Source of the DNA: Rheinheimera mangrovi | Lineage (GTDB): Bacteria; Pseudomonadota; Gammaproteobacteria; Enterobacterales; Alteromonadaceae | DNA length: 64,000 nucleotides | Direction: 5' to 3' | Assembly: GCF_003990335.1 (NCBI RefSeq) | Contig: NZ_CP034683.1 | Coordinates: 4,323,501 to 4,387,500 of the forward strand | Part shown: positions 1 through 64,000 of the stretch, piece after piece | Position numbering within the stretch: the first letter of the stretch is position 1 | Layout: each line of letters starts with the position of its first letter | Position numbers and translations under genes: made by a program | The notes under the pieces: model-generated | Database searches by the model: none | Seen by the model: only the letters and a program-made list of their open reading frames with translations | What the model was told of the DNA's origin: nothing

Positions 1-224
1 CCAGTTCGGATCCGGTCAAACAGGTGCGCCGGACTTATCTGGCCATCGATCAAGGCCCTATTGTTGGCATGATTGAAAATTACAGAACAGCCTTGTTGTG
101 GAACTACTTTATGCGAGACCCGGATGTACGCAGTGGACTGCATAAACTTGGCTTCACTCTTTATGGAAAACCCATTCAACAGCTCCAGCCTGAATCTCAG
201 CCCGCGGCAAAGTCAAAGGAATAA
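1..224 (+). CDS. C-terminal end of a GH144/glycoamylase-like (PF10091) glycoside hydrolase, partial
   Basis: The reading frame is open from the left edge (first full codon at base 3) and stops at TAA 222-224, so only about 73 C-terminal residues are present. The stretch YLAIDQGPIVGMIENYRTAL, followed by LLWNYFM and a G-L-x-K-L-G-F ending, resembles the conserved end of the PF10091 'glycoamylase' domain. That domain defines GH144 beta-1,2-glucanases and related secreted enzymes. The next gene starts 3 nt after this stop, so the two are probably co-transcribed and the pair would cleave a glucan and then its oligosaccharides. Substrate and family are inferred from this tail alone; the catalytic part lies outside the window. 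Confidence 0.7.
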   Translation, partial: SSDPVKQVRRTYLAIDQGPIVGMIENYRTALLWNYFMRDPDVRSGLHKLGFTLYGKPIQQLQPESQPAAKSKE

Positions 225-227
225 AAG

Positions 228-2570
228 ATGACATTTACCACCTACTCGAAAATAGCCAGCGGTGTGGCTCTGGCTTTAGTTCTGGGCGCTTGCAATCCGA
301 ACACTGTGCCGGAAATAACTGGCTCAGTTCAGCAACAGACCACAGGTTCTGCAACTGTGGCTCCTGTGCAACAAACAGCCATGGATCAGTTTATCAGTGA
401 GCTGATCAGCAAAATGAGCATTGAAGAAAAAGTAGGCCAGCTCAATTTACTCAGCAGCGACTGGGATAAAACAGGCCCAACCTTATCAGCCGACTATCAG
501 CAGCAGATTAAAGCAGGCAAGGTAGGTGCAGTATTTAACGCTTATACAGCGAACTTTACCCGCGAGCTGCAGAAAGTGGCGGTGGAACAAACCCGCTTAG
601 GTATTCCTTTATTATTTGGCTACGACGTTATTCATGGCCATCGTACTATTTTTCCTATTTCTTTAGGTGAAGCTGCGTCCTGGGATCTGGGATCTGTAAA
701 AGCCAGTGCCAGAGTTGCAGCAACCGAAGCTTCTGCTGAAGGTTTACACTGGACTTTTGCACCTATGGTCGATATCAGCCGCGACCCGCGCTGGGGTCGG
801 ATCTCTGAAGGTTCAGGTGAAGACGTGTTTCTCGCTACCGAATTGGCTAAAGCCAGAGTACATGGTTTTCAGGGCGACGATTTAAAAGCTACAAACACAG
901 TGCTGGCCTGCGCCAAACATTATGCCGCTTATGGTCAGGCTCAGGCTGGTCGCGATTATCACTCGACGGATATGTCGGAGCGTGAACTCTGGGAAACTTA
1001 CCTGCCGCCCTTTAAAGCGACGGTCGAAGCAGGTGTCGGCAGCTTTATGACGGCATTTAACGATCTGAATGGTGTACCAGCGACAGCAAACCACTATCTA
1101 ATCAAGGATATCCTGAAACATCGTTGGGGTTTTGATGGTTTTGTGGTGACGGATTACACCTCCATCAATGAATTGGTGCCACATGGTTTGGCTGAAGATT
1201 TATCTCATGCCGGCCAACTGGCGCTGAACGCCGGTGTGGATATGGACATGCAAGGCGCAGTGTACAGTAAACACCTGCCAGAACTACTGGCGCAGGGCAA
1301 AGTGTCGGAAGCGCAACTGGATCAGGCTGTACGTCGTATTCTTGAAATGAAATACAAACTAGGCTTGTTTGAAGACCCGTACCGTTATTCGGATGAACAA
1401 CGTCAGGCAGATCAGATATACAAAGCAGAGCATCTGGCAGCTGCCCGTGATGGTGCACGTAAATCTTTTGTATTGCTGAAAAATGAAAACAAAGTGCTGC
1501 CTTTATCAGCCAAACAATCTATAGCTTTGATAGGTCCGTTGGCCGATTCCAAGGCCGATATGATTGGCTCCTGGTCCGCTGCAGGTGACCGTATCACTAA
1601 ACCTGTGACTTTACGTGAAGCTTTAGTCGAGCGCTTAGGCCCTGATTCCCCGATCCACTATGCCAAAGGTGCAGGTTATGAATTTACTGATACCGACCAG
1701 TCTGGTTTTGCTGAAGCTATAGCTGCAGCTAAAAAAGCGGATGTCATCATTCTGGCTATGGGTGAAAAGTGGGATATGACAGGAGAAGCGGCCAGCCGGG
1801 TTGAACTGGATTTCCCAGGCACTCAGGATGCCCTGATGAAAGAGCTGAAAAAGCTTGGTAAACCCATGGTCTTAGTCTTGATGAGTGGCCGTCCTATGAC
1901 CATCAACTGGGCGAATGACAATCTCGATTCAATACTGCACACCTGGTATGCCGGTACTCAAGGAGGCCATGCTATTGCCGATGTACTCTATGGCGACTAC
2001 AACCCGGCAGGTAAGTTACCGGTCACATTCCCACGTCATGTTGGCCAGATCCCGATTTACTACAATATGAAAAATACCGGACGGCCTTACGAGCCTGAAG
2101 GTCCGGAGCAAAAGTATCGCTCGCGCTATCTGGATTCACCCAATCAGCCGCTTTACCCTTTTGGTTTTGGCTTAAGTTACACCAGTTTTACCTATTCGGC
2201 TGTGACTCTGAGCTCAACACAACTTCAGCCTGCAGAAGAAATCACCGCGTCAGTCACTTTGACGAATACGGGTGACCGGGCTGGCGAAGAAGTGGTGCAG
2301 TTGTATATCCAGGATAAAACAGCCTCGGTTACCCGGCCTGTTCGCGAGCTGAAAGGTTTCCAAAAAGTAATGCTCGATAAAGGGGAAAGTAAAACTGTGC
2401 AGTTCAGCATCAAAGCCACAGATTTAGCCTTTTACAACCTGGATATGGCATATGTTGCAGAAGCTGGAGAATTTAATCTGTTTATTGGCACGGATTCCAC
2501 TACCTCAAATCAGGCGACATTCCAACTGACGAATACAGTGCAGTTGCAATCTGCTATGGTCCGCCCCTAG
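228..2570 (+). CDS. bglX: GH3 beta-glucosidase lipoprotein (BglX-like)
   Basis: 780 aa, close to E. coli BglX (765 aa). The N-terminus is a lipoprotein signal with lipobox LGAC near residue 20, so the enzyme is probably anchored in the outer membrane facing the periplasm. The GH3 N-terminal barrel follows, with KHYAAYG and the nucleophile region GFVVTDYTS (Asp309 by my count). The GH3 C-terminal domain comes next, and then a fibronectin-III-like domain from about residue 660 (YPFGFGLSYT, TNTGDRAGEEVVQLY). It should release glucose from the non-reducing end of beta-gluco-oligosaccharides. The start ATG follows AAGGA. It sits 3 nt behind the GH144-like gene, which suggests beta-glucan use. Exact linkage preference cannot be read from the sequence. 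Confidence 0.9.
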   Translation: MTFTTYSKIASGVALALVLGACNPNTVPEITGSVQQQTTGSATVAPVQQTAMDQFISELISKMSIEEKVGQLNLLSSDWDKTGPTLSADYQQQIKAGKVGAVFNAYTANFTRELQKVAVEQTRLGIPLLFGYDVIHGHRTIFPISLGEAASWDLGSVKASARVAATEASAEGLHWTFAPMVDISRDPRWGRISEGSGEDVFLATELAKARVHGFQGDDLKATNTVLACAKHYAAYGQAQAGRDYHSTDMSERELWETYLPPFKATVEAGVGSFMTAFNDLNGVPATANHYLIKDILKHRWGFDGFVVTDYTSINELVPHGLAEDLSHAGQLALNAGVDMDMQGAVYSKHLPELLAQGKVSEAQLDQAVRRILEMKYKLGLFEDPYRYSDEQRQADQIYKAEHLAAARDGARKSFVLLKNENKVLPLSAKQSIALIGPLADSKADMIGSWSAAGDRITKPVTLREALVERLGPDSPIHYAKGAGYEFTDTDQSGFAEAIAAAKKADVIILAMGEKWDMTGEAASRVELDFPGTQDALMKELKKLGKPMVLVLMSGRPMTINWANDNLDSILHTWYAGTQGGHAIADVLYGDYNPAGKLPVTFPRHVGQIPIYYNMKNTGRPYEPEGPEQKYRSRYLDSPNQPLYPFGFGLSYTSFTYSAVTLSSTQLQPAEEITASVTLTNTGDRAGEEVVQLYIQDKTASVTRPVRELKGFQKVMLDKGESKTVQFSIKATDLAFYNLDMAYVAEAGEFNLFIGTDSTTSNQATFQLTNTVQLQSAMVRP

Positions 2571-2578
2571 CTCAATCA

Positions 2579-2616
2579 CAGAGTAGCCCTCATTCAAACT
2601 GGGGCTACTCTGTTTA
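2579..2616. terminator. Rho-independent terminator between bglX and rsuA
   Basis: Perfect 11-bp stem CAGAGTAGCCC / GGGCTACTCTG (2579-2589 and 2602-2612) with a 12-nt loop, followed by TTTATT. It lies between two convergent genes and could serve both strands, but the T-run is on the plus strand, so bglX is the main user. Confidence 0.85.
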
Positions 2617-2630
2617 TTGCTTACACTAGC

Positions 2631-3323
2631 TCAACGAAACAAAGCGACTTCTTCGTCAGTTAAATAACGGTACTCGCCTTCCGCCAAATCAGGGTCCAGT
2701 GGCAGGGCGCCAATTTGTTCGCGATGCAGCTTTTCGACTTTATTGCCTATAGCGCCAAACATACGTTTGACCTGGTGATAACGTCCTTCGCTGATCGTCA
2801 GCAAGACCTGATGAGGGTCGATAATTTCCAGCTTCGCAGGCTTAGTTAAGTCTTTTTCACCACGTAACATAATACCTTCGGCAAATTGCTCTATTGCGGA
2901 TTCAGGCACAGGGTCGGCCAGCCATACACGATAGGTTTTAGGGCAGTGATGTTTAGGTGAACTGATTTTGTGCGACCACTGGCCATCGTCTGTGATCAGC
3001 ACCATACCTGTGGTATCCAAATCCAAACGACCTACTGTATGCAAACGCTCCAGCAAAGGTTCATCCATTAAGGCAAACACTGTATTGTGGTCTGGATCTT
3101 CAGTCGAGCAGATATAACCTGCGGGTTTGTGCATCACTATATAACGCAGCCCAATCAGCTCTAGTTCCTCACCATCCAGAAACACTTTGTCAGAGGCCTG
3201 TAGCTGTAAAGCGGGTTGTTTGGCCTCTGCGCCATTCACTGTCACCAGTTTCTGACGTATTACCTTACCAGCCTGACTGCGGGTCAGACCGGTACAATCA
3301 CAAATAAACTTATCTAAACGCAT
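2631..3323 (-). CDS. rsuA: 16S rRNA pseudouridine(516) synthase
   Basis: 230 aa, the usual RsuA length. An N-terminal S4 RNA-binding domain (MRLDKFICDCTGLTRSQAG, residues 1-50) is followed by the pseudouridine synthase core with VGRLDLDTTG. Asp101 in that motif is the expected catalytic aspartate. RsuA isomerises U516 of 16S rRNA during small-subunit assembly. The conserved RYHQVKRMFGAIGNKV block near the C-terminus is typical of the RsuA/RluB/E/F group. The gene stands alone on the minus strand, converging on bglX. RluE or RluF are less likely because length and N-terminus fit RsuA best. Confidence 0.93.
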   Translation of the reverse strand: MRLDKFICDCTGLTRSQAGKVIRQKLVTVNGAEAKQPALQLQASDKVFLDGEELELIGLRYIVMHKPAGYICSTEDPDHNTVFALMDEPLLERLHTVGRLDLDTTGMVLITDDGQWSHKISSPKHHCPKTYRVWLADPVPESAIEQFAEGIMLRGEKDLTKPAKLEIIDPHQVLLTISEGRYHQVKRMFGAIGNKVEKLHREQIGALPLDPDLAEGEYRYLTDEEVALFR

Positions 3324-3367
3324 TTTGAGTTTCCCAACTATTCTGCATTCAGTGTACCAGACTCCAC

Positions 3368-4882
3368 TTACTTTGGCTTTGTATCTGCCTTAGCGGACGC
3401 AGGCACCTGCACTTCAGACAATTTCTGCTTTTTCAAATCCCAGCGCAAAATTCTGTTGTTATTGGTGTCGGCTATATACAGCTCATCGTTAAATACAGCC
3501 AAGCCACCTGGCTCGTTCAGTTCAGTGCCTAAACTTAAAGTCATCACCTGTTCTTCATCTAAATCCAGCAACCTTATTTTGTGATTGTAGGTATCGGCCA
3601 CGGCCAGGGTGTTTTTATCCAGCGAAACCACGTCTTTATTGTGTTGCAGCAAGGCCCGTTTGAAACCACCGTCTTTTAAACCAAACTCAAATAAGCCCTG
3701 CCCGACTAAAGTTTCTACCTTGCCAGAACCTAGATCAATTTGTCGTACAGCACTGGCTTCAGCGTCAGCAACCCACAGCTTGTTGCCAGCTAAAGCTAAA
3801 CCACTCGGCTGATTAAAAGCAGCATCGTTGCGTTTGCCATCCAGTAAAGCTTCCTGACCTGTACCGGCAAAAGCTTTTAGTTGTGAGCTTTGCAAATCCA
3901 GAGTCCAGATTTGATGGCTGCCAGCCATAGCTATATACAGAGTGGTTTTATCTAAGACTAAATCCCAGGGTGAACGCAGCGATACTTCAGTTGGCGCTGA
4001 ACCCGGCACTAACCGGCCTTGCGCCAATTGACCGTTGCCAGCAATAGTCGTCACCTGAAAGGTCGCTAAGTCAATACGGCGAATAGCGTGGTTGCCGGTA
4101 TCGGCCACATACAAAGCTTTGTCTGTCAGAACCAAACCCTGAGGGGACGAAAAAGCGCTACTGTCGCTATGGCCATCTTTCAGTTCAGCTACGCCAGAAC
4201 CCAAACGTTTCACCAGCTTGCCCTGATGATCCAGCAGCACTATTTGATTATGCAACGTATCGCTGATGGCAATATAACGTTGGTCCACAGTTAAACTACC
4301 TGGGGCTGCTAATATGGTGTTCAGCGGGTCCAGTAATTTAATAGGCAGAGGCTGGAGGTTAGGTTCTCCCTGAAACTCGGCCAGTAACTGCTCAATGGCT
4401 TGATCCAATACGTCATAACGACCTTCGCCCGACGTTTGGCCAACGTATTTACCATCCGGCCCTATCAGCACAAAAGTGGGCCAGGCCCGCACAGCGTACG
4501 AGCGCCATAACTGGAAGTCGACATCATTCACTACCGCATGCTGCATACCGTAACGTCGCACTATAGAGGTTAAAGTACTTAGCTGCTTTTCGTTATCAAA
4601 CTTGGGGGAGTGCACAGAGATCACCGCAAGCTTGTTGCCATACTTTTGCTCCAGCTTGTGCAGGTCGGGGATCACGTGAATACAATTGACGCAGCCGTAG
4701 GTCCAAAAGTCCAGCAATACCACCTTGCCTTTTAACTGTTGCATCGTCAGTGGTTCAGTCACATTGACCCAGGGCAAACCTGCCGGGAACTCGACACTAT
4801 TGGTGCGGGCGGAAGCTTTGGCGAGGCCAAAGGTTAAACTACAGGCCATGATGAAAATCCAGATTATTAGTTTAAAACGCAT
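3368..4882 (-). CDS. Secreted thioredoxin-like protein with NHL-repeat beta-propeller
   Basis: 504 aa. The order is a signal peptide (residues 1-25), a thioredoxin/TlpA-like domain with LLDFWTYGCVNCIHVIPDL (Cys64 and Cys67 form a CxxC pair), then a run of NHL repeats from about residue 190 (GLVLTDKALYVADTGNHAIR and similar, ADTNNNRIL near the end). The layout is that of NHLRC2-type proteins. It is probably a periplasmic thiol-disulfide or redox-sensing protein with a propeller for binding; no substrate can be assigned. AGGAG lies 7 nt before the ATG. The gene is divergent from the NSS transporter and 44 nt upstream of rsuA's end, and probably has its own promoter. Confidence 0.85.
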   Translation of the reverse strand: MRFKLIIWIFIMACSLTFGLAKASARTNSVEFPAGLPWVNVTEPLTMQQLKGKVVLLDFWTYGCVNCIHVIPDLHKLEQKYGNKLAVISVHSPKFDNEKQLSTLTSIVRRYGMQHAVVNDVDFQLWRSYAVRAWPTFVLIGPDGKYVGQTSGEGRYDVLDQAIEQLLAEFQGEPNLQPLPIKLLDPLNTILAAPGSLTVDQRYIAISDTLHNQIVLLDHQGKLVKRLGSGVAELKDGHSDSSAFSSPQGLVLTDKALYVADTGNHAIRRIDLATFQVTTIAGNGQLAQGRLVPGSAPTEVSLRSPWDLVLDKTTLYIAMAGSHQIWTLDLQSSQLKAFAGTGQEALLDGKRNDAAFNQPSGLALAGNKLWVADAEASAVRQIDLGSGKVETLVGQGLFEFGLKDGGFKRALLQHNKDVVSLDKNTLAVADTYNHKIRLLDLDEEQVMTLSLGTELNEPGGLAVFNDELYIADTNNNRILRWDLKKQKLSEVQVPASAKADTKPK

Positions 4883-5070
4883 TAGAGACTCCTGGTCAGA
4901 CTGCTCTTACCTACTATAGAACGGTCTTTCTGCTAATTTCGTTCAATGTTTTACTTAAACTAAGCAGAGTTTAACGATAGATTAATGACAGCGGCGGATT
5001 TTTGGTTGCTTTTTGCCACAGATTTCCTCTATCTTGCTGCTGCACCAAGGTGTAACTTCTGCGACTTCCA

Positions 5071-5097
5071 GACTCATTTTTTCTGTACTGATGAGTC
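5071..5097. promoter_or_regulatory. Palindromic hairpin in the leader of the NSS transporter gene
   Basis: Perfect 7-bp inverted repeat GACTCAT (5071-5077) / ATGAGTC (5091-5097) with a 13-nt T-rich spacer, 45 nt before the transporter ATG. It could be a leader hairpin or an operator in the 259-bp divergent region 4883-5141. No regulator can be named. Confidence 0.35.
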
Positions 5098-5141
5098 AGC
5101 AGTTATAAAAATTAAAAACTATAACTAAATAAGAGATAAGC

Positions 5142-6488
5142 ATGACTAACTCTACAACACGCGGCAGCTGGGGTTCGCGTATCGGATTTATTTTAGCGGC
5201 AGCAGGCTCTGCAGTTGGCCTTGGCGCAATCTGGAAGTTTCCTTATGTCGCAGGAGCCAATGGCGGCGGCGTATTCTTATTAGTCTATCTGGCCTGTGTA
5301 TTCTCTGTTGGTGTCGTTATGCTGCTGGCAGAAATGATGATTGGCCGTACAGCAAAAAAATCAGCCACCTCAGCCTATCGTGCTATGGGCAAAGGCTATT
5401 GGCACATCGCAGGCTGGCTCTCTGTGCTTGGAGTCTTTTTAATATTGGGATTCTACTGCGTGGTAGGAGGCTGGACCATTGCCTATATAGTGCAAACTAT
5501 ACAGGGCACAGTGCTGACCACTGACGCCAAAGTGTTAAGTGATACTTTCACTAACTTTATCGCCAACCCAACTTCGTCGCTGCTTTACACCGCTTTGTTT
5601 ATGATCATCACCGCAGTGATTGTTGTTGCAGGAGTACAGTCAGGTATTGAACGTATTTGTAAAATTTTGATGCCTGCGCTCTTTGCGCTGATGCTGGTGA
5701 TGGTATGGCGCAGCCTGACTTTACCTGGCGCTATTGAAGGGGTCATTTATTTTATTACGCCTGACTGGAGCAAACTGAGCATTAAAATGGTGCTGGACGC
5801 TCTGGGATTAGCAGTGTTTTCTTTATCTGTAGGTGCCGGTTTGATGGTGGCTTATGGTTCGTACTTAAGCCCTGAAACTAAGGTAGTGAATGCTGGTTTA
5901 TGGATTGCAGGTTTAGCAACTATGGCATCTGTACTGGCTGGTTTAATGATTTTACCTGCAGTCTTTGCTTTTAATGTCGACCCTGCTGCAGGGCCTGGTT
6001 TAACCTTTATCACCATGCCAGCCTTATTTGCGCAAATGGCAGGTGGTCAGGTTCTGGCGTTAATTTTCTTCTGTTTATTGCTATTTGCTGCTGTGACATC
6101 GTCTATTTCCATTCTGGAGCCTGTAGTGGCTTTCCTGATCGATGAATACGGTATACAGCGTAAAACAGCAACTATTCTGGTCGCTATCGTCAATTATGTG
6201 GTGTTAGGTATTCCGGCAGCTTTATCTTTTGGTGGCGGTATGGAAAGTTATACAATTTTCGGAAAAACCCCATTTGATGCGATGGACTTTATGGCCTCTA
6301 ATGTATTGATGCCGTTAGGCGGTATGTTTGCCGCTACTTTTGTCGGTTGGCGGGTATGGCCACAAATTAAGACTATTCTGGCAGGTGAAGTGCCTGTCGC
6401 TGTGCAAAAAATTTACTGGTTATTAGCTGCTATAGTTTCTCCTGTTTTGATTGCGATAGTGGCAGTCATGACCATTAAAGGCAGTTAA
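5142..6488 (+). CDS. Sodium-dependent transporter, NSS/SNF family
   Basis: 448 aa, hydrophobic throughout with about 11-12 membrane segments. The N-terminus carries the NSS hallmark SRIGFILAAAGSAVGLGAIW followed by KFPYVAGANGGG, the unwound TM1 that binds sodium and substrate in LeuT-type symporters. It imports an amino acid or related small solute with Na+ at the inner membrane. The substrate cannot be deduced; bacterial members of this length include tryptophan, tyrosine and MhsT-type transporters. AGAGATAAGC precedes the ATG. It is monocistronic, with a strong terminator just downstream. Confidence 0.9.
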   Translation: MTNSTTRGSWGSRIGFILAAAGSAVGLGAIWKFPYVAGANGGGVFLLVYLACVFSVGVVMLLAEMMIGRTAKKSATSAYRAMGKGYWHIAGWLSVLGVFLILGFYCVVGGWTIAYIVQTIQGTVLTTDAKVLSDTFTNFIANPTSSLLYTALFMIITAVIVVAGVQSGIERICKILMPALFALMLVMVWRSLTLPGAIEGVIYFITPDWSKLSIKMVLDALGLAVFSLSVGAGLMVAYGSYLSPETKVVNAGLWIAGLATMASVLAGLMILPAVFAFNVDPAAGPGLTFITMPALFAQMAGGQVLALIFFCLLLFAAVTSSISILEPVVAFLIDEYGIQRKTATILVAIVNYVVLGIPAALSFGGGMESYTIFGKTPFDAMDFMASNVLMPLGGMFAATFVGWRVWPQIKTILAGEVPVAVQKIYWLLAAIVSPVLIAIVAVMTIKGS

Positions 6489-6504
6489 ATTAGTAAGACA
6501 ATAC

Positions 6505-6536
6505 ACCGGCAGCTTTGGTATCAAGTGCCGGTTTTT
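6505..6536 (+). terminator. Rho-independent terminator of the NSS transporter gene
   Basis: Stem ACCGGCA (6505-6511) / TGCCGGT (6526-6532), with an inner CTTTG/CAAG pairing and a GTAT-like loop, followed by TTTTT. It starts 17 nt after the stop codon. Confidence 0.85.
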
Positions 6537-6628
6537 AACTAATCTGCGGTAGTTTTAAGCAGCTAAACACAGAAAAATGCGGCTTTGCTTGCCAAAGCCT
6601 GCTGTGAATGCTGATATATCCCTGTTGT

Positions 6629-6634
6629 TATAAT
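6629..6634 (+). promoter_or_regulatory. Candidate -10 element for the YbhN-like gene
   Basis: TATAAT at 6629-6634 is a perfect -10 hexamer inside AT-rich DNA. No good -35 is seen 16-18 bp upstream. It would give a leader of roughly 110 nt before the preferred ATG. Confidence 0.4.
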
Positions 6635-6749
6635 TATAAAGTCCGGTGCATTGTCAGTAATGTCTAAGTTTCCGGATATAGACAAGACAAGTCATGTTGT
6701 TGCAGCTTTGATCGTTCAGGCTCCACACTGCAACCAGACAAGGATTGAG

Positions 6750-7697
6750 ATGATGATAAAAAAAGACTACTTCTGGCCGCTGTTAGGTTTGGCCGCTGTA
6801 GCATTTTCCGTCTATGTGTTGCTTGAGCAGCTCAAAGACATCTCCTATGAAGATGTAGTGCTCAGTCTCGAAGCCATTTCTCTGCATGGCTGGTTGATGG
6901 CTGGGTTAGCTACCGTATTTGCTTACGTGGCCTTAGCGGGTTACGACCGGCTGGCTTTATCTCATCTACGTAAAAAAGTATCCTGGACCTTTATCTCCGT
7001 CGCCTCTTTCACTGCTTATGCCATAGGCCATAACCTAGGCGCTTCGGTATTTTCCGGCGCTGTGGTGCGCTACAGAGCGTATCGTTCACAAGGTTTAACC
7101 GCAGGCGAAGTAGGCATTCTGGTTGCGTTCTGCTCTTTCACTTTTGCTTTAGGTAGCATTTTGTTGGGCGGCATAGCCCTGATGATCGAACCCAGCCTGC
7201 CCGCTCATTTTCACAAAGCCATACCTGAATGGGTCGCCTTCTTATTGGGCGCTGGCATGCTGTTTCTGGTGGCCCTGTATTTATGGGGTAGTCTGACTGA
7301 CAGAGGCTGTATTAACTTATGGACACTGAAGCTGGAGTATCCACGTTTTTCTCTGGTCTGCCGCCAGTTGGTCGTGGCACCACTGGAATTATTAGCTGCT
7401 GCCGCCATTATTTATTACGCCCTGCCTGAACAAAGTAATCCAGGTTATTTTATGGTGTTAGGTATATTTCTGGCATCTTTTTCTGCCGCTTTGTTATCGC
7501 ACGCACCAGGCGGTTTGGGCGTGCTGGAAGTGATGTTTTTGCTGGCGTTACCTGATGTAAATCCTGCCGACGTGATTGCAGCGTTGCTGGTGTTCCGCTT
7601 ATTTTATCTGCTGATCCCTTTTGCCATTTCACTGATTATTGTGGTGTGGTTTGAGCAGGATCAGTTACTGAAGAAATTCAGAAGTTCAAAGTCATAA
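6750..7697 (+). CDS. YbhN/UPF0104-type integral membrane protein (LPG synthase TM-like, PF03706)
   Basis: About 315 aa from the chosen start. It has about 8 membrane segments and the family-like blocks ASFTAYAIGHNLGASVFSGA near the N-terminal third and SHAPGGLGVLEVMFLLALP near the C-terminus, typical of the lysylphosphatidylglycerol synthase TM region / UPF0104 family. It lacks the soluble aminoacyl-transfer domain of MprF, so lipid flipping or an unknown envelope role is more likely than lipid lysylation. I chose ATG 6750 (or the adjacent ATG 6753) because AAGGA lies just upstream and the membrane part begins there. A TTG at 6651 would add 33 non-conserved-looking residues. Confidence 0.8.
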   Translation: MMIKKDYFWPLLGLAAVAFSVYVLLEQLKDISYEDVVLSLEAISLHGWLMAGLATVFAYVALAGYDRLALSHLRKKVSWTFISVASFTAYAIGHNLGASVFSGAVVRYRAYRSQGLTAGEVGILVAFCSFTFALGSILLGGIALMIEPSLPAHFHKAIPEWVAFLLGAGMLFLVALYLWGSLTDRGCINLWTLKLEYPRFSLVCRQLVVAPLELLAAAAIIYYALPEQSNPGYFMVLGIFLASFSAALLSHAPGGLGVLEVMFLLALPDVNPADVIAALLVFRLFYLLIPFAISLIIVVWFEQDQLLKKFRSSKS

Positions 7698-7699
7698 AA

Positions 7700-7735
7700 G
7701 GCTGCGATTAAGATTCGTAATCCGGCAGCTTTTTC
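7700..7735. terminator. Bidirectional terminator overlapping a stop codon
   Basis: Nested stem GCTGC-GATTA (7701-7710) / TAATC-cg-GCAGC (7718-7729), flanked by AAAA on the left and TTTTT on the right. It can end both convergent genes. The stop codon of the minus-strand gene (7708-7710) lies inside the stem. Confidence 0.7.
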
Positions 7736-8091
7736 TGTTTGTCTGCTTTAGGTTGAAAAGAGCTTGGCAGCACTTCTATGCCCAGCTTGCGGCCGAGTTT
7801 AATTAAGATAGGGATAGTAATGGGAGCAAAAGGAAGTACGGCAAATATGCCTAAACCTGTAGCTCTTAATACGTCGACCAGTTGATGATTGGCGAAACGT
7901 AATTCAGCCTGAGTGGCTTTGCCCTGCAAAGAGCGCTGATAAATAATCAGCATCCGTCTGGTTTCATCGGTTTCCTGCGACAAGGCCATCCTGAGCCGAA
8001 TCATGCTAAAGCGAATACGCGACATACTTTTACGCCGTTGTAATCGCAATACCCGGATCGGAGCTTTGTGCAACCGACTTAACAGATTCAT
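7708..8091 (-). CDS. Small basic protein with a LETM1-like segment, function unknown
   Basis: 127 aa from ATG 8091, preceded by GAGGTG at good spacing. A TTG at 8118 would add 9 residues and has no clear ribosome site. The first half is strongly basic (RLQRRKSMSRIRFSMIRLRM). The second half has a hydrophobic stretch, GIFAVLPFAPITIPILIKLG, then KLGIEVLPSSF. That P-rich membrane segment plus 'LPSSF' resembles the LETM1-type fold (typically LPSxF), an organellar cation-homeostasis family that also has bacterial members. The similarity is by eye only. It is convergent with the YbhN-like gene and probably a single-gene unit. Confidence 0.6.
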   Translation of the reverse strand: MNLLSRLHKAPIRVLRLQRRKSMSRIRFSMIRLRMALSQETDETRRMLIIYQRSLQGKATQAELRFANHQLVDVLRATGLGIFAVLPFAPITIPILIKLGRKLGIEVLPSSFQPKADKQKKLPDYES

Positions 8092-8138
8092 ACCCACCTC
8101 AACTGCCTCTATACCCAATCAACCTGCAGATCCTGTAG

Positions 8139-8159
8139 GGGCGGGTCTTGTACCCGCCC
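8139..8159. repeat. REP-like GC hairpin downstream of cysQ
   Basis: Perfect 8-bp inverted repeat GGGCGGGT (8139-8146) / ACCCGCCC (8152-8159) with loop CTTGT, embedded in TGTAGGGGCGGG. No T-run follows, so it looks like a short repetitive extragenic palindrome more than a terminator. A related TGTAGGGGC stretch occurs at about 17006-17014. The rest of 8160-8255 shows nothing recognisable. Confidence 0.5.
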
Positions 8160-8255
8160 GTCTATTGACACCGCGATCCAGATGACTGGCATAAACATTA
8201 TCGGCTGCTTTGGTAATACAAGACAGTATTATTTTGTAGTATTTAGCTTCTCTCA

Positions 8256-8285
8256 CTGAATTATAAGGCGCTGAATTATAAGGCA
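8256..8285. repeat. 15-bp tandem duplication over the cysQ stop codon
   Basis: Two adjacent copies, CTGAATTATAAGGCG (8256-8270) and CTGAATTATAAGGCA (8271-8285). The second contains the end of cysQ and its stop (8276-8278). It looks like a local duplication of the gene's last codons. Confidence 0.7.
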
Positions 8286-9046
8286 CTGACCAAAAAATTC
8301 GGGTTTTTCAGGTTTTCTCTATGATAAGCCGGATTGGCTATGCCCTGATACTCTACATGGGCACCAGCCACTTTGGCGATCACATGACCTGCACCAGTGT
8401 CCCACAACATAGTAGGGCCAAAACGTGGGTATAAATGCGCACTGCCTTCAGCCACTAAACAAAACTTCAGTGAGCTACCAACAGCGATCAATTCGTGTTT
8501 AGGGAAACGGCTTAAATAGTCTTCAATGTCCGCACTGTAATGGCTGCGGCTACCCACTACTTTGACCACTTCGCCTGCGGCAGGAGTGACGGCCACTCTG
8601 ATCGTCTCGGTTAAGCCGTGTTGCTGGCGAGTAGCACCTAAACCTTCAGCTGCTGCATAGGTTTTATCCAGCACTGGTGCGTGAATAACGCCAAGCACAG
8701 GCTCCCCTTGTTGAATAAGAGCGATGTTAACGGTGAATTCGCCGTTACGCTTAATAAACTCTTTGGTGCCATCTAAAGGGTCGACCAGCCAGTATTCTGT
8801 CCACTGCTGACGTTCTGACCAAGCAATATCAGCCGCTTCTTCGGATAATACAGGCACATGCGGCGTGAGCTTAGTCAGTTCAGCCAAAATCAGCTGATGC
8901 GCGGCTAAATCAGCTTCGGTTAATGGCGAGTCATCGTCTTTTTGTTCAACGCTAAAATCACGCTGATACACAGTTAAAATGGCTTCACCAGCAGCAACAG
9001 CTATACGTCGTACTTGATCCAGTAAATCCTGTGTCAGTTCCAGCAT
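8276..9046 (-). CDS. cysQ: 3'(2'),5'-bisphosphate nucleotidase
   Basis: 256 aa, the normal CysQ length. Inositol-monophosphatase-fold motifs are present: DDDSPLTEADLAAH near residue 36, SEEAADI, and the metal-binding WLVDPLDGTKEFI near residue 87, plus WDTGAGHVIAKVAGAHV near the C-terminus. It hydrolyses PAP, the by-product of PAPS reduction, to AMP and so relieves inhibition of the sulfate pathway. Its ATG overlaps the cysC stop by one base (TAATG), so the two are translationally coupled. It is the last gene of the minus-strand cysG-cysD-cysN-permease-cysC-cysQ operon. Confidence 0.95.
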   Translation of the reverse strand: MLELTQDLLDQVRRIAVAAGEAILTVYQRDFSVEQKDDDSPLTEADLAAHQLILAELTKLTPHVPVLSEEAADIAWSERQQWTEYWLVDPLDGTKEFIKRNGEFTVNIALIQQGEPVLGVIHAPVLDKTYAAAEGLGATRQQHGLTETIRVAVTPAAGEVVKVVGSRSHYSADIEDYLSRFPKHELIAVGSSLKFCLVAEGSAHLYPRFGPTMLWDTGAGHVIAKVAGAHVEYQGIANPAYHRENLKNPNFLVSAL

Positions 9047-9639
9047 TAGCTCAGCACTCCTTTTTCGGTCAGTAAGGCAATCAGTTGATCAACACTTTGC
9101 TCCAGACTTTGCTGAGCTGTGTCTATGATCAAATCCGCTTGCTCCGGTGCTTCATAAGGATCGGAAATCCCAGTGAAGTGACTGATTTCACCACGTCTGG
9201 CTTTTTGATACAAACCTTTCACGTCCCGCTGTTCACACACATCTAAAGACGTGGCGATATAAATCTCTAAAAACTTGCCATCAGGCAGGCTGTCTTTTAT
9301 CGCCTGACGCTGTGCACGGTAAGGCGAAATAAAGGCGCTCAGCACCACCAGGCCCGCATCAAGCATTAAGCCAGCCACTGCGCCGACACGACGGATGTTT
9401 TCAGTACGGTCTGCTTCGCTAAAGCCTAAATCAGCACATAAACCATGCCGGACATTGTCGCCGTCCAGCAAATAACTATGCACTTTACGTTTTACCAATT
9501 CCTGCTCTAAAGCATTCGCCACTGTGGATTTTCCTGCGCCACTTAATCCGGTAAACCACAATACAACGCCCTGATGACCGTTTTGTTGCTCACGATCGGC
9601 GCGGCTAATTTGATAGTTTTGCCAAACAACCTGACTCAT
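9046..9639 (-). CDS. cysC: Adenylylsulfate (APS) kinase
   Basis: 197 aa, typical for CysC. The P-loop FTGLSGAGKSTVANALE lies near residues 29-45, LLDGDNVRHGLCADLGF follows, and SAFISPYRAQR is the mobile-lid region. It phosphorylates APS at the 3' position to give PAPS, the substrate of the CysH enzyme encoded about 13 kb away. It starts 10 nt after the permease stop and overlaps cysQ by one base. Confidence 0.96.
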   Translation of the reverse strand: MSQVVWQNYQISRADREQQNGHQGVVLWFTGLSGAGKSTVANALEQELVKRKVHSYLLDGDNVRHGLCADLGFSEADRTENIRRVGAVAGLMLDAGLVVLSAFISPYRAQRQAIKDSLPDGKFLEIYIATSLDVCEQRDVKGLYQKARRGEISHFTGISDPYEAPEQADLIIDTAQQSLEQSVDQLIALLTEKGVLS

Positions 9640-9648
9640 AAAAATTCC

Positions 9649-11385
9649 TTACAGCGACTGAAAAGGGAAAAACAAGGGTATTAACGCCAGTACCGCTATC
9701 GAATAGGCCAACGCCATAGGTAAGCCTACTTTGACATACTGGCTGAGTTTGTAGTTACCAACCGTATAAACCAATAAGTTGGTTTGATAACCCCAGGGCG
9801 AGATAAAGCTGGCACTGGCACCAAATAACACCGCCATAATCAAAGGCATAGGGTCTATGCCAAAAGCTTTGGCCAGACTGATAGCCAAAGGACAAGCCAG
9901 GGCTGCAGCAGCGTTATTGGACATCAGCTCAGTTAAAATCAGTGTGAAAAAATACAAAGCAGCTAAAGCCCAGAATAAGTGATAGCCACTAAACAACTGC
10001 AACAAGCCTTGCCCTAATAGTTCAGATACACCAGTGTTTTCCATCGCCTGCGACAGCACCAAAGCACCACCTACAATCAGCACTATATCCAGCGGGAAAC
10101 GCCGTCTGATTTCCTGTAAGCTGATAATGCCTGTGGCCATTAAGCCAATCAGCAATAACACCAGCCCCTTTAATAAAGGCAGCTCGCCTGTCATCGACAA
10201 AGCAATCACAGCGACAAAAGCAGATAATACGCCCCAGCTGCGACGCAAGGATAAACGGGTGGCCGAGTCCACACCGTTCACCAGCAAAAACTCTTTAGTG
10301 AGTTTGCTGTTCTGATGAAAGGTTTTGCCCGGCACCAGTAATAAAGTATCACCGGTTTGCAGCACTATAGAACCTAAGCCGCCTTGCAAACGTTCTTGCC
10401 CGCGCTTGACGGCAACCACCACAGCGTCAAATTCTTCACGGAATTTGGCGTCTTTCAGCGATACTCCATTCAGGCTCGATGAGTGGCTGATAATAGCTTC
10501 AGCCAAGGCCTGCCCATTCATACTGTGATGGCCGTATAAGGTCAGTCCCTGAATTTCCTGCAATAAAGCCACAGATTCCATATCACCGGCGAACAGCAAA
10601 ACATCACCTTGTTGCAAGCGGTCTTCAGGGCACACAGGCGCAATATTTTGCTCGCCCCTTACTATTTCGGCTAAAAACAGCTTACGTAAATGCCGCAACC
10701 CTGCTTCACCAATGGTTTTACCGATCAACACTGAGTCCGCACTGATGCGGGCTTCCAGGAAATAAGGTAAGTCGGCTTCATCCACAGTTTTTTCAGTGAC
10801 AGGCAGACGATTCGCGATCAGCCACATCATCAGCATACCGGACAACACCACACCAGCCCCTACAGCTGTAGTGGTAAAAAACTCCAGCACAGGCAAACCT
10901 GCTTTATCTAAAAAGCTGTTGACCACTAAGTTGGTGGAGGTGCCGATCAACGTCAGAGTGCCACCAAAAGTAGCGGCAAAAGCCATAGGCAACATCAGCT
11001 TGCTGGGCGCAAACTTCTGACTGCGTTTAATAGCCCCTATTAAACTGGCAACCACTGCGGTATTGGCCGTAAAAGATGACAATAACGCAGTGGACACCCA
11101 AAGCCGGGTGAGCACAGTACGCAAGCCGCCATTATTCAACTGTTGCCCGACCCAGCTGATCAGCCGGGTTTTCTCCAAAGCGATGGACACCAGCAATAAC
11201 AACACCAGTGTTAATAACGAGGAGTCGGTAAAGCTGGCGGCAAACTGCTGGACGTTTAAAAGGTCCGTCAGATAAGTCAGTACGGCCACAGCGCCGAAGA
11301 CCCAGGCCGCCGACAGCCTGGTCAGCGTCAACAGGGCAATCAAGCCTGCCAAAATAGCGAATACGCCGTACTGCTCCAAACTCAT
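9649..11385 (-). CDS. SLC13/DASS-family permease with two TrkA-C (RCK_C) domains, probable sulfate transporter
   Basis: 578 aa. An N-terminal membrane half (residues 1-195) contains ANTAVVASLIGAI and TLIGTSTNLVVNSF. A soluble middle part has two RCK_C/TrkA-C domains (about 205-290 and 295-375, each ending in a GDxLL motif). A second membrane half has ELMSNNAAAALACPLAISLA, the repeat of the anion-binding signature. It lies between cysN and cysC, 2 nt and 10 nt away, so it is part of the sulfate-activation operon. That makes sulfate the likely substrate, replacing or supplementing the CysPTWA importer. Transport specificity is inferred from context, not from residues. Confidence 0.85.
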   Translation of the reverse strand: MSLEQYGVFAILAGLIALLTLTRLSAAWVFGAVAVLTYLTDLLNVQQFAASFTDSSLLTLVLLLLVSIALEKTRLISWVGQQLNNGGLRTVLTRLWVSTALLSSFTANTAVVASLIGAIKRSQKFAPSKLMLPMAFAATFGGTLTLIGTSTNLVVNSFLDKAGLPVLEFFTTTAVGAGVVLSGMLMMWLIANRLPVTEKTVDEADLPYFLEARISADSVLIGKTIGEAGLRHLRKLFLAEIVRGEQNIAPVCPEDRLQQGDVLLFAGDMESVALLQEIQGLTLYGHHSMNGQALAEAIISHSSSLNGVSLKDAKFREEFDAVVVAVKRGQERLQGGLGSIVLQTGDTLLLVPGKTFHQNSKLTKEFLLVNGVDSATRLSLRRSWGVLSAFVAVIALSMTGELPLLKGLVLLLIGLMATGIISLQEIRRRFPLDIVLIVGGALVLSQAMENTGVSELLGQGLLQLFSGYHLFWALAALYFFTLILTELMSNNAAAALACPLAISLAKAFGIDPMPLIMAVLFGASASFISPWGYQTNLLVYTVGNYKLSQYVKVGLPMALAYSIAVLALIPLFFPFQSL

Positions 11386-11387
11386 GC

Positions 11388-12806
11388 TTAGCCTTTTGTC
11401 AGCTGGCTTAAATCCAGTGCCTGCCAGTGTGGGAAATGTTTACGTACTAAAGCATTCAGTTCCAGCTCAAATTCGCTGAATTCTGCCTTGCTGCTGACGC
11501 TGGCCAAAGCACTATCGACCATACCAGCACCCACAGTGATGTTGCTGATGCGGTCAATAAAGATAAAGCCACCTGTATCGCGGTTTTGTGCATAAGGGTC
11601 AAACACCACTGCTTCGGTCAGCTCCAGCTCGACCAGCGCTATAGTGTTGAGCTCGAGCTTGTCGGCCTGATGTTCAGCCAGGGTATTTACATCTATGCTG
11701 TGAGCTATAGCTGTGACCTTGCCGCTGACCTTTTTTGTGGCCAGTTTGATGTTGTAGCTTTTGCCTATCAACAGTGGCTCTTCATGCATCCAGACCACTT
11801 TAGCCAGAATACGGTTGGATACCGCTGCATGATGCACAGCCGGCACTATCACATCACCACGGCTGATATCTATTTCGTCTTTCAGCGTCAGCGTAACAGC
11901 CTGACCTGCAATAGCTTCTTGCCATTCGCCATCAAAAGTGACGATCGATTTAATAGTGGAACCTTTGCCTGAAGGTAAAGCCACAATGGCATCACCTACT
12001 TTAAAACTGCCACTGGCGATGGTACCGGCAAAACCTCGGAAATCCAGGTTAGGGCGGCTGACATACTGCACCGGTAAACGGGCTTCAGCCTGCCAGTTAA
12101 AACCTGTGACAGGCGCCTTTTCTAATAAACTCAGTAAAGGACCATCGTTGTACCATGGCGTTTGGCTGGAGCTGTGCACCACGTTGTCGCCATTCAGGGC
12201 TGACAGCGGTACAAACTGAATAGAAGGCACATTCAGCTGGGCGGCAAATTGCAGGTAATCCTGTTTAATTTGCTCAAAACGCTGCTGATCAAAGCCTAAT
12301 AAATCCATTTTATTGATGGCCACCACAAACTGCTTAATGCCGAGCAATGAACAGATAAAGCTGTGACGACGGGTTTGGGTTTGCACACCATAACGGGCGT
12401 CGACCAGAATAATAGCCAGGTCACAGTTTGAAGCCCCTGTCGCCATATTGCGGGTGTACTGTTCATGGCCTGGGGTGTCGGCAATAATAAACTTACGTTT
12501 ATCGGTGGAGAAATAGCGGTAAGCCACATCTATGGTAATGCCTTGCTCGCGCTCAGCCTGTAAACCATCGACCAGCAAAGCCAAATCTATGGTTTCACCT
12601 GTGGTGCCGTGGGTTTTGCTGTCTTTGTGCAAAGCAGCCAGTTGATCTTCATAAATCTGTTGGCTGTCATGCAGTAAACGGCCGATCAGCGTGCTTTTAC
12701 CGTCATCGACTGAGCCGCAGGTTAAAAACTTCAGCAGCGATTTATGCTGTTGCTGCTCTAAGTACTGCTCAATGCCTACTTGGGCTAATTCATTGGCGAC
12801 TGACAT
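11388..12806 (-). CDS. cysN: Sulfate adenylyltransferase subunit 1 (GTPase)
   Basis: 472 aa. EF-Tu-like GTPase motifs are all visible: G1 [18 protein letters not shown] (near residue 32), [17 protein letters not shown] (G3) and AINKMDL (G4), followed by two beta-barrel domains. With CysD it forms ATP sulfurylase, and GTP hydrolysis drives sulfate adenylation to APS. No APS-kinase domain is fused; the kinase is the separate cysC. The ATG overlaps the cysD stop by one base (TGATG), indicating coupling. Confidence 0.97.
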
Positions 12807-13720
12807 CAGAAATACCCCTCACGTTTTTTCTTTTCCATAGAACCACTGGAATCGTGGTCAATCACCCGGCCTTGTCGCTCACTGGAGGTCGACAACAGCA
12901 TCTCTTCAATAATACCTGTCAGGCTGTCGGCTGAAGATTCAATGGCACCGGTCAGCGGGTAACAGCCTAAAGTGCGGAAGCGCACCAGTTTTTGTTCCGG
13001 CACTTCACCAGGATTCAGCGGCATACGCTCGTCATCCACCATAATCAGGGTACCGTTACGTTCCACTACAGGACGCACCGCAGCAAAATACAGCGGCACT
13101 ATGTCGATTTTTTCCTGATAGATGTATTGCCAGATATCCAGCTCAGTCCAGTTCGACAGCGGGAATACACGGATACTTTCGCCTTTATTCACCTGACCGT
13201 TGTAAGTGTGCCACAACTCTGGACGCTGATTTTTTGGGTCCCATCTGTGGTGTTGGTCACGGAATGAATAAACCCGCTCTTTAGCCCGGGATTTTTCTTC
13301 ATCACGACGCGCGCCACCAAAAGCGGCATCAAAACCATATTGATCCAGCGCTTGTTTTAAGCCCTGAGTTTTCATTACGTCAGTGTGTTTTGAGCTGCCG
13401 TAGGTAAAGGGGTTCATATCCATGGCTACGCCTTCCGGGTTGATATGCACCAGCAAATCAAAGCCGTATTGTTTCGCCACTTTGTCACGGAACTCGATCA
13501 TCTCACGGAATTTCCAGCGGGTGTCGACATGCAACAGTGGAAACGGAATTTTGCCCGGATAAAAAGCTTTGCGCGCTAAATGCAGCAGCACAGAGGAATC
13601 TTTACCTATGGAATACAACATCACCGGATTATCAAATTCGGCCGCTACTTCGCGGAAAATCTGGATACTTTCAGCTTCCAGTTGTTGTAAATGTGTCAGA
13701 GGTTTGACTGGCTGGCCCAT
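12806..13720 (-). CDS. cysD: Sulfate adenylyltransferase subunit 2
   Basis: 304 aa from ATG 13720 (E. coli 302 aa). The PP-loop motif [20 protein letters not shown] and the [16 protein letters not shown] block identify the ATP-PPi-hydrolase-like catalytic subunit of ATP sulfurylase. A second in-frame ATG at 13735 lies 15 nt further upstream, but GGGAG precedes ATG 13720 at 8 nt and the [12 protein letters not shown] start of the family follows directly. It lies 52 nt downstream of cysG and overlaps cysN by one base. Confidence 0.95.
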
Positions 13721-13771
13721 AGGGTCTGCTCCCATTAAGTCTGTAAAAAAGAGTTCTAAAACAAAAAGTTT

Positions 13772-15190
13772 TTAAATTCTGTTGGTTAAAGGCTGCTGAG
13801 CCTGCTGATCAGGCCGTTCACCAAACCAGTGTAATTTCTGCTGCAAAGCCACCACTTCACCTATCACCAATAAAGCCGGTGACTGCACCTGATGCTCTGC
13901 CACTAAACTGGCCAGTTCGCTGAGCTGTCCGGTAAAAACGCGCTGATCCGCTCTGGTGCCATTTTCAATCACAGCCACAGGAATATCTGCAGCACGGCCT
14001 GCGCTGAGTAACTGCTGCTGAATATGTTCTACTTTCATCAGGCCCATATAAATCACCAGCGTCTGATTTGGCCGGCTTAAGCTGTGCCAGTCCGGCTCGA
14101 CACCATCTTTGCGGCAATGGCCAGTGACAAACTGCACAGCCTGAGCATAATCCCTGTGAGTTAAGGCGATGCCGGCATAAGCGGCACAACCAGCAGCTGC
14201 TGTGATGCCGGGTACCACTTGAAACGGAATGCCATGAGGTAACAAGACTTCAATTTCTTCAGCGCCACGACCAAAAATAAAAGGGTCGCCACCTTTGAGC
14301 CTGCATACTTTTTTACCTGATAAAGCTAAAGAAACCAACAAGTTATTTGTTTCTTCCTGAGCAACCGAATGGGCCCCCGCTTTTTTGCCGACACAAATCA
14401 ATTCAGCGTCACGGCGCACCAGCTGCATAATAGGTTCTGAGACTAAGTAGTCGTAAACCACAACGTCAGCTTGCTGCATCAGTTGCAGTGCTTTTAACGT
14501 CAGAAGCTCCGGATCGCCAGGGCCAGAGCCTACTAAATAGACTTCGCCTTGAGTCGGGATTTCCCGCTCTAATAAAGCTTCTAATTGCTGCTGAGCGACA
14601 TCCAGCCTGTTCGCCTGCACTTCACGCACTATGGAGGAGTCAAATACCCGCTCCCAAAACTGCCGACGGCCGGCAAAACCTGAAATCTTTTGTTTTACTT
14701 TGTCGCGAAACGACCCCACTAACTGAGCCAGCGGGCCTAAATGCGCAGGTAAAATAGCTTCGAGTTTTTCCCGTAAACGCCGCGCCAACACGGGAGCTGT
14801 GCCAGCACTGGAAATGGCGATCAGAATAGGGCTACGGTCGATAATGGCAGGAAAAATAAAACTACAATTTGGCTGGTCATCCACAGTATTAACCAGAATA
14901 TTGCGCGCATCGGCGGCCTCAAACACCGACTGATTGACTGCATCATCGTCAGTAGCGGCTATCACCAGCACATGACCGTCGATGTGTTCAGGCGCAAAAC
15001 GGCTTTCAATTAAAGTGACTTTGCCTTGTTGCTGCCACTCTTTGAATTCATCTGAAAAGTAAGTGGCCACTACTGTTAAACGGGCGCCAGCTTTTAACAA
15101 AGTACCAGCCTTACGTAATGCCACATGACCAGCCCCCACCAACAAGACGGGTCTGTTATTCAATTGGGCAAAAATAGGCAAATACTGCAC
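13772..15190 (-). CDS. cysG: Siroheme synthase (trifunctional)
   Basis: About 472 aa from GTG 15190. The N-terminal precorrin-2 dehydrogenase/ferrochelatase half begins YLPIFAQLNNRPVLLVGAGH; the C-terminal uroporphyrinogen-III methyltransferase half begins VYLVGSGPGDPELLTLKALQ. Both match CysG. The frame is open back to TTG 15298, but CysG proteins start at 'xYLPxF', and AGGAG lies 7 nt before GTG 15190. The extra 36 codons would be encoded by a palindromic repeat, so I reject them. The product supplies siroheme to the sulfite reductase CysI. It heads the cysG-cysD-N-permease-C-Q operon, behind a leader of about 215 nt. Confidence 0.93.
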   Translation of the reverse strand: MQYLPIFAQLNNRPVLLVGAGHVALRKAGTLLKAGARLTVVATYFSDEFKEWQQQGKVTLIESRFAPEHIDGHVLVIAATDDDAVNQSVFEAADARNILVNTVDDQPNCSFIFPAIIDRSPILIAISSAGTAPVLARRLREKLEAILPAHLGPLAQLVGSFRDKVKQKISGFAGRRQFWERVFDSSIVREVQANRLDVAQQQLEALLEREIPTQGEVYLVGSGPGDPELLTLKALQLMQQADVVVYDYLVSEPIMQLVRRDAELICVGKKAGAHSVAQEETNNLLVSLALSGKKVCRLKGGDPFIFGRGAEEIEVLLPHGIPFQVVPGITAAAGCAAYAGIALTHRDYAQAVQFVTGHCRKDGVEPDWHSLSRPNQTLVIYMGLMKVEHIQQQLLSAGRAADIPVAVIENGTRADQRVFTGQLSELASLVAEHQVQSPALLVIGEVVALQQKLHWFGERPDQQAQQPLTNRI

Positions 15191-15257
15191 TTCAGGCTCC
15201 TGCTGTCTGGACAGCGGTTTAGTACCACTATGCTCTGATTTGGTTATCACCGTCGGA

Positions 15258-15360
15258 CTTGAAGCTGCAGTTTTGTTGACTGCGTTATCTCGCCCCAATC
15301 ACATAGGTTAGCTATGTTCATGGGGACTCACCAACTTGTCGCCGCACTGCAACTCCAATT
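15258..15360. repeat. About 100-bp imperfect palindrome, probable dispersed repeat element
   Basis: The centre is ACATAG-gttag-CTATGT (15301-15317). Outward from it come CCCC (15293-15296) against GGGG (15322-15325) and GCTGCAG-like arms (15264-15270 and 15347-15352), so the arms pair imperfectly over about 50 bp each. Similar palindromes are, from memory, dispersed in Alteromonadales genomes; this needs a genome-wide search. It lies in the cysG leader and creates the artificial N-terminal extension of the cysG frame. Confidence 0.6.
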
Positions 15361-15412
15361 ACTTAGGTTGTAGAGTGGTGACCTCAATCAAAGCTTTTTC
15401 GTTTGAGCCTGC

Positions 15413-15442
15413 ATATTAGACGTCTAAACGTCTTTTTATCAA
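15413..15442 (-). promoter_or_regulatory. Predicted sigma-70 promoter of the cysG-cysDN operon
   Basis: On the minus strand: -35 TTGATA (15437-15442), 18-bp spacer, -10 TAATAT (15413-15418). This predicts a start near 15406 and a leader of about 215 nt. The -35 matches 4 of 6 and the -10 5 of 6 consensus bases. The spacer is filled by the met-box operator. Confidence 0.65.
15418..15433. promoter_or_regulatory. Candidate MetJ operator (two adjacent met boxes) in the cysG promoter spacer
   Basis: AGACGTCT (15418-15425) is identical to the E. coli met-box consensus, and AAACGTCT (15426-15433) matches 7 of 8. Two tandem 8-bp boxes are the minimal MetJ site. They lie between the -35 and -10 hexamers and touch the -10, so bound MetJ-SAM would block RNA polymerase. 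The palindrome TTAGACGTCTAA spans 15416-15427. Confidence 0.6.
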
Positions 15443-15460
15443 GAATGGATATCGATCTCT

Positions 15461-15480
15461 TATAACTAAAAGGAATAGAG
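15461..15480. promoter_or_regulatory. Candidate activator (CysB-type) site upstream of cysG
   Basis: TATAACTAAAAGGAATAGAG on the plus strand, centred about 64 bp upstream of the predicted start. Nearly the same sequence lies at the same distance upstream of cysJ (26439-26458, opposite strand), sharing TAACTAAAAGG and following ATA. A LysR-type activator at about -65 fits CysB. The name is inferred from gene content. Confidence 0.45.
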
Positions 15481-15533
15481 GGTCCGAGCTTAAACTCTGC
15501 CCCTCTGATTGGATGAATTAAATAGTGTGAAGG

Positions 15534-16748
15534 TCAGACTTTCTGGCTTTGACAGACTGCCGCAGTAAAGACCACATCAGTCGAACTATTCAGAGCAGTC
15601 TCAGCACTGTCCTGAATCACACCAATAATAAAACCAGTGGCGACCACCTGCATTGCAACTTCGTTTGGAATGCCAAATAAGCTACAGGCCAGAGGGATCA
15701 ACAATAAAGAACCACCAGCTACGCCAGAAGCGCCACAAGCAGAAACAGCGGCCAGTAAACTAAGTAAAATAGCACTGGCAAAATCAACTTCTATCCCCAG
15801 CGTATGCACTGTTGCCAGTGTCAGCACAGTAATGGTAATAGCAGCACCAGCCATATTGATGGTCGCGCCCAATGGGATAGACACACCGTAGATTTCTTCG
15901 TTGAGTTTTAACTTTTCACAAAGCTGTAAATTGACCGGAATATTAGCGGCTGAACTGCGGGTAAAAAAGGCCGTCACACCACTTTCGCGTAGGCAAGTAA
16001 AGACCAGCGGATAAGGATTAGCACCTGTTTTAGCAAAAACCAGCAGCGGGTTTACCACAAAGGCAATGATCGCCATAGCGCCCAACAGCACAGCAATCAG
16101 CTGACCATAACTGGCCAAAGCAGCAAAACCTGTAGTCGCTATGGTATCCGCCACTAAACCCAAAATACCAAAAGGTGCCAGACGGATAATAAAACGCACT
16201 AAAGAGGACACACCATGCGACAAGTCAGAAAACACCAGCTTGGTACTTTTGCTGGCATGTTGTAAAGCCAGGCCTAAACCAACGGCCCAGGCTAAAACAC
16301 CAATGTAGTTGCCACCAATTAAAGCGTTAATTGGGTTATCTACTACTTTCAATAACAAGGCTTTTAACACTTCACTAATGCCCTCAGGCGCGGCAATAGC
16401 TTCAGGTACAGTCGTCAGTACTAGCGTCGTTGGGAACATAAAACTTAACAGCACAGCGACCACAGCAGCTAAAAAGGTACCAAACAGATACAGCACCAGC
16501 ACGGGTTTAATGCTACTGCCTTCAGATGCTTGTTTATTGGCAATAGCCGAAGCCACCAATACAAACACCAGTAAAGGCGCTATAGCCTTTAAAGCGTTGA
16601 CAAATAAAGTACCTAACAAGGATAAGTTCTTTGCCAGTTCAGGCGACACAACGGCCACCAGCACACCTAACAAAATACCAATAATAATTTGCGGCACTAA
16701 ACCGAGTTGCAAAAGTTTTTGCCATGGACGGGATGCGGTGGATGTCAT
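15534..16748 (-). CDS. sstT: Serine/threonine:sodium symporter
   Basis: 404 aa, as for E. coli SstT (414 aa). The N-terminus reads [20 protein letters not shown]. Dicarboxylate/amino acid:cation symporter (DAACS) motifs include [18 protein letters not shown] and [19 protein letters not shown], with about 8 membrane segments and re-entrant loops. It imports serine and threonine with Na+ at the inner membrane. The gene is upstream of the cysG promoter but separated by about 90 bp. No strong ribosome site is seen before the ATG; two stable hairpins occupy the leader (see 16767-16837), so translation may be controlled there. Confidence 0.92.
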
Positions 16749-16766
16749 ACGAGTTCTCTGTTGCTG

Positions 16767-16837
16767 CTGTGGTGCGCGCCACAGTTATAGGAATAAGTGC
16801 CCGATTTTGCCCTGAATCCTATCGAGGGGCAAGTCGG
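16767..16837 (-). promoter_or_regulatory. Two stable hairpins in the sstT 5' leader
   Basis: Near the start codon is CTGTGG-N6-CCACAG (16767-16784). Further upstream is a long stem CCGA..TTGCCC (16801-16812) / GGGCAA..TCGG (16827-16837). GGGCACTT occurs twice in the minus-strand leader, around 16796-16803 and 16871-16878. No known riboswitch class is recognised. The rest of 16838-17164 (about 330 bp) contains only a weak GCCCCT/AGGGGC pairing near 16984-17014 and no gene I can support. Confidence 0.4.
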
Positions 16838-17164
16838 AGTTGTCCGGCGACAGAGTCAGGTGGTCAACCCAAGTGCCCAAGCTGCGGGTTTTATTTTTTT
16901 AAACTTTCATATTTATTGATGAGCATTTTTTGTGAGACAAAGGCTTTATAAAACTACCGGAAAAAGCGCCATCTCTGCGCAACGCCCCTCTGGCCTTGCT
17001 AGCTTTGTAGGGGCAGAAACACTATGTCAATGCTGCACGACCCTGGGTGGAGCAAGTCATCAACTTAGGGGGATGAACCAGAGCATCGTAAATGTTAGGA
17101 CGCTAGATTTTTAGCCTTACAGCAACACAGAAAAAACCTGCACAATGCGGATTAAAAAATAAGT

Positions 17165-19003
17165 TTAAGTAGCCAGTTCAATTCTGTTCCTGCCGTTTTG
17201 TTTGGCTTTATACAAAGCATCGTCAGCACAAGTCCATAGCTGCATAAAGTCTTTTTGACGGTCGGACTGAGCCAGGCCGAGGCTGATGGTGACCGAGTAA
17301 CCATCCTCAAGATGTGGCCAGCCTAATGCTGCCACAGCATCACATACCCTCTGAGCTATGGCTGTGGCGGTGTTCAGATCAGTAGCAGGCAACAGGATTA
17401 AAAACTCTTCACCTCCCACCCGGCCAAGCTTATCAACGGGTCTAAGTTCTTGCCTTAAACAATAGGCTACTTTTTGTAATACCTGGTCACCAGCGACGTG
17501 GCCAAACTCATCATTAATTTGTTTGAAGAAATCGACATCAACAGCCACTGCCGTAAAAGGCTGCTGATGCAGCTTCCATTGCTGCCACATTTGCTGAGCC
17601 AAAGCCAACATATGGCGTCGGTTTGGCAAGTGCGTCAACTCATCGGTCAATGCCATATCTTTTAAGCGGGCAGACAATGTCCGTTGCCGTATAAACAACA
17701 GTGACATCGCTAACATCAGTAAAACCGCGCAACATAAAGCCAGATACTGCCAGAACCGGAGTTGTTCTCCATCAACCAAAGCCTGTTGCTGCGATGCATT
17801 TTTGATTTCCAACTCAACATTGTCACGTTGAATTTGTTCGGTCTGCAATTGGATCCTTAATCGGGAGGTACGTTGGTCAAGCAATTGTTGCCGAATATCA
17901 GCTTCTTTTTGCTGCTGTTTTTGCTGCATAATAAAGGCGTCTTGCCACAGCTGCATGTCTGCCAGCAACAATGCATATTCTTTGTACATTAGAGCTTCAA
18001 ACCTCAGATCCGGTTTGTGCTCAAAATAACTTTTTGCTGATTCAAAATCCTGTTGGGCTTGTGCGTACTGTTTTAACGCCCTGTAACTGGTCGCACGACT
18101 CAGCTGACAATACGCCAGCATTTGTAAATCCCGGGTGGACTGGTAATGGGCCATAGCCTCATTCAACAACAGCAGCGCTTTCTCTGCCTGTCCTGCTCTG
18201 GTCAACACCCTGGCAATCGACCTTTTATCGTATGCAATTTCATCCGCATCGCCACGTTGCATATCGATGGCAAGCGCCTGACTTAAATAGCTTAATGCCA
18301 GCTCAAACTGACCCGCACTTTCATAAGTTCCACCTAAATTAAACAGGGCGGTAGCCTGCCCCTGCAAATTGCCGCTTTCTTTCCAGTACTCCAGCGTCTT
18401 TTTATACAAAGCGATCGCCTGATCGTAATCTCCGACTGCTTCATCTGAATACAAATTAGCTAAGGCATTGGCTACATTATTTTGTCGGCTTTTACTGCCT
18501 AAATTCAGTTCTAGCTGATAGGCTTTTTGCAAATCGGTCAGCGCATCAGCAAATGCTGCATTCAGAGCATGCAACTCACCCCGAAGCACCAAAGCTTTGG
18601 CCAGTAATTCATTGTCCTGACTGGTTTCCTGAAAAGATAAAACCCGCTGGTAGTCCTGCATGGCTTCAACGGTTTGATCCAGTTGCTCTTTAGCAAAAGC
18701 TTCACACAACAAAAATCTCAGTTGCCACAGCAAATCCTGTTGCGGATTTTTGTAGCTCTGCGCCAGCTTTAAAGCCTTCGCAGCATCGACATCCGTCATG
18801 ACCCAACAATAACTTTGTTGCACCTGCAATAATTGCTCTGGTTCAGACACCGTTTTGAACAGCAACTGAAATTCTTTGTCGGCTTTAGCAAACTGATTGG
18901 CGGCTAATTCCTCCAGCTCCAGCAAACGCGAAGTTAAATTCTCAGTTGCCAGGGCCGAGCAATGCATCAGCAGCATGAAGACTAAAGCGCACCAAAATCT
19001 CAA
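17165..19003 (-). CDS. Secreted/membrane TPR-repeat diguanylate cyclase (GGDEF)
   Basis: About 612 aa. A signal peptide is followed by tetratricopeptide repeats (about residues 60-370, e.g. ATALFNLGGTYESAGQFELA), a coiled segment, one transmembrane helix (LALCCAVLLMLAMSLLFI) and a C-terminal GGDEF domain. The active-site motif is GRVGGEEFLILLP, with RPVD five residues before it as an intact inhibitory I-site. It should make c-di-GMP in response to a periplasmic TPR-bound signal. I chose TTG 19003, where GAGG precedes the start and the signal peptide begins at once; TTG 19024 is the alternative. Confidence 0.85.
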   Translation of the reverse strand: MRFWCALVFMLLMHCSALATENLTSRLLELEELAANQFAKADKEFQLLFKTVSEPEQLLQVQQSYCWVMTDVDAAKALKLAQSYKNPQQDLLWQLRFLLCEAFAKEQLDQTVEAMQDYQRVLSFQETSQDNELLAKALVLRGELHALNAAFADALTDLQKAYQLELNLGSKSRQNNVANALANLYSDEAVGDYDQAIALYKKTLEYWKESGNLQGQATALFNLGGTYESAGQFELALSYLSQALAIDMQRGDADEIAYDKRSIARVLTRAGQAEKALLLLNEAMAHYQSTRDLQMLAYCQLSRATSYRALKQYAQAQQDFESAKSYFEHKPDLRFEALMYKEYALLLADMQLWQDAFIMQQKQQQKEADIRQQLLDQRTSRLRIQLQTEQIQRDNVELEIKNASQQQALVDGEQLRFWQYLALCCAVLLMLAMSLLFIRQRTLSARLKDMALTDELTHLPNRRHMLALAQQMWQQWKLHQQPFTAVAVDVDFFKQINDEFGHVAGDQVLQKVAYCLRQELRPVDKLGRVGGEEFLILLPATDLNTATAIAQRVCDAVAALGWPHLEDGYSVTISLGLAQSDRQKDFMQLWTCADDALYKAKQNGRNRIELAT

Positions 19004-19116
19004 GACGGTGACCTCACAAGCCAATGTTGTTCTGTTGACTATAGCATGCCGTAAATTGCTGCAGAGTTGTACAGTTGCAAAGAGTAAACTTCAGAAAACA
19101 TAGCTATAGTTGCCAC

Positions 19117-19507
19117 TTACTGATAGTGAGTGCCAATGACCTGTCGCAACACCCATTGCCGATCTGGAGCATCTGCTGCAGCTTGCGGTACTAATATCTC
19201 GCTGACTTCAAGCTGATACACCTGGCTTGGTTCATAATTAAAGCCTTGTATTTCGCCATAAAACAATTGCCATTCTTCCTGCTGTTAAAGCGGATTTGCA
19301 AACAATACGAAGGGCCGGTTGCCAGCATTCACGTTTTTCTGCGGCCACCCATAAGGTCAGGTTGGCATTGGCTAAAGGTTCATTGACAGAGGGAAGTTCA
19401 TTCAGGGTCTCAGTACTTTGACTGCGGATAGGCAGTTCAGGTGCCGAAGGCTCTGTACATGAGTGCAAAACCAATAATCCGACAATTCTCAGCAGTGTAT
19501 TCCACAT
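19117..19507 (-). pseudogene. Frameshifted small lipoprotein with a DUF4377 domain
   Basis: From ATG 19507 the frame encodes a lipoprotein-like signal (LLVLHSC) and a linker up to AEKRECWQPALRIV, then runs out of frame to a stop near 19238. In other frames the expected DUF4377 sequence resumes: CLQIRF near 19275, then EEWQLFYGEIQGFNYEPSQV and YQLEVSEILVPQAAADAPD, ending at TAA 19117-19119. Two single-base losses in about 25 bp restore one continuous protein of about 130 aa. This is either a recent pseudogene or a sequence error. It lies between two c-di-GMP genes. Function of DUF4377 is not known to me beyond secretion. Confidence 0.75.
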
Positions 19508-19578
19508 TTGTACTGTCCCTGATTTAATTTTTCTTGCAGTTTATTGCAGGAAAATGGACAGAAACTGAACAGCATTTC

Positions 19579-21870
19579 CTATGCTTTTTTAGAAGTAAGT
19601 TCCAGTTCGGCTGAGCCAGGTAACACTTGGTTTTGCCAATACTCAGCAGGTGCTGGACGGCCAAACAAATACCCCTGCATCAGCTGACAGCCCAAACTCT
19701 GTAGGAAACGACGCTGAATATCGTTTTCCACACCTTCAGCCACTATGTTCAGGTTCAGGGCTTTCGCCAGCTGAATAGTGGTATGCAAAATACGCACTGT
19801 ACGGCTGTCTTGCGGGATACAGCTAACAAAACGTCTGTCTATTTTGATGGTATCGGCCGGACAATCCACCAGCTGGCTTAAAGACGAATGGCCAGTACCA
19901 AAATCGTCGATGGAGATACTAAAACCATACTGACTTAAGGCTTTCAAGCGTTTATGCAACAAAGGTTGCTGCACAGCTATATTGGTTTCGGTGATTTCTA
20001 ACTGCAGGTAACGGGTTAACCATGGATGATCCGCACTTAAGCTCATCAATTCTGCAAAAAAACTATCGTCTAAAAGCTCTGGCCCACCGAGGTTAATAGC
20101 TATGGGGTATAGCAAAGCTTGCTGCTGCCAGCTTTGCAAAATACTGACGCTTTGCTGCAAAACTAAACGCGAAAACAGGGTCATTAAGCCATGGCGCTCA
20201 GCCATCAAAACAAAACAGTCAGGGGCTATCGCCTGCCCATCAACAAACCAGCGACTTAGCGCTTCAAAGCTTTGGATTTTACCTTGTGGGTCTACTTTAG
20301 GTTGTAACCAAAGCTCCAGCTGTTTTTGCCGTATTGCATCACGAAAGGCATTCAACAACTGATAGTCCTGCTCCAGTTGCTGAGCTTGCTGCTGATCATA
20401 AAAGCCAACGGCCTGATTCGGATCTGACAATTCCAGCGCCAGCTCACATTGTTCAATCAGTTGTTGCGCATTATGATTATCCCGCAGTTCGGTGAAGCTG
20501 ACACCAAACTGATAACTCATACGCGCTGTGTAAGGCCCGACAGTTAACTCTACAGGTAATTGAGTCGCTATGGCTTGTGCAAGCTGTTTCGGGTCCAGTA
20601 CGTTTAAATCACCTTTCAGCCAGAGCGCAAACTTCACACCCCGTACCCTCGCCAATATAGCGTCTGACGGCAAAGCAGCCTTAGCCACTTTGGCAAAATG
20701 TTGCAATAACTGACTACCGAACTCGTAGCCATATTGCTGGTTCAGTGTTTTCACATGGCGCAGCCGAATAATAGCCACCAGAGCAAACTCATGCGGCGCT
20801 AACTGCTCTTGTTTGTAATTAGCCAGTTCAGTAAATCCAGCTAGATTAGGCAAACAGGTTAAACCGTCATAATGCAGCCAGCTGTCCTGAGCTTTCTGGC
20901 TTTGTTTTAATTGCTGTTGCAGTTGGCGTAAAACACTGATTTCCTGCAAGCTCACCACATGATGGCCTGAGCGGGTCAGCATCACATGTTTCAGCACCAA
21001 ACTGGATTCAGGACGGCTTTTTAAGTTGCATTCCACTTTGCCTTTCAGCCAGTGCCCTTGCAGCTGACTCTCCTGCACAAAACTCAGTAAAGACAATAAA
21101 TTGGCTTGTTGCCCTACATCCAGACCTAACATCTCACACGCCAGGCTATTAGATTTAATGATGTCACCGGCGGCGGTCACCAGCACAGTGGCAGACCCAT
21201 TGTGCTCAAATAATTCTTCATAATAATCATGGCTTTGTGCCAAATTCTGATTGAGTTCAGAAAGCTGACCAGCACTGCGCTTTAAGGTACTGAAAATACG
21301 GGCAGCGGCCAAAGGCAAACACAAATTAAAAAACAGAAACAACAAACCATGCAGATAGTCATGGGTACCGGGCAATGTAATAGACAAACCCAGCAGATTG
21401 CCTGGAGCTTCATTCTGGAGCAGGTAGAAAAAGGGAATAAAATTCAGAACCATAAATGCTATAGCAGTTCGAAACCCAAAAAACATCAGACTGATCATTG
21501 GCAAGGTATAAATAAAAATGATGCCGAGTTTACCCAGCTCAAAATTATCAACCAGCAGCAAAATACAGAGGCCGGCTAAAACCACTATAGCCAGTAACGC
21601 AGCCGCACTGCCTTTGACATAACGGCGAGAAATAAACAACGTAGAAAGTAAAGCCAGATAAAAGGTTACTGTGATAGCGATCACATGATAGGCACCTGCT
21701 TGCCAGGCTTGCCAGGAGCTGTGCAGCACTATCGCAGCCACCAGGCAAAGACCAGACACCAGGATAATGCGCAGCACACTTTGTTGCCAGAACGCACTTT
21801 CAGCTATGTCTAAATCCTGTGCCCTCAGCCGCAAAAAACGACCTAACCACCCCACATGCAGCTCCCTCAT
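19579..21870 (-). CDS. Membrane-bound c-di-GMP protein: degenerate GGDEF plus intact EAL phosphodiesterase
   Basis: 763 aa. It begins with about six membrane segments (residues 30-200), then a PAS-like segment, a GGDEF domain whose signature is replaced by RVRGVKFALW, and a C-terminal EAL domain. The EAL residues look complete: FEALSRW (about 533), INLGG, EITETN, SIDDFGTGHSSLSQL, TIKIDRRFV, VAEGVE and MQGYLFGRP. It is therefore likely a phosphodiesterase degrading c-di-GMP, with the dead GGDEF as a regulatory module. It is on the same strand as the TPR cyclase gene, with only the DUF4377 remnant between, suggesting opposing partners. Confidence 0.88.
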   Translation of the reverse strand: MRELHVGWLGRFLRLRAQDLDIAESAFWQQSVLRIILVSGLCLVAAIVLHSSWQAWQAGAYHVIAITVTFYLALLSTLFISRRYVKGSAAALLAIVVLAGLCILLLVDNFELGKLGIIFIYTLPMISLMFFGFRTAIAFMVLNFIPFFYLLQNEAPGNLLGLSITLPGTHDYLHGLLFLFFNLCLPLAAARIFSTLKRSAGQLSELNQNLAQSHDYYEELFEHNGSATVLVTAAGDIIKSNSLACEMLGLDVGQQANLLSLLSFVQESQLQGHWLKGKVECNLKSRPESSLVLKHVMLTRSGHHVVSLQEISVLRQLQQQLKQSQKAQDSWLHYDGLTCLPNLAGFTELANYKQEQLAPHEFALVAIIRLRHVKTLNQQYGYEFGSQLLQHFAKVAKAALPSDAILARVRGVKFALWLKGDLNVLDPKQLAQAIATQLPVELTVGPYTARMSYQFGVSFTELRDNHNAQQLIEQCELALELSDPNQAVGFYDQQQAQQLEQDYQLLNAFRDAIRQKQLELWLQPKVDPQGKIQSFEALSRWFVDGQAIAPDCFVLMAERHGLMTLFSRLVLQQSVSILQSWQQQALLYPIAINLGGPELLDDSFFAELMSLSADHPWLTRYLQLEITETNIAVQQPLLHKRLKALSQYGFSISIDDFGTGHSSLSQLVDCPADTIKIDRRFVSCIPQDSRTVRILHTTIQLAKALNLNIVAEGVENDIQRRFLQSLGCQLMQGYLFGRPAPAEYWQNQVLPGSAELELTSKKA

Positions 21871-22042
21871 TCCATGTATCAGGCCAGCTCGGCACTGATG
21901 TCACATACCCGTTGCAGGCTGTTTAACCGACGAAATGTAATGGTTCGGCTTGTTAACTACAAGTTATTTTTATTCACTTAAGGGACAAAGGCGATAATCG
22001 GTACTACTTGGCCGTTCAGTGGCTGAGAGTTCAGAGGCCAGC

Positions 22043-22780
22043 TTAAATACCATCGCCATCCAAATGAATGCCACATTCGCGGCCAAAGCCATTAAAACGG
22101 GTGTCTTCTTCGGTCATGCCCAGTTCGAGTTTGCGGGTGGAATGCACATCGCCAACTGAAACATAACCCTGCTCCCATAGCGGGTGGTAAGGTAAATCGT
22201 GCTGTTTTAAATAATAAAACACGTCTTTATTTGACCACTCGATAATAGGCTGTACTTTGACTGTGCCCCGGCTGATTTCGATAATATCTTTGTCAGCCCG
22301 GGTGCTGGACTGGCTGCGACGTAAACCACTGAACCAGGTGCCTACATTCAACTCTTTTAAAGCACGCTGCAAAGGCTCTACTTTGTTCATATGGTTATAT
22401 TGCTTAATACCAGCTTCAGTTTCCCATAAGCGACCAAAACGCGCCTCCTGCCAGGCTGGAGTTAAATGGGCACGATACACTTTCAGATTCAGCTGTAACC
22501 GCTCTTTCAGCTCATCAATAAACTGATAAGTTTCAGGAAACAGATACCCTGTGTCGGTGAGTAGCACTGGAATATCAGGCCGCTCGGTGGTCACCAGATG
22601 CAGCATCACAGCAGACTGAATGCCAAAGCTGGAACTTAAAATCTGCTGATCCGGCAAATGCTCAAGCGCCCATTGCACCCGTTGTGCAGGCGTTAAAGGC
22701 AGCAGCAACTGGTTGGCTTCAACCAGCAGTTGTTGCTGTTGTTCTGTGTCCAGCTGTAATAGCTGTTTATACTGACTCAT
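22043..22780 (-). CDS. cysH: Phosphoadenosine phosphosulfate (PAPS) reductase
   Basis: 245 aa, as in E. coli (244). The PP-loop region [15 protein letters not shown], the [15 protein letters not shown] block, [12 protein letters not shown], and the C-terminal ECGIH carrying the single catalytic cysteine are present. The CC...CxxC cysteines of APS reductases are absent, so it uses PAPS and thioredoxin to make sulfite. AGGAGAGG lies before the ATG. It is the last gene of cysJ-cysI-cysH, 61 nt after cysI. Confidence 0.96.
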
Positions 22781-22841
22781 GATCTGCCTCTCCTACCCTA
22801 ATAGCCTTTAATGACTGATCAGGGCATATCTAATACTGAAC

Positions 22842-24557
22842 TCAGGCATGAAAGTCGGTTTTTGATACTTTCACTTCGGCCACAACGCCAACACGCACGA
22901 CAAAATCACCAAAACATTCGCCGCTGTTGCGTTCGAGCACCCAGCGACCAATCAGCTGGTCCAGTGCCTGCAGAATTTCAGCTTCGGCCACATTGTCTAA
23001 ATACAGCTTAGGAATACGGGTGCCTTGAGTATTACCACCTAAATACAGGTTGTATTTACCTGGACCACGACCCACTAAACCAGCTTCGGCCAGCATGGCG
23101 CGACCACAGCCATTAGGACAGCCCACCACCCGCAATATAATGTGATCGTCAGGCACGCCGTGTTTTGTCAGCAACCCTTCAACATGAGTGACTAAGGTCG
23201 GTAAATAACGTTCAGCTTCCGCCATCGCCAGTGGACATGTAGGTAAGGACACACAAGCCATAGAGTTTTTACGCTGCTCTGTGACTGAGTCGTTGATCAG
23301 ACCATGTTGACGGGCTAAAGCTTCAATACGGGCTTTGTCTTCAGCAGCGACGCCAGCGATAATCAGGTTCTGATTGGCTGTCATGCGGAAATCGCCTTTG
23401 TGAATACGGGCAATTTCAGCGACACCTGTTTTTAAAGTTTTGCCCGGATAATCCAGAATACGGCCGTTTTCGATAAAGACAGTGAGGTGATGTTTGCCGT
23501 CTATGCCTTCGACCCAACCAAAACGATCGCCACGGCCAGTGAATTCATAAGCACGGCTTGGCTGGAACTTCACGCCAACACGTTTTTCCACTTCGGCTTT
23601 AAATACGTCCACACCGATTCGGTCTATGGTGTATTTGGTTTTGGCATTTTTCCGATTGACCCTGTCGCCATAATCACGCTGTACAGTGACCACATGTTCA
23701 GCCACAGCAAGCACATGCTCCAGGCCAATAAAACCAAAGTCTTCGGCTTTACGTGGGTAAGTGCCTTTATCACCGTGTGTCATGGCCAAGCCACCACCCA
23801 CTAAGACGTTAAAGCCGACCAACTGGCCGTTTTCGGCAATAGCGACAAAGTTTAAGTCGTTGGCATGCACGTCGACGTCATTTTGCGGAGGGATCACTAC
23901 TGTGGTTTTAAACTTCCGCGGTAAATAGGCTTCGCCCAGAATAGGTTCGACTTCTGTGGTCTCTACCTTCTGCTCATCCAGCCAAATTTCGGCGTAGGCT
24001 TTGGTTTTTGGCAATAAATGCTCAGAAATTTTCGCAGCCCACTGATAAGCCTGTTGATGCAATACCGACTCGACCGGGTTGGAGGTACATAAGACATTAC
24101 GATTTACGTCACCAGCGGTAGCGATAGAGTCGATACCTATGCTGTTCAGCATCTGGTGCATACCTTTGATCTTTGGCTTTAATACGCCGTGGAACTGGAA
24201 AGTCTGACGGGTGGTTAAACGAATACTGCCATAGATGGTGTTATCCGCCGCAAACTCGTCGATGGCCAGCCATTGTTCTGGTTTGATAATACCGCCCGGC
24301 ATACGGGCACGTAGCATCACATTATGTAGAGGTTCCAGTTTTTGCTGAGCGCGTTCAGGGCGGATATCACGGTCGTCCTGCTGGTACATGCCGTGAAAAC
24401 GGATCAACATAAAGTTGTCACCGTTAAAACCACCGGTGATCTCGTCTTTTAAATCTTTGGTGATAGTGCCACGTAATAAATGGCTGTCTTTTTTCAGCCG
24501 TTCGTTATCAGACAGCTGACCTTGCACCTGCAAATCCGGGTTAATTGGCTGAGTCAT
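22842..24557 (-). CDS. cysI: Sulfite reductase (NADPH) hemoprotein beta-component
   Basis: 571 aa (E. coli 570). The siroheme/4Fe-4S ligands are visible as CVSLPTC (CX5C) and GCPNGCG (CX3C) near residues 433-483, and [12 protein letters not shown] is the substrate-side loop. It reduces sulfite to sulfide with six electrons from CysJ. The ATG overlaps the cysJ stop by one base (TAATG), giving coupled synthesis. Its siroheme comes from CysG, encoded about 8 kb away under a similar promoter. Confidence 0.97.
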
Positions 24558-26362
24558 TAATAAACATCCTTCTGATAACGTTTGGCTTGACGTAAATCGT
24601 CAAAATACTGTTCTGCTTGTTCCGCAGTAAAACCTGCTTGTTGTTGGGCTATGTCGAGCAAGGCCTGATGTACATCTTTGGCCATTTTGTTGCCATCACC
24701 ACAGATATACAGGTAGGCGCCTTGTTGTAACCAAGTCCAGATTTCTTCGGCTTTTAACCACAGTTTGTCCTGCACATAAACCTTCTGAGCCTGATCGCGG
24801 CTAAAAGCCACATCCAGTTTGCTCAGCACACCGCGTTTCAAATAATCCTGCAGTTCGACCTGATACAGGAAGTCTTGCGTAAAGTGCGGGTTACCAAAAA
24901 ACAACCAGTTCTGGCCTGTGGCTCCAGCCTGATCCCGCTCTTGTAAGAAAGCGCGAAACGGCGCTATGCCAGTGCCTGGCCCTATCATAATGACTGGGGT
25001 TTCATGATCCGGCAGACGGAAGTTGTCGTTGTGTTCCACAAATACTTTTAATTGAGCGCCTTCTTCCAGGCGTTCGGCAAGGAAACCTGAAGCGCCACCT
25101 AAATGGGTGTCACCAAAAGCGTCATAACGTACTACGCCCAAAGTTAAATGCACTTCATCACCCACTTCAGCCTGAGAGGATGCAATGGAGTACAAGCGCG
25201 GCTGCTGTTTACGCAACGCATCCACTAACTGCTGGGCAGTTAAAGGCGCCGGGTTTTGCAAAATCACATCTAAAGTCTGGCGATTGTCCAGATACTGACG
25301 CAAAGCAGCTTTATCTTTGACCAGCTCCAGCAATTCACTGTTGGCGGTCGCCTGAGCGTACTTTTCTACAAAGCTTGGATAGGACTGAGTCAGCTCTAAG
25401 TGTTCAGTTAACGCCGTTTTTAAGCTGTACGTCTGGCCTGCCAACTGCACTTCAGTAGCACCATCCAGACCCGTAGCGGCCAGAATAGCGTCTACAGCTT
25501 TCTCGTCATTAAGGAAATACACCCCCAGCGCATCACCAGGCTGATAGGTTATTCCTGAATCAGCTAAAGAAATTTCGATATGCCGCACATCTTTGGTTGA
25601 ATCACGGCCAGTGATTTTCTGATTGACGGATAACTCAGCCAGATAAGGTGTTTCTTTGCTATAAGCACTGTCATGACCAGCTGTGGCTGTGGCACCAGGC
25701 CAGGCAATAACCTGGGCGGAACCTGTAGCTTGTTTTAACTCTGGCGCAAAAGCCTGCACTGCTGTTTCTGTCCAGCTGGCCGCCTGCGCTGCATAATCCA
25801 CATCCAGATCAGCACGGGCATGTAATCTTTTGCCACCTAAAGCAGCCAGTTGTTCGTCAAAGTCGATGGCTGTTTTGCAGAAGAATTCATAGCTGGTATC
25901 ACCTAAACCCAGCACGGCATATTTCAGACCATCCAGTTTTGGTGCTTTCTTACTGAATAAGAATTTATGGAAAGCCACAGCACTTTCTGGCGGCTCACCT
26001 TCGCCATAAGTAGAAGTGACAATCAGCAGGTATTTTTCTTTCGCCAATTGAGTGGTTTTGTAGCTGCCAATATCTGTCAACTTCACAGCTATGCCTTGTT
26101 GCTCAGCAGCCGCTTTAATTTTGTTCGCTACAGCTTTGGCATTACCGGTTTGTGAGCCATACAGTATGGTCAACACGGCACTTTCGTGACTCTGTGGCGA
26201 AACCGCAGCAGTTTGACCGCCAGCCAATTGCGCTGCTGCCGCCAGATAGCCACTAACCCAGGCCTGTTGAATAGGGTTCAGTTGACTTACAAGCGATTGT
26301 AAATCCTTGATTTGTTGAGCGGACAAAGGACTGGCCTGAGCAGCTAACGATGCAAATAGCAT
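24557..26362 (-). CDS. cysJ: Sulfite reductase (NADPH) flavoprotein alpha-component
   Basis: 601 aa (E. coli 599). A flavodoxin-like FMN domain ([16 protein letters not shown], residues 65-200) is followed by the FAD-binding part ([13 protein letters not shown]) and the NADPH-binding part ([20 protein letters not shown], ending in [16 protein letters not shown]). It passes electrons from NADPH through FAD and FMN to CysI. The N-terminus [11 protein letters not shown] aligns with known CysJ starts. It is the first gene of cysJIH, behind a promoter region with candidate CysB and MetJ sites. Confidence 0.96.
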
Positions 26363-26393
26363 AAAAACACCACAAATAAGCTAAGTTGCAGCC

Positions 26394-26409
26394 ATTTTAG
26401 CCGTCTAAA
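26394..26409 (-). promoter_or_regulatory. Candidate MetJ-like palindrome fused to the cysJ -10
   Basis: On the minus strand TTTAGACGGCTAAAAT (26394-26409) matches the cysG promoter's TTTAGACGTCTAATAT at 14 of 16 positions. The last six bases, TAAAAT, serve as -10, predicting a start near 26387. AGACGGCT is a 7-of-8 met box, but the neighbouring 8-mers are poor (4 of 8 at best), so MetJ binding is less certain here than at cysG. No good -35 is seen, consistent with an activator-dependent promoter. Confidence 0.45.
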
Positions 26410-26438
26410 TGGATAAACCTAAATAACCCTTCTCTCTG

Positions 26439-26458
26439 CTTTATACCTTTTAGTTATT
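26439..26458. promoter_or_regulatory. Candidate activator (CysB-type) site upstream of cysJ
   Basis: Minus strand AATAACTAAAAGGTATAAAG, centred about 62 bp upstream of the predicted cysJ start. It shares TAACTAAAAGG and following ATA with the element upstream of cysG, at almost the same distance from the start. Confidence 0.45.
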
Positions 26459-26557
26459 AAAATAAGTTTTTGGTTTATAACCTTAAAACCAGAGGACGCC
26501 TTGCCCTAACCAGAAGCTGTTGTTAGCATGGGTTGAGTTTGTTCAAGGAGCTGTATA

Positions 26558-29437
26558 GTGGCCGTTAAGCTGCTTTTTCTATGGTTAGGTCTGATGTTGC
26601 ATTTACCTGCTATGGCGCAAAACCAAGCTCAGGTGGAAGTGTCTACTGCAGCTGAACGTCAGCAATTGCAACAGCAACTATCCGAAAGTACAACACCAGA
26701 ACAACGGCTGAACCTACTGGTCAGGTTAACTGAAGTTTTTGTCACGCAAGATCCCGCGCTCAGCCTGAGCTATGCCAGACAATGGCTGGATAACAGCACA
26801 GACAGAGAAAGTGCCAGTTATCACAGAGTACTGTTGCAACAAACCACGGCTTTTATGTTGCAAGGGAAATATCAACAAGCTTATCAAACCAGTCTGGAAA
26901 CAGAACGTTTAGCCCGTATTCAGCAAGATACTAAGCAGTTATTTAATGCACTGAGGCGACAAGCCGACAACCTGAATCGTTTAGGTCAGGCCGATAAAGC
27001 CTTGCCCAAAGCGCTCGAGGCAATGCAAATTGCTGTCGATGCCAATAATGCTATACCACTACAAATCATTCGTTATGACCTGGCTCATATTTATTTAAAC
27101 TTGTATGCCTACCCTCAGGCTATTCAAATTGCCAGCGACGGTTTAAATCTTGCGATGACTGGGGATGACAGCAACCGCCAGGCTAATTTTTTACATCTGC
27201 TGGCCGAAGCAAGCCGGCTGTATCAGCAACATCAGGCTGCAGAAGACTTTGCCCGCAAAGCGCTGGAACTGCGTTTGAACCGGCAGGAGCAAGCCTTAAC
27301 AGCACAATATCATTTGAGTCTGGCGCGTAGTTTATTGCCTCAGCATAAGTATCAGGAAAGTGAGCAGCAGTTGCAGCTGGCCTTATTGTCCGCTCAGCAA
27401 GTGGATAACAAGATTGAACAAGCTGATGCATTACAAAGCCTGGCCTGGCTGGATTTATATTTTGACCGCCCCGCTATGGCCACCAGCAGGTTTCAGCAGA
27501 TCCGCCAGTTGCTGCAAGCAAACGAACATCTGGCTAATCTCCGCCAGTTCAGCTTGCATCACTTAACAGCTTTGCTGGAGTTTAAGCAGCAAGCTGAGGC
27601 TGCGGCCTTATACCAACAACTGAATTTGCAAACATCGCATTTTAGCGAACCTCAGAGCTTGCTGGATTATTGGTCTGCAACAGCCAAAGTGGCAGACTTT
27701 AATCAGAATTACCAACAGGCTTATGCAGCTGCAGAACAAGTGCAAAAGCTGCAACAACAATTATTTGATGACAGAATTCATAAACAGTCGCTGGTGATCT
27801 CAAGTGAACAACACAAAAGTTTACTGGAGCGAAATCTGCAGCAAGCCGCGCAGCAAAGCCAACTGGATCAGCTGACCCACCAACATCAGCGCAATATGCT
27901 GCTGTTATTGTCTGTTGGCGCATTTTTAGCGTTAGCTTTACTCTTGTCATTGTTTTACCACAAGTCACGGCGTAACCGGCTGTTGTTGCGAAAACAGCAG
28001 GAAATGGCACAACAAAAAATCGCAGTGAAAAATGAATTCATTGCAACCTTAGGTCATGAAATCCGCACGCCGCTGCAGGGCATAGATGCGGTGCTGGCTC
28101 AGTTATTCACAGAGCTGGAACATCAAAGCAGCCAACAAAAAGTCCAGTTGGCGCGCCGCTCTGTCTGGTCGCTGGACAATATTATCAATAACATTCTGAC
28201 CAGCAGCCGGCTGGATTATGGAGTCTATCAACCAGTAGACCAACAGGTTGTATTGACTGAGTTACTTGGCAGATTGCATAGCTTACTTGAACCTTTGGCC
28301 AGCAACAAAGGCCTGAAATTAAGCTATTCAGTGGCGTCCAATGTGCCGGACTTGCTATTGCTGGACGAAAACTTACTCACTCAGCTACTGACCAACCTAA
28401 TATCCAATGCTGTCAAATACACGAAACAGGGCGAAATTGAAGTTCGGGTAGAACTGATTGAACAACAAGCCAATGTGCTGCACTTGTTATTTAAAGTGCG
28501 TGATACCGGTGTAGGTTTAACAACATTACAAGTCAGCCAGTTACTTAGAGGCGAACGCCTGAATCAGCAACGTTCTTTGCAGGCAGGTCCAGGTCTTGGC
28601 ATGCTGGTGTGCCAAAAGCTGTTGCAGCAACTGGGTTCAGTTCTGGAGATCCAATCGGTACCGGGACTTGGCACAGAAGTCAGTTTCAGCCTGAAGTGCC
28701 AGCAATCCTCTTTACTGCCGCAACTGCAGCCAGCAACCACAGAACACAATCAGGCCTTAGTGGTGGAAGACGATGAGTTATGCCGGGTTAGTCTGCAGCA
28801 GGCTTTAACCCAACTGGGTTTTGTGGTGACAACAGTCAGTAGTCTGCAACAGCTGAAACAATTGCCACCACAGCTTTGGGCCTGGGTATTTTTAGATGGC
28901 CAGCTGGAGGACGCTGACGCACAGCAAAGCATAGAGCTACTTAAATTGCAGCGACAGGTTGATGAAAACAGTCGTTTTGTATTAGTCACTGGTTCAGAGC
29001 AAAAAGACATTGCTGCACAGATCAGCGCTGTGCTGTGTAAACCCTGGCGGCGTGAACAATTACAAGCGTTAATAGCTCAACTGGCGCAACTGCCGCCATT
29101 AAGCCCTTTGTATCAAATCGATTATTTGCAACAAGCTTTGCAGGCATTAAATGCAACACAACGTCAGGCCCTAAGCCAGAGTGTAGAGCAACAGCTTGCC
29201 ACTTTGCAGCACGAATTAAGCCAGACTAAAGCCGACCCTAAAGTATTCCATCGCATGATCGGCAGTATGGGGCAGTTAGGCTTGATACGTTTAAGTCAGC
29301 TTTGTCGCCTGACCGAGCAGCAACTGTTACAGCATAATGCACTGGAGCCCTGGTTATGCAACCAGCTACAGCTTTGCCTGAAACAAAGCCAGCACGTTAT
29401 TGCACTGTTGTTTGAGCGCTATAACCAAAACAGCTGA
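26558..29437 (+). CDS. TPR-containing hybrid sensor histidine kinase (HK-REC-Hpt)
   Basis: 959 aa from GTG 26558, with AAGGAG 7 nt upstream. A signal peptide (1-20) is followed by a periplasmic TPR-rich region (about 30-430), one transmembrane helix (LLLLSVGAFLALALLLSLFY), HisKA with FIATLGHEIRTPLQG (His500), HATPase_c (NLISNAVKYTKQG, DTGVGLT, GPGLGMLVC), a receiver domain (VVEDDE, phospho-acceptor Asp780 in VFLDGQ, Lys in LCKPW) and a C-terminal Hpt-like helix bundle (HRMIGSMGQLGLIRLSQLC, His898). It is thus an unorthodox phosphorelay kinase. No dedicated response regulator is adjacent, so the partner is elsewhere. It is divergent from cysJ. Confidence 0.88.
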   Translation: MAVKLLFLWLGLMLHLPAMAQNQAQVEVSTAAERQQLQQQLSESTTPEQRLNLLVRLTEVFVTQDPALSLSYARQWLDNSTDRESASYHRVLLQQTTAFMLQGKYQQAYQTSLETERLARIQQDTKQLFNALRRQADNLNRLGQADKALPKALEAMQIAVDANNAIPLQIIRYDLAHIYLNLYAYPQAIQIASDGLNLAMTGDDSNRQANFLHLLAEASRLYQQHQAAEDFARKALELRLNRQEQALTAQYHLSLARSLLPQHKYQESEQQLQLALLSAQQVDNKIEQADALQSLAWLDLYFDRPAMATSRFQQIRQLLQANEHLANLRQFSLHHLTALLEFKQQAEAAALYQQLNLQTSHFSEPQSLLDYWSATAKVADFNQNYQQAYAAAEQVQKLQQQLFDDRIHKQSLVISSEQHKSLLERNLQQAAQQSQLDQLTHQHQRNMLLLLSVGAFLALALLLSLFYHKSRRNRLLLRKQQEMAQQKIAVKNEFIATLGHEIRTPLQGIDAVLAQLFTELEHQSSQQKVQLARRSVWSLDNIINNILTSSRLDYGVYQPVDQQVVLTELLGRLHSLLEPLASNKGLKLSYSVASNVPDLLLLDENLLTQLLTNLISNAVKYTKQGEIEVRVELIEQQANVLHLLFKVRDTGVGLTTLQVSQLLRGERLNQQRSLQAGPGLGMLVCQKLLQQLGSVLEIQSVPGLGTEVSFSLKCQQSSLLPQLQPATTEHNQALVVEDDELCRVSLQQALTQLGFVVTTVSSLQQLKQLPPQLWAWVFLDGQLEDADAQQSIELLKLQRQVDENSRFVLVTGSEQKDIAAQISAVLCKPWRREQLQALIAQLAQLPPLSPLYQIDYLQQALQALNATQRQALSQSVEQQLATLQHELSQTKADPKVFHRMIGSMGQLGLIRLSQLCRLTEQQLLQHNALEPWLCNQLQLCLKQSQHVIALLFERYNQNS

Positions 29438-29505
29438 AAGCTGATTCAGGGGTGATTCAGACCCTGTCGGGCAGCATGGTTTTTTTAACCTTGATTGAGG
29501 TTGTT

Positions 29506-30297
29506 ATGAAGTACATTTGTGCCAGTACATTGATGCTGTTAAGTGGCTTAAGTTATGCCAGCGCTCAGTGTGCCTTGACGCTACAGGATGATTTAAAAGT
29601 GAGCCCTTCTATTGTCAGCATTCAACGGGGTGATCAGGAGCTATGGCGCATTGATACCAAAGGGCAGCTGTGGCTGGCTCAGCAAAAAAGCAGCAGTAAT
29701 GCTGAAACTCAGCAACAACTGAAAGCCTATCAACAAGGGATCCGCACTCAGGTTATAGCGTCTGCGGCTTTAATGGATGACAGTCTGCAGTTGGCCCGCA
29801 CTGTGCTGGATCAAAATGTGCAAACAGCCACAGGCATGAGTCTGGCCGAAAACCCGGAACTACAACAACCTGTGGAACAACTGGAACAACAACTGAATCA
29901 GTTGGTACAACGACAAGGTGATACTATTTATGTCTACGGTAGTCAGTTGCGTTCAGCAGATAAAAACTTAGCCAAAGAAGCAGAACAACGCATTCAGCAA
30001 GCCGTAGCGAAAATCAGTGGCCAGATGATGCTGACTTTAGGGCAAAATGTATTGCAAAGTCCGGGGTCTGCCTCGGAGAAAATGCAAAGCTTCCGCGCTA
30101 AAATGCAAACCTTCGGTACACAACTGAAAACCGATATGCAAAAAAACAGCAAAAATTTACAACAACGTGGCAAGCAAATTTGTCAGCAACTAAAAAGCCT
30201 GGACCAGCTGGAGCAACAAATTCAGCAACAAATCCCGGCCATGTCCCCTTATGATTTAATCGATGGTCAGAGTGAAGGTTTTAAACCCGTGATCTGA
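29506..30297 (+). CDS. yggN: YggN-like periplasmic protein (DUF2884)
   Basis: 263 aa from ATG 29506, preceded by GAGG; the frame is open from 29452, but the signal peptide MKYICASTLMLLSGLSYASA starts here. After the signal a conserved Cys and DLKVSP follow, then a long glutamine-rich helical region with coiled-coil potential (EQLEQQLNQLVQRQ). Length and layout fit the DUF2884/YggN family of periplasmic proteins of unknown function. It lies 68 nt after the hybrid kinase and 15 nt before the RidA-like gene, possibly one transcript. Confidence 0.75.
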   Translation: MKYICASTLMLLSGLSYASAQCALTLQDDLKVSPSIVSIQRGDQELWRIDTKGQLWLAQQKSSSNAETQQQLKAYQQGIRTQVIASAALMDDSLQLARTVLDQNVQTATGMSLAENPELQQPVEQLEQQLNQLVQRQGDTIYVYGSQLRSADKNLAKEAEQRIQQAVAKISGQMMLTLGQNVLQSPGSASEKMQSFRAKMQTFGTQLKTDMQKNSKNLQQRGKQICQQLKSLDQLEQQIQQQIPAMSPYDLIDGQSEGFKPVI

Positions 30298-30312
30298 TAC
30301 AAGGAAACACTA

Positions 30313-30657
30313 ATGATCCAACGTATACAACCCAGCAAAAGATACAGTGAAGCGGTGATATTCAATGGTCTGGTATTTTTGTCTGGTATGGTGCCGGACA
30401 ATCTGGACGCTGACGCCACAGCACAAACGGCTAATGTACTGGCGCAAATTGACGCGTTGCTGACGGAAGTCGGCATCACAAAAAGCCGTATTGTCGATAC
30501 CACTATTTATCTGGCCGATATGGCGGATTACAACGCGATGAATACAGCTTGGGACTTATGGGTGGCGGAAGGTCAGGCGCCGGCTCGCGCCACTGTGGAA
30601 GCCCGTCTTGCCAATCCGTTGTGGAAAGTAGAGATTAAAGTAACCGCAGCTCTTTAA
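30313..30657 (+). CDS. RidA/YjgF family protein
   Basis: 114 aa. The family features GLVFLSGMVPDN, NVLAQIDALLTEVG, DTTIYLADMADYNAMN and the near-C-terminal ARATVEARLA are present. RidA proteins deaminate reactive enamine/imine intermediates. This member is shorter and more divergent than E. coli RidA and resembles the YjgH/TdcF-like subgroup, so the substrate is open. AAGGAAAC precedes the ATG. Its TAA stop overlaps the stop of the convergent ankyrin gene within TTAA (30654-30657). Confidence 0.85.
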   Translation: MIQRIQPSKRYSEAVIFNGLVFLSGMVPDNLDADATAQTANVLAQIDALLTEVGITKSRIVDTTIYLADMADYNAMNTAWDLWVAEGQAPARATVEARLANPLWKVEIKVTAAL

Positions 30658-31157
30658 TTCGGGCTCTTCTGCTGTTTCGTTTCTGCTTCTTTTGCCAGTT
30701 GCTGCAGTTTTTCGCTTTGCCCAAAAACTTCAGCAAACTGTGCAACCGTCATCTTCTCTTTGTCTGTCACAGGCGCTTTGGCATCCACTAAGTTGTCTTC
30801 TTTGCAATCAATAGCATACAGAATTTTTCCTATAGTCCACTCGGCTTTGACTATGGCGCCCATCATAGCGGTATGGCCTCTTTTATCACGTAAGCAGGCA
30901 TCCGCACCTTGTTGCAGTAATAATTCTACAGCCTGTTGCTGACCGGCATAAGTCGCCACCATCAAAGCGGTGTAACTTTGACTGTTGCGCTGATCGACAG
31001 GATAGCCCTGCTGTAAAAACTCATTCAGCACCACCAGATCACCAGTACGGGCAGCAGCAAAAAAGTAAGACGTGAGTTGTTCCAGTGGCTCAGCGGCTTG
31101 CTCTTCAGAGCGCAGCATAGTGCTTAACAGCATCAGACTCAGTAACAGTAATCGCAT
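30654..31157 (-). CDS. Periplasmic ankyrin-repeat protein, catalase partner (AnkB-like)
   Basis: 167 aa. A signal peptide (1-17) is followed by three to four ankyrin repeats (FAAARTGDLVVLNEFLQQG, YTALMVATYAGQQQAVELLL, HTAMMGAIVKAE). It lies downstream of, and on the same strand as, the periplasmic catalase gene. In Pseudomonas the ankyrin protein AnkB is encoded with KatB and is needed for full catalase activity, so the same role is likely here. The 172-bp gap to katB holds a 12-bp inverted repeat (31223-31271) that may end or attenuate part of the transcript. Confidence 0.8.
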   Translation of the reverse strand: MRLLLLSLMLLSTMLRSEEQAAEPLEQLTSYFFAAARTGDLVVLNEFLQQGYPVDQRNSQSYTALMVATYAGQQQAVELLLQQGADACLRDKRGHTAMMGAIVKAEWTIGKILYAIDCKEDNLVDAKAPVTDKEKMTVAQFAEVFGQSEKLQQLAKEAETKQQKSPN

Positions 31158-31222
31158 CAGACAAACTCCTCAAATATAGAGTTATGAATTCCCCAAAGTA
31201 ATTAAAGTACGAAGGGGTAATG

Positions 31223-31271
31223 CCTGCGAAACTCACCCTGGGTGCAGGACAGAGCATACGAGTTTCGCAGG
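31223..31271. repeat. 12-bp inverted repeat between katB and the ankyrin gene
   Basis: CCTGCGAAACTC (31223-31234) and GAGTTTCGCAGG (31260-31271) are perfect complements separated by 25 nt that contain an inner ACCC/GGGT. No T-run follows on either strand. It may be an mRNA-stabilising hairpin or a dispersed palindrome. Confidence 0.55.
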
Positions 31272-31329
31272 GCTTTAAAATCGCATCAGCGGCCTGAATA
31301 GGGGCTTCTGACCTGCACCAGAGAAGGAC

Positions 31330-32838
31330 TTACAAAGACAAAGCGATTTGCTGCACTTGCTTTAAATCGCCATTAACGGCTTTGGTTAAACGAGTGCCAT
31401 AGTCGCTGTCGGCTTTGTAGAAATGCGCCAGCATTTTGTGTTTAGTGACTGCATCTTTGACCTGACCTAAATCACCGGACAAATTGCGGATCAGGTTGGC
31501 TTGCTGTTGCTTATCAAAGCTGCGGTACAAAGCACCAGCCTGACTAAAGTTGTCCTGCTTACTGATGGCTTTTTGCAGCACAGTGCCATCCAGCTGGGTT
31601 TCCACAGCTCGGGCTGCTGTCGTTACAGTTTTTGGTTCAATCCGGCTTGGCTCGTAATTGACAGTGGATGTACTGTTGCCAAAGTTCATCACACCGTCCT
31701 GATTGTGGTTATCCACCATCACTCTGGCTCTGTTAATAGGCAGCTGGCTGTGATTAACCCCTAAACGATACAGCTGAGTATCGGCATAAGAGAATATGCG
31801 GCCCTGCAACAAACGATCTTCAGACGGCTCAATACCTGGGATCAGGTTGGCTGGTGCAAAAGCCGCTTGTTCAGTTTCTTCAAAGAAGTTATCCGGCATC
31901 CGGTTTAACGTCATGGTGCCGACTTTACGCTCTTTCACACCAGGCCAGGTTTTAGTGGCATCCAGTGGATTAAAGTCGAAATCATCCAGCTGATCAGGTG
32001 TAATCACCTGTACATACAGATCCCATTTCGGGTTATTGCCGGCATTGATGTTCTGATACAAATCGCGGGTCAGGTGGTTAAAATCCATGCCCTGAGTTTT
32101 AGTCACAGCCTCAGCATCCAGGGATTTCACGCCCTGCTGACTCTTCCAGTTGAACTTGACGTAATGCACCTGACCTTGGTCATTGATGAATTTGTATGCA
32201 TGCACACCAAAACCATCCATTTCACGGTAGCTGGCTGGCGTGCCTAAATCTGAATAAACAAAAGTCAGCATCTGAGTAGAACCCGGTTCGTGCGACATAA
32301 AGTCAAAGATACGATTTGGGTCTTGCATATTGTCAACAGGTGACGGTTTTAACGAATGCACCATATCCGGGAATTTAATGGCATCACGGATAAAAAATAC
32401 CGGCAGGTTGTTTCCTACTAAGTCCCAGTTGCCTTGGTCAGAATAAAACTTCACAGCAAAACCACGAGGGTCGCGTAACGTTTCAGGGCTGTGATTACCA
32501 TGAATAACAGTGGAGAAACGCACAAAAACAGGCGTTTTTTTACCTTGATTGGCAAAAGGCGCAGCTATGGTTAAATCGGATAAATCGTCAGTAGCAACAA
32601 ATTCGCCATGAGCACCGGTACCACGGGCATGCACAACACGCTCAGGAATACGCTCACGGGCAAAACGTTGTAATTTCTGGATCAGGTGCACATCCTGCAG
32701 TAACACACTGCCGTTAGCTCCTGCTGTAGTGGAATTCTGATTGTCCCCAACCGGAGCACCATTGTCTCTGGTTAAGGTGTTTGCTTGAACCGCTAAAGAC
32801 AAACCTAAAGCTAAAACTAAGGCTGATTTATTAAACAT
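31330..32838 (-). CDS. katB: Periplasmic monofunctional catalase (KatB-like)
   Basis: 502 aa. A signal peptide (MFNKSALVLALGLSLAVQA) indicates export. Catalase motifs follow: VVHARGTGAHGEF with catalytic His70, RFSTVIHGNHSPETLRDPRG, and the proximal heme tyrosine motif RIFSYADTQLYRLG. It dismutates hydrogen peroxide to water and oxygen in the periplasm. It is followed by the ankyrin gene on the same strand. Upstream are about 170 bp containing the terminator of the next gene; no peroxide-regulator site is obvious. Confidence 0.94.
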   Translation of the reverse strand: MFNKSALVLALGLSLAVQANTLTRDNGAPVGDNQNSTTAGANGSVLLQDVHLIQKLQRFARERIPERVVHARGTGAHGEFVATDDLSDLTIAAPFANQGKKTPVFVRFSTVIHGNHSPETLRDPRGFAVKFYSDQGNWDLVGNNLPVFFIRDAIKFPDMVHSLKPSPVDNMQDPNRIFDFMSHEPGSTQMLTFVYSDLGTPASYREMDGFGVHAYKFINDQGQVHYVKFNWKSQQGVKSLDAEAVTKTQGMDFNHLTRDLYQNINAGNNPKWDLYVQVITPDQLDDFDFNPLDATKTWPGVKERKVGTMTLNRMPDNFFEETEQAAFAPANLIPGIEPSEDRLLQGRIFSYADTQLYRLGVNHSQLPINRARVMVDNHNQDGVMNFGNSTSTVNYEPSRIEPKTVTTAARAVETQLDGTVLQKAISKQDNFSQAGALYRSFDKQQQANLIRNLSGDLGQVKDAVTKHKMLAHFYKADSDYGTRLTKAVNGDLKQVQQIALSL

Positions 32839-32944
32839 TATTATGACCCTCTTTGGAGTTCGCTCTATCCTGCCAACACAGAGTAGAGGCCCAGGGTCAA
32901 TTTAAAAAACAAAATAAAACAATCGCATTAATCTAAAAAACAAA

Positions 32945-32975
32945 TAAGGGTCTGAGTGATGAACTCAGACCCTTA
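32945..32975 (-). terminator. Rho-independent terminator of the 52-aa gene
   Basis: Perfect 13-bp stem TAAGGGTCTGAGT / ACTCAGACCCTTA (32945-32957 and 32963-32975) with a 5-nt loop. On the minus strand it is followed by TTTGTTTTTT. It lies 33 bp after the stop of the small gene at 33009. Confidence 0.88.
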
Positions 32976-33008
32976 GGTTTTAGCTATAAAGCTGATACAA
33001 GATTTACT

Positions 33009-33167
33009 TCAGATTTTACAGGCGCCACCAGCGCAATCATCTGAATCATCGTCTTGCATCGCAGCCTGTTCTGCGGCTAACTGATCAGCAGCCAGCTGTT
33101 GCTGCGCCGTTTTTTTCTCAGCACCATCAAAATCCAGATGGTCTAAATCAAAGTCAAATTCGCTCAT
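33009..33167 (-). CDS. Small acidic protein with a C-terminal CAGGACKI tail, function unknown
   Basis: 52 aa: ATG 33165-33167, TGA 33009-33011. GGAG lies 6 nt before the ATG and a strong terminator follows, so this is a complete small gene. The protein is very acidic (FDFDLDHLDFDG near the start, DDDSDD near the end), with an alanine/glutamine helix between, and ends CAGGACKI with two cysteines four residues apart. It has no signal peptide. The C-terminal CxxxC might bind a metal or be modified. I do not recognise a family. Confidence 0.7.
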   Translation of the reverse strand: MSEFDFDLDHLDFDGAEKKTAQQQLAADQLAAEQAAMQDDDSDDCAGGACKI

Positions 33168-33242
33168 TGTATGCTCCGCCTTGCTATCCAGCCTTTACAC
33201 TTGGGTTAGTGTACGCAGATTTCAAGCATAAGCACTAGCAAA

Positions 33243-33593
33243 TTAACCGTAGATCTCAACCAAAGCAGCACGACGCTGTTGTTCAGACATGGCTTTTAAT
33301 TGCTGAATCAAGGATGCAGGTAACTTGCGGGCTGAACCACGAGAGTAAGCACGAATTTGCGCTTCTGCATCTTGTGTTAATTGCGCCGTCATAGGGTTGA
33401 GTAACTGCACACAAGCACTGCGCGATGGAGTAAAACCTAACTTTTTCGCATAAGCTTTTGATAAGTTGTCAGCGCCATTTTGTGCAACCAGCTCACAGTA
33501 TTCAGTGTTTGAATAAGTGTAGTTTGACGCGGCCTGAACCTGGCTAGCCAACAAAGTAGCAACAGTAAATACAGCAGCAGTAATAAGTTTCAT
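33243..33593 (-). CDS. Small exported protein, function unknown
   Basis: 116 aa from ATG 33593, preceded by GGGGAAG; an upstream in-frame start at 33617 would put eight residues before the signal peptide. The signal peptide MKLITAAVFTVATLLASQVQ ends near AASN. The mature part has two cysteines (EYCELV, SACVQLL), a probable disulfide, and a helical basic C-terminus (LIQQLKAMSEQQRRAALV). I do not recognise a family. It lies in a minus-strand row with the 52-aa gene and an amidohydrolase but has its own upstream gap of about 130 bp. Confidence 0.7.
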   Translation of the reverse strand: MKLITAAVFTVATLLASQVQAASNYTYSNTEYCELVAQNGADNLSKAYAKKLGFTPSRSACVQLLNPMTAQLTQDAEAQIRAYSRGSARKLPASLIQQLKAMSEQQRRAALVEIYG

Positions 33594-33723
33594 AGGTCTT
33601 CCCCAATAGTAAGTCATTTCACTGAGCGCAATTATTCAGCAAAGCCATGACAACTCTGTGTAAGAAAGACGAGAAAAAGTGTGACAGTAGCATTAGATAA
33701 TCTAATGCTACTGTAGCTGTGGT

Positions 33724-35001
33724 TTATAACACTTGCTGACCTGACTTCAGCACTTGTGCAGGTTGCTCCAGCGCTTTGATTTGAGTAAGGGGATCAACAG
33801 GCACTGCCACTAAATCAGCAAAAGCCCCTACTTCTAACACGCCGACATTTTGTTGGCCTTGCTCATTTTTCCAGTTTAATAAGGTGCCAGCATTAACTGT
33901 GGCAGCCTGAATCGCCTGTAAAGGCGTCATGCCCCACTGCACCATATAAGCAAACTGACGACCATTGAGACCATGAGTATATACACCTGCATCAGTGCCA
34001 TAGGCCATCTTCACTCCGGCTTTAACAGCTTTCTGGAAGTTTTGTCGTTGCAACAAGCCTACCTTTTTCTCTTTGGCCAGAGACTCTGGCAATATGCCAG
34101 CTTTTTCACCTTCACTTAAGATATAGTCACTAACGTAAACATCCATCACTAAATAAGTGCCGTGTTTTTTCGCCAGTTTAATAGCATCGTCGTCGATAAA
34201 ACTGCCGTGTTCAATCGAATCCACACCGGCCTCAATAGCACGCTTAATCCCCTGTAAACCATGGGCATGAGCCGCGACTATACGGCCTCTGTCGTGCGCT
34301 TCATCTATTAAGGCTTTCATTTCTTCAAAGTTATACTGACTGGCATTCACATCTGTATTTTTGGATAACACACCGCCTGTAGCTGCAAACTTAATCACAT
34401 CGGCGCCGTATTTAATATTTTCACGCACTTTTGCCCGAACTTCATCCGGCCCATTGGCCACACCTGCGCTTCTGGAGTTGTAGATATGCGGCAGCAGGTT
34501 GTTATCACAGTGACCGCCTGTAATACAAATGGTATTGGCCGCCACCCGCATCCGTGGTCCCTGAATTTCACCATCATCAATGGCATCACGCAGAGACACA
34601 TCGGCAAAACCAGCAGCACCCAAGTTTCGCACTGTGGTAAAACCGGCTTTTAAAGTAGCTTTGGCAGCACTGACACCAAATATCGCTTCACGGGTTGGGG
34701 TTTCCACTAAACCACGGTACCCATGTTTTTGCGGATCTGAAGTTAAATGTACGTGCATATCGATCAGGCCAGGCACTACATAATGTGTTGATAAATCAAT
34801 CACCTGCACATTTTTTGGCGCTTGGTCCGCATCGACTATAGCGCTGATGCGACCCGCTTCAACCAAAATAGCTTTGTTTTTCTGGTAATTGCCTGTGCGT
34901 ACATCGAGCAGATGCCCGACCTGAATTACCTGCTCAACCTGAGCCAAAACCACAGAGCTGAATAGCCCTGCCACTAGCACCGATACCTGACTTAACTTCA
35001 T
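33724..35001 (-). CDS. Exported metal-dependent amidohydrolase (Xaa-Pro dipeptidase / imidazolonepropionase-like)
   Basis: 425 aa. A signal peptide is followed by an amidohydrolase barrel: VVPGLIDMHVHL (HxH metal ligands), ADVIKFAATGGVL (candidate carboxylated lysine), [28 protein letters not shown] and AYGTDAGVYTHG (metal aspartate). This set fits the subgroup of PF01979 enzymes that cleave L-Xaa-L-Pro dipeptides or related N-acyl substrates; the exact substrate is not readable. It lies 24 nt downstream of ubiK on the same strand. A paralogue of the same architecture is at 48473-49753. Confidence 0.85.
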   Translation of the reverse strand: MKLSQVSVLVAGLFSSVVLAQVEQVIQVGHLLDVRTGNYQKNKAILVEAGRISAIVDADQAPKNVQVIDLSTHYVVPGLIDMHVHLTSDPQKHGYRGLVETPTREAIFGVSAAKATLKAGFTTVRNLGAAGFADVSLRDAIDDGEIQGPRMRVAANTICITGGHCDNNLLPHIYNSRSAGVANGPDEVRAKVRENIKYGADVIKFAATGGVLSKNTDVNASQYNFEEMKALIDEAHDRGRIVAAHAHGLQGIKRAIEAGVDSIEHGSFIDDDAIKLAKKHGTYLVMDVYVSDYILSEGEKAGILPESLAKEKKVGLLQRQNFQKAVKAGVKMAYGTDAGVYTHGLNGRQFAYMVQWGMTPLQAIQAATVNAGTLLNWKNEQGQQNVGVLEVGAFADLVAVPVDPLTQIKALEQPAQVLKSGQQVL

Positions 35002-35025
35002 AATGGTCCTTATTTACATCACTTT

Positions 35026-35280
35026 TTAGTTAGCTGACTCGTCTTTCGCAGACAGTTCAGCCACACGACGTTCCAGTTCATCCAATTTGGCACGGGTTTT
35101 CGCCAGCACCTGAGTTTGCACATCAAACTCTTCGCGGGAGACAAAATCCAATTGGCTCAGCTTTTGCTGCAACACCTGTTTTACTTTGTTTTCAACATCA
35201 TCGGCCATCTCACGCATTTTAGGTGGGATAGCTGCACCAATTTGTTTCGCAATTTCTTCAATCTTTTTTGCATCAATCAT
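35026..35280 (-). CDS. ubiK: Ubiquinone biosynthesis accessory factor UbiK (BMFP family)
   Basis: 84 aa, the usual size. An N-terminal amphipathic part (IDAKKIEEIAKQIGAAIPPK) is followed by a C-terminal coiled coil that forms trimers in the family (FDVQTQVLAKTRAKLDELE). UbiK assists the aerobic Ubi complex at or near the membrane. AGGAGC precedes the ATG. It is divergent from rep and 24 nt upstream of the amidohydrolase. Confidence 0.92.
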   Translation of the reverse strand: MIDAKKIEEIAKQIGAAIPPKMREMADDVENKVKQVLQQKLSQLDFVSREEFDVQTQVLAKTRAKLDELERRVAELSAKDESAN

Positions 35281-35441
35281 GGTCTAGCTCCTGTAGCATC
35301 ATTTTATTCTACGAGCCTTTAGGCTCAGGGTGGATCCATTCTGCCGCATATTTGCCGGACTTGCTCGCTTTGTGCTGAAATCAGCAGGCGTATGGCCAGA
35401 AAAAATAAGCTAAACTAACCACCTTCTGCAAAAGGTGTCTG

Positions 35442-37457
35442 ATGAAACTTAACTCTCAACAAAACGATGCGGTGCATTATATCAGCGGGCCTTGCCTGGT
35501 TCTGGCTGGCGCTGGCAGCGGCAAAACACGGGTAATCACCAATAAAATTGCGTACTTAATTCAGCAATGTGATATGCCTGCCAAACATATAGCGGCCGTA
35601 ACTTTTACCAATAAAGCCGCCCGCGAAATGAAAGAGCGGATCAAGCAGCAGTTAGCACGGCCTTTGCTGAGGGGTTTAACAGTCTCTACCTTTCACACCT
35701 TAGGCTTAGAGATCCTGAAAAAGGAATATCGTGCTATTGGCTATAAGCCCAACTTCACGCTGTTTGACGATCAGGACAGCATGGCGCTACTCAAAGAGCT
35801 GACCGATGACGAGCTGCAAGGTGATAAAGATTTACTGAAAGCTTTGCAAAGCAAAATATCTTCGTGGAAAAACGATTTAACCTTGCCTGGTCAGGCTCTG
35901 GCTCGTGCCACAGACGCACAAAGTATCAGCTTTGCCAACTTCTACCAGCAATACGCCCAGCAACTGCGGGCCTACAACGCTTTGGATTTTGACGATTTAA
36001 TTATGGTGCCCACCCTTTTGTTTGCCTCTAACGAGCAAGTGCGGCAGAAGTGGCAGCAAAAAATTCAGTACCTCTTGGTGGATGAATATCAGGATACCAA
36101 CACCAGTCAGTACGAACTGGTGAAATGGCTGGTGGGTGAGCGTCAACGCTTTACTGTGGTTGGCGACGACGACCAGTCGATTTATTCCTGGCGAGGTGCC
36201 AAACCACAAAATCTGGTGTTATTGGGTAAAGATTTCCCGAATTTAAAAGTCATTAAGCTGGAGCAAAACTATCGCTCAGCCGAACGAATTCTCAAGGCGG
36301 CCAATATTCTGATCGCCAATAACCCACACGAATATGATAAACGACTCTTCAGCGAACTGGGTTATGGTGTGCCTTTACGGGTATTACCGACTCGTAACGA
36401 AGAAGATGAAGCGGAAAAAGTAGTGGCAGAGATTATTTCGCACCGCTTTATTAACCGCACCCAATACAAAGAATACGCCTTGCTGTATCGCGGCAACCAT
36501 CAGGCACGGGTATTTGAAAAGGCACTGCTCACCAACAGAATTCCTTATAAAGTGTCAGGTGGCACTTCGTTTTTTTCCCGTGCTGAAATTAAAGACATCA
36601 TGGCCTATTTACGTTTGCTGGTGAATCAGGACGATGACAATGCGTTTTTGCGTATTATCAACACGCCAAAACGTGAAATAGGCGCAGCTACGCTGGAAAG
36701 AGTGGGCAGTTTGGCCAACGAAAAACATATCAGCTTGTTTGCGGCCTGCTTCGAACCTGAATTGGCAGAACGTTTGCCAGCTCGTGGCCTGCAGGCGGTG
36801 CAGAATTTTGCCAACTGGATTAATAATGTGGCAGACAACGCGCTGCGAGCAGATCCAAAAGATGCAGTAAAAGATTTGATCCGGCAAAGCCAGTACGAAG
36901 CCTGGTTATTTGAAAGCAGTGCCAGCCCCAAAGCAGCTGAAATGGCGCTGAAAAATATCAATGAGCTGTATCGCTGGATCAGTGAAATGCTCGAAGGCAA
37001 AGACGATGAAGAACCACTGAGCTTAAACGAAGTGGTCACCAAACTCACACTACGGGACATGATGGAGCGTCAGGAGCAGGAAGATGAAGCCGATCAGGTA
37101 CAACTGCTGACGTTACATGCTTCTAAAGGTTTGGAATTCCCTTATGTCTTTATGGTCGGTATGGAAGAAGGTTTGCTGCCACATCAAAGCAGCATAGATG
37201 AAGACAATGTGGAAGAAGAACGCCGTCTGGCTTATGTGGGTATTACCAGAGCACAACGTGAGCTGATTTTTACTTATGCCCGCGAGCGCCGTCAGTATGG
37301 TGAAATTATCAAACCTGAACCAAGCCGGTTTTTATATGAATTGCCTGCGGATGATTTAGAGTGGAGCAAAGCGGCCCCAGTCAAAACTGAGCAGCAACGA
37401 CAAGAAACAGGACTGGCGCACATTGACAGATTACGCCAACTGTTGAAAAAGCCCTGA
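35442..37457 (+). CDS. rep: ATP-dependent DNA helicase Rep
   Basis: 671 aa (E. coli 673). It has superfamily-1A helicase motifs in order: Q motif LNSQQNDAV, motif [15 protein letters not shown], Ia [87 protein letters not shown]. It helps replication forks pass protein roadblocks and restarts them through PriC. The C-terminal end overlaps the convergent GAF-GGDEF gene by 27 bp. Confidence 0.96.
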
Positions 37458-39995
37458 TTGGGTTTCACTCACTGGGCTGCTCTCGGCGAAATAGCAGCAT
37501 CCCAGTTGAGTCAAATAAGCGCGGCTTTCGTCAGTTTCGGCCACGGCAGCGACCAGACGGTATTTGTGGGTTTGTGCCAGACTTAACAGCACTTGCAGCA
37601 GCTGTTTACGATGATCACTGCGCTGTAAACTGCGGCTAAAGGCAGTGTCTAACACAACGAGATCAAATGGATACTGTACCAGTAAACCTAAAGCAGCCAC
37701 TTCGGCAGCAAACTGATCCAGCAATAAGCGAATACCAAGTCGCTTCAACTGATGTAAATTTGCCAGTTGGGTAGAAGTTAAACGCAACAAATCGGCTTCG
37801 TTAAAGCCAATACACAACTGATGTAAAGGCAAGACCGAATGGCGTAATACATTACAAAGCTTATCAAACAGCAAGGTATTGTTCAGATGGCCGCTGCTTA
37901 ATGTAATGCTGAATATTTCTGCGCTGGCATTTTTCTGGCAAATCTGACGCACCAGTTCCAATTCAATATCAGGCATTAAACCGGCTTGAGTGGCCTGGCG
38001 GCTTAATTCAGCTTTTTGTTCTGCATCCCCCCGCAGCCACTCCAGCACGACCTGATAACCCAAGATTTGTTCATCGCCTTGCAATAAAGGCCGGAAGGCT
38101 GGTGCAAACTGCTGTTGGTCCACAGCCTGTTGTAAGGCTTGTTCCTGTCCCAGCTCCTGCAGCATTTGCTGACGCATGGAGTCATTAAAAATAACAAAGC
38201 GGTTGCGGCCAAACGACTTGGCCTGATACATAGCCGCATCAGCGTCTCTTAATAATTCGTCGGCGTTTTGATATTCAGGTTGACAACAGGCAATACCTAA
38301 ACTGGCACCTGAACAGACTTGCTGACCTTCAAGCATCATCGGCTGACGCAGAGATTCAATCAAACGCTCCGCTACTTCTTCCGCATCTATATCGCTTTGA
38401 ATTTGGCCTAATAAAACAACAAACTCATCACCACCTAAACGAGCCACTAAATCATGTTCACGCACAGTTTGCTGTAAACGTCGGCTGACTTCGATTAAAA
38501 ACAAATCGCCGATGTGGTGCCCCAGCGTATCGTTGATCAGTTTAAAACGGTCTAAATCAATAAATAACAAAGCAAAACGCGGCGTTGCTTCTCTGTTGCG
38601 ATAGGAAAAACGCTGACGCAACTGCATTAAAAACATCTGACGGTTTGCAAGACCAGTTAACGCATCATGGTTGGCTTCGTGAAACAGTTTTTCTTCGGCT
38701 TTTTTCCGCTCTTCCACCTGCAAACGCAGAAATAAATTGGTTTGACGTAATTCGCGGGTCCGCTCAAAAATACGTTTTTCCAGCTCTTCATGCTGCAGCT
38801 TTTGTTGTTCTGTGTTTAGTTTTCGCGAAATAGCCACAGCTATATGCTGAGACACAAAACGCAACAGGTTCAGCTCTTGTTCGCTGTAGCTGTAAGTATT
38901 GTCATAACACTGCAGTGCAATGACACCCAGCACCTGTTCCCCCACCAATAGAGGAGCGCCTAACCAGCTGGTCGACATGGCATGATGGCCTAAGCTGGAT
39001 TGCACTCGATCAACGACACCAGTTTTAATTAAGTCTAATAACTGAGCCTGACTGATGAGCTTGGCTTCACCAGAGCGGATCACATACTCAGTTAAGCCAC
39101 TTTGCAAAGCGCGCTCTCTCGGCGTTGGCGTGTATTGGTCTAAATAAAAGGGGAAATGTAAGCGATCACCGGCTTCATTCAACAGCGCTATGTAGCAGTT
39201 ATCTGCTTTCATCAGTTCGGACAAAATCTGGTACACCTCATGATAAAAACTCATCATGTCGGTGCTTTTTGCTGTCATCTCAGAAATTTTATACAAAGCC
39301 GACTGCAATTGTTCTGCATTGGTGCGCTCGCGAATTTCTTTTTCCAGCGACTGATTGGTATTGCGCAACTGCTTAGTACGCTCACGTACGGTTTGCTCCA
39401 GCAATTCACGGCTTTTCACTCTGTCTATGGCTGTCACTGTATGTATGGCGATATTGCTGATCAGCGCTAAATCATGCTGATTGTAGCGACACTCCGGGTC
39501 ATAACTTTGAATCGCCATCACACCAATAATTTTTTCACCACGGCATAAAGGCACACCCAACCAATACTGACAAGCCGTGCCCTGCGCCGTAATATCACCG
39601 GTTTCAACCAGTCGGCGATAACCGTCCTGATCACACAACAGCGCTTGCTTAGTCCGCGCCACATAACCAGTCAGGCCAGAAGCAAAAGCGTCGGAAGGCG
39701 CATCCAGTAAAACTTGTTGATCTTTTTCGTCCGCGAAGTATTCCAGCATAAACTGCTGGTCCTGATCACAGAGCACCACGTAAAAATTATCGGCTTTGAG
39801 TTGCTGGTTTAATAAACGGTGAATGGCAGGGTAAAACTCGCGCATATCTTTAATGCCAGAAGCTAATTCTGACAGCTTCAGTAAAGCGCCTTGAATGATA
39901 TAAGCCTGTTTATAGCCAGCAGCCAGCTTACGCAAACGGCGCAACTGACTAACCACAAGGTGGTGGGCTTTATCCAGAGTTGTTATATCCTTCAA
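37431..39995 (-). CDS. GAF-GAF-GGDEF protein with degenerate EAL domain
   Basis: 854 aa, cytoplasmic. The order is a GAF domain (about 25-195), coiled linker, second GAF (about 230-395), coiled linker, GGDEF (about 430-590) and an EAL-like domain. The cyclase signature [14 protein letters not shown] is intact, and REHD five residues before it is an I-site. The EAL-like part has lost its signature (VVLEW in place of [13 protein letters not shown] in place of DDFGTG), so phosphodiesterase activity is unlikely. It probably makes c-di-GMP in response to a small ligand. The last 27 bp overlap the end of rep. Confidence 0.87.
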
Positions 39996-40168
39996 CTTAT
40001 TCTCTTATTCTTATCTAAAGGCAAGGTAGCCAAAACTGGCTGATGGTTAAGCATCTCTATTATGCACAAAGCTTAACCAGATGGAAGGCAAAAAGAGTTA
40101 GCTGGTCAGATCTTCTTATAAGCAATTGAGCTAAATAGATAACAATTAGATCTATAAAGAATTAGAAA

Positions 40169-40198
40169 CAAAAAACGCTGCCATAGCAGCGTTTTTTA
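40169..40198. terminator. Bidirectional terminator downstream of the cytochrome c5 gene
   Basis: AAAAAACGCTG-ccatag-CAGCGTTTTTT: stem CGCTG (40176-40180) / CAGCG (40187-40191) extended by A/T pairs, with U-runs possible on both strands. On the minus strand it ends the cytochrome c5 gene 14 nt after its stop. Confidence 0.85.
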
Positions 40199-40211
40199 AC
40201 TAACAGAAACT

Positions 40212-40610
40212 CTAAACGCCTTCGGTCATAAACTTGATAGCGGCTTCAATTTCATCATCAGAACAATCGCCACAAGTACCACGAGGAGGCATAGAACGGA
40301 TACCCTCGATAGCATGTTTCTTCAATACATCCAGACCCTGCGCTAAACGAGGTTTCCAGGCTGCATCACCTTTTTTAGGCGCATCTAAAGCACCAGTACC
40401 GTGACATGCAAAACAAGCGCCCTGATAAACTTGCTCGCCTGTACGTGGACCTTTAGGTCCGGTATCTGCTGCAGCCTGTGCACCAGCCAGGTAAACCTGG
40501 CCTACAGGCTCAAGACGTTTTTTAATTGCTTCGTTGTCTGCTTCCTGTGCAGCAACGTTGGCTATTGCAGCAGTTGTCATCAGCACTAAGGCAAAAGTGA
40601 GTTTTTTCAT
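40212..40610 (-). CDS. Cytochrome c5 family protein
   Basis: 132 aa. A signal peptide (MKKLTFALVLMTTAAIANVA) is followed by one class-I c-type domain with heme site CFACH (near residue 77) and the axial methionine in IRSMPPRG. CGDCSDDE near the end contains the extra cysteine pair typical of cytochrome c5. It is a periplasmic electron carrier, probably serving terminal oxidases or reductases. It is transcribed alone, away from polA. Confidence 0.92.
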   Translation of the reverse strand: MKKLTFALVLMTTAAIANVAAQEADNEAIKKRLEPVGQVYLAGAQAAADTGPKGPRTGEQVYQGACFACHGTGALDAPKKGDAAWKPRLAQGLDVLKKHAIEGIRSMPPRGTCGDCSDDEIEAAIKFMTEGV

Positions 40611-40850
40611 CTGGATAATCCTGTCAATAAGCCATACAAAAGTTAGGGTATTATAACGCCGGGATGCTTCATAGTGGAAGCCCCTGTATTTGTTGGCTTT
40701 TAACTTAGCCCATAATCCAGACTTCGTTGGGTAAATTTCACAGTCAAAATCGCTTTATAACTGATCAGTCTGAAAGGCATTTTTTTCCAGTTAAAAAAAA
40801 TTCAAATCAGGACTGTGCAAAGAAAATCTTTGTGGTAGTCTGTTTGCCCC

Positions 40851-40966
40851 ACTTTGATTGTCTTACGCTGTCGCCTTTTTGACAGGAAACCAAAGTGAGA
40901 TAATTTTCCACAAAATGGAATGATAAGAAAAACAATAAGGGAACCTGTAGCATTACCCTTCTTTTT
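40851..40966 (+). other. Structured intergenic segment upstream of polA
   Basis: A nested inverted repeat has outer CACTTTG / CAAAGTG and inner CTGTC / GACAG within 40850-40898. It is followed by AAGGG (40937-40941) / CCCTT (40956-40960) with CTTTTT after it, which resembles a weak terminator. It could be a short untranslated RNA or a leader. No convincing promoter was found. The 557-bp region 40611-41167 otherwise holds DnaA-box-like sites and no protein gene. Confidence 0.3.
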
Positions 40967-41058
40967 CTTTTAAATACAACAACTTAAACACATGTCACCG
41001 GACTCTTTTCAGAGATTATCTGGTTATTGGCTATTGTCTGTCCACAAAGTTATCCACA
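40904..41058 (+). promoter_or_regulatory. DnaA-box cluster upstream of polA
   Basis: TTATCCACA at 41050-41058 is a perfect DnaA box. TTTTCCACA at 40904-40912 fits the relaxed consensus TTWTNCACA, and CTGTCCACA at 41038-41046 matches 7 of 9. All are in the same orientation, 110 to 264 bp before polA. They could mean DnaA control of polA. Confidence 0.45.
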
Positions 41059-41167
41059 GCTTTTTCGTATAAAAAAGTATCAATGCCATAGGGCGACAAC
41101 GTAGCTACAGCTGGCTGAACCGGACCTGTTGTGGCATGCTTAAGCAAAACATTTAGGGATCCTTATT

Positions 41168-43945
41168 ATGGTTGTTATACCGGACAATCCTCTCATTTTG
41201 GTCGACGGTTCTTCTTATTTATTCCGCGCTTATCATTCGCCACCACACCTGACCAATTCCAAAGGAGAAGCCACCGGCGCTATTTATGGCGTGGTCAACA
41301 TGCTGAAAAGTTTGTTGCGCCAATACAAACCCAGTCAGATGGTGGTGGTGTTTGACGCCAAAGGTCCTACCTTTCGTAATGAAATGTACAGCGAATACAA
41401 AGCCCATCGCCCGCCGATGCCTGACGACTTGCGCAGCCAGATTGCGCCATTACATCAAATCATTGAGGCTATGGGTTTACCGCTGATCTGTATCAGTGGT
41501 GTTGAAGCGGACGATGTGATTGGTACTTTGGCTGTTCAAGCCAGCCAACAAGGCCGCCATGTGTTGATCTCTACTGGTGACAAAGATATGGCCCAGTTGG
41601 TAGATCAGCATGTCACCTTAATTAACACCATGACAGATACTATTTTGGACCCGGCAGGAGTTGCTGAAAAGTTTGGTGTAGGGCCAGAGCTGATTGTCGA
41701 CTATTTAGCCTTGATGGGCGATAAAGCTGACAATATTCCGGGTTTGCCAGGTGTCGGTGAAAAAACTGCCATGGCTTTGCTGCAAGGTATTGGTTCAATA
41801 GAAAAGTTGTACCAGCAGTTGGATCAGATAGCAGCACTGAACTTCCGTGGCAGCAAAACCATAGCAGCCAAAATGGAAGAATTTAAAGATCAGCTGACGT
41901 TGTCTTATCAGCTCGCCACCATCAAAACAGATGTCGAATTATCGTTACAACCCGATAGCTTAGATATCAAAACACCGGATCAGACTAAACTGGCCGAACT
42001 GTTTGCAGCTTGTGAATTCAGACGCTGGTTAAGCGAAGTATTAGCAGGTAAAGATACTGCAACAGCAGTAGCGACTGCAGCTGCCAAACAGACAGAAGAG
42101 CAAGCAAGTGAAACGCCAGCCAATGGCATTGATACCAGCAGCTACCCATGTATTTTAACCGAAGCTGATTTTCTGCAGCTGGTAAAGCGTCTGCCAGAAG
42201 TTGAACTGGTAGCTTTTGATACCGAAACCACCAGCCTGGATTATATGCAAGCTGATGTGGTGGGTATTTCTCTGGCTTTAGCAGCCGGGGATGCTTGTTA
42301 TATTCCGTTGGCGCATGACTATGTTGGTGCACCTGAACAGCTGAATCGTGACTGGGTGTTAGCTCAGTTGAAGGACTGGCTGGAAGATGAAAGCAAAGCC
42401 AAAGTAGGCCAGAACCTGAAGTACGATCAAAGCGTACTGGCGCGCCATGGCATAACGCTGCGCGGAATTCGCTTTGACACTATGCTTGAGTCTTACATTG
42501 TAAATAGTGTGGCCTCCCGCCACGATATGGACTCCTTGTCACTGAAGTACCTTGGCCATAAAACCATAAGCTTTGAAGACATCGCAGGCAAAGGCGCCAA
42601 ACAAATCACCTTTAACCAAATTGCTCTGGAACAAGCTTCACCTTATGCAGCAGAAGATGCGGATGTGACTTTGCGGTTACACCAAACCTTGTGGCCGATG
42701 CTGGAGCAACATTCAGGCTTGCAGAAAGTATTCCGTGATATCGAAATGCCACTGGTACCTATTTTGTCCAAAATGGAACGTACCGGGGTAAAAATTGATA
42801 GCAACTTGCTGGCGCAACAAAGTCTGGATTTAGCCAAACGTATAGGCGAGATTGAGCAGGAAGCCTATCAGATGGCGGGTAAAGAATTTAACTTGTCATC
42901 TCCGAAGCAACTACAGGAAATTTTGTTTGAACAGATGGGTTTACCTGTACTGAAAAAAACACCTACAGGCACACCATCCACCGCAGAAGAAGTACTAGCT
43001 GAGCTGGCGCTTGATTATGAGTTTCCGAAACTTATTACGGAACACCGGGGTTTAAGTAAGCTCAAATCCACCTATACCGACAAACTGCCGTTGTCAGTTA
43101 ATCCGGCAACAGGCCGGGTACATACCTCTTATCATCAGGCTGTTGCAGCCACAGGCCGCTTAAGTTCCACCGAGCCTAACCTGCAAAATATTCCGATCCG
43201 TAGTGAAGAAGGTCGCCGTATTCGTCAGGCTTTTATTGCTGAAGCGGGTAAAACCATTTTGGCAATCGACTATTCACAAATTGAACTACGCATCATGGCG
43301 CACTTATCACGTGACCCAGCTCTGCTGAATGCCTTTGCGCAAGGCAAAGATATTCACAGAGCCACAGCCGCTGAAGTTTTTGGTGTAGCGCTGGATCAGG
43401 TCAGTTCAGAACAACGCCGCCGCGCTAAAGCGGTCAACTTCGGTCTTATTTATGGTATGTCGGCTTTTGGTTTGGCGCGCCAGTTAGGCATTAGTCGGGG
43501 GGAAGCACAGCAGTATGTAGATCTGTACTTCGAACGTTTTCCTGGCGTATTGGATTATATGGAGCGCACCCGCACTCAGGCGCACGAACAAGGATATGTG
43601 GAAACTCTGTTTGGCCGCCGTTTGTACTTACCAGAAATTAATGCCAAAAACATGGCCCGGAAAAAAGGTGCCGAGCGAGCAGCCATCAATGCGCCTATGC
43701 AGGGCACTGCAGCCGACATTATCAAAATGGCCATGATTCAAGTGTCAGCCTGGCAGGACAAACAACCTGCAGGTATCGTTGCAATGATTATGCAGGTACA
43801 CGATGAACTGGTGTTTGAAGTGAAAACTGAAGAACTGGAACGGGTAAGTTCTGAACTGGTTGAAATCATGCAATCTGCCGCATCACTGGATGTGCCATTA
43901 CTTGCAGAAGCTGGTTTTGGTCCAAACTGGGATCAGGCGCATTAA
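41168..43945 (+). CDS. polA: DNA polymerase I
   Basis: 925 aa (E. coli 928). A 5'-nuclease domain ([15 protein letters not shown] at the start, helix-hairpin-helix [14 protein letters not shown]) is followed by a 3'-5' exonuclease domain with an intact motif I ([14 protein letters not shown]) and the polymerase domain: motif [17 protein letters not shown], motif [21 protein letters not shown], motif [12 protein letters not shown]. All three activities should be present. It fills gaps and removes RNA primers. Spot 42 and engB follow downstream, the order seen in many gammaproteobacteria. Confidence 0.98.
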
Positions 43946-44029
43946 AAAAATGCACTAAGGCTGAACTTAGTTAAAAACACATAGTCTTATTAGCTGTGTA
44001 AATGCCCATTCCTGGTAGTTTGATTTTTC

Positions 44030-44056
44030 GCCCCAACTTGTTTGGGGCTTTTTTAT
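44030..44056 (+). terminator. Rho-independent terminator of polA
   Basis: GCCCCAA (44030-44036) / TTGGGGC (44042-44048) with a 5-nt loop, then TTTTTT. It lies 85 nt after the polA stop. Confidence 0.87.
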
Positions 44057-44202
44057 AAAGAACCAGCACACTGATCTGCTTTTCAAGCCAAATCGTATGA
44101 TTTACATACAACAATTAGCGTCCCACATTGGTAATAAAGCTACATATTTTCAAATTAATGACAGTTTAACTAAATATTTGTAGTTTAATTACAGCTCTTG
44201 GC

Positions 44203-44230
44203 TTGCTTTTTTAATCAACACTTGTAGAAT
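44203..44230 (+). promoter_or_regulatory. Promoter of spf (Spot 42)
   Basis: -35 TTGCTT (44203-44208), 16-bp spacer, -10 TAGAAT (44225-44230); the conserved RNA 5' end starts at 44238, 7 nt after the -10. Confidence 0.6.
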
Positions 44231-44237
44231 CAAATTC

Positions 44238-44356
44238 GTAGGGTACAGAGGTAAGATGTTCTATCTTTCAGCACTAACAGGCCTAACAGCCTATTTAGTC
44301 GCCAGAAAGAAAGGCTTATTTAGCCGCCCCACTGCTTGCAGTGGGGCGTTTTTTTT
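44238..44356 (+). ncRNA. spf: Spot 42 small RNA
   Basis: The 5' part starting GTAGGGTACAGAGGTAAGAT and continuing to TCTATCTTTCAG is the same as I remember for E. coli Spot 42. The terminator stem CGCCCCACTGC / GCAGTGGGGCG (44325-44335, 44338-44348) ends in eight T. The middle (44270-44320) differs. The place between polA and engB is the classical one. Spot 42 is an Hfq-dependent RNA that represses secondary-carbon metabolism genes and is itself repressed by CRP-cAMP in E. coli. Length is about 119 nt (E. coli 109). Confidence 0.93.
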
Positions 44357-44440
44357 GTCTGCCGATCAGAAAAACTGAAATAAAACTAGATTTTTTAGAG
44401 CAAATACTTCAAACATTCAAAATTTTATGTATAATGGCGT

Positions 44441-44541
44441 TGTCTTGTTAATCCAAGACACCCTGTTGATTTGAAATTATTGAATAGCTTCTCCCCGTTT
44501 GCTATGACCGGCCTCCTCAAAAAGGGCCGGTTTTCTTTTTT
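44441..44541 (+). ncRNA. Candidate small RNA between spf and engB
   Basis: A perfect -10 TATAAT (44430-44435) predicts a start at 44441-44442. The RNA begins with a perfect 7-bp hairpin TGTCTTG / CAAGACA (44441-44447, 44454-44460). It has an unstructured AU-rich middle and ends with a strong terminator ACCGGCC / GGCCGGT (44507-44513, 44525-44531) followed by TTTTCTTTTTT. Size is about 100 nt. No reading frame with a ribosome site is seen. The -35 (CTTCAA at 17 bp) is weak. I do not recognise an Rfam family. It has the layout of an Hfq-type trans-acting sRNA; this is inferred. Confidence 0.55.
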
Positions 44542-44663
44542 CTGACCAAGCAAAAATGTTCAACATGACCCAATTCCGGCTGACTGGCTAGGGTGCTGCT
44601 TATTGTGTACGCTGATTTTTATCAAAAAACTGATAGAGACCTAAGAAAGTCATAAATAGCATG

Positions 44664-44693
44664 AATAAAAAAAGCAGAGACATGCTCTGCTTT
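44664..44693 (-). terminator. Rho-independent terminator of engB
   Basis: Perfect 9-bp stem AAAGCAGAG / CTCTGCTTT (44671-44679, 44685-44693) with a 5-nt loop; on the minus strand it is followed by TTTTATT. It lies 25 bp beyond the engB stop. Confidence 0.85.
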
Positions 44694-44717
44694 CTCAATT
44701 TTAGACTTGGTAAAAAC

Positions 44718-45332
44718 TTATTCTTGTTCTGCGCTGTACCATTGGTCCAGTTTTTGTTCTAACTCAGACAAACCCAATTTAGTCAGGGAACTGAAGACTT
44801 GCACTGTCACATCACCCATAAACGCCATAGAAGCTTCTGTTACTTCCATTAATACTTTTTTGCGTGGGCCAGGGCTTAACTTGTCAGCTTTAGTCAACAG
44901 CAATAAAACCTGCAAATTACTTTGCACAGCCCAATGAATTAAATCCTGATCCAAATCTTTTAACGGATGGCGGATATCCATTAAAATCACTATGCCTTTT
45001 AGGCTTTCGCGTTTCATCAGATATTCGCTCAGGGCTTTTTGCCATTTTTCTTTGACTGCTAAAGGCACTTTAGCAAAGCCATAACCTGGTAAATCGATCA
45101 GGCGTTGATTCTCAGCTAAAGAAAACGTATTAATTAACTGAGTACGACCTGGCGTTTTACTGGTTCGGGCTAAACCATTTTGCCGTGTCAGCGTATTTAA
45201 TGCACTGGACTTGCCGGCGTTAGAACGACCAGCAAAGGCAACTTCGATACCTGTATCTGCGGGCAGAGCCTTAATATCAGGGGCACTGGTCAGAAAAGTT
45301 GCTTTCTGATAATTGATGATCGCTTTGTACAC
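44718..45332 (-). CDS. engB: Ribosome biogenesis GTP-binding protein EngB (YihA/YsxC)
   Basis: 204 aa. The GTPase motifs are [18 protein letters not shown] (G1), TPGRTQLI (G2), [12 protein letters not shown] (G3) and LLTKADKL (G4), all matching EngB. It is needed for late assembly of the large ribosomal subunit. It is convergent with polA/spf, as in other gammaproteobacteria, and divergent from the cytochrome c4 gene. Confidence 0.95.
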
Positions 45333-45513
45333 TGTCAGCTCCGGCTGTAAATTTGGCTATAGTGTAACGGATCCTGAAGATCCACAGAAGCTTTACTGTG
45401 ATTTATGGGATTCTATCTGCGCAAGATTCGTGTAAAATAGACATAAAATATAGGGTTATTCAACTTGGTTGCCAGATCACTGGCGGTTCAACGCGGACAG
45501 AGACGGAAAAAAA

Positions 45514-46140
45514 ATGAAAAAATTCGCACTTCCACTCACGCTCTTTTTAGGGTTAATCAGTACAGCTTATGCAGCCGATGGGGATGCAGAAGCAGGTAAA
45601 GCTAAATCCGTGACTTGTGCTGCCTGCCATGGCATGGACGGGAATAGCCCAACAGATTTATATCCAAAAATTGCTGGTCAACATGCTGGTTATCTATTTA
45701 AGCAATTAAAAGAATTTAAACTCGGAGCCACTACAGGTGGTAAAGAAGGCCGCAATAACCCTGTGATGGCAGGTATGGTTGCTGCTTTGTCTGAGCAGGA
45801 TATGAAAGATCTGGCGGCTTATTACTCCAGCCAAACCATGAAAGAAGGCAGCACGCCGGAAGATGTGGTTGCTAAAGGTGAAAAATTATTCCGTGGTGGT
45901 GACCTGGATCGTGGCATTGCAGCCTGTATCGCTTGTCACGGCCCACGTGGTGTAGGCCATAGCTTAGCTGGCTTCCCGAAAATTTCGTTCCAGCATGCGG
46001 CTTATATTAAAACTCAGCTGGAGTCTTTCCGTAACGGTTCACGTGCCAATGATATGAATGGCATGATGCGTGATGTTGCGAAAAAACTAACTGACGAAGA
46101 TATAGAAGTATTATCTAAGTATGTGGGTGGTTTACACTAA
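45514..46140 (+). CDS. Diheme cytochrome c4
   Basis: 208 aa from ATG 45514, which starts the signal peptide MKKFALPLTLFLGLISTAYA; the frame is open from 45469, but ACGGA precedes 45514. Two class-I cytochrome domains each carry a CxxCH heme site (CAACHGMDGNS near residue 38, CIACHGPRGVG near residue 135) and an axial methionine (NPVMAGMV, MNGMMRDV). It is a periplasmic electron carrier to terminal oxidases. The engB-cytochrome c4 neighbourhood is conserved in Pseudomonas and relatives. Confidence 0.94.
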   Translation: MKKFALPLTLFLGLISTAYAADGDAEAGKAKSVTCAACHGMDGNSPTDLYPKIAGQHAGYLFKQLKEFKLGATTGGKEGRNNPVMAGMVAALSEQDMKDLAAYYSSQTMKEGSTPEDVVAKGEKLFRGGDLDRGIAACIACHGPRGVGHSLAGFPKISFQHAAYIKTQLESFRNGSRANDMNGMMRDVAKKLTDEDIEVLSKYVGGLH

Positions 46141-46162
46141 CAGCTCTTTTACTCTGCACAAA

Positions 46163-46187
46163 GCCAGGCTTCATGCCTGGTTTTTTT
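46163..46187 (+). terminator. Rho-independent terminator of the cytochrome c4 gene
   Basis: CCAGGC (46164-46169) / GCCTGG (46175-46180) with loop TTCAT, then TTTTTTT. Confidence 0.87.
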
Positions 46188-46234
46188 ATTTCTACAGCCC
46201 CCCACACTAATCCACCAACCGATTACTTTCCATT

Positions 46235-46252
46235 TGTGAGATATATCTCACA
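46235..46252. promoter_or_regulatory. UvrY/GacA-type binding box 1
   Basis: TGTGAGATATATCTCACA is a perfect 18-bp palindrome. It matches the form of the E. coli UvrY box upstream of csrB/csrC (TGTGAGAGATCTCTTACA). Confidence 0.7.
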
Positions 46253-46256
46253 ACCT

Positions 46257-46274
46257 TGTAAGATATAACTTACG
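46257..46274. promoter_or_regulatory. UvrY/GacA-type binding box 2
   Basis: TGTAAG-ATATAA-CTTACG matches the Pseudomonas GacA box TGTAAG-N6-CTTACA at 11 of 12 fixed positions. Its centre is 22 bp from that of box 1, about two helical turns, so both lie on the same DNA face. Confidence 0.7.
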
Positions 46275-46369
46275 CAACCCAAAAACTACAAAACAACAAC
46301 CCAAGCAATTGATTTATAAAGACATTACAAAAAAGTTCAGTTTTTTTGTGTTTTTTTTATACCGTTGTA

Positions 46370-46397
46370 TTGCCATTCTGAAAAATCGGAGTAGATT
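46370..46397 (+). promoter_or_regulatory. Candidate promoter of the Csr-type RNA
   Basis: -35 TTGCCA (46370-46375), 16-bp spacer, -10 TAGATT (46392-46397), predicting a start near 46404. The two UvrY-type boxes would be centred at about -160 and -138, a distance typical for Gac/UvrY-controlled RNA genes. Confidence 0.5.
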
Positions 46398-46403
46398 TAA
46401 GTC

Positions 46404-46697
46404 CGTTACATTTAGTAACCATTAAAAAACACGGAAGCTGGCACGGAAAGCAGCAGTGCATCAGTACATTTTTTGCAGCATCAAGATGATGACAATGTGT
46501 ATTTTACACAGCGCACGGAAGGACCATTAAGTATCAGGACGATCGCGAATAATTATTTTCATAGGGAATTTGCGTAAAAATATAGGGAATTTGTGCAGAC
46601 AGGGTGTTGAACTCCCGTCAGGATGACTTAAAGCAGATTATGTGTCGCGCTAGACACCTTATATAGAGGGCGGTAACATCTTACACCGCCCTTTTTA
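46404..46697 (+). ncRNA. Csr/Rsm-type regulatory small RNA (CsrB-like), CsrA antagonist
   Basis: About 290 nt with eight GGA motifs (46433, 46445, 46517, 46521, 46537, 46565, 46586, 46621). CACGGAAG occurs twice (46430, 46514), matching the CANGGANG CsrA-site consensus. Several GGAs lie in loops: GTCA-GGA-TGAC at 46617-46627 and ATC-aggac-GAT at 46533-46543. The RNA ends with GGGCGGT / ACCGCCC (46668-46674, 46685-46691) and TTTTT. With the two UvrY/GacA boxes upstream, this fits a BarA/UvrY-activated RNA that sequesters CsrA. There is no reading frame with a ribosome site. Exact ends are predicted. Confidence 0.72.
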
Positions 46698-46700
46698 TTT

Positions 46701-47357
46701 ATGCTCACCATGAATTCAGTTTGCCCTTTGTGTCAGCATTCACAAACCCAGCCTTTTTGCAGCGATAAAAGACGTGCATACTTTCAATGCCAGCAGTGTT
46801 TTTTAGTCTTTGCGGACCGTAACACCTTGTTGACTGCAGAGCAGGAAAAGGCCCAATACGATTTACATCAAAATCAATTGGACGACCCTGGCTACCGCAA
46901 ATTCTTATCTCGCTTATCTGTGCCTCTGCTGAGCAGCCTCACGCCTGAACAAAACACCGGACTGGATTTCGGTTGTGGCCCCGGGCCCTTATTAGCGCAA
47001 ATGCTCAGCGAAGCAGGTAAAAAGATGCAAGTCTGGGATCCTTTTTATGCGCCGGAGCCAAAAGCTCTGCAGCAAAAGTATCATTTTGTCAGTTGCACTG
47101 AAGCCATAGAACATTTCATTAATCCGGCGAAAGAATGGAGTTTATGGCTGGATTTACTGTTGCCAGAAGCTGTGCTGGCATTGATGACCAAACGCTACAC
47201 AGACCAAAGCAGTTTCACCAACTGGCACTATAAAAACGACCCCACCCATATCAGTTTTTTCCATCAGGACACTTTTGAATTTTTGGCGAAACGGGATAAT
47301 TTCACAGTGAATTTTCCGGCCGATGACGTAGTTCTATTTAAAAAACGAAATACCTAG
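46701..47357 (+). CDS. Class I SAM-dependent methyltransferase with N-terminal zinc ribbon
   Basis: 218 aa. The N-terminus has two Cys pairs (CPLC, CQQC) that form a zinc knuckle. A Rossmann methyltransferase follows with SAM motif LDFGCGPGPLLAQML (near residue 91) and a conserved CTEAIEHF. It resembles the methyltransferase_22/'class I SAM-dependent' family; the substrate is unknown. The frame starts at ATG 46701, 4 nt after the terminator T-run of the Csr-type RNA, with no visible ribosome site at this or the next ATG (46710). Expression may depend on read-through or a leaderless transcript. Confidence 0.8.
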   Translation: MLTMNSVCPLCQHSQTQPFCSDKRRAYFQCQQCFLVFADRNTLLTAEQEKAQYDLHQNQLDDPGYRKFLSRLSVPLLSSLTPEQNTGLDFGCGPGPLLAQMLSEAGKKMQVWDPFYAPEPKALQQKYHFVSCTEAIEHFINPAKEWSLWLDLLLPEAVLALMTKRYTDQSSFTNWHYKNDPTHISFFHQDTFEFLAKRDNFTVNFPADDVVLFKKRNT

Positions 47358-47410
47358 GTTTTCTAAGATAAACTGGTTAAAATACGCGCCCTTTTTCGTA
47401 GGTAACAGAT

Positions 47411-47965
47411 ATGACCCGGATTAAAAAAACTCGCACCTCAGGCCCACTTGGAACCAGGCACAGACCGGCTGAAGAAGCCCGTCAGGATCGCACGCGCGCA
47501 CCTGAAACCAAAAAGAAAGGTGCAGGCTTAAAATCCGGTAGTCGCCATTCTCCGTCCGCTGAAGATAAACAAAAACAGTCAGCCAAAAGTCCAAAAGATC
47601 CACGTCATGGCAGTAAAAAGCCTATAGCGCTGGTGGTCACTGAAGCAGAACAAAAGCTGATGGCACAACCTAAGCAGTTCAAGCCAGTGGTGCAACTGAG
47701 CAAAGCCAAAGAGCCGGAAATGCCAGCTGAACAGGAATTAGCGCTACTCGAAAACGATGAGAAGTTGCTGGAATTGCTGGACCTGGTCGATAAAGGCGAA
47801 ATCCTGACAGGTAAAGACGCGAAGTACTTTAATGCCAAAACGGCACGTCATGCGGAGCTTGTTGCCCTGTTAGGTTTAGATCAGGAAAACGAAGCAGAGG
47901 AAGACGAAGATCCGTTAGCCAAATTAGAGCGTACAGATTGGCGTAAAGAATTTTTAGGCGAATAG
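47411..47965 (+). CDS. yihI: Der GTPase-activating protein YihI
   Basis: 184 aa. A long basic, disordered N-terminus (TRIKKTRTSGPLGTRHRPAE) is followed by a helical acidic C-terminal half (LALLENDEKLLELLDLVDKG), the arrangement of YihI. It stimulates GTP hydrolysis by Der (EngA) and so modulates 50S ribosome assembly. It is close to engB, another ribosome-assembly GTPase gene, and 10 nt upstream of the DUF2489 gene with which it forms an operon. Confidence 0.92.
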   Translation: MTRIKKTRTSGPLGTRHRPAEEARQDRTRAPETKKKGAGLKSGSRHSPSAEDKQKQSAKSPKDPRHGSKKPIALVVTEAEQKLMAQPKQFKPVVQLSKAKEPEMPAEQELALLENDEKLLELLDLVDKGEILTGKDAKYFNAKTARHAELVALLGLDQENEAEEDEDPLAKLERTDWRKEFLGE

Positions 47966-47975
47966 GGGATAAAGT

Positions 47976-48428
47976 TTGACCTTTAACTGGATACTGGCCA
48001 CCTTAGCTGCCGTTTTGATTATTGCTGGCCTGAGTTTTTACCTGGGTCGTTTGTTGTGGCTAATTCAGCAACAGAAGTTAAAGCAGCAACAGGTCGTTGA
48101 GGCAAAAAATGCTGACCTGACGCAAAGCATAGTGCTAATAGCCAAAGCCATGCGTGAAGAACAGTGTGAGTTGTCTGAAGGCGCATTGCGAATTTGGGTG
48201 CTGCTGGACCATCTTCAGCTACCCAATAAACCTAATGCAATGCAGACCTATCCAAGCTTATTTAAAATGTATGACGTAGTCAAAGACATGCCGACCCACC
48301 AGGCGCGTAAAGAGCGTGATAAAAAGGAGATCCGGCATCTGGATCACCTGCGTGAACAAGCTGAAATTGATTTTAAGACTGAGATTTTGGCCGACGTCGA
48401 AAAACTACTGGCGTTTTTCCAGAAGTAA
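47976..48428 (+). CDS. DUF2489 membrane-anchored protein
   Basis: 150 aa from TTG 47976, preceded by AGGGGA at 6-8 nt. One N-terminal membrane helix (ILATLAAVLIIAGLSFYLG) is followed by a cytoplasmic helical domain (CELSEGALRIWVLLDHLQLP) matching the DUF2489 family usually found just after yihI in Vibrio and Shewanella. Function is unknown. It starts 10 nt behind yihI and is followed by a strong terminator. Confidence 0.82.
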   Translation: MTFNWILATLAAVLIIAGLSFYLGRLLWLIQQQKLKQQQVVEAKNADLTQSIVLIAKAMREEQCELSEGALRIWVLLDHLQLPNKPNAMQTYPSLFKMYDVVKDMPTHQARKERDKKEIRHLDHLREQAEIDFKTEILADVEKLLAFFQK

Positions 48429-48432
48429 AAAA

Positions 48433-48465
48433 CAAAGGCAGCTCAGGCTGCCTTTGTAGTTTTTG
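48433..48465. terminator. Terminator after the DUF2489 gene
   Basis: Perfect 10-bp stem CAAAGGCAGC / GCTGCCTTTG (48433-48442, 48447-48456) with loop TCAG, then TAGTTTTTG. It lies between convergent genes. Confidence 0.85.
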
Positions 48466-48472
48466 CCCACAG

Positions 48473-49753
48473 TTATTGCTTGTAGACAACCCCGGCTTTC
48501 ATCACAAAACTAACCTTGCCCATCAACTGGATATCCTGCAGTGGATCCCCTGGTACTGCCACTAAATCGGCAATCTTACCTGCAGTCACTGAACCCAACT
48601 CCTGATCCATTTTCAGCAGCCGTGCTGAAGCAATAGTGGCTGATTGGATAGCTGCCATAGCTGGCATGCCGGCTTCGGTCATAAAGACAAATTCGCGCCA
48701 GTTATCGCCATGGGCTCCAACGCCAGAGTCTGTACCAAAAGCAATTTTTACCCCCTCTTTGTAGGCATCAGCAAAAGTTTTCTGAATTTTAGGGCCTATA
48801 GCCAGAGCCTTAGGACGAACCAGCTCAGGGAAAAAACCAGGCATAGCAGCTTTTTCTGCAGCCCACTTGCCGGCACTGATGGTTGGCACATAATAAGTGC
48901 CATGTTTTTTCATCAGCTTCATCGTGGCTTTATCCATTAAAGTGCCATGTTCTATCGAATCCACACCCGCCTCAATAGCTCTATCCATGCCTTCTTTACC
49001 GTGGGCATGCACGGCGACCGTCATGCCATAGTCTTTGGCTGTCTCTACAATAGCTTTCAGCTCTTCGCTGTTAAATTGAGGATTAGAACCACTTTTTGCC
49101 ACACTCAGCACACCACCAGTAGCGGTGATTTTTATCAGATCTGCCCCTTCTTTATAACGTTGTCGTACAGCTTTACGGGCTTCTTCAGGACCATTGATTA
49201 CACCATCTTTTGGACCAGGGTCCCCCATCAGCGCATAAGCAACACCGTTGCTTGGGTCGGCATGACCCCCAGTAGTGGCAATAGATTTACCCGCCGTATA
49301 AATACGGGGGCCTTTGACATAACCTGCTGTAATGGCTTTACGCAGCGCTGTGCTAGTGTGGTGAATATCACCCAGTTCACGTACTGTGGTAAAGCCTGCC
49401 ATCAGTGTTTTTTCTGCAAAGGTAGCCCCGCGTAGAGCTACATCTGCTTCATTCAGGAAAAAGTCTTCAGTATAAGTACCAGGGCTCATTTGAGTGGAGA
49501 AATGGGTGTGCATATCCATCAAGCCAGGCATTAGTGTATGGTTTTTTAAATCAATAACCTGGTCGCCGTCAGCTGGGGTTTTATAACCAGATTCGACAGC
49601 AATAATTTTGTCGTTTTCGACAACAACAGTATGTTGTGTTAACACTTTGTCGCTGTCAGCGGTAATCAGTTTTCCGGCATGAATTAAAGTCGCACTCTGA
49701 GCTGTTCCAGTTACAAGCAAAGCGCTGGCGATAAGGGTGAGTTGCAGTTTCAT
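48473..49753 (-). CDS. Exported metal-dependent amidohydrolase (paralogue of 33724-35001)
   Basis: 426 aa from ATG 49753, preceded by CAGGAG; the frame is open to 49822, but the signal peptide [19 protein letters not shown] begins here. Amidohydrolase motifs are [13 protein letters not shown] (HxH), [14 protein letters not shown] (lysine ligand), [28 protein letters not shown] and [12 protein letters not shown]. It belongs to the same subgroup as the 33724 gene, probably hydrolysing Xaa-Pro or acyl-amino acid substrates in the periplasm. It is monocistronic. Confidence 0.87.
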
Positions 49754-49879
49754 TATTTCTCCTGTTGGATGAACACAGCTTTTTCCAGCTGCTTTGCATC
49801 GACTATGAAACATGAATGACAAAGCAGCAAGCGAAGAAAAAATGAATGCGATACAGAGCCTTGGATCCGGGATTAATGG

Positions 49880-50422
49880 TTAATCCAGCATGCCAAGCGT
49901 AAAACTTATGCCAGCAGAATTAATTTGCAGAGTATTTTTCCCAGCCACTTGAACAGGTAATGCTAAATCAACCAGCTGATAATACGCCGATCTGTTGAAT
50001 TTAGCCGTTAAACCACGCCACAACTGCAGATAAGGAAGTAACTGACCATCGGGTTGAGCTTGCAAAAACAGCGGATATTCAGCATCAATTAATACCTGCT
50101 CACCTAAATTGGTGGTCGCAATAACAACTGAGCCAGCCTGATTTGATTGTTGTTCTATAGCCACAACAACAAAGGCAGCGTCTTCAACTTGAATACGGAC
50201 TTTTTCGACCGGAGTCAGTAGAAAATACTCCTGTTGCTGTCGGGTCAGTACCGAAGCAAAAAGTTGAACCAGCTGTGGCCGCTGGATTTTTGAATCCAAA
50301 TAATGCCAATCACCATGCCGATCGATGCGAATAGGGATATCACCGCAAAAAGCTGGATCCCAAAGTTCAATAGGGGCTAAATGAGGCTGCTGTAATGACA
50401 GTTGTAGTTGTTTTAAATCCAT
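49880..50422 (-). CDS. DUF1285 domain protein
   Basis: 180 aa from ATG 50422. The family blocks are ELWDPAFCGDIPIRIDRHGD, PQLVQLFASVLTR, and YFLLTPVEKVRIQVEDAAF. DUF1285 proteins are small cytosolic two-domain proteins of unknown role, widespread in Gamma- and Alphaproteobacteria. The frame is open to 50464; no clear ribosome site favours either start, but conserved sequence begins after 50422. It lies downstream, on the same strand, of the tRNA-His repeat array. Confidence 0.82.
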   Translation of the reverse strand: MDLKQLQLSLQQPHLAPIELWDPAFCGDIPIRIDRHGDWHYLDSKIQRPQLVQLFASVLTRQQQEYFLLTPVEKVRIQVEDAAFVVVAIEQQSNQAGSVVIATTNLGEQVLIDAEYPLFLQAQPDGQLLPYLQLWRGLTAKFNRSAYYQLVDLALPVQVAGKNTLQINSAGISFTLGMLD

Positions 50423-50480
50423 GATGGCGCAACGAATAAGCAAGAGACTTGCAGAGCATAACAACAGAAGGCTGTTAGGG

Positions 50481-50692
50481 GAAATTGGGATGACTTACAA
50501 AGCTCGAACCCGGCGTTGGGTTTTTGTAATACAGAAATTGGGGTGACTTACGAAGCTCGAACCCGGCGTTGGGTTTTTGTAATACAGAAATTGGGGTGAC
50601 TTACGAAGCTCGAACCCGGCGTTGGGTTTTTGTAATAAAGAAATTGGGGTGACTTACGAAGCTCGAACCCGGCGTTGGGTTTTTGTAATAAA
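50481..50692 (-). repeat. Four-copy 53-bp tandem array derived from the tRNA-His 3' end
   Basis: Units lie at 50481-50533, 50534-50586, 50587-50639 and 50640-50692. Units 2-4 are almost identical; unit 1 has a few changes. Each contains TGGGGTGACT and GCTCGAACCC, the acceptor-CCA and T-arm segments of the adjacent tRNA-His (read from the plus strand), with six altered bases between. Each also holds AACCC-GGCGTT-GGGTT plus T5, a small terminator-like hairpin on the plus strand. The array directly follows the tRNA in its transcription direction. Confidence 0.9.
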
Positions 50693-50697
50693 GAAAT

Positions 50698-50774
50698 TGG
50701 GGTGACTGATGGGGCTCGAACCCACGACAACCGGAATCACAATCCGGGACTCTACCAACTGAGCTACAGTCACC
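50698..50774 (-). tRNA. hisT: tRNA-His (GTG)
   Basis: 77 nt with encoded CCA. The 5' part GGTGACTGTAGCTCAGTTGG, anticodon loop TTGTGAT (anticodon GTG), T-arm GGGTTCGAGCC and acceptor end TCACCCCA all closely resemble E. coli tRNA-His, including the extra 5' G that pairs opposite the discriminator C. The gene stands alone with the tandem array immediately downstream. Confidence 0.96.
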
Positions 50775-50941
50775 ACAAGCGGCGCGGATTCTAGCGAAAT
50801 TCTGCGATGAAGCAAAGTTATTTTTTACAAATCTAAGCCAGAAGCCGCGTTTGGCTTGGGTCAGAGCACTGGTTATGCTAGGGTATGGCCGTCAGATTAC
50901 CTGGCACTCATCAGACCAGCGACTTGAACATGGAGAAAAAT

Positions 50942-51760
50942 ATGCAGCAATTCCTCGATTTTTTAGAAAAAAATCAGCAATTGATTTTAAGTTATAGCGT
51001 CAAGGTACTGGTCGCTTTAGTCATTTTATATTTGGGTCGCTGGTTGTCGAAAAGTCTGACCCGCATGCTGGAGAAAGGCTTAATCCACCGCAAAGTGGAC
51101 AGAGCCGTAGTGTCTTTTTTAAGTGGCATTATTCAGGCGGCCATTATGGTAGCGACTATTCTGATAGCCTTGTCACAAGTGGGTATTCAGACGGCTTCCT
51201 TTATCGCTATTTTAGGTGCTGCCGGTTTAGCTATAGCATTGGCTTTACAAGGTTCTTTATCCAACTTCGCATCCGGCGTACTGATTATTTTATTCCGTCC
51301 TTTCCGGGCAGGTGACTTTGTTGATGCAGCCGGAGTTTCAGGCGTTGTGGAAAAAATTGAGATATTCCAAACGGTAATGAAAAGCCCGGATAACAAACGA
51401 ATTATTGTACCGAACTCGCAAATTACCGGCTCAGCCATTATCAATTATTCTGCTGAAAAAACCCGCAGAGTGGATTTAACAGTAGGCATCAGTTACGACT
51501 CCGATTTGAAAAAAGCCAAACAATTGTTGGAACAAATACTCAAGGCAGACAGTCGTATTCTGGCCGAACCCGCACCAACTATAGCTGTAGGCGCTTTAGC
51601 CGACAGCTCAGTCAATATTTTAATACGTCCATGGGTAAATGCGGCCGATTACTGGCCTGTGTACTGGGACTCTCTGGAAAAAATCAAACTGACCTTTGAT
51701 GAACATCAGATTGTGATTCCCTTTCCACAAATGGACCTGCATTTAAAAAAGGAAAAGTAA
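50942..51760 (+). CDS. mscS: Small-conductance mechanosensitive channel MscS
   Basis: 272 aa from ATG 50942, with GGAG 6 nt upstream; earlier in-frame starts (50885, 50930) lack this. Three membrane helices are followed by the pore helix region GAAGLAIALALQGSLSNFAS, RPFRAGDFVD, and the cytoplasmic cage with IIVPNSQITGSAIINYS. Length is close to E. coli MscS (286 aa). It opens on membrane tension to release solutes during hypo-osmotic shock. The DUF481 gene starts 4 nt after its stop, so the two are co-transcribed. Confidence 0.93.
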   Translation: MQQFLDFLEKNQQLILSYSVKVLVALVILYLGRWLSKSLTRMLEKGLIHRKVDRAVVSFLSGIIQAAIMVATILIALSQVGIQTASFIAILGAAGLAIALALQGSLSNFASGVLIILFRPFRAGDFVDAAGVSGVVEKIEIFQTVMKSPDNKRIIVPNSQITGSAIINYSAEKTRRVDLTVGISYDSDLKKAKQLLEQILKADSRILAEPAPTIAVGALADSSVNILIRPWVNAADYWPVYWDSLEKIKLTFDEHQIVIPFPQMDLHLKKEK

Positions 51761-51763
51761 GGT

Positions 51764-52534
51764 ATGAAAAAAACTCTCTGCTCTCTGTCAGCTATGGGCA
51801 GTCTGTTGGTTTTAAGCGGCCTTTTGACAGTACAGGCCGAAGAAAGCTCATCCAATGAGACCAAACTAGGCTGGAGCACTTCTGCCGAATTGGGCGCTAT
51901 CACCACCTCAGGTAACACTAAGGGTACGTCCATTACTGGTAAAATTGACTCTAAACAAGAGCTAGAACAGTGGTCAAACGACTACACCTTCAGTGCTTTT
52001 TTTAAACGCGACGAAACAGAAGCCGATGATGGCCAAACCATAGTAGAAACCTCAGCCGAGAAATATGCCGCCTCGGCCAAAGGTGGTTACAAACTGAATA
52101 AAGACACTGCCCGCTTGTTTGTTTATGGCTCTCATGTCGATGACCGATTTGGTGCCTACACCGAATACACTACGCTAGCCATAGGTTATGGTGATGAGCT
52201 GTTTAAAACAGATACGATGTCGCTGGAAGGTGAAGTAGGTCCGGGTTATTACAGAGGTAAAACGGATCTGGAAGAAACGGAAAATGGCATGATAGTACGT
52301 GGTGCTGCCACGTATCGCTGGCAGATCAGTGAGTCAGCGCGTTTTAAACAAACGGTCAGCCTGGAGTACGGTGAAGACAACAGACGCTCTATAGCCGAAT
52401 CATCACTAACCGCTAAAATTAACGGCCGGATGCAAATGAAAGCTGCTTTTTTAGTGCAAAACGACTCGAAAGTACCAGTAGGCAAAAAGAAAACTGATAC
52501 ACAAACCTCGTTAACTTTTGTCTATTCTTTCTAA
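51764..52534 (+). CDS. DUF481 outer-membrane protein (YdiY-like)
   Basis: 256 aa. A signal peptide (about 1-25) is followed by a beta-barrel with alternating polar/hydrophobic strands, WSTSAELGAITTSGNTKGTS near the mature N-terminus and a C-terminal FVYSF ending in Phe, as outer-membrane barrels do. This fits the DUF481 family ('salt-induced outer membrane protein'). Coupling to mscS (4-nt gap) suggests an osmotic-stress role, but this is inferred. A hairpin AGGGCG / CGCCCT at 52551-52571 lacks a T-run. Confidence 0.82.
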   Translation: MKKTLCSLSAMGSLLVLSGLLTVQAEESSSNETKLGWSTSAELGAITTSGNTKGTSITGKIDSKQELEQWSNDYTFSAFFKRDETEADDGQTIVETSAEKYAASAKGGYKLNKDTARLFVYGSHVDDRFGAYTEYTTLAIGYGDELFKTDTMSLEGEVGPGYYRGKTDLEETENGMIVRGAATYRWQISESARFKQTVSLEYGEDNRRSIAESSLTAKINGRMQMKAAFLVQNDSKVPVGKKKTDTQTSLTFVYSF

Positions 52535-52613
52535 TAAATCTATCTTTACAAGGGCGTTTTATCGGCGCCCTCTATCTCAACAAAGCTACAGCTTCAGGTA
52601 GGACGGGTGCTGC

Positions 52614-53210
52614 TTACAACCAGCCTTTTTGTCGGGCTATTCTGGCGGCATCAACCCGGTTTGCTGCATTCAGTTTACTAATAGCTTCCGATAAATAATT
52701 CCGTGCCGTGCCCTCAGCAATAAAAAGCGCTGTCGCAATTTCAGCTGTGCTTTTGCCTTCAGAGGCTAATCGCAAAGCCCGGCGTTCCTTGTCACTTAAA
52801 GGGTCGTGCTGACCCAAAGCCGATAAAGCCAGCTCAGCATCTATCACACGTTTTCCAGCCATCACCTGATAAATAGCCTGCACCAGCTGCTCTGAAGGCG
52901 CGTCTTTCAGTAAAAAACCCTGCACCCCAGCAGCAATAGCGCGCTGAATATACCCAGAGCGACCAAAGGTGGTGATCACTATCACTTTGATTTTGCTTTG
53001 TTGCTGCTGCAAATAAAGCGCTAATTCCAGACCGCTGCGACCCGGCATTTCAATATCAGTCAGTAGCAGATCAAAGTCCTGTTGTTTCAGCAGTGTCAAC
53101 GCCTGATCACCATCGGCCGCCTGAGAGATCTGAAACTCTGCATTCAGGCCCAATAAGGCCGCTAAAGCGCCCCGCACCATAGCTTGATCTTCCGCCAGTA
53201 AAATACGCAT
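52614..53210 (-). CDS. NarL/DesR-type response regulator
   Basis: 198 aa. A receiver domain (RILLAEDQAMVRGAL, phospho-acceptor Asp in LLLTDIEMPGRSGL near residue 54, Lys in FLLKDAP) is followed by a LuxR-type helix-turn-helix (LRLASEGKSTAEIATALFIA, GTARNYLSEAISKL). It is paired with the kinase gene that ends one base into its start (stop/ATG overlap at 53210). DesR-like regulators control membrane-lipid or envelope genes, but the target here cannot be deduced. Confidence 0.9.
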   Translation of the reverse strand: MRILLAEDQAMVRGALAALLGLNAEFQISQAADGDQALTLLKQQDFDLLLTDIEMPGRSGLELALYLQQQQSKIKVIVITTFGRSGYIQRAIAAGVQGFLLKDAPSEQLVQAIYQVMAGKRVIDAELALSALGQHDPLSDKERRALRLASEGKSTAEIATALFIAEGTARNYLSEAISKLNAANRVDAARIARQKGWL

Positions 53211-54265
53211 CAGGCCTCCTTTGGCAAAGTAAAACTAAAACGACTGGGCGACAATTGCCACTGCAGGCTGCTGTTTAGCGCTGCTAAACGCTCCTGAATA
53301 CCGGTTAAACCATTGCCTTGATGCAACTCAGCTACCTTGCCATTATCTGAGACCATCAGTTGATATCCTTGCTCATTTTCACTAAATCGGATCTGTACTT
53401 CGTCACCATTGCTATGTTTGAGAACATTGGTCACCAACTCAGTCAGGATCAGTACGACAGCCGTTTCTTCCCGGGCCGAAAGGTTCGGAACTTGCCCTTG
53501 TACATCCACACCAAATCCCGCCTCACGTAATTTGCTGGTTAAGATTTGTACCTCCCCTGCTAAACCTTTGTGTTTATATCCTGAAACCGTCTGACGCACC
53601 TGGCTTAAACTTTCGCGGGCAATAAACGCCAGCTCCTGCAATTGCTGGCTGGCTGCCTGATACTGCTGCTGTTGCAATAACTTATCGGCTAAATCGGCTT
53701 TGAGCACTATGCCGGATAAACTGTGGCCCATAATATCGTGCAAGTCCCGTGCAATTCGCTCCCGCTCCACTATAGTAGCCAGCTGCTTAATTTCTTCTGC
53801 ACTGCGCTGCTCTTTTAATAAGCTAGCGCGTCTGGCTCTATCGAGCACACCAAAAACACCTATTGCCAGCACTAAAGCAGAGCCATAGAGCAGAAAATAA
53901 GGCGCCCCTTTGACAAAAAAGTGATCTAGCAGCACCAGCACACAGATCAATGCAGTAACACCAGCTAAAAACTGGCGGAAATTATATGCAAAACCAATAA
54001 AAAAACTGACATAGGCAAACATGGAGATAGAGCCATAATTCATTGGAGTGATGGCACTTGCAATTAACGCCATCAGCAAGATAGGCCACAACATCTGTGA
54101 AGTATGACTGCAGTAAATCCAATAATAACAGCCAACAAAAGCCACTAAAGCCAGCGTCATCCAACAATATTGCGTCAGGTTGTAATCAATATAAAAAAAT
54201 GGCGCTATGTAAAACACCAGATTAATCAGATATACCCAGGATAAGCGTTTTTCCAGTTCTAACAT
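53210..54265 (-). CDS. DesK/LiaS-type sensor histidine kinase (HisKA_3)
   Basis: 351 aa. Five or six membrane segments (residues 12-145) are followed by a HisKA_3 dimerisation helix with ERIARDLHDIMGHSLSGIVL (phospho-His near residue 177) and an HATPase_c domain (ILTELVTNVLKHS, MVSDNGK, GNGLTGIQERL). The layout is that of DesK, which senses membrane thickness or fluidity. It is translated together with the downstream regulator gene. Confidence 0.9.
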   Translation of the reverse strand: MLELEKRLSWVYLINLVFYIAPFFYIDYNLTQYCWMTLALVAFVGCYYWIYCSHTSQMLWPILLMALIASAITPMNYGSISMFAYVSFFIGFAYNFRQFLAGVTALICVLVLLDHFFVKGAPYFLLYGSALVLAIGVFGVLDRARRASLLKEQRSAEEIKQLATIVERERIARDLHDIMGHSLSGIVLKADLADKLLQQQQYQAASQQLQELAFIARESLSQVRQTVSGYKHKGLAGEVQILTSKLREAGFGVDVQGQVPNLSAREETAVVLILTELVTNVLKHSNGDEVQIRFSENEQGYQLMVSDNGKVAELHQGNGLTGIQERLAALNSSLQWQLSPSRFSFTLPKEA

Positions 54266-54288
54266 CTCTTATTCCTTCAAAACCAACA

Positions 54289-54306
54289 GGGGCTCAAAAG
54301 AGCCCC
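54289..54306 (-). terminator. Hairpin between the TPR gene and the kinase gene
   Basis: Perfect GGGGCTC (54289-54295) / GAGCCCC (54300-54306) with loop AAAA. On the minus strand it comes 12 nt after the TPR gene's stop, followed by TGTTGGTTTT, so it is a moderate terminator or attenuator before the two-component genes. Confidence 0.6.
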
Positions 54307-54318
54307 AAGCCAGGATGA

Positions 54319-55011
54319 TTAACGATTCTGACTGTAACTTTGTTGTTGAGTCAGCAGAAACTTAGCCCAGCCGTAGGAGGGTTCAACCTCTGTCGCTTTA
54401 GTCCAGTCAGCAATAGCACCAGCTTTATCGCCCAGTTCCTGTTTGGCTAAGCCACGCCAGGTGTAGGCTTCGGCATGGCCCCAGCAAATTTGCTGACAAG
54501 GCTGTGCATACAGCTCAATAGCTTTGCTGCTCAGCTCAATAGCACTTTGTTTACTGCCGCCAAAAACTGCTGGCGTATTGTACGCTATGATAGCTTTTAC
54601 CAAGGTGACCCTTGGGTTGGCAGGCTCAAGCTCTGCGGCCCGAGCCATGGCTTTATTAGATTTAGGACCATACAGTGCTCCCTTCACTGGGTTATTGCCA
54701 ATCTGCATTCCATAGACACTGGACAATAAAGCCAGGTGATCCGCTTGAGGTTGTGCTGCAGTCAACTGCTCCAGTGTGGACTGCGCCAAATCTAAAGCTT
54801 GTTCTGCCTGATCTTTTTGGCCTGTAATGCCCGCCATAATAGACAAACGGTAGTTGGCATAGGCGTTGTTGTAATCTGCGGTCTGTTCAGCTGCGTAGCT
54901 GGCTAGTTGCTTCAGATCCATCGCATTGGTGGCCGCATCGATTTGTTCGATGGTTGCAGCCTGAGCTGCTGTTATCGTTAACGCACTTAAGGCAATCAGT
55001 AAAGTTTTCAT
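54319..55011 (-). CDS. Exported TPR-like protein, function unknown
   Basis: 230 aa from ATG 55011, preceded by GGAGAG; the frame is open to 55080. A signal peptide (KTLLIALSALTITAAQA) is followed by helical repeats of tetratricopeptide type (AEQALDLAQSTLEQL, AEAYTWRGLAKQELGDKAGA). It lies immediately upstream of the DesK/DesR-like genes on the same strand and may be an accessory or target of that system. No enzyme motif is seen. Confidence 0.75.
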   Translation of the reverse strand: MKTLLIALSALTITAAQAATIEQIDAATNAMDLKQLASYAAEQTADYNNAYANYRLSIMAGITGQKDQAEQALDLAQSTLEQLTAAQPQADHLALLSSVYGMQIGNNPVKGALYGPKSNKAMARAAELEPANPRVTLVKAIIAYNTPAVFGGSKQSAIELSSKAIELYAQPCQQICWGHAEAYTWRGLAKQELGDKAGAIADWTKATEVEPSYGWAKFLLTQQQSYSQNR

Positions 55012-55096
55012 AATGTCTCTCCGTTGTGGTTTCATTCCGACCACTCTGTAGTGGTGTGAAGCCAGTATCGGAAAATCCATAGAAAAACATCAGACA

Positions 55097-55125
55097 CAAA
55101 AGTCATGACTTGAGCATGACTTTTG
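55097..55125 (-). terminator. Hairpin downstream of sbcC
   Basis: Perfect 11-bp stem CAAAAGTCATG / CATGACTTTTG (55097-55107, 55115-55125), 17 bp after the sbcC stop. The U-rich tail is interrupted, so termination is probable but not certain. Confidence 0.6.
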
Positions 55126-55141
55126 TCATGAATAAACAGCG

Positions 55142-58100
55142 TTAATAACTCAGACTGCTGTAGCCTAACCCCTGCTGTTTTTGCAGTTTAATTTGCACCG
55201 GAATACGTTCTTTTAGCGCTTCCACATGGCTGATAATGCCGATCATCTTGCCACTGGCATTCAGTTGGTCCAAGGCAGCCAATGCCGTTTCCAGCGTGTC
55301 CGGGTCCAAAGTGCCAAATCCTTCATCCAGAAATAAAGATTCGATGCGGGTTTTATGGCTGACTAAATCCGACAGGGCTAAAGCCAACGCCAGGCTAACT
55401 AAAAAGCTCTCCCCACCGGATAAGGTTTTTGTGTCTCTTGTGGTATCAGCCTGCCAGCTGTCGAGCACTTGCAGTTCCAGCTCCGCATCGGCTTTACGTG
55501 CCAACTGATATCGACTGTGCAGTTTATCCAGCTGCTGATTAGCCAACCCCACCAACTGCAATAACGTTAAGCCCTGCGCAAAACGACGGAATTTAGCACC
55601 ATCGGCTGAACCTATTAAGCTGTTGAATTTATGCCATTGCTGCACTAGCTGTTGCTGTTGCTCAATCTGGTTATACAGCTCTTGTTGTTGCTGTTGATGC
55701 TGCTGATCGCTTTGCAACTGCTGCCTGCATTGGCCGGCCTGCTCCAGCGCACTAAATAACTGCTGTTCAAGCTCTGTGCTTTGCTGTTGTAATTGCTCCA
55801 GACTTTGCTCTGTCAGTTGCTGCTTTTCCAAAGCCTCAATCTGCTGCCGGGCTTGCTCCAACTGGCTTTGACAACGAATTTTTTCAGCGGCCAGCTTGTC
55901 TTTTAACTCTGTCAGTTGCTGCACCTGTTGTTCGGTCAGCAACATAGCTAAAAAGCTGGTTTCGCTGCCAAACTGCTGCTGTTCCAGCTGTTTTTGCCAG
56001 TCTTGCTGCAATGCAGTTAACTTCAATTGCAGCTGTTGTAACTGAGCATCGCTTTGTTGCTGCTGTCCGGTTTTTTGCTGCAGTTCATTGCTTAAGACAC
56101 TGAGCTGTTGCAGCACATGCTCAAGTTCTTGCTGTGGCGCTGCACTCTGACCGGCCGATACTTGCGCTAAACCCGACTGTTGTAGTTTATCTAACCAGCT
56201 TTGGTACTGCACATTGGCCTGTTGCTGCTGCATCAGCGCTTTATCCAACTGCTGACTCTGTCGTTGCAACTCCTGTTGCCACTGCTGCCACTGCTGCGCT
56301 TGTTGTGACCAAAGCTGCCAGGCCTGCTGCTGTTGAGCCGAGGTAGGCAACGCAAAGCCAAATGGCTGCAGCTCTTGTTGCCACTGCTGTTCCAATTGCT
56401 GCAAGTGCAATTGATTTTGTTGCAGAGCCTCGCCTAGCTGCTGCTGCTGTTGTTGTTGCACAGACAGTTGCTGCTGCACCAATTGCTGCTTATGTGCCAG
56501 CTCATGCTGCTGTTGTTGCCAAAGCTGCCGTTGCAGCAGTTGCTGCTCCAGCTGTTGTTGCTGCTCCAGCTCCAATTGAGCCTTCTGCTGAAATTGCTGT
56601 AATAACGCTTTTTTTAAGCTGGCCTGTTGCAACTGCTGTTGCTCTACCTCTGGCAGGTTTTGCAACAAGTCAGTCCATTGCTCGTTTTGCTGCTTAATAT
56701 CTGCACCCAGCTGCTCTAACTGATAGTGCTGCGCCTTTTGCTGCTCTTCCAGTTGTAGTTGTTTCTCACGCAAAGCTTTGCCCTGCTCTTCGACTTGTTT
56801 CAGTTCAGCCGTTAAAGCCGCTAATTCTGTTTCAGTCTGGCTTAAATCCAGTGCCTGATAACTAGTAATAGCAGGATGTGTGGTGCTGCCACACAGCGGG
56901 CATTCGTCGCCTGGTTGCAACTTGGCTCTGTGACTGCTGAGCTCTGCAATCAATCGTTCCTGTAACACCAGTTTTTGTTTATCAGCCACTCTGTCGCTAC
57001 AGTGCCTGAACCGCTCACGCAAAGTCGCAACCTGTTGTTGCAATAACTGGCTATCCTGTTGTTTTTGTTGCAGTTCCTGCTGTTCTTTTAGCTGTTGCTG
57101 CTGTTTCTGTTGTAACCCGGCGGCAACCCTAAGCAATAACGGATAAGTTTGCAGCTGATTTTTGCAACCTTGTATTTGCTGTTGCAACCCGGGCAGTTCA
57201 ATAGAGAAAGCCGGAGTGCTCTGCTGCAATTGAAAATCCAGTTGCTTTAATTCGGTGCTTAGCTGCTGCAACTGCTGCTGTAAGGCTTTAGTCTGATTAT
57301 TCGCAACTTGCGCCTGCAGGTTTTTCTGCTGCTCTAACCCCTGCTGACGTTGCTGCAATAAAGGTTTCCAACCTGCGACTGCTGCTGCGAGATCTGCGCC
57401 CCGAGGTTGTTTTGCCAGTTGCGCTGTTAAAGCCTGCCCCTGTTGCTGCAACTGCTGAACCTGGTACTGCGCCTGCGACTGTATTTGCAGCGCTAAGGCT
57501 TGACCTTGCTGTAATTGCAACTGCTGCTGATATTTTAAATCATGCAACTGGCGGGACTGCAGTTGCTGCTGTTCTTGTGTTTCTGTCACAGCCGATCGTT
57601 GCTGCTGCAGCTCTTTATACAGAGGCAATAGCACTGCGGCTTTTTGATAACTTTGCAATTTGACCAATGCACTTTGTTGCATGGCCTGTTCTTGCTCAAA
57701 TTGTTGCTGCTTCAGCTCTGCTTGTTGCAGTTGTACCGCTGCTTGCTGTTGCTGCTGTCGCCAGACCAATAAAGGCGCCTGTTGCTGCTGTTTTGTTTTC
57801 AACTGCTGCTGTTGTTGTTCTAACTCCGCCAACTGCTGTTGCAACAGCTGGCGTTGTTCTAAGTCCAGCAACACCACACCTGAGGCTTTGGCCTGCAATA
57901 ATTCCAATGCCGTTTTATGCTGGCGGTTTTGCTCAAACACCTGCATCGAAATCTGACCGTAAATTTCAGTACCAGTCAGCTCTTCCAATAGTTCAGCCCG
58001 TTCATTGGCTGGCGCATTTAAAAAGGCGGCAAAACCACCCTGAGCCAATAGCATCGACTTGGTAAAGCGGCCAAAATCCAGACCAGTAATTTGTTCGGTC

Positions 58101-58501
58101 AGCTTCAGCTTTTCATTGCTTTTATCTGTCAGTATTTCGCCATCGGCTTTGGACAGTTCTACTTTGGCGGCCTGCAAATTACCGTCCACTGCACCACGGG
58201 AACGACGCTGGCTCCAGAAAGCGCGGTAACGCTGGTCGCGTACCTGAAACTCTACTTCGGCCAGGCATTCGCTGGTATGGCGGGTCATCAGCTCGTTGCT
58301 GCTTTGCGACAGGAGTTTTAAACGCGGCGTCTGGTGATACAAAGCCAGACAAATCGCATCGAGAATGGTACTTTTGCCTGCACCAGTCGGGCCTGTAATA
58401 GCAAAGAGGTTACTTTGATCAAAAGGCGGCTGAGTGAAATCAATTTTCCACTCGCCTTTCAGTGAATTTAAATTTTGCAGCCGTACCGATAAAATTTTCA
58501 T
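55142..58501 (-). CDS. sbcC: Exonuclease subunit SbcC (Rad50-like) with a glutamine-rich coiled coil
   Basis: 1119 aa (E. coli 1048). Walker A ITGPTGAGKSTILDAICLAL lies near the start, the ABC signature is TLSGGESFLVSLALALALSD and Walker B ESLFLDEGFGTLD is near the end. Two long coiled-coil arms flank the zinc hook DECPLCGS (Cys534, Cys537). The arms are extremely glutamine-rich, with runs up to seven Q, encoded by mixed CAA and CAG. With SbcD it cleaves hairpins and palindromes at the fork. Its ATG overlaps the sbcD stop by 4 bp. Confidence 0.95.
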   Translation of the reverse strand: MKILSVRLQNLNSLKGEWKIDFTQPPFDQSNLFAITGPTGAGKSTILDAICLALYHQTPRLKLLSQSSNELMTRHTSECLAEVEFQVRDQRYRAFWSQRRSRGAVDGNLQAAKVELSKADGEILTDKSNEKLKLTEQITGLDFGRFTKSMLLAQGGFAAFLNAPANERAELLEELTGTEIYGQISMQVFEQNRQHKTALELLQAKASGVVLLDLEQRQLLQQQLAELEQQQQQLKTKQQQQAPLLVWRQQQQQAAVQLQQAELKQQQFEQEQAMQQSALVKLQSYQKAAVLLPLYKELQQQRSAVTETQEQQQLQSRQLHDLKYQQQLQLQQGQALALQIQSQAQYQVQQLQQQGQALTAQLAKQPRGADLAAAVAGWKPLLQQRQQGLEQQKNLQAQVANNQTKALQQQLQQLSTELKQLDFQLQQSTPAFSIELPGLQQQIQGCKNQLQTYPLLLRVAAGLQQKQQQQLKEQQELQQKQQDSQLLQQQVATLRERFRHCSDRVADKQKLVLQERLIAELSSHRAKLQPGDECPLCGSTTHPAITSYQALDLSQTETELAALTAELKQVEEQGKALREKQLQLEEQQKAQHYQLEQLGADIKQQNEQWTDLLQNLPEVEQQQLQQASLKKALLQQFQQKAQLELEQQQQLEQQLLQRQLWQQQQHELAHKQQLVQQQLSVQQQQQQQLGEALQQNQLHLQQLEQQWQQELQPFGFALPTSAQQQQAWQLWSQQAQQWQQWQQELQRQSQQLDKALMQQQQANVQYQSWLDKLQQSGLAQVSAGQSAAPQQELEHVLQQLSVLSNELQQKTGQQQQSDAQLQQLQLKLTALQQDWQKQLEQQQFGSETSFLAMLLTEQQVQQLTELKDKLAAEKIRCQSQLEQARQQIEALEKQQLTEQSLEQLQQQSTELEQQLFSALEQAGQCRQQLQSDQQHQQQQQELYNQIEQQQQLVQQWHKFNSLIGSADGAKFRRFAQGLTLLQLVGLANQQLDKLHSRYQLARKADAELELQVLDSWQADTTRDTKTLSGGESFLVSLALALALSDLVSHKTRIESLFLDEGFGTLDPDTLETALAALDQLNASGKMIGIISHVEALKERIPVQIKLQKQQGLGYSSLSY

Positions 58502-59742
58502 GGCTGTACCTGCAATTCTGACTGCTGCTCTGGTTGTTCTAACTGCGCCATAACCTGTTGCAACATCAGCTGAAACTCTGCTTTTTCGCTGTCAGTGAGA
58601 TCTTCCGCCGCCAGTCTGCGTTCCAGCACCAGATCAGGTGTCATTTCATGCAAAGACTCTTGTTGCTCTGCACTTAAAACTCCCACTGCAGCTTGTCTGG
58701 CGCGACGTAGTTTCAGCAACTCCACCGGCAAAGCATCCAATTGCTGCTGTACCTGACTTTGTAAATCACTCAGATAGCCATCACTACCGGTTAACACCAG
58801 CTCCAGCCAGAGTTTTTGCTCTGGTTTAAGCTCTGCCAGAGGTTGCTGTAATAAGGAATGAAGTTCCGTTAAGCTGCATTTCAGACTTAAAAGCGGTTGA
58901 AAACAAGGAATAGGCAACAATTCAATCGCAAGGTCATCCTTAGTGAAATCCAGCAACACCATAGATTTTTGCTGCTTAGCCTCATCAAAACTTAATGGGA
59001 TAGGCGAGCCGCTGTAACGAATATGTTCTTTGCCAGCCACTAACTGGGGCTGATGAATATGGCCAAGGGCTATGTAATCAAATTCCGGAAAAGCGCTGGC
59101 AGGAAAGGCCTCTAAAGAACCAATATAAATCTCCCGCACCGACTCACTGCTGCTGGCCCCTACTGTGGTTAAATGCCCTGTAGCCAACAACGGCAGTTCC
59201 AGTCCAAGTTGTGCTTTGAGCGCCTGAGCTTTCGTAAAGCACTGCTGATAACAGTCTGCTATGGCGTGCTGTAATTGCTGCTGTTTATCACTGGCCTGCT
59301 GACCACTCTGACTTTGTAATAGATCGCGGGAGCGTAAAAAAGGTAGGGCCGCCAGAATAGCGCCGGGCTCACCTTGCTTCGTATTCAGTAGGATCAGATG
59401 AGATTCTGCAGCACCCATCCAGCCTGGCACCACTTGGGTATGTAAACAGGCCAGTAACTCCTTGCCTTCCTGTAACACAGCCACCGAATCGTGATTTCCC
59501 CCCAGCAGCACCAACTGACAGCCTGTCGATTGCAAATCAACAATCAATTGATGATATAACTCGCGGGCATAACTGGCAGGAGTGGCGGTATCAAAAATAT
59601 CCCCAGCCACTATCAAGGCATCAACCTGATGCAATTCAATTTGTTGCTTTAGCCAGCCAAACAAAGCCCTGTGCTCGTCTGCCCTGCTTTTGCCAATAAA
59701 ATGCTGGCCTAAATGCCAGTCGGAGCTATGAAGAATACGCAT
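58498..59742 (-). CDS. sbcD: Exonuclease subunit SbcD (Mre11-like nuclease)
   Basis: 414 aa. Metallophosphoesterase motifs in order: HSSDWHLGQ (Asp8, His10), VAGDIFDTA, LLGGNHDSV, ATGHLTTVG and ALGHIHQPQ, followed by RYSGSPIPLSFDEA. These ligands hold two Mn ions for dsDNA exonuclease and hairpin endonuclease activity. It is upstream of sbcC with a 4-bp overlap, the usual order. It should process hairpins such as those in this window's repeat elements. Confidence 0.96.
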   Translation of the reverse strand: MRILHSSDWHLGQHFIGKSRADEHRALFGWLKQQIELHQVDALIVAGDIFDTATPASYARELYHQLIVDLQSTGCQLVLLGGNHDSVAVLQEGKELLACLHTQVVPGWMGAAESHLILLNTKQGEPGAILAALPFLRSRDLLQSQSGQQASDKQQQLQHAIADCYQQCFTKAQALKAQLGLELPLLATGHLTTVGASSSESVREIYIGSLEAFPASAFPEFDYIALGHIHQPQLVAGKEHIRYSGSPIPLSFDEAKQQKSMVLLDFTKDDLAIELLPIPCFQPLLSLKCSLTELHSLLQQPLAELKPEQKLWLELVLTGSDGYLSDLQSQVQQQLDALPVELLKLRRARQAAVGVLSAEQQESLHEMTPDLVLERRLAAEDLTDSEKAEFQLMLQQVMAQLEQPEQQSELQVQP

Positions 59743-59806
59743 AAAAACTTAGAGACGCCGCACTATGCCACAATGGGGCCAGCATAGCACAGGCATATAA
59801 TATTCA

Positions 59807-60808
59807 TCAGCCAGCATCAAATAACAGCACTGCATCCAGCACTGTTTCACTGACTTCGCGGTAAAACTCTTGATCGATATTTTCTACTGTATCCGTTGGC
59901 TGGTGGTAATCGGCATGATCCGGCACACCAAAATAGACAAAAGGCACAGCTCTTTTGTGGAACTCTCTGTGATCTGAACTGAAGGTCCAGTCCTGATGCG
60001 TGCCAACCAACCATGTTGGTCTGTCATAACCTAATAATAAGCGCACTGAACTTTGTTGCTGCAGTTGCTGCAATGGCTTTTCCAGCTCTGGGTAATGATA
60101 CGAGCCCACAGCAATTAACTGCTTATTGGTGTCGTGGCTCAGCATATCCATATTGATATTCAGCTTCACTCGTTGTGGTGTCAGCAGCTCTTGCTCAAAC
60201 AACATACGGGCGCCCCACATGCCGGTTTCTTCGTTATCCAAGGCGGCAAACAGCAGAGTATGGCGAGGTGGATGCTGCTTAAAATAACGCGCCATCGCCA
60301 ACAAAGCGGCAACACCTGATGCATTATCGTCAGCACCAAAATAAATCTTGCCCTGATGCAAGCCCAAATGATCGTAATGCGCAGTCAGCACCAGCATGGG
60401 TAAGCTAGGATCCGAGCCTTCAATCAGGCCCAGCACATTAGCAGCACCTTGCATCAGCTGCGCCTTGCCGCTTGTAGGCTGGTATGGCTGCAAATAACCC
60501 TCTGTACCCGCCGCCACTAAACCTATTTGAGTGAACTCTGTGACCAGCCATTGCTGGGCTTTTGCGCCGCCCTGTTGCCCAGTGCCCCGACCCGCCAGTT
60601 CGTCAGATGCTAAATAGCTCAGGTCTGTCATTTGTTGTACAAAGTCCAGCCGCTGCGGCATCTGGCTCACCACAGGCGCAGGCTGAGCCAACAAGCGTTT
60701 TTGCTCCATGTGGTTCAGCTGCTCTAACACATAAGGATGAAACGCATAACCAAGTCCTGCCACGATAAATAACAGCCAAAACCAGAGCGGAATACGGAAT
60801 AACTTCAT
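59807..60808 (-). CDS. Membrane-anchored M28 family metallopeptidase
   Basis: 333 aa from ATG 60808, with AGGA 6 nt upstream; the frame opens at TTG 60874, which is unlikely. An N-terminal membrane helix (IPLWFWLLFIVAGLGYAF) is followed by a zinc aminopeptidase domain: LTAHYDHLG, GADDNASGVAALL (bridging Asp), DNEETGMWGA (catalytic and ligand Glu), INMDMLSHD and HADYHQPTDTV (His ligand). It probably acts in the periplasm, removing N-terminal residues from peptides. It lies 64 bp downstream of sbcD on the minus-strand map, with no obvious link. Confidence 0.88.
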   Translation of the reverse strand: MKLFRIPLWFWLLFIVAGLGYAFHPYVLEQLNHMEQKRLLAQPAPVVSQMPQRLDFVQQMTDLSYLASDELAGRGTGQQGGAKAQQWLVTEFTQIGLVAAGTEGYLQPYQPTSGKAQLMQGAANVLGLIEGSDPSLPMLVLTAHYDHLGLHQGKIYFGADDNASGVAALLAMARYFKQHPPRHTLLFAALDNEETGMWGARMLFEQELLTPQRVKLNINMDMLSHDTNKQLIAVGSYHYPELEKPLQQLQQQSSVRLLLGYDRPTWLVGTHQDWTFSSDHREFHKRAVPFVYFGVPDHADYHQPTDTVENIDQEFYREVSETVLDAVLLFDAG

Positions 60809-60963
60809 AACAATCCTGAAAACCCAAAAACCAATGCAGCAGACTAGCGCAAACTGAATCAGCCCACCAGTCAAAGGCTTTGAAAGATCTGATATTTCCT
60901 GTCGCTCCAGACTGAGCTTGAGTGGTAAAATGCAGTCCCCTTTGTCCTTGTTATGAGAATCTT

Positions 60964-61845
60964 ATGCCACAAAGCCGTAATGCGTCGTTTTGGTGGGCCA
61001 TTGCCAGTGTATTGGTTGCTATGGTGGTGATCCAATCCGGTGCATCTTTAGCCAAAACCTTGTTTCCTGTAATAGGGCCTGAAGGCACCACTGCATTGCG
61101 GGTTGGTTTTGCGGCTTTGATTTTATCTTTAGTTTTTCAGCCCTGGAAAAAATGGCCAGCCAAACAAGATCAAAAGGCTTTGTGGTTTTACGGTATCAGC
61201 TTAGGTGGTATGAACCTGATGTTTTATCTGGCAATTGAACGCATTCCTTTGGGTATAGCGGTAGCGCTGGAATTCACAGGGCCTTTAGCTGTAGCGCTGC
61301 TGTCGTCCAAACGTAAACTGGATTTACTTTGGGTCGCTTTGGCGATGACAGGCATTGCCTTGTTATTACCATGGCAAAGTGGAGCAACAGCTTTAGACCC
61401 GCTAGGTGTCGCTCTGGCGCTTGGTGCCGGAGCTTGCTGGGCTGGTTATATCATCTTTGGCCAAAAAACGGGGGGAGCTGTCCATGGCGGTACTGCTGTC
61501 GCTTTAGGTATGGCTGTGGCTGCTTTGTTTTTGTTTCCTATAGGTTTAGTTTCTGCCGGTACTACGCTTTTTAGCTGGAGCGTCCTGCCATTTGCTTTTG
61601 CAGTAGCGCTGTTATCCAGTGCAATTCCGTACAGTCTTGAGATGGTGGCGCTTAAACGTTTACCGGCACAAAGCTTCAGTATTTTAATGAGTATGGAGCC
61701 TGCCATCGCTGCTTTGGCAGGTTTTATGATTCTTGCTGAGCAATTAAGTGTGCTGCAGTGGCTGGCCATCCTCTCAGTGATAGCAGCGTCATTGGGGAGT
61801 AGCCTGACGGCCGGGAAAAAACCTGTGACCGAAGTCGTCTCTTAA
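60964..61845 (+). CDS. rhtA: Threonine/homoserine exporter RhtA-like (EamA family)
   Basis: 293 aa from ATG 60964 (E. coli RhtA 295 aa); the frame is open from 60922. Ten membrane segments form two EamA repeats. RhtA-like blocks are QSGASLAKTLFPVIGPEGTT, NLMFYLAIERIPLGIAVALE and FTGPLAVALLSS. It exports threonine, homoserine and related amino acids at the inner membrane. It is divergent from the M28 peptidase gene. Confidence 0.88.
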   Translation: MPQSRNASFWWAIASVLVAMVVIQSGASLAKTLFPVIGPEGTTALRVGFAALILSLVFQPWKKWPAKQDQKALWFYGISLGGMNLMFYLAIERIPLGIAVALEFTGPLAVALLSSKRKLDLLWVALAMTGIALLLPWQSGATALDPLGVALALGAGACWAGYIIFGQKTGGAVHGGTAVALGMAVAALFLFPIGLVSAGTTLFSWSVLPFAFAVALLSSAIPYSLEMVALKRLPAQSFSILMSMEPAIAALAGFMILAEQLSVLQWLAILSVIAASLGSSLTAGKKPVTEVVS

Positions 61846-61929
61846 AAAGTTGTTTTATGAAATAACATTGTGATTCTTTCGTATCCTGCTCTATGCTGAG
61901 CTTCAGATGCGGTGCAGGATACGAAGCAG

Positions 61930-62799
61930 ATGCGACAATCGCTGTTTATTCTTTTGTTTGGATTCATGCTGGCTTCGCCTTGTGCAGCGGTGCAAAAATT
62001 TGTTTGGTTAACCGACAGCAGTACTCACCAGAACCTCAAACAATACCGTCAGGCGCTTGATGTGAATGGTTTAACCTTAAAGCTATTGATGCAGGATGTA
62101 ACTGACTTTCAGGCACAACCGCTGCAAGCCACCACTGATCGGGCTATGGCGATGTTAAAGACCGAAGCTTCAGCGTGCGCTGGTAACAGAGTTAAAAACA
62201 CTGAACGTTTAACCTTCAGCTACGCTACAGCTATTCCTCACACTGTATTTCCAGGATTAAGGCTGTACAGCAAAACCTCCTCTAAAACGACGCAATATCT
62301 GCAGCAGCAACTAAACAAGCAGAAAAAAATCAGTTTGGAACAGTTGCTTAAAGACGACAATAAACTGCATTTTGCCGTAGGTGGGGGCCGCTCTTATGGT
62401 GACCAGCTGGATACTTTGCTGAAACAACCCCAGTGGCAACATAAGTTTTGGCAACGACGTTCTGTCGACATGTCTGCAGGGCTGATTGATATGCTGGTAC
62501 AAGACAGAGTCGACTTACTCATCGAATACCCTAACGTAATGCAGCACTATCTGGCGCAGCAGAGTCAGCGCACTGAGCTGACAAGCTTTGGCATTGAAGA
62601 GGCTGAACCTTATATGCTGGGCTATATCCTTTGTGCTAAAACACCGGAAGGCCAGCAGCTCACACAATTTTTTCAGCAACGCCTGAAGCAAGTCTCGCAA
62701 CAAAAAAGTTATCTGGATGCCCATTTAGGTTGGGTGGATGCTGCGGACCGGGCTCAACTGACTCAAATCTATAATCAGGTATTTGGCACCTCGTTCTGA
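61930..62799 (+). CDS. Periplasmic solute-binding-like protein (TIGR02285 type)
   Basis: 289 aa from ATG 61930; a GTG at 61912 would precede the signal peptide by six residues. After the signal peptide (LFILLFGFMLASPCAA) the protein looks like a short type-II periplasmic binding fold, with ACAGNRVKNTERLTFSYA, GLRLYSKTSSKT and VDLLIEYPNVMQHYLA. This resembles the TIGR02285 family of exported, binding-protein-like proteins. Ligand unknown. The HExxH gene starts 15 nt after its stop, so the two are probably one operon. Confidence 0.7.
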   Translation: MRQSLFILLFGFMLASPCAAVQKFVWLTDSSTHQNLKQYRQALDVNGLTLKLLMQDVTDFQAQPLQATTDRAMAMLKTEASACAGNRVKNTERLTFSYATAIPHTVFPGLRLYSKTSSKTTQYLQQQLNKQKKISLEQLLKDDNKLHFAVGGGRSYGDQLDTLLKQPQWQHKFWQRRSVDMSAGLIDMLVQDRVDLLIEYPNVMQHYLAQQSQRTELTSFGIEEAEPYMLGYILCAKTPEGQQLTQFFQQRLKQVSQQKSYLDAHLGWVDAADRAQLTQIYNQVFGTSF

Positions 62800-62814
62800 C
62801 CTTTGTGGAGTGGT

Positions 62815-63627
62815 ATGCGTTTACTGGCCTTGTTGTTCCTTATATCCGGCTTTGCTTGCGCCAATGGTGGCATGCAGCTTAATGGCCTTGAAGAATTCCC
62901 CAAAGCAGAGCAGCAGAAACTCAGGCTCTGGCTGGATCAAAGCTTTAACGCAGCCAATCATCTGTTGGGTCCTTATCCATTGCTCACTCACGTCTATTTG
63001 TCGCGCCGCACAGCAAGCGAACCAGTGCCCTGGGCTTACACCCAACGTATGGACAAACAGCAAGTGTTTTTTCAGGTGAACAGTAGTTTTGACTTGAGTG
63101 AATTTCAGCAAGACTGGACCGCCGCCCATGAATTCAGTCATTTAGCTTTGCCATTATTGGACAGAGAAGATTTGTGGTTTGCCGAAGGTTTTGCCAGTTA
63201 TATGCAATACCTGGTGTTACAGCAACAGCAGCAATTAACGGGCAGTCCTGCGTCCAGGTATCAGCAAAAATTACAGCAGGTTGCGCCTTTACTGCTGGCT
63301 TCAGAGCTAACATTGGTAACGCAGTTGAAGCTCTGGCTACAACAAAGACGTTATAAAGCAGCGTACTGGGGTAGCACCTTATTTTTTATTGAGGCCAACC
63401 AGAGGCTGCAACAACAAGGCACCAGCCTGCCCGAGCTGATACAACGTTATCAGCGGCAAAATCGGCTAAAAGACAAAAACCTGCAGCAATTAATAAGCTC
63501 GCTGGATGCACTGCTGAAGAGTGCAGTATTCGGCCCTTTACTGCAGAAATATCAACAACAACCTGCCAAAGAGTTATGGCGCCAGCATCCAGCTTATTTT
63601 ACTCAGATCAAAAGCACTGCAAGCTGA
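62815..63627 (+). CDS. Exported putative zinc metallopeptidase (HExxH, gluzincin-like)
   Basis: 270 aa from ATG 62815, preceded by GGAG. A signal peptide (RLLALLFLISGFACA) is followed by a compact peptidase-like domain with AAHEFSHLALPLL (His105, Glu106, His109) and WFAEGFASYMQYL, where Glu124 is a candidate third ligand as in M1/M61 peptidases. The 14-residue gap between His109 and Glu124 is shorter than the 18 of M1, so the family is uncertain. The second half is glutamine-rich and helical. It lies 15 nt after the TIGR02285-like gene. Confidence 0.72.
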   Translation: MRLLALLFLISGFACANGGMQLNGLEEFPKAEQQKLRLWLDQSFNAANHLLGPYPLLTHVYLSRRTASEPVPWAYTQRMDKQQVFFQVNSSFDLSEFQQDWTAAHEFSHLALPLLDREDLWFAEGFASYMQYLVLQQQQQLTGSPASRYQQKLQQVAPLLLASELTLVTQLKLWLQQRRYKAAYWGSTLFFIEANQRLQQQGTSLPELIQRYQRQNRLKDKNLQQLISSLDALLKSAVFGPLLQKYQQQPAKELWRQHPAYFTQIKSTAS

Positions 63628-63767
63628 AAACTACCCTAGTTGACATAGCTCATATTTTTTCGCTCTTTATTGTGTTTTTTCCACGTTCAGGCATTGTGAA
63701 AGCTCGTGATCCTCAGTTAATTTAGAGACTTGAGATTTACATTGCCATTTATGCAGGTTTTATCGAT

Positions 63768-64000
63768 ATGCAGCCAGTTGAGGAACGCAGACCAGAATTA
63801 ACTTTGGCAGCAGATTTAACAGAACAACAAAAATTGCAAACACGCCAGCAGTGTTTTTATGGCTGTGTATTCTGCGGCAGTCCGGTGTTTCGCTACTATG
63901 CTCAACCCAGAGTTCAATCCGCTCCTCTACCGGCTGAGTTGCCCGGCAGCCTCTCTGCAGTGCTCATTTGCCCCCTGCATGCCAAACAATTGCGCAGCGC
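63768..64000 (+). CDS. Zinc-knuckle protein, possible HNH-nuclease N-terminus, partial
   Basis: The frame starts at ATG 63768 and runs off the right edge (about 77 residues). It contains CFYGCVFCGSPVFRYYAQPR, a Cys-x2-Cys knuckle in a setting like the 'GCVICG..I.EYEH' region of some HNH endonuclease-like proteins, and a later ICPLHAKQ with another Cys/His pair. No good ribosome site is seen. This frame is not long enough to assign. The 140 bp before it show nothing beyond AT-rich DNA. Confidence 0.5.
   Translation, partial: MQPVEERRPELTLAADLTEQQKLQTRQQCFYGCVFCGSPVFRYYAQPRVQSAPLPAELPGSLSAVLICPLHAKQLRS

Follow-up and report, generated by a model that had tools for sequence, protein, structure and literature searches.

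Csr RNAs determine how active a global regulator is, but their sequences are poorly conserved and annotation overlooks them. In the accessible part of PMC4682653, csrB and csrC are described as the strongest targets of UvrY, which recognises, a long way upstream of each, an inverted repeat of 18 nt; in E. coli the centre of the csrB site lies at −183/−182, IHF is required for the best binding of UvrY at csrB, and the Salmonella csrC site is given as TGTGAGACATTGACCATT. In E. coli the gene order around csrC is polA-spf-yihA-csrC-yihI. For Shewanella oneidensis, the available portion of PMC3171408 places two Csr RNAs controlled by a UvrY box, CsrB1 and CsrB2, at SO_1615–SO_1617, and a predicted CsrC, with only four conserved motifs, between mutM and SO_4727. 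The csrB copies of Vibrio arise by duplication and relocation and are sorted by synteny, according to extracts of PMC6262261. Another such RNA, Pf3 of Pseudoalteromonas fuliginea, is reported to have nine GGA motifs, an active promoter and CsrA binding by EMSA and RIP-seq; its neighbours are D172_RS16045/16040, and in the accessible sections of PMC11882849 only partial matches are given outside its genus (zebrafish, wasp and Thalassotalea) and orthology with CsrC is unreported. A literature search found no paper combining Rheinheimera with csrB, or cytochrome c4 with csrC, and at the level of titles and abstracts nothing on the csrC-yihA-yihI slot in these bacteria.

The window analysed here, a stretch of 64,000 nt, covers positions 4323501–4387500 of a single-contig 4.63-Mb genome of Rheinheimera. 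Positions 46235–46698 of it are very likely to hold the gene for a CsrA-sequestering small RNA controlled by BarA/UvrY, probably the CsrC orthologue of Rheinheimera. The genes run in the order polA (41168–43945, + strand), yihA (YihA/YsxC; 44718–45332, − strand), a c4-like diheme cytochrome c gene (45514–46140, + strand; Pfam Cytochrom_C) with its own terminator at 46160–46184, the RNA, an ORF with a methyltransferase domain (46701–47357; Pfam Methyltransf_23) and yihI, for the Der GTPase-activating protein (47411–47965, + strand), the downstream neighbour that is retained across the family. The assignments of polA, yihA and yihI are all over the NCBIfam cut-offs, and YihA and YihI are 68% and 37% identical, respectively, to the E. 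coli proteins over the aligned parts. We call the diheme cytochrome c a cytochrome c4, a label that comes from the reader of the sequence and from us and is not a library name. The flanking genes, ending at 46140 and starting at 46701, bear out the position between cytochrome c4 and a methyltransferase gene that an earlier note on this DNA had given. The arrangement yihA-[cytochrome c]-RNA-yihI is the csrC slot of E. coli with a cytochrome gene added; this position, and the relatives across the family and further that are described below, are new beyond the earlier note.

Two UvrY/GacA boxes precede the RNA, 22 bp apart from start to start. Box 1, TGTGAGATATATCTCACA (46235–46252, no strand given), is a perfect 18-bp palindrome with its centre ~160 bp 5′ of the predicted RNA start, and box 2, TGTAAGATATAACTTACG (46257–46274), agrees with the box at 11 of 12 fixed positions; the spacing, the palindrome and the 11/12 match are all confirmed. 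In the 4.63-Mb genome the consensus TGTRAGN6CTYACA occurs twice, each time ahead of a GGA-rich stretch, against none in the reversed control, and a search of the genome with the 18-mer, allowing up to three mismatches, gave no third site. Among the 21 loci of the genus with upstream sequence, box 1 is unchanged in 18 and differs by one letter in three, and box 2 is present within one mismatch in 10 of them; the sister-genus loci have sites such as TGTAAGAAATCTGCCATA near the position of box 2. Between the boxes and the promoter lies an IHF-like site, WATCARNNNNTTR (46302–46314, − strand), ~100 nt before the RNA start. It is exact in 17 of the same 21 loci, has one mismatch in three and is missing from one, and its distance from the box differs between two species groups. 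The putative sigma-70-like promoter, TTGCCA-16-TAGATT (46370–46397, + strand), matches at 9 of 12 positions and forms part of a strongly conserved upstream block. The whole region has five sigma-70-like matches where 3.7 are expected, and because this number is near chance, the promoter call rests on conservation. Just 5′ of the −35 element, GTTCA followed by two T-tracts (46335–46363) is a conserved feature of the 21 loci of the genus for which upstream sequence is available, and is perhaps an UP element or a site for a nucleoid protein.

The predicted small RNA, whose ends are taken from the promoter and the terminator, is ~295 nt long (46402–46698, + strand). Its eight GGA motifs start at 46433, 46445, 46517, 46521, 46537, 46565, 46586 and 46621, and two of them are CACGGAAG; a predicted RNA of ~290 nt with eight GGA, this pair among them, and a terminator, beginning ~135–160 bp past the boxes, is located as the earlier note had claimed. 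Compared with dinucleotide shuffles, GGA occurs 8 times versus 4.55 expected (p = 0.033), ANGGA 6 times versus 1.5 (p = 0.003) and YAGGAYGA twice versus 0.02, a number that 0 of 1000 shuffles reach. The GGA count alone would be weak evidence, and it is conservation and the box that carry the case. A protein-coding reading of the stretch was rejected since its short ORFs vary between species; no ORF is common to the 22 genus sequences (the two longest ORFs per sequence, at least 14 codons each, were considered).

Folding of the whole RNA is mildly stable (z = −1.67), which is no unusual stability. A 5′ hairpin, GTTACATTTAGTAAC (46405–46419, + strand), has a stem that is identical in 25 of 25 sequences. 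Three further predicted hairpins on the + strand carry a GGA in the loop that is retained in 22/22 sequences: GCAC...GTGC (46441–46459), GTATC-AGGAC-GATCGC (46531–46546) and GTC-AGGAT-GAC (46617–46627). The last two have loops of 5 nt and are candidate CsrA sites; in two of three sister-genus sequences the GGA of GTC-AGGAT-GAC is gone. The expectation that the GGA motifs sit in loops thus holds for the three in consensus hairpins, while in the predicted ensembles the unpairedness is just somewhat higher for GGA (0.55) than for GAG/AGG (0.43). The RNA ends at an intrinsic terminator, GGGCGGT...ACCGCCC followed by T's (46668–46698, + strand; stem 46668–46674/46685–46691), which shows compensatory changes in relatives. 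A simple terminator scan did not list it because that scan was restricted to loops of 3–8. A 21-nt unit bearing a GGA, ATAGGGAATTTGCGTAAAAAT (46561–46593), is present once with a partial repeat, and one extra unit is found in the related genome G001; this repeat suggests that tandem duplication may be a way in which new CsrA sites arise.

The same genome has a CsrB-like RNA at ~3938184–3938501, found with the Rfam CsrB model at 41.1 bits (E = 1.3e-9), below gathering. The two RNAs have in common the upstream 18-bp palindrome, which is identical, CAGGAYGA motifs, which are repeated in the CsrB-like RNA, and an IHF-like match, with one mismatch at the CsrB-like RNA; they differ in their neighbours and in the number of GGA motifs, 21 in the CsrB-like RNA versus 8. 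The identical 18-mer precedes a GGA-rich stretch (21–37 GGA per 650 nt) in 21 genomes, these being the present one and 20 that were chosen for carrying the box. At 18 of these 21 CsrB-like loci an IHF-like match with at most one mismatch, exact in six, lies at +70 to +72 from the box. CsrA is found in the genome over the Pfam cut-off, and the best matches to UvrY (63% identity, residues 1–212 of 218) and BarA (40% identity, residues 1–913 of 918) indicate, by one-way best match, that orthologues of CsrA, UvrY and BarA are likely to be present.

As sequence, the locus has multiple GGA motifs, some of them in hairpin loops, and a far-upstream UvrY/GacA box; as prediction, it has its own promoter, an intrinsic terminator and no conserved ORF. 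This anatomy, with the box ~160 bp upstream, the IHF-like site, the promoter and the GGA-rich RNA, closely fits the published picture of csrB and csrC. Given the conserved box and GGA motifs, the likely presence of the regulators and a second RNA behind an identical box, a CsrA antagonist controlled by BarA/UvrY, as first proposed in the earlier note, is the best explanation of the region. Phosphorylated UvrY of the BarA/UvrY system would bind the 18-bp palindrome, and perhaps box 2, ~130–160 bp upstream, and an IHF bend at 46302–46314 would bring the bound UvrY to the sigma-70 promoter. The ~295-nt RNA would then be transcribed and end at its terminator, and CsrA would bind its conserved ANGGA and hairpin-loop AGGAY motifs and so be drawn off its mRNA targets, the RNA acting beside the larger CsrB-like RNA with the identical box. 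We infer the transcription, the binding of UvrY, IHF and CsrA and the effect on targets from the sequence.

The Rfam search that had been proposed, with the CsrB, CsrC, RsmY/Z and PrrB models, failed to place the RNA: no Csr/Rsm family matched at the locus, either at gathering or at E ≤ 10. Weak matches to SorX, Hrs12 and AgvB were dismissed, lying on the terminator of the cytochrome gene or on the AT-rich upstream stretch. The CsrC model (RF00084) found nothing in 15 genus loci at E ≤ 1 and gave 19.8 bits (E = 0.064; gathering 61) at one sister-genus locus. With no match that reaches the gathering threshold, the RNA is not classed as a member of Rfam CsrC. It shares with the CsrC of E. coli and Salmonella (RF00084) the yihA-yihI slot, an upstream UvrY site, richness in GGA and a terminator, and differs from it in having 8 GGA motifs rather than 14 and a cytochrome c gene standing between yihA and the RNA. 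It also has a perfect UvrY palindrome and an IHF-like site; in the part of PMC4682653 available, IHF is reported for E. coli csrB and not for csrC. Pf3 is likewise a short Csr RNA with few GGA, a likeness at the level of description. CsrB1 and CsrB2 of S. oneidensis share the control by a UvrY box that is predicted here and, in the portion of PMC3171408 available, stand at loci that differ from the yihA-yihI slot.

Cytochrome c4 was detected in 85 of 119 genomes of the order, and the slot was surveyed at 84 loci, 81 of them downstream of cytochrome c4 and three from the sister genus. A UvrY-type site is found in 11/84, a descriptive figure, the regular expression for csrC-type sites having been written after seeing some of these sites and the published ones of E. 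coli and Salmonella. Each of the 11 is followed by 8–18 GGA motifs, and five of them belong to the genus and sister genus; the reverse strand gave 0, and the shuffle rate was 0.0005. Most same-order loci 3′ of cytochrome c4 (73/84) are without a recognisable box. A plain profile of 22 sequences matched slot loci in two further families (E from 1e-4 to 0.04) and had no matches on reversed sequence.

Sequences from the genus (12) and the sister genus (two) were used to build a covariance model, R1. At a cut-off of E ≤ 0.1 it has matches in 73 of 157 family genomes, spread over 33 of 52 genera. It does not match the CsrB-like RNA (E = 0.89). The neighbours of 52 of the 79 family hits listed, all outside the genus (E from 7.8e-44 to 1.9e-5), were inspected; the other 27 are eight better hits from the genus or sister genus and 19 weaker ones (E from 2.2e-5 to 0.066). 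Downstream on the same strand, yihI is present at 50 of the 52; the remaining two are a hit that runs to the end of its contig, preceded by yihA and cytochrome c, and one, L233, without such neighbours. The flanks of 1.5–2.1 kb upstream contain cytochrome c in 29 cases and yihA in 29, and a UvrY-type site, by a looser regular expression for the box, precedes 24 of the 52. Several of these hits have TGTAAGACATTGACCATT at about −161, and such sites resemble the Salmonella csrC site. Among 197 genomes of the order, 27 match at E ≤ 0.01. Fifteen of the 25 order-level hits inspected have yihI, or cytochrome c together with yihA, on the proper side; the other 10 are outside the slot, all have E ≥ 1.8e-4, and vanish when the terminator is removed from the model. 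Across 274 genomes of the class, matches at E ≤ 0.001 were confined to the own genome and a single member of the family, in a search with stricter filters by which weak matches can be lost.

The minus-strand noise of R1 reaches 17.7 bits. E. coli csrC scores 25.6 bits with the model, and no other match exceeds 10.8 bits in 89,881 bases that include the csrB region and ten CsrB-like genus loci. Rfam recognises two of 20 model-found loci, as CsrC at 144.9 and 138.9 bits, and both lie beside Spot 42 in the E. coli gene order; R1 gives these 26.0 and 25.5 bits, where non-slot hits score at most 23.7 and terminator-only hits at most 22.0. A second covariance model, R2, which leaves the terminator out, was applied to 81 loci. 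At E ≤ 0.01 it retains 27/35 family loci (34 of the 35 are in the slot) and, in families f6 and f21, 5/12 places (one of the 12 was entered twice), so that homology there is carried by the body of the RNA. It matches none of the three loci consisting of E. coli csrC and the two Rfam-positive CsrC loci, and the GGA-rich loci of families f25 and f10 in the cytochrome c4-yihI interval are matched in 0/4 cases by R1 or R2 (E ≤ 0.1). The link to E. coli CsrC is thus carried mainly by position, together with the UvrY site, the GGA content and the terminator, and since the terminator-free model loses E. coli CsrC, we speak of a probable CsrC orthologue and not of an Rfam CsrC member. GGA-rich stretches in the cytochrome c4-yihI interval are seen in other families of the order (L101, L104, L133, L134, L138 and L145), with no Rfam match at gathering level.

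The division made by R2, between the family and f6/f21 loci that it finds and the E. coli-type CsrC and f25/f10 loci that it does not, would suit a reading in which an independent CsrB-type copy settled in the slot, giving a UvrY-controlled CsrA antagonist that is the analogue and not the orthologue of E. coli CsrC; the duplication and relocation of csrB copies in Vibrio, as reported in the extracts of PMC6262261, would provide a precedent. We consider this unlikely, because E. coli, the two Rfam-positive CsrC loci and many genera have the slot in common, the TGTAAGACATTGACCATT-like sites resemble that of Salmonella csrC, and the full R1 model sets E. coli csrC well apart from its next best match.

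The identification as a Csr RNA, probably CsrC, is further supported by conservation within the genus. The region is present in 22/22 genus genomes searched, and the core pattern of the RNA is found on 19 contigs (Rheinheimera 12, Alkalimonas 1, Alishewanella 1 and Gammaproteobacteria MAGs 5), a tally that may omit the record of the window itself. In the alignment of the 22 genus sequences 43% of positions are invariant. Six of the eight GGA sites are invariant in all 22, compared with 16% of all triplets, and GGA is the most conserved triplet among those seen at least four times. Five of the six invariant sites vary in the letter preceding GGA, one of the five in just one genome. The earlier note had regarded boxes and GGA motifs that were not conserved in relatives as the sign that its proposal was wrong; these six GGA sites and the box, exact in 18/21, are the opposite of that. 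RNAalifold proposed 46 pairs, 11 of them with compensatory changes. The GGA-loop hairpins recur in 24, 25 and 25 of 25 sequences (22 from the genus and three from the sister genus), descriptive counts made with regular expressions for the helices that were derived from the sequences themselves and not a test, and a late helix alternates between GTGT/ACAC, GTGC/GCAC and GCAC/GTGC in the genus and sister genus. In the sister genus, three genomes out of 147 of the family in a DNA-similarity search, the same RNA is flanked by the cytochrome gene on one side and yihI on the other. Between-species identity among 11 near species is 0.95 for this RNA versus 0.91 for the CsrB-like RNA; for distant species the shuffled baseline, 0.76, is too high for the comparison to be informative.

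Some stretches that lack GGA, among them ACAGGGTGT and the 5′ hairpin, do not vary within the genus; these, and the presence of only eight GGA motifs, would suit a UvrY-regulated sRNA that acts chiefly by pairing with mRNAs and binds CsrA secondarily or not at all. This is improbable given that GGA is the best conserved triplet while the letters next to it vary, that the CAGGAYGA motifs are common to the CsrB-like RNA of the same genome, and that ACAGGGTGT is not retained in the sister genus. The ORF for the methyltransferase begins 3–12 nt 3′ of the terminator of the RNA, as it might if the box controlled that gene and the transcribed stretch were its leader, a reading we find hardly credible since in at least nine same-genus genomes the methyltransferase is absent here and the yihI leader comes next, all nine keeping the RNA and, where upstream sequence is available (eight of them), the box, and since a terminator with compensatory changes divides the RNA from the ORF. 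The methyltransferase may be expressed by read-through from the RNA.

With a probable CsrA-sequestering RNA at this locus and the CsrB-like RNA elsewhere in the genome, a two-RNA Csr system is predicted for Rheinheimera. The slot, taken with the UvrY site as an anchor, offers a route to CsrC-like RNAs across a large order, and the sequences obtained could widen the family model of CsrC. A wider proposal is possible, which we put forward tentatively: csrC may be an RNA gene of great age, common to the whole order, that has stayed in the yihA-yihI slot from before the Enterobacteriaceae and Alteromonadaceae types separated and has diverged beyond what Rfam recognises; Pf3 and other orphan Csr RNAs may be CsrC in disguise; and the invariant stretches without GGA may serve a second activity beyond CsrA titration.

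Some smaller features of the region were also seen. In three same-genus genomes (G012, G003 and G006) the sequence 5′ of the RNA is unlike the end of cytochrome c4, so that the upstream neighbour appears to be changeable, with the RNA and yihI staying. In three relatives, the coding strand of one gene includes a 28-nt stretch with 96% complementarity to positions 46460–46486 of the RNA; in the own genome the antisense-like match to this stretch is just 17 nt among the matches listed, and the 28-nt match could be due to chance. A match of 28% to a UvrY-like response regulator lies elsewhere in the window, on the minus strand at 52614–53210, with one in-frame stop within it.
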